Assembly: GCA_025927495.1 (NCBI GenBank)
Contig: JAICLH010000010.1
Coordinates: 1-34,832, forward strand
Length of the DNA stretch: 34,832 nucleotides
DNA from: Gemmatimonadaceae bacterium
GTDB taxonomy: Bacteria > Gemmatimonadota > Gemmatimonadetes > Gemmatimonadales > Gemmatimonadaceae
Direction: 5' to 3'
Shown: in pieces, positions 1-34,832 of the stretch
Position numbering within the stretch: position 1 is the first letter of the stretch
How the letters are laid out: each line of letters begins with the position of its first letter
Program-made: the position numbers and the translations under genes
Notes under the pieces: generated by a model
The model's input: only the letters and a program-made list of their open reading frames with translations
The model's database searches: none
What the model was told of the DNA's origin: nothing

Positions 1-159
1 CGCGCAGACTCGCGCTGGGCGCTCACGTCGCGCAGACCATTGATGTTGTTCCACTCCCCCAGGCGGCGTCGCCGCCGCTTCCCCCAGCGCAGCGCTTCCC
101 CAAGCGAGCGTCAGCAAGTGCTTCCCTCTTCCCCGCTGTCTCCTCACAGAAACCCCAGA
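1..159. other. Unassigned edge region with GGA-rich hairpins
   Basis: No convincing gene is visible between the window edge and the stop of the phosphodiesterase at 160. Read on the minus strand it is strongly purine-biased and carries about seven GGA motifs, several in or next to the loops of small hairpins: CGCTTGGGGAAGCG (94-107), CGCTGGGGGAAGCG (77-90), a CTGT/ACAG stem with a GAGGAG loop (140-153), and the perfect inverted repeat GGCGGCGACGCCGCC (62-76). It could be a small RNA, a 3' UTR with processing stems, or the leader of a gene starting beyond the edge. I cannot choose between these. Confidence 0.3.
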
Positions 160-645
160 CTAGCGGTCGAGCGGAACGATGGTCACCTCGGCGCGACCGT
201 TTACGATGGTGAGTCGCCCCACGCTCGGCATGAGATCGAAGCGCCGCGGGCCCGCGGCACCGGGATTCACCACCAGACGACCATCCAGCCACGTGACGAG
301 AGCGCGGTGCGTGTGCCCGTACACCAGGACGTCGCCCGCATAGAGTGCCGCGAGCGGCTCTGGCCGCGGCTGGCCCAGCTCGTGGCCATGGCTCACGTGG
401 ATCCGCACACCGGCTACGTCGCGCACGAGCTCCGGCGCCAAACGCGGGTCGTCGGGTTCGTCGGTGTTGCCGCACACCGCCTCCACCGGCGCGATGAGCG
501 CGAGCTCGTCGAGCACGTCGTCGCCGCCGACGTCGCCCGCGTGGAGGATGAGCGACACGCCGGCCAGCGCGTCGTGCACGCCCGCTCGCACGAGGCCGTG
601 CGTGTCCGAGATGAGGCCGATGACGACCGGCTTGTCGTTAGGCAT
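160..645 (-). CDS. YfcE/MJ0936-type metallophosphoesterase
   Basis: Small cytoplasmic phosphodiesterase of the calcineurin-like superfamily, 161 residues, about the usual size for the YfcE/MJ0936 group. The dinuclear-metal motifs appear in order: SDTH (13-16), AGD (36-38), GNTD (59-62), SHGH (85-88) and GHTH (110-113). The ATG at 645 is preferred because the protein then begins just before the first beta strand; an in-frame start at 669 is possible. The start overlaps the end of the ubiX-like gene in the 8 bases ATGCCTAA (645-638), so translation is probably coupled and the gene is the last of the menaquinone operon. The family hydrolyses phosphodiesters in vitro; the natural substrate here is unknown. 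Confidence 0.88.
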   Translation of the reverse strand: MPNDKPVVIGLISDTHGLVRAGVHDALAGVSLILHAGDVGGDDVLDELALIAPVEAVCGNTDEPDDPRLAPELVRDVAGVRIHVSHGHELGQPRPEPLAALYAGDVLVYGHTHRALVTWLDGRLVVNPGAAGPRRFDLMPSVGRLTIVNGRAEVTIVPLDR

Positions 646-1264
646 CCACGCCGCGCCGCGGCGCCGCATCGCCCCACCGTGCGCTCAACCGGTGGTCCAC
701 GCCCAAGTGGTCCAGCACGCGCGCGACGATGAAATCGATCAGGTCGTCGATCCGCGTCGGGCCGTGATAGAATCCCGGCGCCGCGGGCAGCACGATCGCG
801 CCGGCGCGGGACACGCGCAGCATGTTCTCCAGATGGATCACGCTCAGCGGCGTCTCGCGCGGGACGAGGAGCAGCGGGCGCCGCTCCTTGAGCGTCACGT
901 CGGCGGCGCGCTCGATGAGCGACCGCGAAGTGCCGTGCGCAATGGCGGCGAGCGTCCCCATCGAGCACGGGCATACCACCATGCCGCTGCTGCGCGCCGA
1001 GCCCGATGCCGGCGCCGCGCCGCGGTCTGCGTCGTCGTACACGGTCACCGCGGCATCCCAGCGCACGCCGCCCACGCGACTCCGGAGCGCGGTGATGTCC
1101 GCGATACCCGCTTCCATGCCCAACAATCGCCATCCGTGCGACGAGACGATGAGCGACACCGGCCGTTTGGCCAGCGCGAGTTGCTCGACCAACCGCACGG
1201 CGTAGGGCGCCCCGGATGCCCCCGTGATCGCGATGACGACCGGCGGGATGCGACCCGTGGTCAC
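638..1264 (-). CDS. ubiX: UbiX-like flavin prenyltransferase
   Basis: Flavin prenyltransferase, 208 residues, which makes the prenylated FMN cofactor that UbiD-type decarboxylases need. Visible family marks are the N-terminal Rossmann-like TGASGAPYA (about 14-22), the CPCSMGTLAAIAHG segment, and the KERRPLLLVPRETPLS stretch with the substrate-phosphate-binding residues. The GTG start at 1264 overlaps the TGA of the ubiA-like gene (GTGA). Its stop TAA (640-638) lies inside a copy of the repeated word GCCTAACG. Sitting beside ubiA, ubiD and menG homologues, it most likely serves the menaquinone decarboxylation step (MqnM role in the futalosine pathway) rather than ubiquinone synthesis. Confidence 0.93.
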   Translation of the reverse strand: MTTGRIPPVVIAITGASGAPYAVRLVEQLALAKRPVSLIVSSHGWRLLGMEAGIADITALRSRVGGVRWDAAVTVYDDADRGAAPASGSARSSGMVVCPCSMGTLAAIAHGTSRSLIERAADVTLKERRPLLLVPRETPLSVIHLENMLRVSRAGAIVLPAAPGFYHGPTRIDDLIDFIVARVLDHLGVDHRLSARWGDAAPRRGVDA

Positions 1265-2181
1265 CGCAGCACCCGCTCGACGAGCGCGAAGGTGAAGAAC
1301 GTGACGCTGATGATGCCGTTCATCGTGAAGAACGCCGCGTCGATGCGGGACAGGTCGCCGGGCTTCACCAACGCATGCTCGTAGACGAGCAGCGCCGCGA
1401 CCACGACCGCGCCGATGATGTACAGAATGCCACCGCCTAACGCGACCCCGGCGACCACCAGAAAGGCCACCGTCATCGAGTGCAGGACGCGGGCAACGCG
1501 GATCGCGCCGCGCTCGCCCAGCGACGCCGGCAGCGAATGCAAGCCGTGCTGCCGGTCGAAGCCGATGTCCTGCAGCGCGTAGAAAATGTCGAAGCCGCCG
1601 ACCCATCCCATCACCGCGAGGGCGAGCAGGAGCAGCGCCCACCACGGCCGGCTCCACGCGCCCGTCACCGCGAGATAGCCGCCGACGGGCGCGATGCCGG
1701 TGCCGAGGCCGAGGGCCAGATGCGCAAAATGGGTGAAGCGCTTGGTGTAGCTGTAGAAAAATACCCAGCCTAACGCAACCGGAGAGAGCCACGCGCAGAG
1801 CGGGTTGAGCCGCCACGCGGCGAACACGAACACCATGGCCGCCACGGCGACCGCCGCCACGGCCTCACGCACGCGGATCGCACCCGACGGAATCTCGCGA
1901 CGCGCCGTTCGCGGATTCACCGCGTCCAGCCGGCGGTCCGCGATGCGATTGAATCCCATCGCCGCGAAGCGCGCCGCCGTGAACGCCACCGCCACCCAGG
2001 CCACGACGCGCCAGGTCACGGGCTCGTCGTAGCTCGCGAGCACCACGCCCACGAGCGCGAAGGGCAGCGCGAACAGCGTGTGCGGCAGCTTGACCAGATT
2101 GACGTAACGCGTCAGCCGCGACGCGCCGGCGAACGTCTGTCCCTCGCGCACAGGGGCGCTCCCGGCCATCACGCCGCGCAC
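1261..2181 (-). CDS. ubiA: UbiA-family prenyltransferase, MqnP-like
   Basis: Integral-membrane aromatic prenyltransferase, 306 residues with about eight to nine hydrophobic segments. The two Asp-rich Mg-diphosphate motifs are clear: NRIADRRLD (about 78-86) and YALQDIGFDRQHG (around 205). It would attach the polyprenyl tail to the aromatic acid before decarboxylation. With UbiD-, UbiX- and MenG-type neighbours and no ubiquinone hydroxylases in view, I read it as the prenyltransferase of the futalosine menaquinone route (MqnP) rather than 4-hydroxybenzoate prenyltransferase; the sequence alone does not settle the substrate. ATG at 2181 is used, with another in-frame ATG at 2169. The gap from the ubiD stop is 31 bases and contains one CGTTAGGC word. 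Confidence 0.92.
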   Translation of the reverse strand: MRGVMAGSAPVREGQTFAGASRLTRYVNLVKLPHTLFALPFALVGVVLASYDEPVTWRVVAWVAVAFTAARFAAMGFNRIADRRLDAVNPRTARREIPSGAIRVREAVAAVAVAAMVFVFAAWRLNPLCAWLSPVALGWVFFYSYTKRFTHFAHLALGLGTGIAPVGGYLAVTGAWSRPWWALLLLALAVMGWVGGFDIFYALQDIGFDRQHGLHSLPASLGERGAIRVARVLHSMTVAFLVVAGVALGGGILYIIGAVVVAALLVYEHALVKPGDLSRIDAAFFTMNGIISVTFFTFALVERVLR

Positions 2182-2212
2182 CGCGCGGCGTCGCGAATGC
2201 CTAACGGTGCGC

Positions 2213-3697
2213 TCACGAGCCGAGCGGGATGCCGAGCTCCGCCCAACGCGCGCGGATGCGCGCGTCGGTGGCCGCGTCCATCACCACGCGGCCCGGCCAG
2301 GGCCGCTCGAAGCCTTCTTCCGGCCATTTGCGCGTCGCATCCAGTCCCATCTTCGATCCGTACGTGAACGCACGGCTCGAGTGGTCGAGCACGTCGATCG
2401 GTCCCATCGTGAATCGCGCGTCGCGCTCGGGATCCAGATTGTTGAGCGCCACCCACCAGGCCTCCTGCGGATCCCGCACGTTCACGTCCTTGTCTACTAC
2501 CACGATGAGCTTCGCCAGCGCCATGAGCCCCTGTCCCCACATCGCGTTCATCACCTTGTGCGCCTGGCCCGGGTACTGCTTGTCGATCGACACGAACACG
2601 AGGTTGTGAAAGATGCCTTCCGCCGGCATGTGGTAGTCCACGATCTCCGGAATCGTCAGCCTGAGGAGCGGCAGAAAGATGCGCTCCGTGGCGTGGCCGA
2701 GGTAGAAATCTTCCATGGGCGGACGCCCAACGATGGTCGTCGCGTACACCGGGTTCTCGCGCATCGTCACGGCCGTGACGTGCACGCAGGGATACAGATC
2801 GGCCAGCGAATAGAATCCCGTGTGATCGCCGAACGGACCCTCGGTGACTAACGGCTCGCGCGGATCGATGTAGCCCTCGATTACCATCTCCGCGTCCGCC
2901 GGTACCTCGAGATCGCACGTGACGGCCTTAGTGAGCGAGACCGGCTCGCGCCGCAAGAATCCGGCGAACAGGAACTCATCGACGGTCGGTGGCAGCGGCG
3001 CGGACGCGGCGTACACCGACGCCGGATCGGCGCCGATCGCGATGCACACCGGCATCGTCTCGCCGCGCTCGGCCATCATCCACCAGTGCGCCGCACCCAC
3101 CTTGTGACGCTGCCAGTGCATCGCCAGCGTGCGCGAGCCCAGCAGTTGGACGCGATACATGCCCACGTTGCGGATGCCGCGCACCGGATCGCGCGAAATC
3201 ACCATCGGCAGCGTGATGTAGGGTCCGCCGTCTTCCGGCCAGCACGTGATGATCGGCAGCCGCTGCAAATCGATTTCGTCGCCGCGCCGGACCACGGCCT
3301 GGCACGGCGCCGATCCACCACGCACGCGCGGCGGGAACTTGCCCACCTCGAGCAGGCGAGGCAGCAGCGCGAGCCTGCCCAGGATGCCCTCCGGCACCTT
3401 CAGCTCGAGCAGCTCCGTGATGCGCGCGCCGATCGCATCGAGGTCGTCCACGCCTAACGCCATCGCCATCCGGCGCATCGAGCCGAACAGGTTGATCGCG
3501 ACCGGGTACGGCGACCGCGAGCCGTCGCGCAGGATGGGCTGCTCGAACAGCAGCGCGGCGCCGCCGCCGGGGCTTTTCATGACGCGGTCGGCGATCGCGC
3601 AGATCTCGAGGTGCACACTCACCGGCGCGCGCACACGCACCAGTTCGCCGGCGGCCTCGAGGGCCGAGAGAAACTCGCCTAACGAATCGAGACTCAC
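2213..3697 (-). CDS. ubiD: UbiD-family decarboxylase, MqnL-like
   Basis: Prenyl-FMN-dependent aromatic (de)carboxylase, 494 residues, full length for the family. Recognisable UbiD segments include EGPFGDHTGFYS, the VTCDLEVPADAEMVIEG stretch and the C-terminal ENPVYATTIVGRPPMEDFY block, with the acidic active-site residues expected there. It would decarboxylate the prenylated aromatic acid, using the cofactor from the adjacent UbiX. The GTG start at 3697 overlaps the TGA of the upstream methyltransferase (GTGA), so the two are translationally coupled. Two Leu-Gly pairs are encoded by the CGTTAGGC word (3452 and 3677). An ordinary UbiD of ubiquinone synthesis is the alternative; operon context favours menaquinone. 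Confidence 0.93.
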   Translation of the reverse strand: MSLDSLGEFLSALEAAGELVRVRAPVSVHLEICAIADRVMKSPGGGAALLFEQPILRDGSRSPYPVAINLFGSMRRMAMALGVDDLDAIGARITELLELKVPEGILGRLALLPRLLEVGKFPPRVRGGSAPCQAVVRRGDEIDLQRLPIITCWPEDGGPYITLPMVISRDPVRGIRNVGMYRVQLLGSRTLAMHWQRHKVGAAHWWMMAERGETMPVCIAIGADPASVYAASAPLPPTVDEFLFAGFLRREPVSLTKAVTCDLEVPADAEMVIEGYIDPREPLVTEGPFGDHTGFYSLADLYPCVHVTAVTMRENPVYATTIVGRPPMEDFYLGHATERIFLPLLRLTIPEIVDYHMPAEGIFHNLVFVSIDKQYPGQAHKVMNAMWGQGLMALAKLIVVVDKDVNVRDPQEAWWVALNNLDPERDARFTMGPIDVLDHSSRAFTYGSKMGLDATRKWPEEGFERPWPGRVVMDAATDARIRARWAELGIPLGS

Positions 3698-4512
3698 GCG
3701 CGTGCCCCGCCGCCGGCCGGCCGCTCGCCCCAGTGCACCGCGGTCACGCCGAACGTGAGGCGCTCGTAGCGAACGTCGGAGAGCCCTGCCTGTTCCATGC
3801 ACGCGGCGAGCGCCGGCGCCGGCGGAAAATGCGCCACGGATTCCGGGAGATATCGGTACGCCGTACGGTGACCGCTCACCATGCGGCCCACGAGCGGCAG
3901 GAGCCGTCGGAAATACACCTGGTACACGCCGCGGACGGCCGCCGACGGCGGCGCCGAACAATCGAGCACGACCAGGCGCGCACCAGGTTTGAGCACGCGG
4001 GACAGCTCGCGCAGGCCGGCATCGATGTCGGCGAAATTGCGCACGCCGAACGCGACCATCGCGCCGTCCACCGACGCGTCGCCTAACGGAAGCTGCAGCG
4101 CGTCGGCCACCACCGGGCGCACGGCCGCGGCTCTGACCTTCGCACCACCCGCCCGCAACATCGCTTCGGCGAAATCGGCCGCGATGACCGTCCCCGCGAA
4201 CCCTGCGCGACGCGCCAACTCGATGCTCATGTCCAACGTGCCGGCACACGCATCCAGATACCGGCCGCGCGGACGGCGCTCCCAACCCAGGACGTCGATC
4301 GCCCGGCGGCGCCACCGTCCGTCGATGTTGAAGCTGAGGAGTCGGTTGAGCAGATCGTACGTCGGCGCGATCTCCGAGAACATCCGCCGCACGTATCGCC
4401 GCTTGACGACGCCGCTCGACTCGGCGCCCGTCTCTCCTTCGACATCCGCCGCACCGCGTCCCGCGCCCGCTGCCTCGAGCGCTTCGCGCCGTTCCGTGTC
4501 GACCGCAGACAT
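3694..4512 (-). CDS. menG: Demethylmenaquinone methyltransferase (UbiE/MenG)
   Basis: SAM-dependent C-methyltransferase catalysing the last step of menaquinone synthesis, 272 residues with an unusually long, acidic and Ala-rich N-terminus of about 40 residues. Family signatures: MFSEIAPTYDLLNRLLSF, FGVRNFADIDAGLRELSRVL, LKPGARLVVLDCS and YRYLPESVAHFP. The glycine-rich SAM motif, normally close to GTGD, reads DACAGTLDMS (Leu from a TTG codon around 4240), an unusual substitution. It is the first gene of a five-gene minus-strand operon and is divergent from the sigma factor gene. No good Shine-Dalgarno is seen before the ATG at 4512. Confidence 0.92.
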   Translation of the reverse strand: MSAVDTERREALEAAGAGRGAADVEGETGAESSGVVKRRYVRRMFSEIAPTYDLLNRLLSFNIDGRWRRRAIDVLGWERRPRGRYLDACAGTLDMSIELARRAGFAGTVIAADFAEAMLRAGGAKVRAAAVRPVVADALQLPLGDASVDGAMVAFGVRNFADIDAGLRELSRVLKPGARLVVLDCSAPPSAAVRGVYQVYFRRLLPLVGRMVSGHRTAYRYLPESVAHFPPAPALAACMEQAGLSDVRYERLTFGVTAVHWGERPAGGGARA

Positions 4513-4603
4513 TCAGGAAAACTTGGGTCGTCGCGAAAGCCTACGCAAGCGCGATGCTGGTTGCGTGAGCCTCGCCGCGCTAACTTGCGCGAGCATCGGC
4601 CGG

Positions 4604-5230
4604 TTGACCGTCTCGCTCTCGATCGAGTTGCCGTCTTCCTACGATCTCTCGACCCTCCCAGATGCCGATGTCGCAACCCTCGCCAAGGAAGGACGGGAGG
4701 CGGCGTTTCGGGAGTTGGTCCACCGATACGAGCGCCCCGTTTTCTCGCTCATCTTCCGCATGGTCCGCGATCGCGAGACCGCGGAGGATCTCGCACAGGA
4801 CACGTTCGTCCGCGTCCTGAACCACATCGATCGCTACCGCCCGGAATTCAAGTTCTCGAGCTGGTTGTTCAAGATCGCGAACAACCTCACGATCGACCAT
4901 CTCCGGAAACGCCAGCTCGACACGATCAGCATCGAGGGTTCGCCCCACGCGGCCACCTCGGCCGAAGCCGAGGCCACGTCTGTCGACGTGCGCTCGCACG
5001 ATGAGTCGCCGCTCGAGGAGATCGAGTCGCGCGAGCTCGGATCCGCTATAGAACGGGCCATTGCGCAGCTCCGGCCCGAGTACCGCTCCTGCATCCTTTT
5101 GCGCCACGTCGAGGGCCGTTCGTACGAGGAAATAGCTGCCACCCTCGACCTGCCGCTGGGCACGGTCAAAACGTACATCCATCGCGCCCGGCACGAGCTG
5201 CGGGACGCCCTGGCGCACCTGCGTACCTGA
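4604..5230 (+). CDS. ECF-type RNA polymerase sigma factor
   Basis: Extracytoplasmic-function sigma factor, about 208 residues. Region 2 runs over AFRELVHRYERPVFSLIF, the EDLAQDTFVRVL core-binding helix and FSSWLFKIANNLTIDHLRKR; region 4 over LRPEYRSCILLRHVEGRSYEEIA and LPLGTVKTYIHRARHELR. A charged linker of about 40 residues separates them. The start is uncertain: TTG 4604, GTG 4565 and TTG 4628 are all in frame and none has a strong Shine-Dalgarno; I use 4604. A zinc-type anti-sigma gene follows 47 bases downstream, so activity is probably set by that membrane partner. Nearby promoters may include its own, but I found no convincing ECF -35/-10 pair in 4513-4603. Confidence 0.93.
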   Translation: MTVSLSIELPSSYDLSTLPDADVATLAKEGREAAFRELVHRYERPVFSLIFRMVRDRETAEDLAQDTFVRVLNHIDRYRPEFKFSSWLFKIANNLTIDHLRKRQLDTISIEGSPHAATSAEAEATSVDVRSHDESPLEEIESRELGSAIERAIAQLRPEYRSCILLRHVEGRSYEEIAATLDLPLGTVKTYIHRARHELRDALAHLRT

Positions 5231-5277
5231 TATGAAACCCTCTGGCACACTGCAACGTACGACATGTTGGAGGTCCC

Positions 5278-5859
5278 GTGGATAGACACCTGCTCCCTGA
5301 AGAAATCGATCAACTGCTTGACGGCGACGTCGGCTTTGGCACGGCGCCGCTCAAGTTGCATCTGCGCGCGTGCGACACGTGCCGCGCAGACCTCGACGAC
5401 GCGCGCGCCTTGGTGCGGCAGCTGGAGCATCTCCCGCACTACGAGCCGTCCGCCGTGTTCGCTGACCGCGTGCTGGGGCAGGTCCAGGTCTTCGTGCCCT
5501 GGCATGTCACGGCGCTCGACACCCTCCGCGGTTGGATGCCGCGCACTCGCACCGCGCGGGCCTTCGCGTGGACGGGATTCGGAAGCGCGGCGGTGGTGCT
5601 CACCACGGTGTCGCTCTGGCTGCTCACCCGTCTCGACGCGGTGATTTTCGCGATCGACATGGCGGTCGGCCGTGTGCGCGCCGGCGTCGGCAGCGGCCTC
5701 GCCGACGTGGTTGCGACGCTCTTCGGCAGCACCGCCGTCCACGCATTCCGAACGAGTGGGGCCGTCGGTCTCTGGATCGCGCTCACCGTGTTGCTGTTGC
5801 TCGCCGCCGTCACGGCCCGCGCAATGCGCGCCGCGGTGGCGGGTCCGCGCCGTCGTTAG
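5278..5859 (+). CDS. Zinc-binding membrane anti-sigma factor
   Basis: Protein of 193 residues with an N-terminal zinc anti-sigma (ZAS) signature, H28-x3-C32-x2-C35, in a short helical domain that in this family clamps the cognate ECF sigma factor. Two hydrophobic stretches follow: one around 98-115 (SAAVVLTTVSLWLL region) and one near the C-terminus (VGLWIALTVLLLLAAV), with a region between them likely outside the cytoplasm. The GTG start at 5278 is fixed by a strong Shine-Dalgarno GGAGG at 5269-5273. An overlapping ATG at 5264 in another frame has no homology and is disregarded. It is encoded directly after its probable target. The sensed signal is not evident. Confidence 0.85.
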   Translation: MDRHLLPEEIDQLLDGDVGFGTAPLKLHLRACDTCRADLDDARALVRQLEHLPHYEPSAVFADRVLGQVQVFVPWHVTALDTLRGWMPRTRTARAFAWTGFGSAAVVLTTVSLWLLTRLDAVIFAIDMAVGRVRAGVGSGLADVVATLFGSTAVHAFRTSGAVGLWIALTVLLLLAAVTARAMRAAVAGPRRR

Positions 5860-5865
5860 ACGCTC

Positions 5866-7014
5866 ATGCCGACCCGTCGCCCGGTATACATGCGCGCCGC
5901 GATCCTCGCTTCCGCGCTCTCGGTTGCCGCATCCGTCAACGGCATCGCGGCCCAAGCCAAGCACACTCCGGCTCGCGCTGTAAACGTCGGCGATTCGATC
6001 ACCGCCACAGTGGATTCGCTCGCACGCGACCCGAACGGCGTCGTCATCGAGCGGTCCTCGGTTCAATCTGGCGCGCACACGGTTGCAGCCGGAACGACGG
6101 TGAACGGCTCGATCGCATCGTGGCACGGTCCGCTCGACGTGCGCGGGACCGTCACCGGAAACGCCGTCGCACTGGGCGGCGATATCGTCGTCCACACGGG
6201 CGGCACGGTGCGCGGCGACGCGGTTGCGTTAGGCGGCCATGTCCAGCTCGACGGTGGCACCGTGCAGGGCGAGATGCGCTCACTCTCCGCGCTCACGGTC
6301 GGGCCCCTGGCCAGAACCGCTGCGCGCACGCCGGCGCAAGCCACCAAACGTTCGCTGTCGCTCGCGGTCGGCTGGTATCTCGTCCTCGCGGTCATCGGAC
6401 TCTTCGCAGCGCTCTTCGCGCGCGGCAACCTCGAAACCATCGCCGAGCGCATCCGCGATGACTTTTCGCGGTCGTTCCTCTACGGCGTGGCCGGACAGAT
6501 CGCGCTCTTGCCCGCCCTGGTCGTCGGCATCGTGGCGCTCTGCATCACGGTCATCGGCATCCTGCTCATTCCCTTCGCCATCGTCGGCTTCGTTCTGGGG
6601 GGCGCCGGCGCACTCGCACTTGGCTTCCTGGCCATGTCGTACGTGACGGGCGAGGCCGCGATGCGGTGGCGCGGCGCCGTGTCGCCGTACACTCCGCCGC
6701 CGGTTGTGCAGTTCCTGTTCATCGGCCTCTCGCTGTACTTCGTCCTCTGGATGATCGGTGGACTGATGTCCTGGGCGGGCTGGCTCGGCGCTCTGCTGCG
6801 TTTGGTTGCGGCGATGGTTACGTGGGTGGCGGTGACTGTCGGCTTCGGCGCGACGCTCGCATCCCGCGGAGGCACGCGCGCCCCAAGCGGCCATGTGCCG
6901 CCGCCGCAGGTTCCTCCGCCGGTGACTGACGCCAGCTGGCAGACGCCGACGCCGGTATCGGGCGTCGCCGCCGCGCGCCGGCCCACGCCGCCGCCACGGT
7001 CTATCCAACGCTGA
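5866..7014 (+). CDS. Exported membrane protein with bactofilin-like repeats
   Basis: Protein of 382 residues with three parts. A signal-like segment (about 9-29, ending near AAQA) is followed by a polar region; then roughly residues 75-145 form short Gly/Val turns such as VNGSIAS, VRGTVTGNAVALGGDI and VRGDAVALGGHV, the pattern of a polymer-forming (bactofilin/DUF583) right-handed beta-helix. The C-terminal half has four or more transmembrane segments (about 165-185, 205-260, 285-330) and ends in a Pro-rich tail with PPPQVPPP. It begins six bases after the anti-sigma stop and its TGA overlaps the next ATG (TGATG). In context it may sense or relay envelope state. No enzymatic motif is seen. Confidence 0.75.
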   Translation: MPTRRPVYMRAAILASALSVAASVNGIAAQAKHTPARAVNVGDSITATVDSLARDPNGVVIERSSVQSGAHTVAAGTTVNGSIASWHGPLDVRGTVTGNAVALGGDIVVHTGGTVRGDAVALGGHVQLDGGTVQGEMRSLSALTVGPLARTAARTPAQATKRSLSLAVGWYLVLAVIGLFAALFARGNLETIAERIRDDFSRSFLYGVAGQIALLPALVVGIVALCITVIGILLIPFAIVGFVLGGAGALALGFLAMSYVTGEAAMRWRGAVSPYTPPPVVQFLFIGLSLYFVLWMIGGLMSWAGWLGALLRLVAAMVTWVAVTVGFGATLASRGGTRAPSGHVPPPQVPPPVTDASWQTPTPVSGVAAARRPTPPPRSIQR

Positions 7015-7907
7015 TGTCCAGACACGTCTCACGCCCATGGCTGGCGATCCTGGCAGCGGCCCTCGTCGCAGCGCCCGCGACGGCACAGGGACAGGTGTGG
7101 CGCACCGTGACCGCATCGCGCCAGCGTGCATCGGCTGACTCGCTGCAGGTCCGCGTGTATTTCGGCGCCGGCACGTTCAATCTGGCCGCCGCCGCGGAGC
7201 CCATGCTCTACAATGTCGACATGCGATATGACGCTGGTCGCGTGCGCCCCATGCACCGCTACGACGCGGCCACGGGCACGCTCACGATCCGCTCGGACAG
7301 CGCGATCGGCCACCCGTTTTCGCTCGACCTCAAGCGCGGCGCGCTCAACTTCAGCGGCCCGGGCGACGACCGCAACGGCACCGATCTCGCGGTCGGCCTC
7401 GCGCGCGGCATCCCGCTCGACCTCACCCTTGCGTTAGGCGCCTGCGACGCGCGGCTCGACCTGGCGAACCTGTCGGTGCGCCGCCTGCACCTCGAAAGCG
7501 GCGCCAGCCAGACGACGGTCACCTTCGGGACGCCCAATCCGATCGCCATGTCGTCGCTCGACCTCGACATCGGGGCGGCTGGTCTGACGGTCGATTCGCT
7601 CGGCAACGCCCATGCGTCGACGGTGAACGTGTCCGCCGGCGTGGGCGGCGCGGAGCTCGACCTCGGCGGCACGTGGGCCGGCACGATGAACCTGGTGGTG
7701 CGCGCCGCGTTAGGCGGGATCACGCTCCACATTCCGCAGGACGTCGGCGTCGAGGCCCGCGTCGCCAAGACGCTCGGCAGCCTCGACGCCCCGGACCTCA
7801 CGGAGCGCGACGGGACGTATTACTCGTCCAACTGGAGCCGCGCGACGCGGAAAGTGGTGATCGACGCCACGGCGACGCTCGCCGGTCTCGAGATTACCCG
7901 CGACTGA
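7014..7907 (+). CDS. Secreted toast-rack/LiaF-like domain protein
   Basis: Protein of 297 residues with a clear signal peptide (hydrophobic core LAILAAALVAAPATAQG) and then beta-rich sequence with repeated short strands: GGAELDLGGTW, MNLVVRAALGGITLHIP and VGVEARVAKTLGSL. This resembles the toast-rack (DUF2154/LiaF C-terminal, DUF4097-like) fold found in cell-envelope stress proteins. It is the last gene of the sigma/anti-sigma cluster, translationally coupled to the preceding membrane protein. Its stop is only eight bases from the stop of the convergent gene at 7916. Three copies of the CGTTAGGC word lie in or at the end of it (7432, 7708, 7914). Role inferred from domain and context only. 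Confidence 0.7.
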   Translation: MSRHVSRPWLAILAAALVAAPATAQGQVWRTVTASRQRASADSLQVRVYFGAGTFNLAAAAEPMLYNVDMRYDAGRVRPMHRYDAATGTLTIRSDSAIGHPFSLDLKRGALNFSGPGDDRNGTDLAVGLARGIPLDLTLALGACDARLDLANLSVRRLHLESGASQTTVTFGTPNPIAMSSLDLDIGAAGLTVDSLGNAHASTVNVSAGVGGAELDLGGTWAGTMNLVVRAALGGITLHIPQDVGVEARVAKTLGSLDAPDLTERDGTYYSSNWSRATRKVVIDATATLAGLEITRD

Positions 7908-7915
7908 TCGCTCCG

Positions 7916-8680
7916 TTAGGCGCTGGGCGGCGCCGGACGCAGCACCACCGGCGCCCCGCGCGCCACCCCCAGCGTCACACGCGCGCTGCCATCGCGTACC
8001 GCGATCTCGAGCAAACCCGACGACCCGATCACGGCGACCACGTCGCCCGACGCACCCTCGCCGTAGGATCGCACGATCGGCACCACACGGTCGCCGAGCA
8101 CGACCGACCCGCCGCGCGGCGCGACGAGGTTCGTGACGAGATTGCCGAACCGGTCCACCGTGATCACCTCGCCCGACATCGAGCCATCGACGAGCCGCTT
8201 GGCCTCGGGCGTCCGGCGCACGATCGGCGCGTCGTAAGTTCGACCCAATGCCTCGAGCGGCGATCCGCCCGCCAGGCGCGCGGCGGCCGGCGCGAAGACG
8301 TCTCGCCCATGAAACGTGGCCGACGCCTGCGCCGGAATGGCCAGCGCGACCACCCGCACGTCGGACCGCAACAAGGCCGGCGACAGCACGCCGTTGTCGG
8401 GGCCGACGAGAAAGCGGCCGTCGCTCTCGACCGCCAGCGCGGCACGCGAGGTGCCGACACCAGGGTCGACGACCACCATGTGGACGGTGCCTAACGGAAA
8501 CCGCCGCCAATACCGCGTGATGGCGAGCCGCGCGCCATCGACATCCTGCGGTGCCACGTCGTGCGCGATGTCCACCAGCTGCGCCTGCGGATACATCGCG
8601 TAGATCACGCCCTTCATCTCGCCGACGTAGCCGTCGGCGGTGCCGAAGTCGGTGAGCAGCGTGATCAACCCCATGGTCAC
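7916..8680 (-). CDS. SAM hydrolase/halogenase-family (DUF62) enzyme
   Basis: Protein of about 254 residues of the SAM hydroxide adenosyltransferase / chlorinase-fluorinase family, which splits S-adenosylmethionine into adenosine and methionine using an activated water. Visible are the N-terminal LLTDFG (D11), the VVDPGVGTSR segment, HGRDVFAP and the DRFGNLVTN motif, giving the Asp-Arg-His set typical of the hydrolase rather than the halogenases. The GTG at 8680 overlaps the TGA of the MATE gene (GTGA); ATG 8674 is an equally good start and would lose two residues. Its TAA stop (7918-7916) sits inside a GCCTAACG word. The physiological reason for cleaving SAM is unknown. Confidence 0.88.
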   Translation of the reverse strand: MTMGLITLLTDFGTADGYVGEMKGVIYAMYPQAQLVDIAHDVAPQDVDGARLAITRYWRRFPLGTVHMVVVDPGVGTSRAALAVESDGRFLVGPDNGVLSPALLRSDVRVVALAIPAQASATFHGRDVFAPAAARLAGGSPLEALGRTYDAPIVRRTPEAKRLVDGSMSGEVITVDRFGNLVTNLVAPRGGSVVLGDRVVPIVRSYGEGASGDVVAVIGSSGLLEIAVRDGSARVTLGVARGAPVVLRPAPPSA

Positions 8681-10122
8681 ACGGACTTACGCTTCCACCG
8701 CCCCCAGCGCCAGAGCGCCATCATGGCCAGGGCGCGGCCCATCGCCGTGATCGAAATCGTCCACCAGATGCCGGCCGTGCCCCAGCGCGCCGCCGCCCAT
8801 GCGGCCAACGGAAGCCGAAGCACCGTGAACGTGCTCGACGTGAGCATCGGAGGCAGCGTCTCGCCCGCACCGCCGAGCGCGCCCTCCAGCACCAGCTCGC
8901 TGCCGCTGAACAGGGTCGACACGGCCGCGATGCGGAGATAGTGCGCACCCTCCGCGATCACGGCCGGATCTCGGCTGAAGAGACCGGTGAACTGCGGCGC
9001 TACCGTGAACTCGAGGATGGCACCCACGGCGCACACGATCGTGGCAAATCCCGTGGCGATCCAACCGGCGGACTGGGCGCGGTCCGCCCGTCGCGCGCCC
9101 ATGTTCTGACCCACGATCGCGGCGGCCGCGGCGCCGCAGCCCACACCGATCATGAACGTCCAGCTCTCCACGCGCTGGCCGACGCCGAGGGCCGCGAGAG
9201 CCGGTGTGCCGAACAGGGTCGTCGTCCGCGTAAGCAGCACGTACACGACGGCGAACACGACGCCCGTCACGGCGGTGGGCAGCCCGACTCTCGAGATGCT
9301 CGCGACCGTGCGCAGCGCGACCCGCCCGAGGCGAATCATCCGACGGCGGACCAGCAGCGCGATGCCGAACACGAACGCCACCGCGCGCGTCGCGATGGTC
9401 GCAACGGCGGCGCCCGCGATGCCTAATCGTGGCGCCGGACCCACGCCGAGGATCAGCACCGGGTCGAGCACGAGGGCAGCCGCCACCGTCGTCACGAGGA
9501 GCAGGAACGGCGTGCGCGTGTCGCCGGACGCGCGGAAGGCCGCGTCCACGGCGAAAAACCCGAAGATCAGTGGTGCGCCCAACAGATACGTGCCGAGATA
9601 CTTGATGCCCAACGCAGTCACGTCGGCCGGCGTGTCCATCACCGCGAACATCCCGTGCAGGTAGAGGCGGCCGGCCAGGGCGATGGTCGCGCCGATGAAC
9701 AGCGCGTACACCACCGCGTCGCCCACCGCGCGTGCAGCCGCATCGGGCCGGCCTTCGCCATGGCGCCGCGACGCAACCGCGGTGAGGCCAACGCTCACCA
9801 TGTCGGCGCCGGAAATGATCATCCAGATCCAGAACACCGACGTCGAGACGGCCGCGAGCCCGGCGGCGCCGATTTTCTGCCCCACCCAGTACGCGTCGGC
9901 CGTGTAGAAGAGTGTCATGAGCAGCATCGACGCGACCGCCGGCAAGGCGAACACGGCGATCGCGCGCGGCAGCGAGCCGCGCGTGATCGCCAGGTTCGCC
10001 CCGTACTCGCCCGTGACCACGACCGGCGTGAGCCCGTCGTGTGGGTCTAACGGCAACGCGGCCGCCGGATCGAGCTCCGGCGGCCGCGTTGGACCGGGAG
10101 GCGTGACGCTCAGCTCGCTCAT
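8677..10122 (-). CDS. MATE-family multidrug/cation efflux pump
   Basis: Inner-membrane transporter of 481 residues with about twelve transmembrane helices in two homologous halves, the MATE (NorM/DinF-like) layout. Characteristic segments are ALPAVASMLLMTLFYTADAY in helix 1, VDAAFRASGDTRTPF before the mid-protein helices, and GVGQRVESWTFMIGVGCG plus VGQNMGARR in the second half. It would export organic cations or toxic metabolites with Na+ or H+ as counter-ion; the substrate cannot be told from sequence. A 50-residue Pro-rich N-terminal extension precedes the first helix. The ATG overlaps the TGA of the Mrp gene (ATGA, 10122-10119). Confidence 0.92.
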   Translation of the reverse strand: MSELSVTPPGPTRPPELDPAAALPLDPHDGLTPVVVTGEYGANLAITRGSLPRAIAVFALPAVASMLLMTLFYTADAYWVGQKIGAAGLAAVSTSVFWIWMIISGADMVSVGLTAVASRRHGEGRPDAAARAVGDAVVYALFIGATIALAGRLYLHGMFAVMDTPADVTALGIKYLGTYLLGAPLIFGFFAVDAAFRASGDTRTPFLLLVTTVAAALVLDPVLILGVGPAPRLGIAGAAVATIATRAVAFVFGIALLVRRRMIRLGRVALRTVASISRVGLPTAVTGVVFAVVYVLLTRTTTLFGTPALAALGVGQRVESWTFMIGVGCGAAAAAIVGQNMGARRADRAQSAGWIATGFATIVCAVGAILEFTVAPQFTGLFSRDPAVIAEGAHYLRIAAVSTLFSGSELVLEGALGGAGETLPPMLTSSTFTVLRLPLAAWAAARWGTAGIWWTISITAMGRALAMMALWRWGRWKRKSV

Positions 10123-11255
10123 GCAGCTCGCGCCCGATTCACCGCGTCCACCACGCGCCCCGCGGTATCTTCGAGGGCCCGCGCCGCGGCCGACTCCGGC
10201 TCCGACAACACGATCGGCACACCCTCATCCCCGCCCACGCGCACCGGCGGATAGAGCGGGATCTCGCCTAACAACGGCACGCCCAGCTCGTCGGCCAGGC
10301 CGCGCCCGCCGCCGGACCCGAATAACGGCGTGCGCGTCCCGCATCCCGCGCACTCGAGCCAGCTCATGTTCTCCACGATGCCTAACACGGGCACGCTCAC
10401 GCGCTGGAACATGCGCGCCCCGCGCAGCGCGTCGCCCACGGCCACGCGCTGCGGCGTGGTCACGATGACCGCGCCGTGCACGCGCGTCGCCTGCACGAGC
10501 GAAAGCTGGGCGTCGCCCGTGCCCGGCGGCATATCCACCAGGAAGTAATCGAGCTCGCCCCAGTCCACGTCCCGCAGAAACTGCGTCACGATTTTCATCA
10601 CGATCGGACCGCGCCAGATGGCCGGCTGATCGCGCTCGACCAAAAAACCGAGGCTCATGAGCTTCACCCCGTGCGCCAGGAGCGGCTTGATGCGGTCATT
10701 CACCACCGGCGGCGCTTCGTCCACACCCATCATCCGCGGAATGTTCGGCCCGTAAATATCGGCGTCCATGATGCCAACGCGCGCGCCGCGGCGCGCCAGC
10801 GCGGCGGCCAGATTGGTCGCGACGGTCGTCTTCCCCACGCCGCCCTTGCCGCTCGAGATGGCGAGCACGCGACCCAGATTTGGATACTCGACTGGCGTAG
10901 GCGCAGGCGGCACCGCCGCGCGCCGCGACTGCGGCTCCTGCCCCATCACGGGCAGCGCACGCCCGGCCTGCGGTGCGGGCTGCGCAGCGGGCGCGCTGGA
11001 TTGCCGCACCTGCGACGGATCCTTTACGTCCACGCGCACGTCCGCCACGCCGGGCACCGCCTCCACGGCCTGGCGCACTGTGCGCACCAGCGATGCCGGG
11101 TCTTCCGCGGCCAGCAGGATGGTGAATCGCACCCGACCCTCCACCGTCACGCCGACGTCGCGGATCATCTCCGACGACATCACGTCGAGTCCGGTGCGCG
11201 GATTCGTCACCGCGCGCAACGCGGCCGCGATGCGCGCCTGCAATGGTTCAGGCAT
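10119..11255 (-). CDS. mrp: Mrp/NBP35-type Fe-S carrier ATPase (ApbC)
   Basis: P-loop ATPase of 378 residues that binds and passes on Fe-S clusters. An N-terminal MIP18/DUF59 domain (about 1-80) is joined by an Ala/Pro-rich linker to the ATPase. The deviant Walker A SGKGGVGKTT, the IMDADIYGPNIPRMMG block, DMPPGTGDAQL and the cluster-binding CAGC pair near ENMSWLECAGCG are all present. A NifU-like scaffold gene lies 21 bases upstream on the same strand, consistent with an assembly pair, and the MATE gene overlaps downstream. Two Leu-Gly pairs (10266, 10380) are encoded by the GTTAGGC word. Confidence 0.94.
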   Translation of the reverse strand: MPEPLQARIAAALRAVTNPRTGLDVMSSEMIRDVGVTVEGRVRFTILLAAEDPASLVRTVRQAVEAVPGVADVRVDVKDPSQVRQSSAPAAQPAPQAGRALPVMGQEPQSRRAAVPPAPTPVEYPNLGRVLAISSGKGGVGKTTVATNLAAALARRGARVGIMDADIYGPNIPRMMGVDEAPPVVNDRIKPLLAHGVKLMSLGFLVERDQPAIWRGPIVMKIVTQFLRDVDWGELDYFLVDMPPGTGDAQLSLVQATRVHGAVIVTTPQRVAVGDALRGARMFQRVSVPVLGIVENMSWLECAGCGTRTPLFGSGGGRGLADELGVPLLGEIPLYPPVRVGGDEGVPIVLSEPESAAARALEDTAGRVVDAVNRARAA

Positions 11256-11276
11256 GTCGTGAGTCTCCTCGAACGT

Positions 11277-11540
11277 TCAGATCGCGCGCACCGCGCTGAT
11301 CTCCGGCACCTGCATGCGAAGATGCGCTTCGATCCCCTGGCGCAGCATCCCGGCGTCCATGTCGCAATCCGGACAGTCGCCTCCGATGCGCAGCACTGCC
11401 ACGCCTGTCTCGCCGTCGAACTCCACCAGCTCGATGATCGCGGCATCCAGACGCAACAGCGGCCGCATTTCGGTCAGCGCTTCGCGAATCCGGCGCTCGA
11501 CGGAATCGTCATCGCGCGGAGCGTGCTTCCACAAGCTCAT
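11277..11540 (-). CDS. NifU C-terminal-domain Fe-S scaffold protein
   Basis: Small cytoplasmic protein of 87 residues matching the stand-alone NifU C-terminal (Nfu) domain. It has an acidic central part (IIELVEFDGETGVAVLRIGG) followed by the cluster-ligand motif CPDC (about 56-59) and a helical tail. Such proteins hold a labile [4Fe-4S] cluster and deliver it to targets. Encoded directly upstream of Mrp, it probably works with it. The MDAGML sequence after CPDC is typical in place and spacing. ATG at 11540; the nrnA-like gene ends 11 bases before it. Confidence 0.87.
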   Translation of the reverse strand: MSLWKHAPRDDDSVERRIREALTEMRPLLRLDAAIIELVEFDGETGVAVLRIGGDCPDCDMDAGMLRQGIEAHLRMQVPEISAVRAI

Positions 11541-11551
11541 GAACAGGAAAC

Positions 11552-12616
11552 CTAGGTGGACGCCGGCTTGGCTGCCAAGTCTTCCGGCTGCGCCTGACGT
11601 CCGACGAACTCGCGCGCCGCGCGCAGCACCCGCTCGCGTACCGCGTCCAACGACCCCTGGATGAGCGCACCAGCCGCGCGCGCGTGGCCACCGCCGCCGA
11701 ATTGCCGCGCGAAGGCATTGACGTCAACCGAGCCCGTGCTGCGGAAGGAAGCCTTCACCTGACCGTGCGCGAGCTCGCGGAAGAAAATCGCCATGCGCGT
11801 GCCGGCCACGCTCCGCGGATATTCGGCGATGCCGTCGAGCTCTTCGGGATGCACGTGGTGGCGCTCCAGCGACCCTGCCGTGAGCGACACCCACGACAGC
11901 CCGTAGGCGGGATCCACCGACAGCGACTCCAGCGCGTCGCGAATGACCCGCAGCCGCCCAACGGAGACCGACGCATAGATGCGGCGATACATCTCTTCCG
12001 GATCGACGCCGGCGGCGAGGAGTTGGCCCGCCATCGCGTGACAGCGCGGCGAAGTGTTGCTGAACCGGAATCCGCCGGTATCGGTGAGGATCGCGGTGTA
12101 GAGCGCCCGCGCGATCGCGGGCGTGAGCGCGAGATCGAGCACGCATGCGAGGTCGAACACCAGCTCGGCCGTGGCGCACGCGGCGATGTCGGCCATCACG
12201 ATGTCGCCCGCCGGCGCGTCGCTGGGCACGTGATGGTCGACGACGACGCGCGGCACGCGCAGCGCGCGGACGGCGTCGGCGAGGTTGCCTAACCGGCGCA
12301 CGTCGTTGATGTCGAGGACCACGAGGAGATCGACGGCCTCGATCGCGCGTGCACCCGCGGCGCTCCGCTCATCGACGCCCTCCAGCAGGAACGAGAACAT
12401 CGACGGCCACGGCGTGGGATTCACGATGCGCACCACGAGCCCGCGTTGGGCGAGCAGGTGCGCCATGGCCACTTCGGAGCCGCAGCCGTCGCCGTCGGCA
12501 TTGATGTGCGTCGACAACGCGACCGTTCGACCCGGTCGCAGCTCGGCGGCAATGCGCTCGGCAGCCGCGCGACGAGCCGGCGGTACAGTTAGGAGATCAG
12601 GCAGTGCCAAGGTCAT
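11552..12616 (-). CDS. nrnA: DHH/DHHA1 phosphoesterase, NrnA-like
   Basis: Protein of 354 residues with an N-terminal DHH domain and a C-terminal DHHA1 domain, as in NrnA oligoribonuclease / pAp phosphatase. Metal-ligand motifs: THINADGDGCGS (about 36-47), the LVVLDIND aspartate, VVVDHHVP (the DHH motif) and the TDTGGFRFSN loop. The C-terminal substrate-binding GGGGHARAAGA is intact. Role: degradation of 2-5 nt RNAs or of pAp, or of linear dinucleotides made from cyclic dinucleotides. It leads a minus-strand run with the Fe-S genes. A strong hairpin (12632-12658) lies just upstream, between it and the permease gene. Confidence 0.9.
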   Translation of the reverse strand: MTLALPDLLTVPPARRAAAERIAAELRPGRTVALSTHINADGDGCGSEVAMAHLLAQRGLVVRIVNPTPWPSMFSFLLEGVDERSAAGARAIEAVDLLVVLDINDVRRLGNLADAVRALRVPRVVVDHHVPSDAPAGDIVMADIAACATAELVFDLACVLDLALTPAIARALYTAILTDTGGFRFSNTSPRCHAMAGQLLAAGVDPEEMYRRIYASVSVGRLRVIRDALESLSVDPAYGLSWVSLTAGSLERHHVHPEELDGIAEYPRSVAGTRMAIFFRELAHGQVKASFRSTGSVDVNAFARQFGGGGHARAAGALIQGSLDAVRERVLRAAREFVGRQAQPEDLAAKPAST

Positions 12617-12631
12617 GACGTATGCATAGCA

Positions 12632-12658
12632 AGCGGCGCCCCCGGGGGAGGCGCCGCT
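12632..12658 (-). terminator. Strong GC hairpin after the APC permease gene
   Basis: A perfect 9-bp stem, AGCGGCGCC paired with GGCGCCGCT, around a 9-base loop, lying 22 bases past the permease stop and 16 bases before the nrnA start, both on the minus strand. There is no T run after it, so it may be a weak or Rho-assisted terminator, or a 3'-end stabiliser. Confidence 0.5.
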
Positions 12659-12679
12659 CGAATTGCAAGAATCGCGCGG

Positions 12680-14158
12680 TCAATCCGCCGCGGCGGCGGA
12701 CGGCGTGTCGATTCGTTGCTGCAATCGCGAGTGAAAGCGTCCGTAGGAGAAGTAAATCACGAGGCCGATGAGGAGCCACACAAAGAGTCGGATCCACGTA
12801 TCGATTGGCAAACCGGCCATCAGCCCGACGCAGCAGAAAATTCCGAGAAGCGGAACAACTGGTACGAACGGCGTGCGGAACGGACGATGGAGGTCCGGCC
12901 GCGTGCGGCGCAGCACGATCACGCCGGCGCACACGATCGCGAAGGCCAGCAGCGTTCCGATATTGACCAACTCGCCGAGGAGCTGAATCGGAAAGAGACC
13001 GGCGACGATCGCGGCGACCGTCCCGGTGAGGATCGTCGTGACGTACGGCGTCTTGAATCGCGGATGCACCTTGCCGAACACGGGCGGCAGCAGTCCGTCG
13101 CGTGCCATCGAAAAGAAGATGCGCGGCTGTCCCATCAACATGACGAGCACCACTGAGGCAAGCCCGAGAATGGCGCCGATGTTGACGATTTCCTTGAGCC
13201 ACGCGAGGCCGGGACCGGCCTTTTCAATCGCCGCGTACACCGGAAACGCGACGTTGAGATCGGTGTAGTGCGCGAGGCCGGTCATCACCAACGCCATGAG
13301 GATGTACAACAACGTACAGATGCCTAACGAGCCAAGAATGCCGATCGGCATGTCCTTTTGCGGGTTTCTCGCTTCCTGAGCCGTGGTCGAGACGGCGTCG
13401 AAGCCAATGTACGCGAAGAAGATCACGCCGGCGCCGCGGATCACGCCGCTCCACCCGAACACGCCCCACTCGCCGGTGTTAGGCGGGACGAACGGGTGCC
13501 AGTTCTGCGCGTTCACGTACGCAAACCCGAACCCGATCACGAGCAGCACGATCGCGACCTTCACGAACACGATGATGTTGTTGAAGTTCGCCGACTCCTT
13601 GATCCCGACCACCAGCAGTGCCGTCATGAGCCCGGCGAGGACCAGTGCCGGCAGGTTGATCAGCGCGCCGGTTGGATGAAGGTGCCAGCCTCCCGTCACA
13701 CTCAACGGCGCATTCGCGAGCGCCGCCGGAATGTGGATGCCGATGTCGTTCATCAGCGCGGTGAAATAGCCTGACCAACCGACAGCCACCGTCGCCGCCC
13801 CGAACAGGTACTCGAGAATCAGGTCCCACCCGATGATCCACGCGAGCAGCTCGCCCAAGGTCGAGTACGCATACGTATACGCGCTGCCCGCGATCGGGAT
13901 CATCGACGCGAACTCGGCGTAGCACAGGCCGGCGAACAAGCACGCGATGCCGGAAAGGATGAATGAGAACACGACTGCGGGTCCCGCGTACTGCGCCGCC
14001 GCCGTGCCCGTCAGCACGAAGATACCCGCGCCGATGATCGCGCCGATGCCCAACAACGTGAGGTTGGTCGCCCCGAGTGCTCGCTTGAGCGAACCCTCCC
14101 CTTCGGCGCCGGCCTCGTCCATGAGCACGGCCATGCTCTTCGTCGATAACAAGCCCAT
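12680..14158 (-). CDS. APC-family cationic amino-acid permease
   Basis: Inner-membrane transporter of 492 residues with 12 to 14 hydrophobic helices. The first helix carries the APC substrate-binding motif [16 protein letters not shown] (about 36-51), and helix 6 has the [18 protein letters not shown] sequence typical of the CAT (cationic amino acid transporter, YhdG/YfnA-like) group. [14 protein letters not shown] and [16 protein letters not shown] are also characteristic. It imports amino acids by proton coupling; the actual substrate is open. It is a single gene between hairpins at 14252-14275 and 12632-12658. The ATG at 14158 has GGAG about eight bases upstream. Confidence 0.92.
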
Positions 14159-14251
14159 TCGGGATCTCCGTCGGAGACTATGGTGTCGCTGGATCGCGTG
14201 CGCCGCAGGTCAGGAAGGCAGGGGCGACGACGGTGCTACGTTCACGGGACG

Positions 14252-14275
14252 CGCACCCCTTTGTCAAGGGATGCG
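14252..14275 (-). terminator. Hairpin downstream of guaB
   Basis: On the minus strand, 18 bases after the guaB stop, CGCATCCCTT pairs with AAGGGGTGCG (one G-U) around a GACA loop. No U tract follows. The loop side contains TTGACA, which could also act as a -35 box for the permease gene, but I see no good -10 at 17 bases. The rest of the 14159-14293 gap shows nothing clear. Confidence 0.4.
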
Positions 14276-14293
14276 CGGCCCGCACACTGACGT

Positions 14294-15892
<1,599 letters not shown>

Positions 15893-16402
15893 CTAGAGCA
15901 GTCGTTTACGCAGCCGTCGGCGCACACGGCTGCGCGCGCTGAACGGCAGGAAGAACGCCGCCGCCAGAAGCACCGCCTCGAGACTTTTGGGCGTGAGATC
16001 GCGCGGGTCTCCGTCCCAATGATCGGCGAGCACACGGGCGCCGGCATGTGAGATGAGCCGGTCTAACGCCAACATGATGATGTAGATGTCGTCGACCTGG
16101 CCGATCACCGGAATGAAATCCGGGATGAGGTCGAACGGCATGATCACGTATCCGATCGCGGCGCCTACGAGAACCTTGTCCACGGTCGACACGCGCTCAT
16201 CGGTCATCAATCCCCAGAGCAGGCGGAGATACGATGGGATCTGCCTGATTGCTCCCAAAATCGTGCGCTTTGCCCCTCCGCGCGGACCACCGCGCGAGCG
16301 CCCGCGGCTCTCGCGTTCTTCTCGATCGCGCGTGGACGCGCCGCCGAATATCCTGGTTCGTCCGCCGTCGCGTTCTTCGACACGCTTCGTCCGGAGACTC
16401 AT
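15893..16402 (-). CDS. DUF1232 (YkvA-like) membrane protein
   Basis: Protein of 169 residues with a highly charged, Arg/Gly-rich first 45 residues and then the DUF1232 core: a helix before the hallmark YVIMPFDLIPDFIPVIGQ and VDDIYIIMLALDRL, with two short hydrophobic segments, and a basic C-terminal tail (SRVRRRLRKRLL). The biochemical role of DUF1232 is not established to my knowledge. The ATG overlaps the TGA of the upstream gene (ATGA, 16402-16399). It closes the minus-strand run that begins with the M15 peptidases. Confidence 0.8.
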   Translation of the reverse strand: MSLRTKRVEERDGGRTRIFGGASTRDREERESRGRSRGGPRGGAKRTILGAIRQIPSYLRLLWGLMTDERVSTVDKVLVGAAIGYVIMPFDLIPDFIPVIGQVDDIYIIMLALDRLISHAGARVLADHWDGDPRDLTPKSLEAVLLAAAFFLPFSARSRVRRRLRKRLL

Positions 16403-16824
16403 GACGCACCTCCCGTCGGGTCCTGCGACTGCGTTCCGTTAGGCGTATACGGCGGCGCGGAAGACGGTTCGACGGAAGCAGAGCCGTCGGGCCGTTCGGC
16501 CGGCGCGGCCCGGCTCGCCGTCCGCGCCGCCACTTCCATGACGTCCGACGCCACCGATTTCCCCGCCGCTGCGACGCCTTGCAAGACACCCATCGCCTTG
16601 TTCAGGAGTCCCATCGTCTCCGCGATACCGGTGGCGGAGACTCGTCCGGCGCGCAGGCTGTCTTCCACGCCTTCTGCAAATCGCTGCAAGACGTTGGGCG
16701 TTTGCGCGGTTCTCTGCGCGTAGCGCGACTCGAGAAACTCGATGTAGTCGAGGAACTGGTAACCGCGCTCGTCCGGCAGCGTGTCGAGTTTGCGCAGGAT
16801 GCGATCCCGCAGTGTCTCGTTCAT
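16399..16824 (-). CDS. Hypothetical protein, helical with disordered tail
   Basis: Unrecognised protein of 141 residues. The first 55 residues look helical and charged (RDRILRKLDTLPDERGYQFL then DYIEFLESRYAQRT). The middle is an Ala-rich helix with GLLNKAMGVLQGVAAAGK, and the last 35 residues are Pro/Ser-rich and probably disordered. No signal peptide or membrane helix. ATG 16824 lies 22 bases after the second M15 peptidase stop, and the end is coupled to the DUF1232 gene by ATGA. The LPDERGYQFLDYIEFL pattern recalls small DUF2281-like proteins, but I would not assign it. Confidence 0.65.
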   Translation of the reverse strand: MNETLRDRILRKLDTLPDERGYQFLDYIEFLESRYAQRTAQTPNVLQRFAEGVEDSLRAGRVSATGIAETMGLLNKAMGVLQGVAAAGKSVASDVMEVAARTASRAAPAERPDGSASVEPSSAPPYTPNGTQSQDPTGGAS

Positions 16825-16846
16825 GTCATCCACGGCAATGACGGCG

Positions 16847-17914
16847 TCAGCCGTGCCAGCGAACGCGGCGGCCTCGCACGTCGATATGCACGTAAGGATG
16901 ACTATATCTGCGGCTGGTGTACACTCCCATGCCGCCAACCAGGTCGGGGTATTCGGCTTCCACGGAATCCACGACTGCAGCCACGATCCGCGCGTCCTTC
17001 CGGTCGATGCGACCGTTCCCGTCGGCGTCGATGGCGACATCGAGCGCGTCGCCGAACTGGTGGCGGCTATCCCGCGCCGCACGGGGCACGTGCCGATTGT
17101 AGGCAGGCGTCCGGAACCCCGAGTGCAGGTCGAGCTCCACCGGGACATTGCCGGACTCGCGGCCGAGCGAGTGCGAGATCCGCTCGAGGATCAGTTCCAG
17201 CTTGTCGAACACCCGCGGGTCCATTGCCGCGTATCTGGGCCAGGTGTCCTGGCCGTCGCGCGACAGGAAGTCGCCCAGGCGCAGGTGCGCCGACAGGGGC
17301 AGGTCGATCTCGTCGGAGGTCACCTTGACGAAGCCATCGGGACGGTCGGTGGCGTCGGCGTGATGCCGTTCGCCGCGATAGAACCCAATGCGGTAGCCGT
17401 CGAGCACCGAGCCGTGCTTCTCGTCGAACGGAACGAGCACGGCCAGCGACATCCCTTCGATGACATCCTCTTGGGTGCCGTGCAGCAATGCCAGGCGATA
17501 GAAGCCGGGCTCGCTGGGCGCGATCAGCGTATCTCCTGAGTATGCGAGCGCGCTGTCCTGAAGCCGCGCATCGCCGACGCGCTCCCAGGCGTAGCGAAGC
17601 GTGAGCGTGTCGTTAGGCAACGTGATGGGGTAGTCCACGTGCTCGCCCGGTAGGGCGACCGCGAGTTTCAGTTCGCCGCTTTTGCCGAGCGCCGCGGGCG
17701 CCGGCTCCGCGCGAAGGGCTAGAGCGCCGAATGCGCTATCGACGACGACGTCCGGCGCGCCGAAGGTGCGCGGCGGGTGATACCAACCAATCACCGCCCA
17801 CGCTGAGCCAAACCAGAACGTCAAGCTGATCAGTTTTTTGAGACGGCGGCCTGCTGCAGAGGCCGCTGCGGCGACAGGGTGCCGACCATTGTCAGTCGGC
17901 CGCCCGCGACTCAC
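16847..17914 (-). CDS. M15-type peptidase with calcium-loop insert, copy 2
   Basis: Protein of 355 residues with one N-terminal membrane anchor (about 27-45, LISLTFWFGSAWAVIGW), a beta-rich middle, and a C-terminal D,D-carboxypeptidase-like M15/DUF882 domain. Zinc-site residues lie in SRHQFGDALDV (His, Asp) and YVHIDVRG (His), with SGFRTPAYNRH before them. Between the two metal motifs is DADGNGRIDRKD, a textbook EF-hand/dockerin calcium loop (D1, D3, N5, G6, I8, D12). It is a paralogue of the gene just upstream, coupled through GTGA (17914-17911). It probably trims or remodels peptidoglycan in the periplasm; substrate not known. Confidence 0.82.
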   Translation of the reverse strand: MSRGRPTDNGRHPVAAAASAAGRRLKKLISLTFWFGSAWAVIGWYHPPRTFGAPDVVVDSAFGALALRAEPAPAALGKSGELKLAVALPGEHVDYPITLPNDTLTLRYAWERVGDARLQDSALAYSGDTLIAPSEPGFYRLALLHGTQEDVIEGMSLAVLVPFDEKHGSVLDGYRIGFYRGERHHADATDRPDGFVKVTSDEIDLPLSAHLRLGDFLSRDGQDTWPRYAAMDPRVFDKLELILERISHSLGRESGNVPVELDLHSGFRTPAYNRHVPRAARDSRHQFGDALDVAIDADGNGRIDRKDARIVAAVVDSVEAEYPDLVGGMGVYTSRRYSHPYVHIDVRGRRVRWHG

Positions 17915-18903
17915 CGCGATCCCCAGCGCACGCGCTCGCCGCGCGTGTCGATGTGAACGAACGGTCCGTGCGCGCGGGTCGCATGATAGAGCCCGACGCC
18001 GCCGACCAGGTCGGGATGCGCCGCTTCGACGCGATCGACCGCCGCTCGAATGATGCGCGCGTCGCGCAGATTCACGCGTCCGTCGTGATTCAGATCGTCC
18101 ATCCGGCCAGACTCGTTATTGTCCACGAACACATCCGCCGCATCTCCGTACTGGTGCCGGCTGTCTCTCGCGCGGCCACCGCGCGCGCCCACGCCGAGTC
18201 GATTGTATTCCGGCGTCCGGAAGCCGGACATGATGGTCAGGTGCCGAACGCGAACGCCGTGCGCATTCAAGTCATCGATGACAAGCTCGAGCTTGTCGAC
18301 CAGATTCGGATTGAGCGCCAGGTACTTGGGCCACACATCTTCCTGATCGTGCGTGAGGAAGTCTCGCAGCTGAAAGTGCTCCGACACCCACGTGTCTTCG
18401 TTCTCCGGCGTCACTTCGATGAAGCCATCCGGATTGGCGTACATCGAGTCGCTAGAGGCGTGCCGTTCGTGCGGCCAAGTGCCAAGCCAATAGGCGCCAA
18501 TTTTTCCTTTTTGTTTGGCGGCGAACGGAACGAGCGAAATGAATGAGAGGGGCTGTGCGACTGCCGTGTCGTGCACGGTGTAAATGCCGGGGCGATCGAG
18601 CGCACTGTCGCCAAACAGCTCCTGCAGTGCGTCGATTCCGTACGAGGGATGCGACGGACTCACGAACAGGGCGCGCAGTTTCCCGCTGCGTCCGACGAGC
18701 GAGTCGAGAAACCAGAGGCCGGCTTTTGCCCGGAACGGCGCGCGTGCTGGAATCAGCGTGGCGCTCAGATCGCGCGATGTGACGGGAACGAGCGCGGCAT
18801 TGGCGCGCGGCGCGGCGCCAGCGGCCGCGACTAACGCGACTCCAGCGCCGACAACTCTCATGGCGCGTCCGAGGCGAAACGCGCCTGCATGTACACGGCT
18901 CAT
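17911..18903 (-). CDS. M15-type peptidase with calcium-loop insert, copy 1
   Basis: Protein of 330 residues, a signal peptide (hydrophobic VVGAGVALVAAAGAAP, cleavage near ANA) followed by a beta-rich region and a C-terminal M15/DUF882 peptidase domain with SGFRTPEYNR, SRHQYGDAADV and FVHIDTRG. The zinc motifs are interrupted by two overlapping calcium-type loops, DNNESGRMDDLN and the canonical DLNHDGRVNLRD. The middle part also aligns with copy 2 (GFIEVT and HFQLRDFLTHDQEDVWP), so this is a tandem duplication. ATG 18903 has Shine-Dalgarno GGGAGG at 18909-18914, five bases away and directly next to the candidate riboswitch, which probably controls it. Confidence 0.85.
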   Translation of the reverse strand: MSRVHAGAFRLGRAMRVVGAGVALVAAAGAAPRANAALVPVTSRDLSATLIPARAPFRAKAGLWFLDSLVGRSGKLRALFVSPSHPSYGIDALQELFGDSALDRPGIYTVHDTAVAQPLSFISLVPFAAKQKGKIGAYWLGTWPHERHASSDSMYANPDGFIEVTPENEDTWVSEHFQLRDFLTHDQEDVWPKYLALNPNLVDKLELVIDDLNAHGVRVRHLTIMSGFRTPEYNRLGVGARGGRARDSRHQYGDAADVFVDNNESGRMDDLNHDGRVNLRDARIIRAAVDRVEAAHPDLVGGVGLYHATRAHGPFVHIDTRGERVRWGSR

Positions 18904-18913
18904 CGGCGCCTCC

Positions 18914-18990
18914 CTGGCAACCAGACCAACGGCAACTACGCGGCCGTCTCTTGGCTTTGCGCGTCGGCTGCCACAGCCGACTTGCCTTTG
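18914..18990 (-). promoter_or_regulatory. Candidate c-di-GMP-I (GEMM)-like riboswitch
   Basis: The minus-strand leader of the M15 pair has the ordered parts of a class I c-di-GMP aptamer: GGCAAG (18986-18981), a strong hairpin GTCGGCTG-TGG-CAGCCGAC (18981-18963), the hallmark GCAAAGCC (18960-18953), a second imperfect stem (about 18951-18923), and the closing GGTTGCC (18922-18916). GGCAA can pair with TTGCC to form P1, which ends two bases from the GGGAGG ribosome site. GGCAAG can instead pair with the immediately preceding CTTGCC (18995-18990), a competing hairpin. Against it: the first loop is not GNRA, and the sequence before GGTTGCC is weakly conserved. A different GEMM-like RNA is possible. 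Confidence 0.55.
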
Positions 18991-18998
18991 GCAAGGAG

Positions 18999-19016
18999 CC
19001 CCCGTCAGAACGGGGG
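18999..19016 (-). other. Leader hairpin upstream of the aptamer
   Basis: CCCCCGT paired with ACGGGGG around a TCTG loop on the minus strand, 7 bp, just upstream of the candidate aptamer. The flanking CCTCCC (19019-19014) is complementary to the GGGAGG ribosome site at 18914-18909, so this element could take part in hiding or freeing it. That role is inference. Confidence 0.4.
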
Positions 19017-19099
19017 AGGAACTCTCCTAACCTTAGGGGGGACGCGCTTGGTAGGAAGGCGCAACCCGAGACTACAGGCCAACTTGACTGACCAAACGG

Positions 19100-19951
19100 T
19101 CAATAAATGTACACGGGCGTTCCGACCGGAACGATGCCGTACAGGTAGTCGATGTCTTCGTTGCGAAGTCGGACACAGCCATGGCTCGTGGCCTCGCCAA
19201 CCGACCTCGGTTCATCGGTGCCGTGCAATGCGTAGCCGTCGCCGAGATTGAGGCGATGGCCGCCGAGCGTCCCGCGATACTTGCGTTGATTGGTTCCGTA
19301 GGGCGGAACGATGATGTTCCCGGCCTCGATGATTTCGCGTCCCTCGCCGGACTCGTACGGCACTTCGCGCCCATCGCGGAATTTCTTCACCACGTCGTTG
19401 CCGTCCACTGTAATGACCGCACTGTCGCCGACCGGCACCTTCTGGCCGCGCTTGAGCAACACCACGCCCAGGCTCTTTTTGTCGGCGATCTCGAGGAAGT
19501 GCCAGTCGGGCGGCACCCACACCGGGCCGGCATCCTTGCTCTCGACCGTTAGGCGGCCGCGCGGCGTGTCGAACTTGTACTCGTCGCGTCCGTCCTGCTT
19601 CACCAGCGTCTTGCCGCTGCCGACCGCCACGCGCGTGGTGTAGAACACGCTGTCGCCTAACTTGTACCAGAGTCGGCGGTCGGCGATGCTCACCACGATG
19701 TACGGCTTGTCCGCGTCCGGCCCCGGGCTCGCCTCCGCCATCGCCCGTCGGAGCGAGTCCGCCGTCACGCCCGCGTCACGCCTGACCTGGTCCAGCAGGT
19801 CCCAGTTCCGGTTGAACACGATGCGGCTGATGTCCCGCTGGTAGCGCACCTGGAGCGTCGAATACAGAAACACCCCCGTCGCCGCGGCCGCGACGACCGC
19901 GAGACCCGCCAGGATGAACGCGCCGCGCGGAATCGAGCGAAGAACATTCAT
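19100..19951 (-). CDS. L,D-transpeptidase (YkuD family), active form
   Basis: Periplasmic L,D-transpeptidase of 283 residues anchored by one N-terminal membrane helix (about 13-31). The YkuD domain (about 85-283) has the complete catalytic signature: H243-G-T and S256-HGC259-VRLRNED, ending in TPVYIY. Such enzymes make 3-3 peptidoglycan cross-links or attach proteins to the stem peptide. A helical linker of about 50 residues with NRNWDLLDQVRRD separates anchor and enzyme. It lies 30 bases after a paralogue that has lost the catalytic residues. Transcribed with the SH3 gene; a weak TGACC/GGTCA hairpin overlaps the stop. Confidence 0.93.
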   Translation of the reverse strand: MNVLRSIPRGAFILAGLAVVAAAATGVFLYSTLQVRYQRDISRIVFNRNWDLLDQVRRDAGVTADSLRRAMAEASPGPDADKPYIVVSIADRRLWYKLGDSVFYTTRVAVGSGKTLVKQDGRDEYKFDTPRGRLTVESKDAGPVWVPPDWHFLEIADKKSLGVVLLKRGQKVPVGDSAVITVDGNDVVKKFRDGREVPYESGEGREIIEAGNIIVPPYGTNQRKYRGTLGGHRLNLGDGYALHGTDEPRSVGEATSHGCVRLRNEDIDYLYGIVPVGTPVYIY

Positions 19952-19981
19952 CGCGCGCTCGCCTCGCCCGTGCCGGCGCCG

Positions 19982-20743
19982 TCAGTAGAAATAAACCACC
20001 ATCCCTTTTGTCACGTTCGGCACGATCGCATCCAGGTCCTCGGCCCGGGCGCGCACGCTCCCCGGCATAGTGTACGACGAGTCATCCAGCGGCCCGTTGG
20101 CCGGGAGCGAATAGATAACCGTCCCGCCGTCCAGGACGATCGCGACGGGCCCGAGCGCCTCTCTCAGCGTCCGTTGGGCTTCCGGCGGCGCCTTGAGACC
20201 GCGATCCGTGTACACCCATTCCGGAACGCGCCACAAATCGCTGTCGCTCAGCACCGCTTGGACGGCGCGCGTCCCGCGCGGTACGGCGAGGTGCACGGTG
20301 TCCGGCGGCGTGCCGATCCGGCGTTCGGGGCCCATCCGAATGGGAATCGCGCGCAGGAGCGCGCCCTCGCGCTCGAGGTACATGCGCCCGCTGTCCACCG
20401 AGATCGCGAGGTGAATGTCCTTGCCCCACCGCGCCTGACGCCGGATGAGCTCCATCTCCATATTGAGGCGCTTCGAACGCGAGCTCATGATCGCGTCCGC
20501 ACGCTGCCGCTCGAACTCATCCATCCCCGCCCGCAGTCGCACCGTCTCCGCTTGGTAGCGCCCCCGCTTGTACACGAGCCATCCGTCGAGCGCGCAGCAG
20601 GCGACAAGGATGAGCACGATCGCCCACAGCAGACCCGGATGCTTGCGACGAAAATCGGAGAACGTCGGCTTGGGAGGGACAGGCGGCTCGCGCGGGACGA
20701 GCCGCCTAATGGACGGATCGTTCGGTGGCTGTGGCGATGTCAC
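19982..20743 (-). CDS. Degenerate L,D-transpeptidase-like pseudoenzyme
   Basis: Protein of 253 residues with a membrane helix around 42-60 (LLWAIVLILVACCALDGWLV), a coiled-coil-like stretch and a C-terminal domain whose end matches the next gene product: PGSVRARAEDLDAIVP aligns with HGCVRLRNEDIDYLYG, and GMVVYFY with TPVYIY. The catalytic Cys is Ser229, the His before it is Pro227, and the other His is replaced near Tyr211. It should therefore be catalytically inactive, perhaps a partner or regulator of the neighbour. The GTG at 20743 overlaps the TGA of the SH3 gene (GTGA). Assignment as a YkuD relative rests on this alignment by eye and the pairing. Confidence 0.7.
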   Translation of the reverse strand: MTSPQPPNDPSIRRLVPREPPVPPKPTFSDFRRKHPGLLWAIVLILVACCALDGWLVYKRGRYQAETVRLRAGMDEFERQRADAIMSSRSKRLNMEMELIRRQARWGKDIHLAISVDSGRMYLEREGALLRAIPIRMGPERRIGTPPDTVHLAVPRGTRAVQAVLSDSDLWRVPEWVYTDRGLKAPPEAQRTLREALGPVAIVLDGGTVIYSLPANGPLDDSSYTMPGSVRARAEDLDAIVPNVTKGMVVYFY

Positions 20744-21843
20744 CGGGCTGTGATGCTGAGCACGTCGAGCAACGGTACTCCTGAAGGTTCGCTGCGACCT
20801 GAACGCACGCGTGCGGTTACCGTGATTGCGGTGAGCGGATCGATGCGTTTCGCTTGATCCACCAGCGACGATGGCAGAGCCAGATACAGCAAAGAGTTCT
20901 CCTGGCCCGGTCCCCGCGCCAAAATGTACGGCTCGTCCGGCGCCATTCCCTTCCGCAGCGGGTCGGCCGTCTCTACGGCGATCTTCTGTACCACCCACCG
21001 CACCACCTGCCCGCGATATCGGTCAGGCTGCGCGCGGAGATCCGCCGCGCTGATCGTGGTGAGCACCGTGCTGTCCGACGGCCCGAGATCCTGCGCGCGC
21101 ACCCAGCCTTCCACCTGTACACGCACCCACCCGCGATCGCGCGCTACGGCGGTCACCCGCGCGCTCGAATCGATGGTGCCGAGAGTCCCGGCATCCGGGG
21201 CCGCGTAGAGCGTGGTGCGCTTCGCCAGGGCGAGCGCGGTCGCAGCCTGGGTAGCGCTGTCCGGTGTCACATCACCCTCCGCCACGGCGGTCGTGTCGCC
21301 GGACGGCTTTGTGACCGGGGGCGCCTGGCGCGCCACCGTCGTCGACGCTTTCGCCGCGCGTCGCGCACTCGATTTCTTGGGCGTCTCGCGCTTCCGTGCC
21401 GCGACGGTTGGCTCGCTCGCGTGCAGCGCGCTGGCGATCAACCAGCCGGTGCGGCGCACACGAATCCATTCGCCGCGCGTGCTGACCTTGGTGAGTCCAC
21501 TGCCATCGGCCACTAGCGCGAGAACCCGCCCCGATCGCGATGGCGTGCCGCGCAGGAACGCGCCGCCGTCGGCATGCACCGAGATCGAGTACGTCCCGCG
21601 ACGGCCGCCCACCACGCTGCGGTGTACATAGCCGTCAAGCGTCACCTTCGACCACCCGTGCTCGGTTGTAGCAGTCGACACGGAGGCGCCAGGCCGCACT
21701 TGCGCCACGGCGCTGGCGTTGGGTGCAGTGCGCAATGCGGTTTGGGACGTGACTGTCGCCTGCGCAACAAGACAGACCGGCGCGAACAGCACGCCGGCGA
21801 TCCAACTGACGTGAATCGCTGGATGGGGCGTGTGAGGGCGCAT
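20740..21843 (-). CDS. Secreted triple-SH3b cell-wall protein
   Basis: Protein of 367 residues with a signal peptide (WIAGVLFAPVCLVAQA) and three bacterial SH3-like repeats: about 33-82 (TALRTAPNASAVAQV to DGYVHRSVV), 86-140 (AFLRGTPSRSGRVLAL to RTGWLIASAL) and 210-255 (TTLYAAPDAGTLGTI to VEGWVRAQDL). A Lys/Arg/Ala-rich linker separates the second and third. A C-terminal domain of about 115 residues has no family I recognise. SH3b domains usually bind peptidoglycan. ATG 21843 is chosen because it places the signal peptide at the start and leaves room for the divergent promoters; an upstream TTG at 21900 is less likely. It is the first gene of the cell-wall operon. Confidence 0.8.
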   Translation of the reverse strand: MRPHTPHPAIHVSWIAGVLFAPVCLVAQATVTSQTALRTAPNASAVAQVRPGASVSTATTEHGWSKVTLDGYVHRSVVGGRRGTYSISVHADGGAFLRGTPSRSGRVLALVADGSGLTKVSTRGEWIRVRRTGWLIASALHASEPTVAARKRETPKKSSARRAAKASTTVARQAPPVTKPSGDTTAVAEGDVTPDSATQAATALALAKRTTLYAAPDAGTLGTIDSSARVTAVARDRGWVRVQVEGWVRAQDLGPSDSTVLTTISAADLRAQPDRYRGQVVRWVVQKIAVETADPLRKGMAPDEPYILARGPGQENSLLYLALPSSLVDQAKRIDPLTAITVTARVRSGRSEPSGVPLLDVLSITAR

Positions 21844-21848
21844 ACATT

Positions 21849-21900
21849 TTGGTCGGCGCACGGCGCGCCGCAGTATAGTCTCGAGTCTCAACACGGGCAA
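21849..21900. promoter_or_regulatory. Back-to-back promoters, SH3 gene and gpmI
   Basis: The 59-base divergent gap holds AGTATAGT (21872-21879). Rightward, TATAGT (21874-21879) has TTGGTC (21849-21854) 19 bases upstream. Leftward, TATACT (21877-21872) has TTGCCC (21900-21895) 17 bases upstream. The two -10 boxes overlap, so the promoters would compete. This is a sequence match only. Confidence 0.45.
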
Positions 21901-21902
21901 AG

Positions 21903-23477
21903 ATGGCGACAGAGGGGAAGAAGCGGCCGGTGGTGCTGATAGTCCTCGACGGTTGGGGCTATCGCGCCGAACGCGAAGGGAACGCCATCGCGATGGCCCG
22001 AACTCCCACCTGGGACGCCCTCTGGAAAGGGCATCCGCGGACGCTGCTCGAGGCCTCGGGTTTGGCCGTGGGACTGCCGCGCGGTCAGATGGGCAACAGC
22101 GAAGTTGGGCATCTCAACTTGGGTGCGGGACGGGTTGTCCCGCAAGACATTGTCCGCATCGACGCCGCTATCCAAAGCGGCGACTTTTTTCGCAACGAGG
22201 TCTTCGTCGATCTCTGTCAGGAGACCAAAAAGCGCGCCGCCACGCTGCACCTCGTTGGGCTGATCGGCTCGGGCGGCGTTCACGCGGTCGACCGACACCT
22301 GTTCGCGCTCATCGACCTCGCGTCCAAGCTCGAGGTGCCGCGCGTGGCCATCCACGCGCTGCTCGATGGCCGCGACACCATGCCCCGCTCCGCGCTGCGC
22401 TACATGGAGGAGACGCTCACGTACGCGTCGCGTAAAGCGGTGGTCGCGTCGCTGGGCGGGCGCTACTTTGGCATGGACCGCGACAAGCGATGGGACCGCA
22501 CGAAGCTCTGGTACGACGCCATGGCTCTTGGCATCGGCCCTCAGGCCGAAGATCCCGTGGCCGCCATTCGTGCCGCGTACGACCGCGGCGAGAGCGATGA
22601 GTTTGTCAAACCAGTGGTCATCGCCAAGCACGGCAAAGCCGTGGCGCCGATGCGCGATGGCGATGGCGTGATCTTCTTCAACTACCGCGCGGACCGGATG
22701 CGCCAACTGGTCCGCGCCGTCACCAATCCGGACTTCGATGCATTCGAGATCGACAAGCGGCCGAACGTGAACGCCGTGTCGATGACGATGTACGATGAGA
22801 CGTTCACGATTCCGGTCGCGTTCCCGCCGCTCGTGCTCTCGCAAATCGTCGCCGAGGTGCTGGCCGAGCACGGACGCACGCAATTCAGGACGGCGGAAAC
22901 CGAGAAGTACGCGCACGTGACGTATTTCTTCAACGGCGGCTTCGAGTCGCCCTACCGCGGTGAAGTACGCGAGCTCGTGCCGAGTCAGAAAGTGGCGACG
23001 TACGACTTGGCGCCCGAGATGAGCGCCAACCCCGTGACGGACGTGCTGTCGCGCGCCATTCGATCGCGCGACCACGATTTCATTCTCTGCAACTACGCCA
23101 ACGGCGACATGGTCGGACACACCGGCGTGATTCCGGCCGCCATCACCGCTGTCGAAACGGTGGATGCGTGCCTGGGCCGAGTGCTAACGGTGGCCGGCGA
23201 AGCCGGCGCGCGCGTCATCGTGACCGCCGATCACGGCAACTGCGAAATGATGATCGACCCCGAGACCGGCGGGCCGCACACGGCGCATACGACGAACCCG
23301 GTCCCGTTCATCATCATCGACCCCGACGGCGACCGGCCGTTGCGCGGCGGCGGCGCGTTAGGCGACGTCGGTCCGACGCTGCTCACCATGCTCGGCCTCG
23401 AGCCACCGCCCGAAATGACCGGGCGTGACTTGAGGCAAGCGCACTCGCATACCCCTCGTGCAGGAGTTCATCCGTGA
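21903..23477 (+). CDS. gpmI: Cofactor-independent phosphoglycerate mutase
   Basis: 2,3-bisphosphoglycerate-independent phosphoglycerate mutase, 524 residues, converting 3- and 2-phosphoglycerate in glycolysis and gluconeogenesis. Alkaline-phosphatase-superfamily metal motifs are intact: VLDGWGYR at the start, the nucleophile serine in GQMGNSEVGHLNLGAGR (about 62-78), HALLDGRDTMP, NYRADRMRQL, CNYANGDMVGHTG and VTADHGNCEMM. ATG 21903 lies about 20 bases past the proposed start site, with no clear Shine-Dalgarno. Its TGA overlaps the GTG of the next gene, an odd coupling of a glycolytic enzyme to an outer-membrane protein. Confidence 0.97.
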   Translation: MATEGKKRPVVLIVLDGWGYRAEREGNAIAMARTPTWDALWKGHPRTLLEASGLAVGLPRGQMGNSEVGHLNLGAGRVVPQDIVRIDAAIQSGDFFRNEVFVDLCQETKKRAATLHLVGLIGSGGVHAVDRHLFALIDLASKLEVPRVAIHALLDGRDTMPRSALRYMEETLTYASRKAVVASLGGRYFGMDRDKRWDRTKLWYDAMALGIGPQAEDPVAAIRAAYDRGESDEFVKPVVIAKHGKAVAPMRDGDGVIFFNYRADRMRQLVRAVTNPDFDAFEIDKRPNVNAVSMTMYDETFTIPVAFPPLVLSQIVAEVLAEHGRTQFRTAETEKYAHVTYFFNGGFESPYRGEVRELVPSQKVATYDLAPEMSANPVTDVLSRAIRSRDHDFILCNYANGDMVGHTGVIPAAITAVETVDACLGRVLTVAGEAGARVIVTADHGNCEMMIDPETGGPHTAHTTNPVPFIIIDPDGDRPLRGGGALGDVGPTLLTMLGLEPPPEMTGRDLRQAHSHTPRAGVHP

Positions 23478-24172
23478 CGCGTACCTGCGCGTTCGTTTCG
23501 TTGGCCGCTCTCGCCGCGTTGGCGGGGACGGCGCCGGCGCAGGTCGGCTACCCTCCGTCCGCCAGCCCGTATCAGGATTTTTCGAAGAAGCAGGAATTCA
23601 CGCTCTATAGCGGCTGGTTCACCGGCGCGACCGGGCGCGCCGGCGTCGGACCGCAAGGCGGCGCGATGCTCGGCGTGCGCTACGGACTGAAGTTAGGCGG
23701 CCCGGTCGAGTTCGTCGTGCACGCGGCGCGCGTGTTCACGCGGCGCGATGTCATCTCGCCCGGCTTGATCGGCCCGTCGCGCAACCTCGGCAATTTCTCG
23801 TTGCCGCTCTACCTGGCCGACGCCGGACTGACGTTCAACATGACCGGCGCGAAGAGTTGGCATCACCTGATCCCGACGATCGGAGTCGGCGGCGGCGTCG
23901 TCTCGGATGCCGGCACGGAGAAGGATGTCGGCGGGTTTCGCGTGGGCACCCCCTTCGCCATCACCTTCGGCGCCGGGCTTCGCTATGTGCCGGGCGGCAA
24001 CTGGTCCGTGCGCGCCGAAATTGCCGACTACATGTATCAGGCGGAGTATCCGAATTCGTATTTCGCGACGCCACAGGGCGGCAAGTCCGTGCTACCGCCA
24101 TCGTCGGCGCAGAACCAGTGGCTCCACAACGGCGCCCTCACGTTAGGCATCTCGTATCTCATCGGCCGCTGA
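23474..24172 (+). CDS. Outer-membrane beta-barrel-like protein
   Basis: Protein of 232 residues with a signal peptide (FVSLAALAALAGTAPAQ) and alternating, Gly- and aromatic-rich strands such as AMLGVRYGLKLGG, LPLYLADAGLTFNM, TFGAGLRYVPGG and the final ALTLGISYLIGR, the profile of a small 8- to 10-stranded outer-membrane barrel of the OmpA/OprF-N type. No specific family is recognised. The GTG start at 23474 overlaps the gpmI stop and has AGGAG at 23462-23466. Two TTAGGC words encode Leu-Gly pairs (23692, 24141). Function unknown; being outer membrane is an inference from the strand pattern. Confidence 0.75.
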   Translation: MTRTCAFVSLAALAALAGTAPAQVGYPPSASPYQDFSKKQEFTLYSGWFTGATGRAGVGPQGGAMLGVRYGLKLGGPVEFVVHAARVFTRRDVISPGLIGPSRNLGNFSLPLYLADAGLTFNMTGAKSWHHLIPTIGVGGGVVSDAGTEKDVGGFRVGTPFAITFGAGLRYVPGGNWSVRAEIADYMYQAEYPNSYFATPQGGKSVLPPSSAQNQWLHNGALTLGISYLIGR

Positions 24173-24188
24173 GGCCGGCTGGTCGCGC

Positions 24189-24617
24189 ATGCTCCGTTCC
24201 CTGGCCCAGCTCAGTCGTCGCGTGGAGTTCGCCGCGGCGCACCGCTACCGGCGCCCGGACTGGAGCGACGAACGCAACCGCGCTGTGTTCGGCCCGTGCG
24301 CCAATCCGAATTTTCACGGCCACGACTACACCTGCACGGTCACCGTTCGCGGCGCAATCGATGACACGACCGGGATGATCGTCGACCTCGGCGCCCTCGA
24401 TCGCATCCTGGACGACGAAATCACCTCACGCTTCGACCACCGCAACATCAACCTCGACGTGCCCGAGTTCGCCGACGGGCGTCTGGTCCCGACCGGCGAG
24501 AACATCGCACGGTTCATCTTCGAGCGCGTCGAGCCGCGGCTGCCCGCGGGCGTCGAGCTCGTCCGCGTGGATCTCGCCGAGGATGACACGCTGTCGGCGA
24601 CCGTCGAGGCGCGTTAG
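24189..24617 (+). CDS. 6-pyruvoyl-tetrahydropterin synthase/QueD family
   Basis: Tunnelling-fold pterin enzyme of 142 residues. Zinc ligands are H18 (in FAAAH) and H43-G-H45; the catalytic Cys37 sits in CANPNFHGHDY. The C-x5-HGH spacing and NPN match true 6-pyruvoyl-tetrahydropterin synthases better than QueD, which has C-x3-HGH. PTGENIARFIFERVEP, near the C-terminus, is also family-typical. Substrate would be 7,8-dihydroneopterin triphosphate, leading either to a pterin or to queuosine precursor; I cannot decide. The stop TAG (24615-24617) lies within a CGTTAGGC word. It is followed by molybdenum cofactor genes, also pterin-based. Confidence 0.85.
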   Translation: MLRSLAQLSRRVEFAAAHRYRRPDWSDERNRAVFGPCANPNFHGHDYTCTVTVRGAIDDTTGMIVDLGALDRILDDEITSRFDHRNINLDVPEFADGRLVPTGENIARFIFERVEPRLPAGVELVRVDLAEDDTLSATVEAR

Positions 24618-24674
24618 GCGCACCGTGCGCGCCGGCCGCTCGGTGCGGCGCGCTCGGGCGCAGACGGCCGAGCG

Positions 24675-25328
24675 ATGACCGCCGGCCCGTGCACCGGCGT
24701 CATCCTGGCCGGAGGACTGGCACGCCGGTATGGCGGCGCCCCGAAGGGCCTCGAACGCGTCGGCGGACGCCGCGTCATCGATCGTGTCGCACAGGCGCTC
24801 GCCGCCGCGGCCGATGACCTGCTGCTCGTCGCAAACCACCCGGACGCCGCATCCTGGCTTCCCGGCGTGCGCGTCGCCGCCGACGTGCGCCCCGGAAACG
24901 GGGGCCTCGGTGGCATTCACGCCGCGCTCATGCACGCCGCGCAACCCGTCCTCATTGTCGCGTGGGACATGCCGTTTGTTCCCGCGGCGCTGCTGGCCGC
25001 GCTGCGCACGCGGGGCGACGGCGCGGACGTCGCCGTGCCGGAAAGTGCGTCGACACGTGGTGTCGAGCCGCTGTGCGCGTATTATGATCCAGCGTGCATC
25101 GGTCCCATCGAGCGCCGGCTCGACGCAGGCGACCGCCGTGTCATCGGATTCTACGATGACGTGCGCGTGGCGAGATTGCCCGACGCCGAGGTGCGGCGCT
25201 TCGGCGACCCCGCGTTGATGTTCCTGAACGTGAACTCCCCAAACGAGCTCGTGCTCGCAGAGCGACATGCCGCACGCATCGACGACACCGCCGATGGTGG
25301 CGATCATCGGACGCAAACACCACGGTAA
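24675..25328 (+). CDS. mobA: Molybdenum cofactor guanylyltransferase MobA
   Basis: Nucleotidyltransferase of 217 residues that joins GMP to molybdopterin to make the MGD form of the cofactor. The nucleotide-binding signature LAGGLARRYGGAPKGL is near the N-terminus (about 11-26), followed by NGGLGGIHAAL, the metal-binding WDMPFVP and the C-terminal FLNVNSPNEL. Its last 62 bases overlap the mobB start at 25267 in another frame (35 bases if mobB starts at 25294). It implies that the organism makes bis-MGD-type molybdoenzymes of the DMSO-reductase family; none is in this window. A GCACCG/CGGTGC inverted repeat (24620-24646) precedes it. Confidence 0.93.
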   Translation: MTAGPCTGVILAGGLARRYGGAPKGLERVGGRRVIDRVAQALAAAADDLLLVANHPDAASWLPGVRVAADVRPGNGGLGGIHAALMHAAQPVLIVAWDMPFVPAALLAALRTRGDGADVAVPESASTRGVEPLCAYYDPACIGPIERRLDAGDRRVIGFYDDVRVARLPDAEVRRFGDPALMFLNVNSPNELVLAERHAARIDDTADGGDHRTQTPR

Positions 25329-25830
25329 GACGACCCTCACGGTTCGCCTCGCCGCCGAGCTGCACCGCCGGGGCTATCGCGTGATGACCATCAAGCACGG
25401 CTCGCACACCTTCGACATCGATCCCGAAACGACCGACACGTACCGCCATTACCACGAAGGACACGCCGAAAAAGTCGCGATGTCGGCGCCCGACAAGTTC
25501 GCGCTCGTCGAGCGATGGGTCGATCCGTTAGACCCGGAGGAAATCGCGCGCCGCTACATGGCCGACGCCGACATCGTTTTGTGTGAAGGATTCAAGCAAT
25601 CTGCGTTGCCCAAGATCGAAGTGTTCCGCGCGGCCGCGGCCCACGATGAACGCGTGCCGCTGTATGATCCTGCATCGCCGCAGGCTTCCAAGTATCTCGC
25701 GATCGTCACGGACACGCCCGTGGCCGCGCAGAGCGTCCAGCAAATCTCGCTTGCAATGCCGGACTGGTTGGAGGCCGTGGCCGACCTCATTGAGCGCCGT
25801 GTGATGCGGCGCGGGAGTGATGCTCGATGA
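25267..25830 (+). CDS. mobB: Molybdopterin-guanine dinucleotide biosynthesis adaptor MobB
   Basis: GTP-binding P-loop protein of 187 residues that assists MobA. The Walker A GRKHHGKTTL (about 15-24) and TIKHGSHTFDID are typical, as are the DIVLCEGFKQSALPKIEV segment in the middle. Residues HH within the P-loop replace the usual NSG-like pair of many MobB proteins. The start is either ATG 25267 or ATG 25294 (MVAIIGRK); both overlap mobA. The TGA overlaps the ATG of the carboxypeptidase gene (ATGA, 25827-25830). Confidence 0.9.
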   Translation: MPHASTTPPMVAIIGRKHHGKTTLTVRLAAELHRRGYRVMTIKHGSHTFDIDPETTDTYRHYHEGHAEKVAMSAPDKFALVERWVDPLDPEEIARRYMADADIVLCEGFKQSALPKIEVFRAAAAHDERVPLYDPASPQASKYLAIVTDTPVAAQSVQQISLAMPDWLEAVADLIERRVMRRGSDAR

Positions 25831-27428
25831 AGGTGAGTCGTACGCCCGCGATGGTCGCGGGTCTCGTCGCTCTGGGATGCGCCTCGGGCGGATCCGGGCC
25901 GGCGCCGCAGCCGGCCGCGCTTCCCGCGTCGCAAATGGCCACGAGCGCGGCGCCGCCGTCGCCCATCGCGGTGCTGCACACCAGCATCGACTCGCTCATC
26001 GCGGATTCGGTGTTCCGCAACGCAAACTGGGGCATCCTCATCGTCGACCCGGATCGCGGCGACACGCTCTACTCGCACAACGCGGGCAAGCTGTTCATGC
26101 CCGCGTCGAACATGAAGGTGATCACGGGCTCGGTGGCGTTGGCCCAGTTAGGCCCGAACTTCCAGTTTCACACGACGTTCGTTGCCGACGGGCCGGTGTG
26201 TGACGGGACGCTGCACGGCGATCTCATCGTGAACGGCCGCGGCGATCCGAGCGAGAGCGACGCGATGCGCGGCGACGCACTGTCCGCCATGCGCGACATC
26301 GCCGACTCGCTCCGCGCGCACGGTATCAACCGCGTGGTCGGACAGGTGCGCAACGGGTTCGATGCGTTTCCCGGCCCAACGTTCGGCTACGGCTGGTCCT
26401 GGGATGATCTCGACGCGTCGTACAGCGCCGGCGTCGACGAATTGTTCTTCAACGAGGGCGCAGCGCGCATCGTGATTCACGGCGCCCACAAACCCGGCGG
26501 CAAAGTGAGCGTCGCGGTGCTGCCGACGTCGCGATATCCCGTCGTGCACGTCACGGCGATCACCGAGTTTCCGCCGGAGTCGCTCGCCGCGGGCAGCGGC
26601 GGACGCCGGCGGTTCACGCGCTTGCAGGGCGAGCTGCACGCGTCGCTCGACACACTGACGGGTTCGGTGATGCTGGCTGGTTGGATCGCGCCCGATGCGG
26701 TCGACACGATGGACGTCGTCTATCCCGACCAGAATACCGCCTATCTCGAGGCGCTCCGCGGCGCCTTCGGCGAGCGCGGCCTGGCGGTCCAGAACGTCAA
26801 AGAGCGCAAGCGGTTCGGCGGCTGCGGTCACGGTGCGCGCGCAACCACGCCCGCGTCGGACACGCTGTTCACGTACCTCTCGCCGCCCTTGCGCGACGTG
26901 CTCCGCGCCATGGCCAAGCCGTCGCAGAACCAGATCGCGGAGATCCTGCTGCGCACGTTAGGCCTCGAGAAAGCGGGATCGGGGACCGCCGACAGCGGCA
27001 TTGCCGTGGTGCGCCGCCAGCTCCTCGCCTGGAATGTGCAGCCTGACGGATTCGTCCAGCGCGACGGCAGCGGACTCTCACGCTACGACTATCTCACGCC
27101 GGAGACGCTCGTGCGCGTCCTGGCCAGCATCCGGCAGGACACCGCGTTCAATGCGTTCTACGATGCGCTGCCCATCGCGGGCGTGGACGGAACCATCGGC
27201 AACCGCATGCGCGATACGCCGGCACAGGGCAACGTGCACGCGAAGACCGGTTTCGTCGCCAACGCACGATCGCTCAGCGGCTACGTGACGACCGCCGACG
27301 GGCACATGTTGATCTTCAGCGCGCTCTGCAACAATTGGACGACATCGGTGCGCGAGATCGAACGCGTGCAGGACGCGATCGCGGTCGACCTGGCGTCGAT
27401 ACGCATGGGCGGCGCGACGACCCCGTAG
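25827..27428 (+). CDS. dacB: PBP4-type D-Ala-D-Ala carboxypeptidase (S13)
   Basis: Low-molecular-mass penicillin-binding protein of 533 residues, class C, family S13. A hydrophobic N-terminus with a near-lipobox ALGC suggests export, possibly as a lipoprotein. The three active-site motifs are present: S94-x-x-K97 (PASNMK), S366-Q-N368 and K473-T-G475, with the DGSGLSRYDY segment between the last two. The large insert between the first two motifs, about 270 residues, is normal for PBP4. It would trim or hydrolyse periplasmic peptidoglycan. Unexpectedly it is translationally coupled to mobB and stands one base from moeA, inside the molybdenum cofactor genes. Shine-Dalgarno GGGAG precedes ATG 25827. 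Confidence 0.94.
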   Translation: MKVSRTPAMVAGLVALGCASGGSGPAPQPAALPASQMATSAAPPSPIAVLHTSIDSLIADSVFRNANWGILIVDPDRGDTLYSHNAGKLFMPASNMKVITGSVALAQLGPNFQFHTTFVADGPVCDGTLHGDLIVNGRGDPSESDAMRGDALSAMRDIADSLRAHGINRVVGQVRNGFDAFPGPTFGYGWSWDDLDASYSAGVDELFFNEGAARIVIHGAHKPGGKVSVAVLPTSRYPVVHVTAITEFPPESLAAGSGGRRRFTRLQGELHASLDTLTGSVMLAGWIAPDAVDTMDVVYPDQNTAYLEALRGAFGERGLAVQNVKERKRFGGCGHGARATTPASDTLFTYLSPPLRDVLRAMAKPSQNQIAEILLRTLGLEKAGSGTADSGIAVVRRQLLAWNVQPDGFVQRDGSGLSRYDYLTPETLVRVLASIRQDTAFNAFYDALPIAGVDGTIGNRMRDTPAQGNVHAKTGFVANARSLSGYVTTADGHMLIFSALCNNWTTSVREIERVQDAIAVDLASIRMGGATTP

Positions 27429-27429
27429 C

Positions 27430-28680
27430 ATGCTGTCCGTCGCCGAGGCCGCCGCGCGCATCATCGCCGACATCGCCACTATGGGTGTGGAGCGCGTTGC
27501 GCTCCTCGACTCGTTAGGCAGGGTGCTCGCGGGGCCCCTGCGGTCGCCGCTCACGCTGCCGGCGTGGGACAACTCGGCCATGGATGGCTACGCGGTGCGC
27601 GCGGTCGACGTGCACGGCGCGCGCGCCGACGCACCGGTGTCCTTGCGCGTGCTCGAGACGGTTGCAGCCGGTGCCTTCCCGTCGCATCGCGTCGAGACGG
27701 GAACAGCCACGCGCATCATGACCGGCGCGCCGATCCCTGAAGGCGCGGACGGTGTCGTGCGCATCGAGGACACCGACGGCGGTACGGCACGGGTGACGAT
27801 CCACGATGCGCGCGACGCGGGCCGCAACGTGAGGCACCGCGGCGAGGACATCGCCGCCGGCAGCACGGTGTTCGAGCGCGGGCAACCGATCGGCCCGGCG
27901 CAGGTCGGCGTGCTCGCATCCATTGGCGCCGCCACTGTCGACGTGTACCGTCGGCCGCGCGTCGCATTTTTCGGGTCCGGCGATGAGATCGTGGACCTCG
28001 ACGGCCTCCCCGACGCGGTGGCCGGTCGCAAGGTCCTCTCGTCCAACAGCTACACCCTGCACGCGATGATTCGCGCCGCCGGCGCCGAGCCGATGAACGT
28101 GGGCCTCGCACGCGACGACCCCGGCGAGCTGCGCGACCGCATCGCGCGCAGCACCGGCTGCGATCTCCTGATCACCTCCGCGGGCATCTCGGCCGGGGCG
28201 TTCGATTATGTGCGCGACGTGCTCACTGAGTTAGGCGTGGAGATGACGGTGTGGAAGGTGCGCATGCGCCCCGGCGCGCCGCTCGGATTCGGCTGGCTCG
28301 GCAACCGGCCGTGGATCGGCCTGCCCGGCAATCCGGTCTCGACCATGGTCACGTTCGAGCTGTTCGTGCGGCCCATGCTGCTCAAGATGCTCGGCCACAC
28401 GCGCATCTATCGGCGGCCCGTCGCGGTGACGCTCGAGGAGCCGGTGACGATCGCCGCCGCGCTCACGCACTTCATGCGCGGCATCGTCAGCGTCGCCGCC
28501 GACGGCACGATGACCGCGCGCCTAACGGGACCGCAAGGATCCGGTGTGCTCACGTCGATGGCGCGCGCCAATGCGCTGCTCGTCATTCCCGAAGATCGCC
28601 CGCGCATCGAGGCGGGTGAGTCCGTCCATGCGCTGCTGCTCGGGGAGGACGCACAGTTGAGCGCCGCATTCGCCCTGTGA
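27430..28680 (+). CDS. moeA: Molybdopterin molybdenumtransferase MoeA
   Basis: Enzyme of 416 residues that inserts molybdate into adenylated molybdopterin. Conserved parts in order: AWDNSAMDGYAVR (about 38-50), RIMTGAPIPEGADGVVRIED, the FFGSGDEIVD start of the MogA-like domain, SSNSYTLHAM, TSAGISAGAFDYV, and WIGLPGNPVSTMVTF. The C-terminal beta domain is complete. One base separates it from the carboxypeptidase stop. Its TGA overlaps the GTG of the methyltransferase (GTGA). TTA-Leu codons appear only in the GTTAGGC word (27512, 28230); a third copy at 28520 reads CTA ACG (Leu-Thr). Confidence 0.95.
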   Translation: MLSVAEAAARIIADIATMGVERVALLDSLGRVLAGPLRSPLTLPAWDNSAMDGYAVRAVDVHGARADAPVSLRVLETVAAGAFPSHRVETGTATRIMTGAPIPEGADGVVRIEDTDGGTARVTIHDARDAGRNVRHRGEDIAAGSTVFERGQPIGPAQVGVLASIGAATVDVYRRPRVAFFGSGDEIVDLDGLPDAVAGRKVLSSNSYTLHAMIRAAGAEPMNVGLARDDPGELRDRIARSTGCDLLITSAGISAGAFDYVRDVLTELGVEMTVWKVRMRPGAPLGFGWLGNRPWIGLPGNPVSTMVTFELFVRPMLLKMLGHTRIYRRPVAVTLEEPVTIAAALTHFMRGIVSVAADGTMTARLTGPQGSGVLTSMARANALLVIPEDRPRIEAGESVHALLLGEDAQLSAAFAL

Positions 28681-29351
28681 GCGCGGACATCGATGCGGAC
28701 ATCGAGCGCCGTCACGTGTGCGTCACGCAGGAGGTCGATGTCGCCGGCCGGCGTGTGACGCTCCGCAAGCCGCACTCGGCCGACGCGCTCATCGACGAAG
28801 AAGACTTTTCGCGCGACGAGCGGTTGCCGTACTGGGCCGATCTCTGGCCCGCCGCCCGCGTGCTGGCGGACGAGCTCGCGCGGGAGCCGGGCCGCGGCCG
28901 CACGTGCCTCGAGCTCGGATGCGGCCTCGGTCTCACCTCGATCGCCGCGCTCCTGGCCGGCTACGAAACGACCGCCAGCGACTACTACGAGGACGCGCTG
29001 GCCTTCACGCGCGCCAACGCGTTTCACTCCGTTGGGCGCGCGCCGGCCACCCGCCTCGTCGACTGGCGCGATCTCCCCGACGATCTCGGCACCTTCGATC
29101 GCGTCGTCGCGGCCGACGTGCTCTACGAGCGCGCCTATGGTCCGTTGGTCGCGAGCGTGCTCGATCGCGCGCTGAGCGCCGATGGCATCGCGACCGTGGC
29201 CGACCCGGGCCGTATCGCGGCCGAAGTGTTCGTGCGCGCGTGCGAGGGACTCGGTCTCGCGCTCACGGGGATGCCGGTTCGCGAGATCCGCGATGGCACC
29301 GCCATCCACCGCATCCGCTTGCTGGAGCTCCGACACGCGGGCAGTCGTTAG
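28677..29351 (+). CDS. Class I SAM methyltransferase, METTL/NNMT-like (PF10294 type)
   Basis: Protein of 224 residues. It has the lead-in LPYWADLWPAARVLADEL (about 50-67), the SAM-binding LELGCGLGLTSIAAL, an acidic loop SDYYEDAL, and the post-strand-4 motif AADVLYE, the pattern of the family-16 lysine/small-molecule methyltransferases (METTL20/21-like). The start is GTG 28677, overlapping the moeA stop. The stop TAG (29349-29351) is within a CGTTAGGC word. It converges with the ETF-QO gene, 24 bases away. An ETF-beta lysine methyltransferase role is conceivable because etfBA lie next door, but the substrate is not shown by sequence. Confidence 0.78.
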   Translation: MSADIDADIERRHVCVTQEVDVAGRRVTLRKPHSADALIDEEDFSRDERLPYWADLWPAARVLADELAREPGRGRTCLELGCGLGLTSIAALLAGYETTASDYYEDALAFTRANAFHSVGRAPATRLVDWRDLPDDLGTFDRVVAADVLYERAYGPLVASVLDRALSADGIATVADPGRIAAEVFVRACEGLGLALTGMPVREIRDGTAIHRIRLLELRHAGSR

Positions 29352-29375
29352 GCAGGCCGCGGGGGCGGCGCCGCT

Positions 29376-31052
29376 TCACATGCTGCGATACTTGGCGCCG
29401 CTGCCGCCCTCGCGCGGCGTCCAGCGTGGGCCGACGTCGTCGGTGGCCTTGCAGTCCACGCAGTTCGCGGGGCTCACCACCAACCGGACTCCGTCGCGTT
29501 CGTATACGCCGGCGGGACACAGGTGCGAGTAGAAGTCGGCCATCGCCGGCGGAATGTCCTGCCCGACGATCAGATGCGACGGAATGTCGTCGCGCGTGGC
29601 GTTGCCGGACCGGAACACCGCATCGAGCTTCGAGAACGTCAGCTTGCCGTCCGGCTGCACGCGCATCACGCCGTCGGCCGTGCGCGCGACGTCCGCATCC
29701 GCCTCCGACGTGAGGCGTCCGCCGGGGAACGCGCCACGGGTGAGGGTCATAAAGCCCGCTTTGACGCCGCCTCCATAGATGCCGCCGTGCTGGAACGCGA
29801 GCCGCATGTTCCGTCGCTCATAGAGATCGCGCGTGATGTAGCTGTCCTTCACCATCTGGTCGTATGGCGCGAGTGCGGCCGCCGACGTGTCCTGTTTCTT
29901 GAGCGCATCGAAGATCGCGCGCGCCGCGAAAATCCCCGATTGCATCGCGTAGTGAATCCCCTTGAGCGACGCGACCTCCACGAAACCCGCGGCGTCGCCG
30001 GTCATCAGGAGGCCGTCGCCGTAACGCCGGTCCGGAAGCGCCCAGTATCCGCCTTCGGGAATGGTCTTCGCGCCCCACTCGACCATCTCACCGCCTTCGA
30101 GATACGAGCGAACCAGGGGGTGCAGTTTGAGCCGCTGCAGCAGCTCGTGGACATCGAGCGCGGCTTGGGGGTAGTCCAGCCCGACGACGATGCCGACCGC
30201 GACCTGTTTGCTGCCTAACGGATAGAGGAAGCTGCCGCCGAACACGTCGTTGGGCAACGGCCAGCCGAGGGTATGGACCACGGTATCCAGCGGCCGCGTC
30301 GTCTCCCACAGCTCCTTGACGCCTAACGCAAACAGCGGTGGGTTGGGCGACCCGATGCCCCGCCAGCGGCAGTACGCCTGCGTCAGCGCCCCGCGCGTCC
30401 CTTCCGCCAGCACCGTCACCCGCGCGGTGAGATCGGTGGGCGGCGTGTACCCCGGGCCCGGCGTCCCGTCGCGCGCGAGCCCCGACGGCGTCGTCCGGAC
30501 GCCGACCACCCGATCGCCCGCCACCAGGAGCGACGCCACCGGAAAGCCCGTGAACAGGTTCACCCCCGCAGCCTCCGCCTTTTCGCCTAACCACCTCACC
30601 ATCTCGCAGATGGACCCCACGTAGTTGCCGTGGTTGCGCATGGTCGGCGGCGTGGGCAGGCGGAACGCGTGCGAGCCGGTCATGAAGTACACGCGCTCGC
30701 CCGCCACCTTGCTACGGAACGGAAATTCGCTGTCCGGCAGGTCCGGAAAGAGCGCCCGGAACGCCACCGGATTCACCACCGCGCCCGAGAGACAGTGTTC
30801 GCCCAACGCACCCGCTTTCTCGAGCACCGCGATCTGGATGTCGCCTAACGATCCGCCCGCCTCGGCGTCGGCCCGCGCCAGACGCGCCAGCTCGATCGCA
30901 CCCGCCAGCCCCGCCGGCCCGCCGCCCACGAACACCACGTCCATCGGCACCGCCTCGGCGTCCGGCGGCTCCGCCACGATGAACCGATCGATGGGCAGCG
31001 CCGGTTGGTATTGGCCGGGCACGATGGGCAGCGGTCGACCGGATGGCGTCAT
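29376..31052 (-). CDS. ETF:quinone oxidoreductase, variant Fe-S site
   Basis: Membrane-associated flavoprotein of 558 residues that passes electrons from reduced ETF to the quinone pool. The FAD-binding VVFVGGGPAGLAGAIELARL (about 40-59), GEHCLSGAVV and GLLMTGDAAGFVEVASLKGIHYAMQSG are clear. The C-terminal ferredoxin-like end, CPAGVYE then NCVDCKATD, keeps C512, C531 and C534, but the fourth ligand of the usual NCVHCKTC motif is Thr537. Either the cluster is altered or another residue ligates it. Stop 29376; the gap to etfA is 51 bases. It ends the etfBA operon and would reduce the menaquinone made by the first operon of the window. Confidence 0.92.
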   Translation of the reverse strand: MTPSGRPLPIVPGQYQPALPIDRFIVAEPPDAEAVPMDVVFVGGGPAGLAGAIELARLARADAEAGGSLGDIQIAVLEKAGALGEHCLSGAVVNPVAFRALFPDLPDSEFPFRSKVAGERVYFMTGSHAFRLPTPPTMRNHGNYVGSICEMVRWLGEKAEAAGVNLFTGFPVASLLVAGDRVVGVRTTPSGLARDGTPGPGYTPPTDLTARVTVLAEGTRGALTQAYCRWRGIGSPNPPLFALGVKELWETTRPLDTVVHTLGWPLPNDVFGGSFLYPLGSKQVAVGIVVGLDYPQAALDVHELLQRLKLHPLVRSYLEGGEMVEWGAKTIPEGGYWALPDRRYGDGLLMTGDAAGFVEVASLKGIHYAMQSGIFAARAIFDALKKQDTSAAALAPYDQMVKDSYITRDLYERRNMRLAFQHGGIYGGGVKAGFMTLTRGAFPGGRLTSEADADVARTADGVMRVQPDGKLTFSKLDAVFRSGNATRDDIPSHLIVGQDIPPAMADFYSHLCPAGVYERDGVRLVVSPANCVDCKATDDVGPRWTPREGGSGAKYRSM

Positions 31053-31103
31053 GAGCGGAGCGGAGGGTAAGGGCCGGCCGCTCGCGACGCGGCCGACGCG
31101 CGA

Positions 31104-32093
31104 TCAATGCGAGTGCTTCGCCTTGCGCACCGCGTCGGTGAGCACGGGCAGTACTTCGAGCACGTCGCCCACCACACCATAATCCGCGATCTTGAAGATC
31201 GGTGCCTCGCGATCTTTGTTGATCGCGACGATGGTCTTCGACGTGCGCATGCCGGCGAGGTGCTGGATCGCTCCCGAAATCCCGCACGCCACGTAGAGAT
31301 CCGGGCTCACCAACCGTCCCGTCTGTCCGATCTGGTCCGTGTGGGGACGCCAGCCATCGTCCGTCACCGCCCGCGTAGCGCCCACCGCCGCGTTTCCGAA
31401 TGCGCTCGCGAGGTCTTCGACCAACTTGAAGTTCTCGGGTGCACGGAGCCCGCGTCCGCCGCTGACGATCACCGGTGCCTCGCCTAAATCGAGCTTGGCC
31501 GTGTTGCCGGCGAGCAGCTCTTTGGGCACCACGCGCGCGGACGCCGGGTCCATGGCGGGCGCAATCGCCTCGACGCGCGCCGTCCGCGGCGCGCGCGCAG
31601 CCGTCACCGCGCCGGGCCGCAGCGACAAGAGCACCGGCGTCCCGGTGATGGACAGCGTCGCAATCACCTTGCCGGTGTTCACCGGATGCCTAACGATAAT
31701 CGCGTCGCCCGATGCCTCGAACGCCGTCACATCGGCACCCAGGGCGACGCCCAACTTTGCCGCCACGCGCGGCGCGAGATCCCGGCCCTGCGCCGACGCG
31801 CTGAAAAACGCCGCCCGATACGACCCCGCGCCGATCCGGTCCGCCGCCGTTGCGGCGACCACTTCGGGCGAATACAGCGCCAGCCCGGGATGCTCCACTA
31901 CCTCGACCACGTCGGCCCCGTGCGCCGCGATCATCTCGGTTTTCGAGGCGATGCCCGGCGCGCCGACCACCAACGCGTGCACGTCACCGCCGCCGGTCGC
32001 GTCCGCCAAGTGCCGAGCCGCCGTCACGGATTCGAGTCCCACACGGCGCAGGTCACCACCGCGCGATTCGACGAATGCGAAGGTGTTCGCCAT
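31104..32093 (-). CDS. etfA: Electron transfer flavoprotein alpha subunit
   Basis: ETF alpha subunit, 329 residues, which holds the FAD of the heterodimer. The C-terminal FAD domain has [19 protein letters not shown], the [20 protein letters not shown] block, IVAINKD and ADYGVVGD. The N-terminal half is the usual variable domain. Start ATG (32093-32091) overlaps the etfB TGA by one base (TGATG). One copy of the 8-base word at 31688 reads as Val-Arg-His in this gene, a different frame from most copies. Confidence 0.97.
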
Positions 32094-32845
32094 CAGAGCA
32101 CCTTCGCTTCGGTTTGCAGCAGCCGCACCAGCTCGGGCACGGCGGCCGGCCCTTCACCGACGATGCGTCCGCCTGTTCGCTCCGGTGGGAGCTCCATCTT
32201 GGTCACTTTCACTCGGGATTCACCGACCTGGGCCGGTTTCACCTCGAGCGGTTTCTTCTTCGCCGCCATGATGCCCTTGAGCGACGGCAGCCGCGGCCGC
32301 GCGATGCCTTCATCGATCGTCACCACCGCCGGCAACGGAAACTCGAGCACATCCGCCGCGCCCTCGAGCTCGCGCCGCGCGGTGCCCCGCCCGTTGGCGA
32401 TCGTGAGCTGCGATGCCGCTGAAACGCATGGGACTCCCAACAATTCGGCGGTCATCGGCCCGACGCTCTGATTCGCCGCGTCGATCGCCATCCGGCCGAA
32501 CAGCATGAGATCGTAGCCGCCGCCCTCGAGCTCATCCGCCAGCACACGCGCGATGGCCAGCGCATCGGCGGGCACCGCGTCGGTTTTGAGTTGAACCGCC
32601 TTGTCGGCACCCATGCTCAACGCTTTGCGCAGCGTTTCCTGCACGGTGTCCGGGCCCATCGAGATCACCGTCACGTCGCCGGCGCCTTCCCGCTCCTTGA
32701 GCTGCAGCGCGGCTTCCACCGCGAAACCGTCGAAATCCGCGATGTCGAACTTCACGCCCGTCTCATCGACGGACATGCCGTTCGCCGCGATCTTGAAGCG
32801 CGTCTCCATGTCGGCGGCGCGCTTGATGCACACGGCTATCTTCAC
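32093..32845 (-). CDS. etfB: Electron transfer flavoprotein beta subunit
   Basis: ETF beta subunit, 250 residues, which forms the dehydrogenase-docking part. Typical segments: MKIAVCIKRAADMETRF at the start, DFDGFAVEAALQLKE, VTVISMGP, DLMLFGRMAIDAANQSVGP and the recognition-loop region SLKGIMAAKKKPLEV with three lysines at 196-198. The GTG start at 32845 has GGGAG upstream. The lysines correspond in place to those methylated by METTL20-type enzymes in other organisms. It is followed directly by etfA. Confidence 0.96.
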   Translation of the reverse strand: MKIAVCIKRAADMETRFKIAANGMSVDETGVKFDIADFDGFAVEAALQLKEREGAGDVTVISMGPDTVQETLRKALSMGADKAVQLKTDAVPADALAIARVLADELEGGGYDLMLFGRMAIDAANQSVGPMTAELLGVPCVSAASQLTIANGRGTARRELEGAADVLEFPLPAVVTIDEGIARPRLPSLKGIMAAKKKPLEVKPAQVGESRVKVTKMELPPERTGGRIVGEGPAAVPELVRLLQTEAKVL

Positions 32846-32887
32846 CGCGCGTGCTCCCGTGAGTGTGAGTCCGACAAAAACATAGCG

Positions 32888-32924
32888 GCGGTCAGAGCGC
32901 CTTCAAGGCGCGCCGCGCGACCGC
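32888..32924 (-). terminator. Hairpin between acyl-CoA dehydrogenase gene and etfB
   Basis: Immediately after the dehydrogenase stop on the minus strand, GCGGTC pairs with GACCGC, enclosing the inner perfect inverted repeat GCGCCTTGAAGGCGC (32911-32897). A T5 run follows about seven bases past the outer stem (32878-32874). It looks like a rho-independent terminator or attenuator that would separate the dehydrogenase from the etf genes. Confidence 0.5.
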
Positions 32925-34097
32925 TCACTGGAAGGCGCTCAGGCCCGTGATCGCTTGGCCTAACACAAGCGTGTGCACGTCGTGCGTCCCCTCGTACGTG
33001 TACACGCTCTCCAGATTCGCCATGTGGCGCATCGATGCGTACTCGGCCAGAATCCCGTTCGCGCCCAACAAACGGCGCGCTTCGCGCGCGACATCCGTCG
33101 CCATGCTCACGTTGTTCCGCTTCGCCAACGACACCTGCTGCGGCGTCATCGTCCCCGCGTCCTTGAGCCGGCCCAGGTGCAACGTCAACAGCTGCCCCTT
33201 CACGATCTCCGTCAACATCTCCGCCAGCCGCGCCTGCTGCAGCTGAAACGCGCCGATCGGCTTGCCGAACATCACGCGGTTGCACGCGTACGACGCCGCT
33301 TCCTCGTAGCACGCCATCGCCGCGCCGACGCTGCCCCACGCAATGCCGTACCGCGCTTGCGTCAGACACATGAGTGGGCTCTTGAGGCCGCCGCTCTTCG
33401 GCAGAATCGCGTCGGCCGGAACGCGCACATCCTGGAGCACCAGCTCGCTCGTGTCCGACGCGCGCAGCGACAACTTGCCTTTCTGGTCGCGCGCGGTGAA
33501 TCCAGGCGAATTCGTGGGTACCAGGAATCCGCGAATCGAACGCTCGTCTTTGTCGCCGTTCGTCTTCGCCCAGACCACCGCCACCTGCGCCGTCGAACCG
33601 TTCGTGATCCACATTTTCGCGCCGTTCAACACCCACGTGCCGTCCGACTGCTCGCGCGCCATCGTGATCATGCCCGCCGGATTCGACCCGTAGTCCGGTT
33701 CCGTTAGGCCGAAGCATCCGATGATCTCGCCGTTCGCCATCTTCGGCAGGTAGGTGCGCTTCTGCGCATCGCTCCCGAACGCGAAGATCGGATACATCAC
33801 GAGCGCGCCCTGCACCGACGCGAACGACCGCACGCCCGAGTCTCCGCGCTCGAGCTCCTGCATGATCAATCCGTACGACACGTTGTTGAGTCCCGCGCAG
33901 CCGTACTCCTCCGGCAGATTGGCGCCGAACACGCCGAGCGACGCCAGCTCGGGAACCAGGCCGCGAGGAAAACGGCCTTCCACATAGCAGTCGCCGATGA
34001 TCGGCAGCACGCGCTCGTCCACGAAGCGGTGCACGCTATCCCGCACGGCGCGCTCTTCTTCGGAGAGCGCGCTGTCGATGCCATAGAAGTCGGTCAT
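32925..34097 (-). CDS. Acyl-CoA dehydrogenase, glutaryl-CoA dehydrogenase-like
   Basis: FAD acyl-CoA dehydrogenase of 390 residues. It has LPEEYGCAGLNNVSYGLIMQ, the RSFASVQGALVMYPI segment, GCFGLTEPDYGSNPAGM and the C-terminal YEGTHDVHTLVLGQAITG with the catalytic base at E369, all closest to glutaryl-CoA dehydrogenases among family members I know. These oxidise and decarboxylate glutaryl-CoA in lysine/tryptophan breakdown. Electrons go to ETF, encoded next. A related broad-range dehydrogenase cannot be excluded. ATG 34097. The word at 33702 reads Leu-Thr (CTA ACG) and the one at 32958 Leu-Gly here. Confidence 0.92.
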   Translation of the reverse strand: MTDFYGIDSALSEEERAVRDSVHRFVDERVLPIIGDCYVEGRFPRGLVPELASLGVFGANLPEEYGCAGLNNVSYGLIMQELERGDSGVRSFASVQGALVMYPIFAFGSDAQKRTYLPKMANGEIIGCFGLTEPDYGSNPAGMITMAREQSDGTWVLNGAKMWITNGSTAQVAVVWAKTNGDKDERSIRGFLVPTNSPGFTARDQKGKLSLRASDTSELVLQDVRVPADAILPKSGGLKSPLMCLTQARYGIAWGSVGAAMACYEEAASYACNRVMFGKPIGAFQLQQARLAEMLTEIVKGQLLTLHLGRLKDAGTMTPQQVSLAKRNNVSMATDVAREARRLLGANGILAEYASMRHMANLESVYTYEGTHDVHTLVLGQAITGLSAFQ

Positions 34098-34133
34098 GGC
34101 GCGAAAACTACTCGGTCCGCTGGGACTTCGGTA

Positions 34134-34832
34134 TCAGATCGCGGCGCGCACGTCGCCGTGCCACGCGTGTTCCATCTGTCGCCGCGCCCGTGGCTCGATG
34201 CCGATCTCCCGCGCTTTCTCGCGGAACGCGCGCCCATGGTCGAGCGGCAGCCCGTGCTCGGCCTGCCATTGATGCACCATCTCGTGCAGCAGCGTGTGCA
34301 GCACCTCCACCCACGGCTCGCGCCGGATGTGCGACCGGCTGATCGCGATCTCGGGCGGTACCCCGCCGACCGTCACGGTGTACTGCCCCAGGCGACTCCG
34401 CATCCGTCGCGATACAGCAATGTCCACCGGTCGCAACACTCCGTCGAAGTAGCGCTGGTTGTACTCCTCGTGCGCCTTCGCCAGCTCGGCGAGCAGCACG
34501 GCATCCTCGCGCCGCGGACGCGCCCGGCGACGAGGACGCCGAGCACCGTCGTCACCCGGCGCGTGCTCGAGGATCATCCGTTCGGCCTCGCGTCGAGCGC
34601 GGCGCGTGCGCGCGCCCACGAACGCCACGATCGCGCGCCAGACGTGCGGCGGCGCCGCCAGATACGCTTCGTGCACGCGCAGCACGCCGCCCTTGTAGCT
34701 CACCATCACCGTGCGATTCCGTGTGAGCTCGCACCGTTCGATGCCCCGGTCCAAGCCAAGCGCGCGCAACCGGCGGAGCAGCGTCGCGCCGTCGTGCGGC
34801 GTCGCGTCGAACGCCAGCTCCAATTGCGTGGC
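34134..34832 (-). CDS. SprT-like zinc metalloprotease-domain protein, 5' end cut
   Basis: The reading frame stays open to the window edge, so the true start lies beyond 34832 and about 232 residues are visible. The C-terminal half is SprT-like: AHEEYNQRYFDGVLRP, then SRSHIRREPWVEVLHTLLHE with the zinc motif HEMVHQW, and HGRAFREKAREIG supplying the third ligand region. The N-terminal half is basic, with a long Arg-rich linker (around 105-125). SprT-family proteins in bacteria are poorly characterised; the eukaryotic relatives cleave DNA-protein crosslinks. The stop is 36 bases from the dehydrogenase gene. Confidence 0.78.
   Translation of the reverse strand, partial: ATQLELAFDATPHDGATLLRRLRALGLDRGIERCELTRNRTVMVSYKGGVLRVHEAYLAAPPHVWRAIVAFVGARTRRARREAERMILEHAPGDDGARRPRRRARPRREDAVLLAELAKAHEEYNQRYFDGVLRPVDIAVSRRMRSRLGQYTVTVGGVPPEIAISRSHIRREPWVEVLHTLLHEMVHQWQAEHGLPLDHGRAFREKAREIGIEPRARRQMEHAWHGDVRAAI

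Follow-up and report, generated by a model that had tools for sequence, protein, structure and literature searches.

A divergent c-di-GMP-I riboswitch without the P2-loop/P3-receptor clamp as a candidate translational OFF switch for tandem M15 peptidase genes in Gemmatimonadaceae

Background

c-di-GMP is a biofilm and motility signal, and to our knowledge the use of the c-di-GMP-I riboswitch class in Gemmatimonadaceae has been little studied. In the genome of a Gemmatimonadaceae bacterium (assembly GCA_025927495.1) two tandem peptidase genes follow a structured leader, and the locus raises the question of whether this leader belongs to the c-di-GMP-I class and how it might act on the genes behind it. 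A first-pass annotation had read it as a candidate for the class, perhaps a diverged or different-ligand member, naming the Rfam GEMM models and covariation across related genomes as checks. We analysed positions 1 to 34,832 of contig JAICLH010000010.1 (the window, 34,832 nucleotides) together with related genomes. A literature search for c-di-GMP-I riboswitches combined with peptidase M15 returned no paper joining them among the top-ranked results, most subscription papers falling outside its scope.

Results and discussion

The leader is a diverged match to the c-di-GMP-I class

Searching the whole window with the Rfam covariance models gave a match to RF01051 (c-di-GMP-I) on the minus strand at 18913-18996, scoring 40.6 bits where the cut-off is 35 (E 9.4e-5 over the whole window, 2.3e-6 over the whole genome). 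RF01051 was the sole Rfam family above cut-off in the whole window, and c-di-GMP-II (RF01786) was unmatched in full Rfam scans. Four other copies of c-di-GMP-I in the same genome exceed the cut-off with 65-72 bits each, so that the present leader appears as a clear but weak, diverged member; judged by its sequence, the resemblance exceeds chance. All elements named by the first-pass annotation are present on the minus strand between 18903 and 19019, and the locus is laid out as follows.

19100-19951, minus strand: L,D-transpeptidase gene (YkuD), upstream of the leader; Pfam YkuD 6.1e-24
19014-19019, minus strand: CCTCCC
18999-19016, minus strand: P0 hairpin CCCCCGU-UCUG-ACGGGGG, from folding; abuts P1
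18992-18998, minus strand: P1 5′ strand CUCCUUG, pairing with 18910-18916; invariant in both the 11-leader and the 12-leader alignment
18990-18995, minus strand: CTTGCC
18981-18995, minus strand: competing anti-P1 hairpin CUUGCC-AAA-GGCAAG, -7.4 kcal/mol; excludes P1 and the ligand pocket
18981-18986, minus strand: GGCAAG
18985-18986, minus strand: equivalents of G20 and G21
18963-18981, minus strand: P2, the strong first hairpin; its loop is not GNRA, and several of its pairs are double-changed across relatives
18957-18961, minus strand: equivalents of C44, G45, C46, A47 and A48 (core); invariant
18953-18960, minus strand: GCAAAGCC
18919-18956, minus strand: P3, the second stem, without a tetraloop receptor; double changes
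18916-18922, minus strand: GGTTGCC
18917, minus strand: C92 equivalent; invariant in alignment A3, nearly so in A1
18910-18916, minus strand: P1 3′ strand CAGGGAG, overlapping the ribosome-binding site
18909-18914, minus strand: ribosome-binding site GGGAGG, 5 bases upstream of the ATG
18903, minus strand: ATG start of peptidase gene 1
17911-18903, minus strand: M15 peptidase gene 1, 330 amino acids, Peptidase_M15_2 over the Pfam cut-off, MepK-like
16847-17914, minus strand: M15 peptidase gene 2, 355 amino acids, an overlapping paralogue

P1 embeds the ribosome-binding site and competes with a local hairpin

In the Vc2 structure G14 pairs with C93 and forms the base triple A95-G14-C93 (PMC3764141), which fixes the register of P1 in the leader as CUCCUUG:CAGGGAG, seven uninterrupted pairs. 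This P1 is kept in all 12 leaders of the kind described below with a single U-A/U-G change, and its 3′ strand contains five of the six bases of GGGAGG. The first-pass annotation had instead drawn P1 as GGCAA:TTGCC, two bases from GGGAGG; the gap is one base, and we rejected this pairing because it is broken in the relatives L102-L105, L106 and L107 (GGCAC, GGCAG, UUACC) and incompatible with P3. The alternative pairing that it proposed, CUUGCC:GGCAAG, is real but confined to six leaders, those of the own genus and L106, while the general form in the remaining leaders is of CCUU:AAGG type. An anti-P1 hairpin pairing the P1 5′ strand with the G20/G21 segment is found at the same place in 12 of 12 leaders (-3.2 to -7.4 kcal/mol), whereas ordinary copies have weaker equivalents (mean -2.5). 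The CCTCCC of the earlier drawing is likewise present but not strictly conserved, reading CCTTCC in two relatives, and was dropped as a conserved anti-ribosome-site. P0 adjoins P1 in each of the 11 leaders whose upstream sequence is long enough, and differs in sequence between genera.

Strong matches to the diverged leader lie before M15 genes in five genera

Across five Gemmatimonadaceae genera, 12 genomes have this leader before orthologous M15 peptidase genes, the relatives in public records being Gemmatimonadaceae MAGs. It lies upstream of the orthologues of peptidase 1 in the five other genomes of the own genus, and leaders of the same kind are found upstream of orthologues in four further genera. 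A clade model (R1) built from 11 leaders gave 12 strong matches (72-103 bits) in 179 family genomes, every one directly upstream of an M15 gene. An R1 search of 395 genomes from across the phylum gave no strong match outside Gemmatimonadaceae; those of the next-ranked matches (about 59 bits and below) that were read are GNRA-loop aptamers upstream of other genes. c-di-GMP-I riboswitches as a class occur in 52 of 74 Gemmatimonadaceae genomes, and ordinary members also stand upstream of M15 genes in other Gemmatimonadaceae (L032, L068, L069, L079, L134, L148 and L166). The M15 gene tree shows more than one label change with its deep forks open, and fits one or several origins of the riboswitch association.

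Certain M15 leaders have departed from this pattern. In G164, a genome of the own genus (L089/L108), the leader core reads GGAAAGCC instead of GCAAAGCC and GGCAA is missing; this aptamer, upstream of an M15 frame that is otherwise open and is truncated where the contig stops, is apparently decayed. The M15 leaders L132 (2880-2989) and L139 (upstream of 3001) keep CUCCCC...UUGCCAGGGAGG ends and have lost the GCAAAGCC core, and may be either decayed riboswitches or another structured leader. The M15 gene of L133, on a contig labelled Candidatus Kuenenia stuttgartiensis, is nested inside Gemmatimonadaceae on the tree and probably reflects a mislabelled or mixed bin. Read from their translations, the genes behind the four ordinary copies of the present genome (L001-L004) encode a protease resembling subtilisin, a short ORF product resembling a lipoprotein, a large, beta-helix-like surface protein and a protein with Ig-like repeats, which would together form an exported-protein regulon.

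Compensatory changes and an invariant pocket

In the 12-leader alignment used for pair counts, which was fitted to the structure, 98.0 % of cells pair, compared with 25-47 % in slid controls. Changes on both sides occur in 8 of 29 pairs across the 12 leaders against an average of 2.6 in shuffles (0 of 500 as high), a test that yields no probability for related sequences and is for that reason weighed jointly with the slid controls. The covariation picture from the MAFFT alignment A3 matches that from the structure-fitted alignment, and RNAalifold, unprompted, yields a nearly identical fold with P1 included. Over 31 aptamers, ordinary copies included, 13 pairs are double-changed; between diverged and ordinary family copies, for example, C-G becomes A-U at columns 62-107 and G-C at columns 33-46. 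Several P2 pairs are changed on both sides across relatives, and P3 shows double changes both relative to ordinary copies of the same family and within the clade. P1 lacks covariation inside the clade, one of its strands being the ribosome-binding site. As far as comparative sequence can tell, the three-way junction of P1, P2 and P3 is supported by compensatory changes, with P1 alone invariant within the clade. Together with the covariance-model match, these changes in homologous leaders support the earlier proposal of a diverged c-di-GMP-I-class leader before the tandem peptidase pair.

The positions that line the ligand pocket of known aptamers are held fixed. The equivalents of G20, G21-C46, C22-G45, A47, C44-G83, C92 and G14-C93 are all invariant in the clade. 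GG stands at G20/G21 in every M15-clade row of A3 and in every row of A1. The long-range C44-G83 pair is C-G in 31 of 31 aptamers, the present leader and four clade members among them, and both columns are invariant in A3.

Neither structural type describes the leader

Among the tertiary interactions of c-di-GMP-I aptamers, the docking of the P2 loop into P3 has been described as the most notable (PMC3764141). Two types are distinguished, type I with a GNRA loop and a receptor and type II with a GYRA loop and no receptor (PMC11218506). The present leader has neither the P2 GNRA tetraloop nor the P3 receptor of type I. The receptor is absent as expected of type II, yet the GYRA loop is missing too, the loop being UGG (or GUGGC), in agreement with the first-pass annotation, which had seen that it is not GNRA. 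Eleven of the 12 M15-clade leaders lack both GNRA loop and receptor, with loops of 3-11 bases (UGG, GCGAAA, GCGAAG, CGGAACAC, UUCG, CUCG and longer forms); only the relative G176 has a GCGA loop. Among the aptamers read, about 45 combine a receptor of CUA type with a loop reading GAAA or UAAA and about 22 have a GCGA, GUGA, GUAA or GAGA loop without receptor, counts that come from best-scoring loci and not from a census, with two loops and a few receptor calls corrected by eye. Since G176 keeps GCGA, the simplest reading of these sequences would be that the clade descends from type II and has been freed of the loop constraint.

A MepK-like peptidase and its paralogue beside an L,D-transpeptidase gene

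Peptidase 1 is an M15 zinc peptidase above the Pfam cut-offs for both Peptidase_M15_2 and M15_3 (PF05951/PF08291; 34.4 vs 27 and 27.1 vs 23.2 bits), and its zinc-ligand-like motif of H250, D257 and H317 is invariant in 30 relatives. The nearest NCBIfam model is MepK (NF053624), at 31.6 vs 185 bits far below the equivalog cut-off, and we class the protein from its sequence as related to MepK and not as an equivalog. An AlphaFold model (pLDDT 77.7) has its best fold matches among M15/VanY/LdcB enzymes, with marginal E-values. As the start of peptidase 2 overlaps the stop of peptidase 1 (GTGA), the two genes are probably translationally coupled.

The YkuD gene is also directly upstream in several relatives. 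MepK is described as an LD-specific endopeptidase that becomes necessary when cross-linking is left to L,D-transpeptidases (PMC12729407), which makes it plausible, by analogy, that the L,D-transpeptidase and the MepK-like peptidase here are a maker and cutter pair; the M15 peptidase would then act on wall cross-links as MepK does. A conserved palindrome, TTGACC-GTTT-GGTCAGTCAA, lies across the YkuD stop codon (about 19080-19105, minus strand) in the leaders of the genus and is a possible operator or weak terminator.

A proposed c-di-GMP-responsive OFF switch

Our preferred reading, to which we assign a probability of about two in three, is that this divergent c-di-GMP-I riboswitch without a P2-loop/P3-receptor clamp responds to c-di-GMP as a translational OFF switch, acting on the gene of the MepK-like M15 peptidase and on the second M15 gene that overlaps it. 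It builds on the class membership, structure, invariant pocket, gene association and P1/ribosome-binding-site overlap apparent in the aligned leaders, and from these we infer c-di-GMP binding, the OFF direction and control at the level of translation. When ligand is absent the P1 5′ strand would pair locally with the G20/G21 segment in the anti-P1 hairpin, leaving the pocket unformed and the ribosome-binding site more open. Binding of c-di-GMP between G20, A47 and C92 would stabilise the junction and the 7-bp P1, whose 3′ strand would then hide five of the six ribosome-binding-site bases and reduce translation of both M15 genes. Vc2 is a translational OFF switch dependent on P1 stability (PMC9262584), and the placement of the ribosome-binding site inside P1 leads directly to the prediction of an OFF switch. 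The fold with aptamer plus P1 lies 1.0 to 3.8 kcal/mol from the best unconstrained fold in 11 leaders, by energies that ignore tertiary contacts and ligand, a gap small enough that ligand binding could tip the fold. In several leaders the unliganded ribosome-binding site is predicted to be unpaired to a low or moderate degree, and genus g12 has a local GGGA:UCCC pairing that covers it as well, which makes the dynamic range uncertain. The missing loop clamp could weaken ligand binding here; in the Cd1 riboswitch, binding was lost when the loop was mutated (PMC9262584). No transcription terminator or sigma-70 promoter was found in the leader on the gene strand, although Gemmatimonadota promoters may differ from the sigma-70 type.

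The OFF direction is likely and not certain because several unliganded folds cover part of the ribosome-binding site. That cover is extensive enough in several leaders to suggest the converse, an ON switch in which ligand undoes a repressed alternative fold and so opens up the ribosome-binding site, ON switching being known in such GEMM-I RNAs as pilM (PMC9262584). We consider this unlikely, since the canonical-register P1 contains the ribosome-binding site in 12 of 12 leaders and each of these also has an anti-P1 hairpin that would free it.

Loss of the loop clamp, together with the leaders of L132, L139 and G164 that keep the 3′ end and have lost the core, could also indicate a vestigial aptamer without useful dinucleotide binding, which would cover the ribosome-binding site independently of ligand or in a temperature-sensitive way. 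This too seems improbable to us. The pocket is invariant over five genera while the loops of P2 and the tip of P3 are free to vary, the pattern expected if ligand recognition is still selected.

A different ligand, for example 3′,3′-cGAMP, might be considered as the periphery is atypical and few bases separate cGAMP-type GEMM-I aptamers from the others. The genome encodes seven GGDEF regions, four of which have GG[DE]EF and the Asp that is replaced in Hypr cGAMP synthases. cGAMP goes with the change G20A (PMC6274999), whereas all clade members have G at position 20, which fits c-di-GMP; a switch of ligand is thus very improbable. The first-pass annotation was right to suggest a diverged leader, and its other suggestion, a different ligand, finds no support in the sequence at G20 or in the ordinary GGDEF enzymes of the genome. 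Elsewhere, the GEMM-I aptamers L183, L184 and L185 (genus g2) and L190 (genus g65) read AAGAGCAAACC or CUAGCACACC and have A at the G20-equivalent position, a cGAMP-type signature; the ORFs downstream of the g2 aptamers resemble STAS-domain proteins.

That the resemblance is due to chance, or that the strong GC hairpin P0 serves as terminator for the L,D-transpeptidase gene before it, is scarcely credible given the covariance-model match, conservation and covariation, and the minus strand carries no terminator call there.

Comparison with known systems

More tentatively, and at slightly below even odds, the clade may represent a third structural type of c-di-GMP-I riboswitch, binding c-di-GMP without tetraloop/receptor docking, with the 7-bp P1 that doubles as ribosome-binding site compensating, and through which c-di-GMP would throttle cutters of peptidoglycan cross-links beside an L,D-transpeptidase gene. 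A natural lineage without P2/P3 docking but with an intact pocket is a ready test of what docking is for, and the OFF switch, if true, would tie c-di-GMP by riboswitch directly to peptidoglycan-cutting enzymes.

With type I aptamers (Vc2, Bc1; RF01051) the leader shares the three-way junction, the G20/A47/C92 pocket, the C44-G83 contact and the G14-C93 pair next to the ligand, and its output would, as in the Vc2 OFF switch, be controlled by P1. It differs from them in having no GNRA loop or receptor, in its P0 hairpin and strong anti-P1 hairpin, and in a P1 of seven uninterrupted pairs with the ribosome-binding site embedded. It resembles type II in a P3 without receptor and through the GCGA loop of the relative G176, but 11 leaders show no tetraloop constraint. 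The GEMM-Ib aptamers for 3′,3′-cGAMP have the same overall architecture, with A at position 20 where the clade has G. The ordinary M15 leaders of the family share with the clade the gene family, the riboswitch class and a GAGG directly after the aptamer; unlike the present clade, they combine a receptor with a loop reading GAAA or UAAA, and on the gene tree their M15 genes fall into a lineage of their own.

Follow-up and report, generated by a model that had tools for sequence, protein, structure and literature searches.

An ETF-quinone oxidoreductase variant that lacks one cysteine ligand of the iron-sulfur cluster is found across a bacterial clade

Introduction

ETF-quinone oxidoreductase (ETF-QO) is a central enzyme of respiration through which electrons derived from the breakdown of fatty acids reach the quinone pool. 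The gene for the human enzyme is a disease gene. Among solved structures, only pig ETF-QO sequences (2gmh/2gmj) were matched as ETF-QO, with one [4Fe-4S] cluster. According to PMC13296446, the pig cluster has a potential of +47 mV, the FAD of ETF-QO one of +28/-6 mV, and ETF one of -14/-36 mV. The ETF-QOs encoded by eight plasmid-borne genes of Pseudomonadota likewise have a one-cluster architecture. The FixC/EtfC protein of EtfABCX (7koe_C), a bifurcating complex according to the entry title, has a related flavin domain (Z score of 34.0), and its aligned part lacks a fused cluster domain. Mycobacterial EtfD, the nearest parallel found, also connects ETF to menaquinone, and its Thr539, which replaces a Cys present in Hdr, is accompanied by a three-iron cluster; however, according to the same source, EtfD is not homologous to ETF-QO, and four Cys still bind its linear [3Fe-4S] cluster (PMC13083937). 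A three-Cys or two-cluster ETF-QO was not among the matches listed for the literature on ETF-QO or Gemmatimonadota, a scope outside which most subscription journals lie.

Here, we analyze the ETF-QO encoded in a stretch of 34,832 nucleotides from a Gemmatimonadaceae bacterium (GCA_025927495.1, contig JAICLH010000010.1; hereafter, the window). It is a variant of the known enzyme, found across a clade.

Results

In the window, the ETF-QO gene is the last of a run consisting of an acyl-CoA dehydrogenase (ACAD) gene, etfB, etfA, and the ETF-QO gene, with etfB-etfA directly upstream (Table 1). Its product scored above the gathering thresholds of the Pfam quinone-binding domain PF21162 (87.2 bits; gathering score, 27.7) and of Fer4_ETF_QO, PF05187 (35.4 bits; gathering score, 24), and it is the sole PF05187 match of its own assembly (3.55 Mb; 74.78% complete). 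Phmmer aligned residues 35 to 558 with pig ETF-QO 2gmh (E value, 4.8e-94). A structure model (pLDDT, 90.4) matched, at the level of the overall fold, 2gmh_A over 518 residues (model residues 31 to 558; Z score, 44.6; 1.9 A; 36% identity) and followed the pig fold through to the C terminus. Shared with the pig protein are domains for FAD, quinone, and, at the C terminus, the cluster, together with three of its four ligand Cys and the Tyr of CPAGVYE.

Table 1. Features of the window. Pig residue numbers are chain numbering counted from the phmmer alignment
Feature	Position	Strand	Basis or observation
MoeA gene, downstream of ETF-QO	27430..28680	(+)	
METTL21-like lysine methyltransferase gene, convergent with ETF-QO	28677..29348	(+)	
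ETF-QO homologue, 558 aa	29376..31052	(-)	Pfam PF21162 and PF05187; phmmer versus 2gmh
etfA, ETF alpha subunit	31104..32093	(-)	PF01012, PF00766
etfB, ETF beta subunit	32093..32845	(-)	PF01012
ACAD, upstream	32925..34097	(-)	Start of the run ACAD-etfB-etfA-ETF-QO
Asn484-x-Thr486-Arg487, second signature of the three-Cys clade	29592..29603	(-)	Four-ligand proteins: mostly T-x-H-[ED]
Cys512, putative cluster ligand (pig C528)	29517..29519	(-)	Cys in 218/218 distinct sequences
Cys531 (pig C553)	29460..29462	(-)	Cys in 218/218 distinct sequences
Asp533 (pig H555)	29454..29456	(-)	D in 124/124 Thr-type, Q in 3/3 Ile-type, H in 91/91 four-ligand rows
Cys534 (pig C556)	29451..29453	(-)	Cys in 218/218 distinct sequences; Pro in the later loci L320 and L321
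Ala536 (pig T558)	29445..29447	(-)	A in 123/124 Thr-type, A in 3/3 Ile-type, T in 89/91 four-ligand rows
Thr537, fourth-ligand position (pig C559)	29442..29444	(-)	C in 91, T in 124, and I in 3 of 218 distinct sequences

A sequence-only reading of positions 29376-29533, which correspond to the C-terminal part of Fer4_ETF_QO, had proposed that Cys512, Cys531, and Cys534 are kept and that Thr537 replaces the fourth Cys. This is borne out by the 558-aa ORF and its alignment with 2gmh, and the coding-strand codons at the motif (AAC TGC GTG GAC TGC AAG GCC ACC) are as claimed. The C-terminal stretch reads ...PANCVDCKATDDVGPRWTPREGG..., and the canonical set of four Cys ligands is incomplete, with T537 at the position of pig C559. 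Further differences from the pig protein are Ala for T558, Asp for H555, and a shorter loop. In the Pseudomonadota proteins, which like the window protein have no upstream Cys motif, all four Cys are present in 8/8 (seven by pattern, the eighth by eye), unlike in the window.

The three-Cys form is widespread in the window's phylum. When genome contigs of 84,980 species were scanned with patterns from the window protein, the best 80 of 155 relatives were kept, and all 80 read Cys-Cys-Cys-Thr at the four positions. They were mostly from Gemmatimonadetes or Gemmatimonadota, and the two nearest (89% and 88% identity) belong to a Gemmatimonadetes and a Gemmatimonadaceae MAG. A search of 150 genomes of the phylum gave some match in 117, and 94 ETF-QO C termini were read; the fourth position was Thr in 92, Ile in 2, and Cys in none (this set overlaps in part with that of the scan). 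The alignment of the phylum's ETF-QOs, proposed earlier as a check, thus reveals a clade-wide trait. In the family of the window, this ETF-QO was without any match in at least 20 genomes, and in some (L115 and L117) the sole match was a remote flavoprotein that carries Cys-rich motifs farther along the chain.

Four other groups were reached via loci labelled Vicinamibacteria, Planctomycetota, Bdellovibrionota, and proteobacterium, and the following counts are of loci read among the matches listed. The group of genome G155 (65 loci) had 60 CCCC, 3 CCCT, and 2 CCPC; that of G150 (63 loci) had 56 CCCC (L337 in two pieces), 5 CCCT, 1 CCCI, and 1 cut short; that of G151 (21 loci) had 12 CCCC and 9 CCCT; and that of G154 (51 loci) had 50 CCCC (L239 in two pieces) and 1 CCCT. 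Genome G154 carries one three-Cys (Thr) and one four-ligand ETF-QO (C10:46001-47659 and C104:27203-28885) and, provided that the bin is not mixed, offers a chance to compare the two forms directly.

For the alignment, 15 duplicates were removed from 233 rows; the window duplicate (L001), FixC-like and other flavoproteins (L114-L120), and L167, which is cut short, had been left out before. The resulting 218 distinct sequences comprised 124 CCCT, 3 CCCI, and 91 CCCC, given as shares of 218 because the row groups (Thr-type, Ile-type, and four-ligand) are defined by residue 537 itself. No residue other than Cys, Thr, or Ile was found at this position, a restriction that exceeds chance, and Ser, Val, and Ala never occurred there in three-Cys rows. 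After a search within its family, the Ile form was readable in six genomes in all (G038, G043, G384, G787, G788, and G790), all with NCVQC[GN]AI[ST]; a further Ile-type locus (L387, genome G791) ends before the motif and is outside the six. Cys512, Cys531, and Cys534 were all present in 127/127 distinct three-Cys rows. Completion of the cluster by a fourth Cys from another part of the protein was rejected, since among the six Cys of the window protein only these three are universal; at position 149, for example, Cys is present in 73% of Thr-type but 0/3 Ile-type rows.

The ligand position is not the only one that differs between the groups. Position 486 is H in the 91 four-ligand rows, T in the 124 Thr-type rows, and T (2 rows) or S (1 row) in the Ile-type rows, and position 487 is E (65) or D (23) in the 91 four-ligand rows and R in 124/124 Thr-type and 3/3 Ile-type rows. 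Likewise, all 124 Thr-type and all 3 Ile-type rows have G at position 541 (D in 78 and C in 13 four-ligand rows), R at position 543 (R in 4/91 four-ligand rows), and W at position 326 (Y in 89/91 four-ligand rows). The stretch from C534 to residue 550 comprises 17 residues in 127/127 three-Cys rows and 21 in 90/91 four-ligand rows. Judging from the alignment, the changes in loop length and at positions 486, 487, 533, 536, 541, and 543 are coordinated with the loss of the ligand. At the DNA level, 166 distinct contexts of the Thr motif, retrieved with a pattern that itself required D533 and T537, use all four Thr codons at position 537 and both Asp codons at position 533. This mixed codon usage points to selection on the residues.

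The four-ligand ETF-QOs of the groups of G150, G151, G154, and G155 have the same flavin domain and the same four cluster-domain positions as the window protein, but have three additional Cys before the CPA motif as well as D or C at position 541. The extra Cys, located before Cys512 and mostly arranged as C-x3-C...C-x3-CP, were present in 91/91 distinct four-ligand rows and in 176/176 intact CCCC loci of these groups (L135-L161, L169-L191, L201-L212, L214-L242, and others); pig ETF-QO has none of the three. When all loci were classified by a stricter pattern, with duplicates retained, 142 had 7 Cys plus Asp, 18 had 8 Cys, 2 were CCPC, 181 were Thr-type, 9 were Ile-type, and 7 were plain four-Cys. 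The last 7 all came from Pseudomonadota plasmids, and the eighth plasmid gene was plain four-Cys by eye. The four-ligand forms thus carry 7 to 8 possible ligands, as if they were two-cluster ferredoxins, and a second cluster may be bound there. In the two CCPC loci (L320 and L321, genomes G169 and G197), Pro replaces the second Cys of CxxCxxC, and another Cys follows farther along (ENCLHPKICEFACP); this is a different ligand rearrangement, located beside the three-Cys clade on the tree.

A first tree was calculated from 93 of the 218 distinct rows with the C-terminal columns excluded. A branch with an SH-aLRT of 100 separated all three-Cys rows from the others, and 2 changes suffice to account for the three states at position 537. 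In a second tree, built from the flavin domain and rooted on five FixC rows, the three-Cys clade (100/100) lay inside the ETF-QO side, apart from FixC, and grouped with the Pseudomonadota form (100/100) and the CCPC pair (100/100; support for the grouping, 85/95). The CCPC pair, in which the upstream Cys are still present, was nearest to the three-Cys clade (95/91). Forms with 7 to 8 Cys were scattered at the base of a backbone that is only partly supported and has a long root branch, and the flavoproteins L115 and L117 were also on the ETF-QO side, on a very long branch. We conclude that the three-Cys ETF-QO is one clade with one origin, comprising a Thr and an Ile sub-clade. By this phylogenetic reading, the trait is fixed in one bacterial lineage and is no feature of a single odd protein.

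Neighbor clustering was swamped by frames opposite to or overlapping real genes, and only the rechecked etfBA, ACAD, and MoeA results were used. Among loci with 1.9 kb or more of sequence upstream, both etfA and etfB preceded the ETF-QO gene in 27/64 Thr-type and 0/2 Ile-type loci; flanks of that length were present for three-Cys loci only. With at least 1.5 kb upstream, mostly short flanks, and the window's own EtfA as the query, a window-type etfA was directly upstream in 41/105 Thr-type and 2/67 four-ligand loci, figures that do not support a contrast between the two forms. ACAD relatives (74 to 96% identity) were near the three-Cys ETF-QO in 17 loci. MoeA, encoded downstream, is a conserved neighbor with relatives in 39 further ETF-QO loci and has no clear link to the enzyme.

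The sequence-only reading had further proposed that the altered site might suit low-potential menaquinone. Quinone markers (UbiG, PF02621 for MqnA/MqnD, and MenD) were therefore compared at curated cutoffs. The comparison covered 63 genomes selected among those whose ETF-QO had been read: 34 with the three-Cys form, 28 with the four-ligand form, and 1 with both. PF02621 or MenD was above the cutoff in 33/34 three-Cys genomes, 27/28 four-ligand genomes, and the genome with both. Overall, PF02621 was found in 39/63 genomes (the match of G161 being weak and partial), MenD in 23/63, and either one in 61/63 (exceptions, G436 and G517). UbiG was above the cutoff in 3/63 genomes (G167, G589, and G595), which amounts to 0/34 three-Cys, 3/28 four-ligand, and 0/1 with both; below the cutoff, all 63 genomes match UbiG through other methyltransferases. 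PF02621 is imperfectly specific, as it also matched the controls Thermotoga maritima and Sulfolobus acidocaldarius, in which menaquinone made by this route is presumably not to be expected. Since both ETF-QO forms occur with menaquinone markers, menaquinone does not explain the difference between them; it was rejected as a discriminator, and the proposed adaptation to menaquinone is not supported.

Discussion

The window protein is homologous to ETF-QO and is encoded in a run with ACAD and etfBA. It lacks one cluster ligand and retains three Cys, and this state is fixed in one clade. We favor, with somewhat better than even confidence, the view that it is a true ETF-QO homologue whose three-Cys site (Cys512, Cys531, and Cys534) has a non-ligating Thr or Ile in fourth place and most likely binds a [3Fe-4S]+/0 cluster. 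Electrons would pass from ETF via the iron-sulfur center and FAD to (mena)quinone, and the cluster would be bound at the three Cys and hold three irons. The three Cys are kept in every three-Cys row and no further Cys is universal, which suggests that a cluster is probably kept. The Ile sub-clade manages without Asp533, Thr537, and Asp538, and, as far as the six readable Ile-type genomes go, these residues are not a shared replacement ligand. The coordinated sequence changes, the single origin on the trees, and the confident model with the pig fold also speak for this view, and succinate dehydrogenase and mycobacterial EtfD offer precedents. A [3Fe-4S] cluster would be the simplest single state for the whole three-Cys clade, and the lineage probably runs its ETF-QO on such a different, three-iron cluster.

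The strongest competing view is a [4Fe-4S] cluster with a non-Cys fourth ligand, namely Asp533, Thr537, or water in the Thr sub-clade; for the Ile sub-clade, the ligand would be water or some other residue. Electrons would then be transferred as in pig ETF-QO at a shifted potential. We regard this as a serious possibility, though not a likely one. The residues in the fourth place can be read both ways, since Ile in the sister sub-clade fits a non-ligating residue and the Thr found in the window's sub-clade is a possible ligand. All 124 Thr-type rows share Asp533 and Asp538, and three-Cys rows have nothing but Thr or Ile at position 537, although an idle filler would be expected to be more variable; Thr or Asp could be an oxygen ligand. 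The use of both Asp codons and all four Thr codons also argues for this view. Asp-ligated cubanes are known, for example in Pyrococcus ferredoxin. Moreover, [4Fe-4S] clusters held by three Cys exist in T. maritima LarE and in TtuA (PMC9283937). On the other hand, the sister sub-clade has Q533, I537, and S/T538, so that the loss of the Cys, which is one event on the tree, did not depend on these residues. In addition, an open cluster site is generally commoner in enzymes whose substrate binds there than in electron carriers.

The same data bear on the Asp ligands named by the sequence-only reading. Its expectation of an altered cluster stands insofar as one ligand is missing, no universal Cys replaces it, and a changed cluster is likely; the proposed Asp ligation has lost ground. 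Asp539 of the window is V or I in 121/124 Thr-type rows. Asp538 is also D in 88/91 four-ligand proteins and is S or T in the Ile sub-clade. Asp533 is invariant in the Thr-type rows but is Gln in the Ile sub-clade.

A site without a redox-active cluster, either empty or occupied by another metal, with electrons passing from ETF to FAD directly, is improbable. In its favor, a flavin domain can exist without a fused ferredoxin domain, as none is seen in the aligned part of FixC (the match of 7koe_C stops at model residue 440), and the three-Cys clade has the fewest Cys in the cluster domain of all groups read; however, the whole clade keeps the three Cys and the motif around them unchanged, and a dead site would drift. 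A sequencing, assembly, or translation artefact can be set aside as having a negligible chance, because, although the window comes from a fragmented assembly (321 contigs; 74.78% complete), Thr recurs in 92/94 phylum loci and in all of the best 80 of 155 scan relatives, with four Thr codons over the 166 distinct DNA contexts.

With regard to the [3Fe-4S] reading, the potential of such a cluster in succinate dehydrogenase would suit the pig ETF and ETF-QO values. The window ETF-QO naturally carries Ala (Ala536) instead of the Thr of CKTC, and replacement of this Thr in R. sphaeroides (T525A) reportedly lowers the [4Fe-4S] potential. In succinate dehydrogenase, a [3Fe-4S] cluster sits beside the quinone (PMC8097209). 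However, [3Fe-4S] ferredoxins span -0.4 to -0.1 V (PMC9044450), so the potential of a cluster in the window protein cannot be predicted.

A clade that keeps ETF-QO without one ligand is a natural ligand-swap experiment, which asks what cluster the passage of electrons from ETF to quinone requires. The rooted tree is consistent with stepwise loss, and its simplest reading would be loss of a second cluster site and, in the three-Cys clade, of one more ligand; as the CCPC pair retains these additional Cys, at least two losses of the upstream site would be required. More broadly, and with slightly less than even confidence, we propose that the ferredoxin-like C-terminal part of ETF-QO has eroded stepwise, from an ancestral two-cluster form with 7 to 8 Cys, via a four-Cys one-cluster form in Pseudomonadota and mitochondria, to a three-Cys form with a native [3Fe-4S] cluster in a Gemmatimonadota-centred clade. 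If this is true, the textbook enzyme with one [4Fe-4S] cluster is only one of several natural designs, and the forms with 7 to 8 Cys raise the possibility of a two-cluster ETF-QO in many bacteria.

The METTL21-like ORF next to the ETF-QO gene matched Methyltransf_16 (E value, 4.1e-7) and the METTL21A structure 4lec (E value, 3.9e-6), and its relatives were found in 16 further three-Cys ETF-QO loci, some perhaps of the same genomes. EtfB carries AAKKK after its loop, a sequence much like the site methylated by METTL20 in human ETF-beta. Methylation of a site in ETF-beta by human METTL20 is described in PMC4148887, and the METTL21-like protein is perhaps an ETF methyltransferase.
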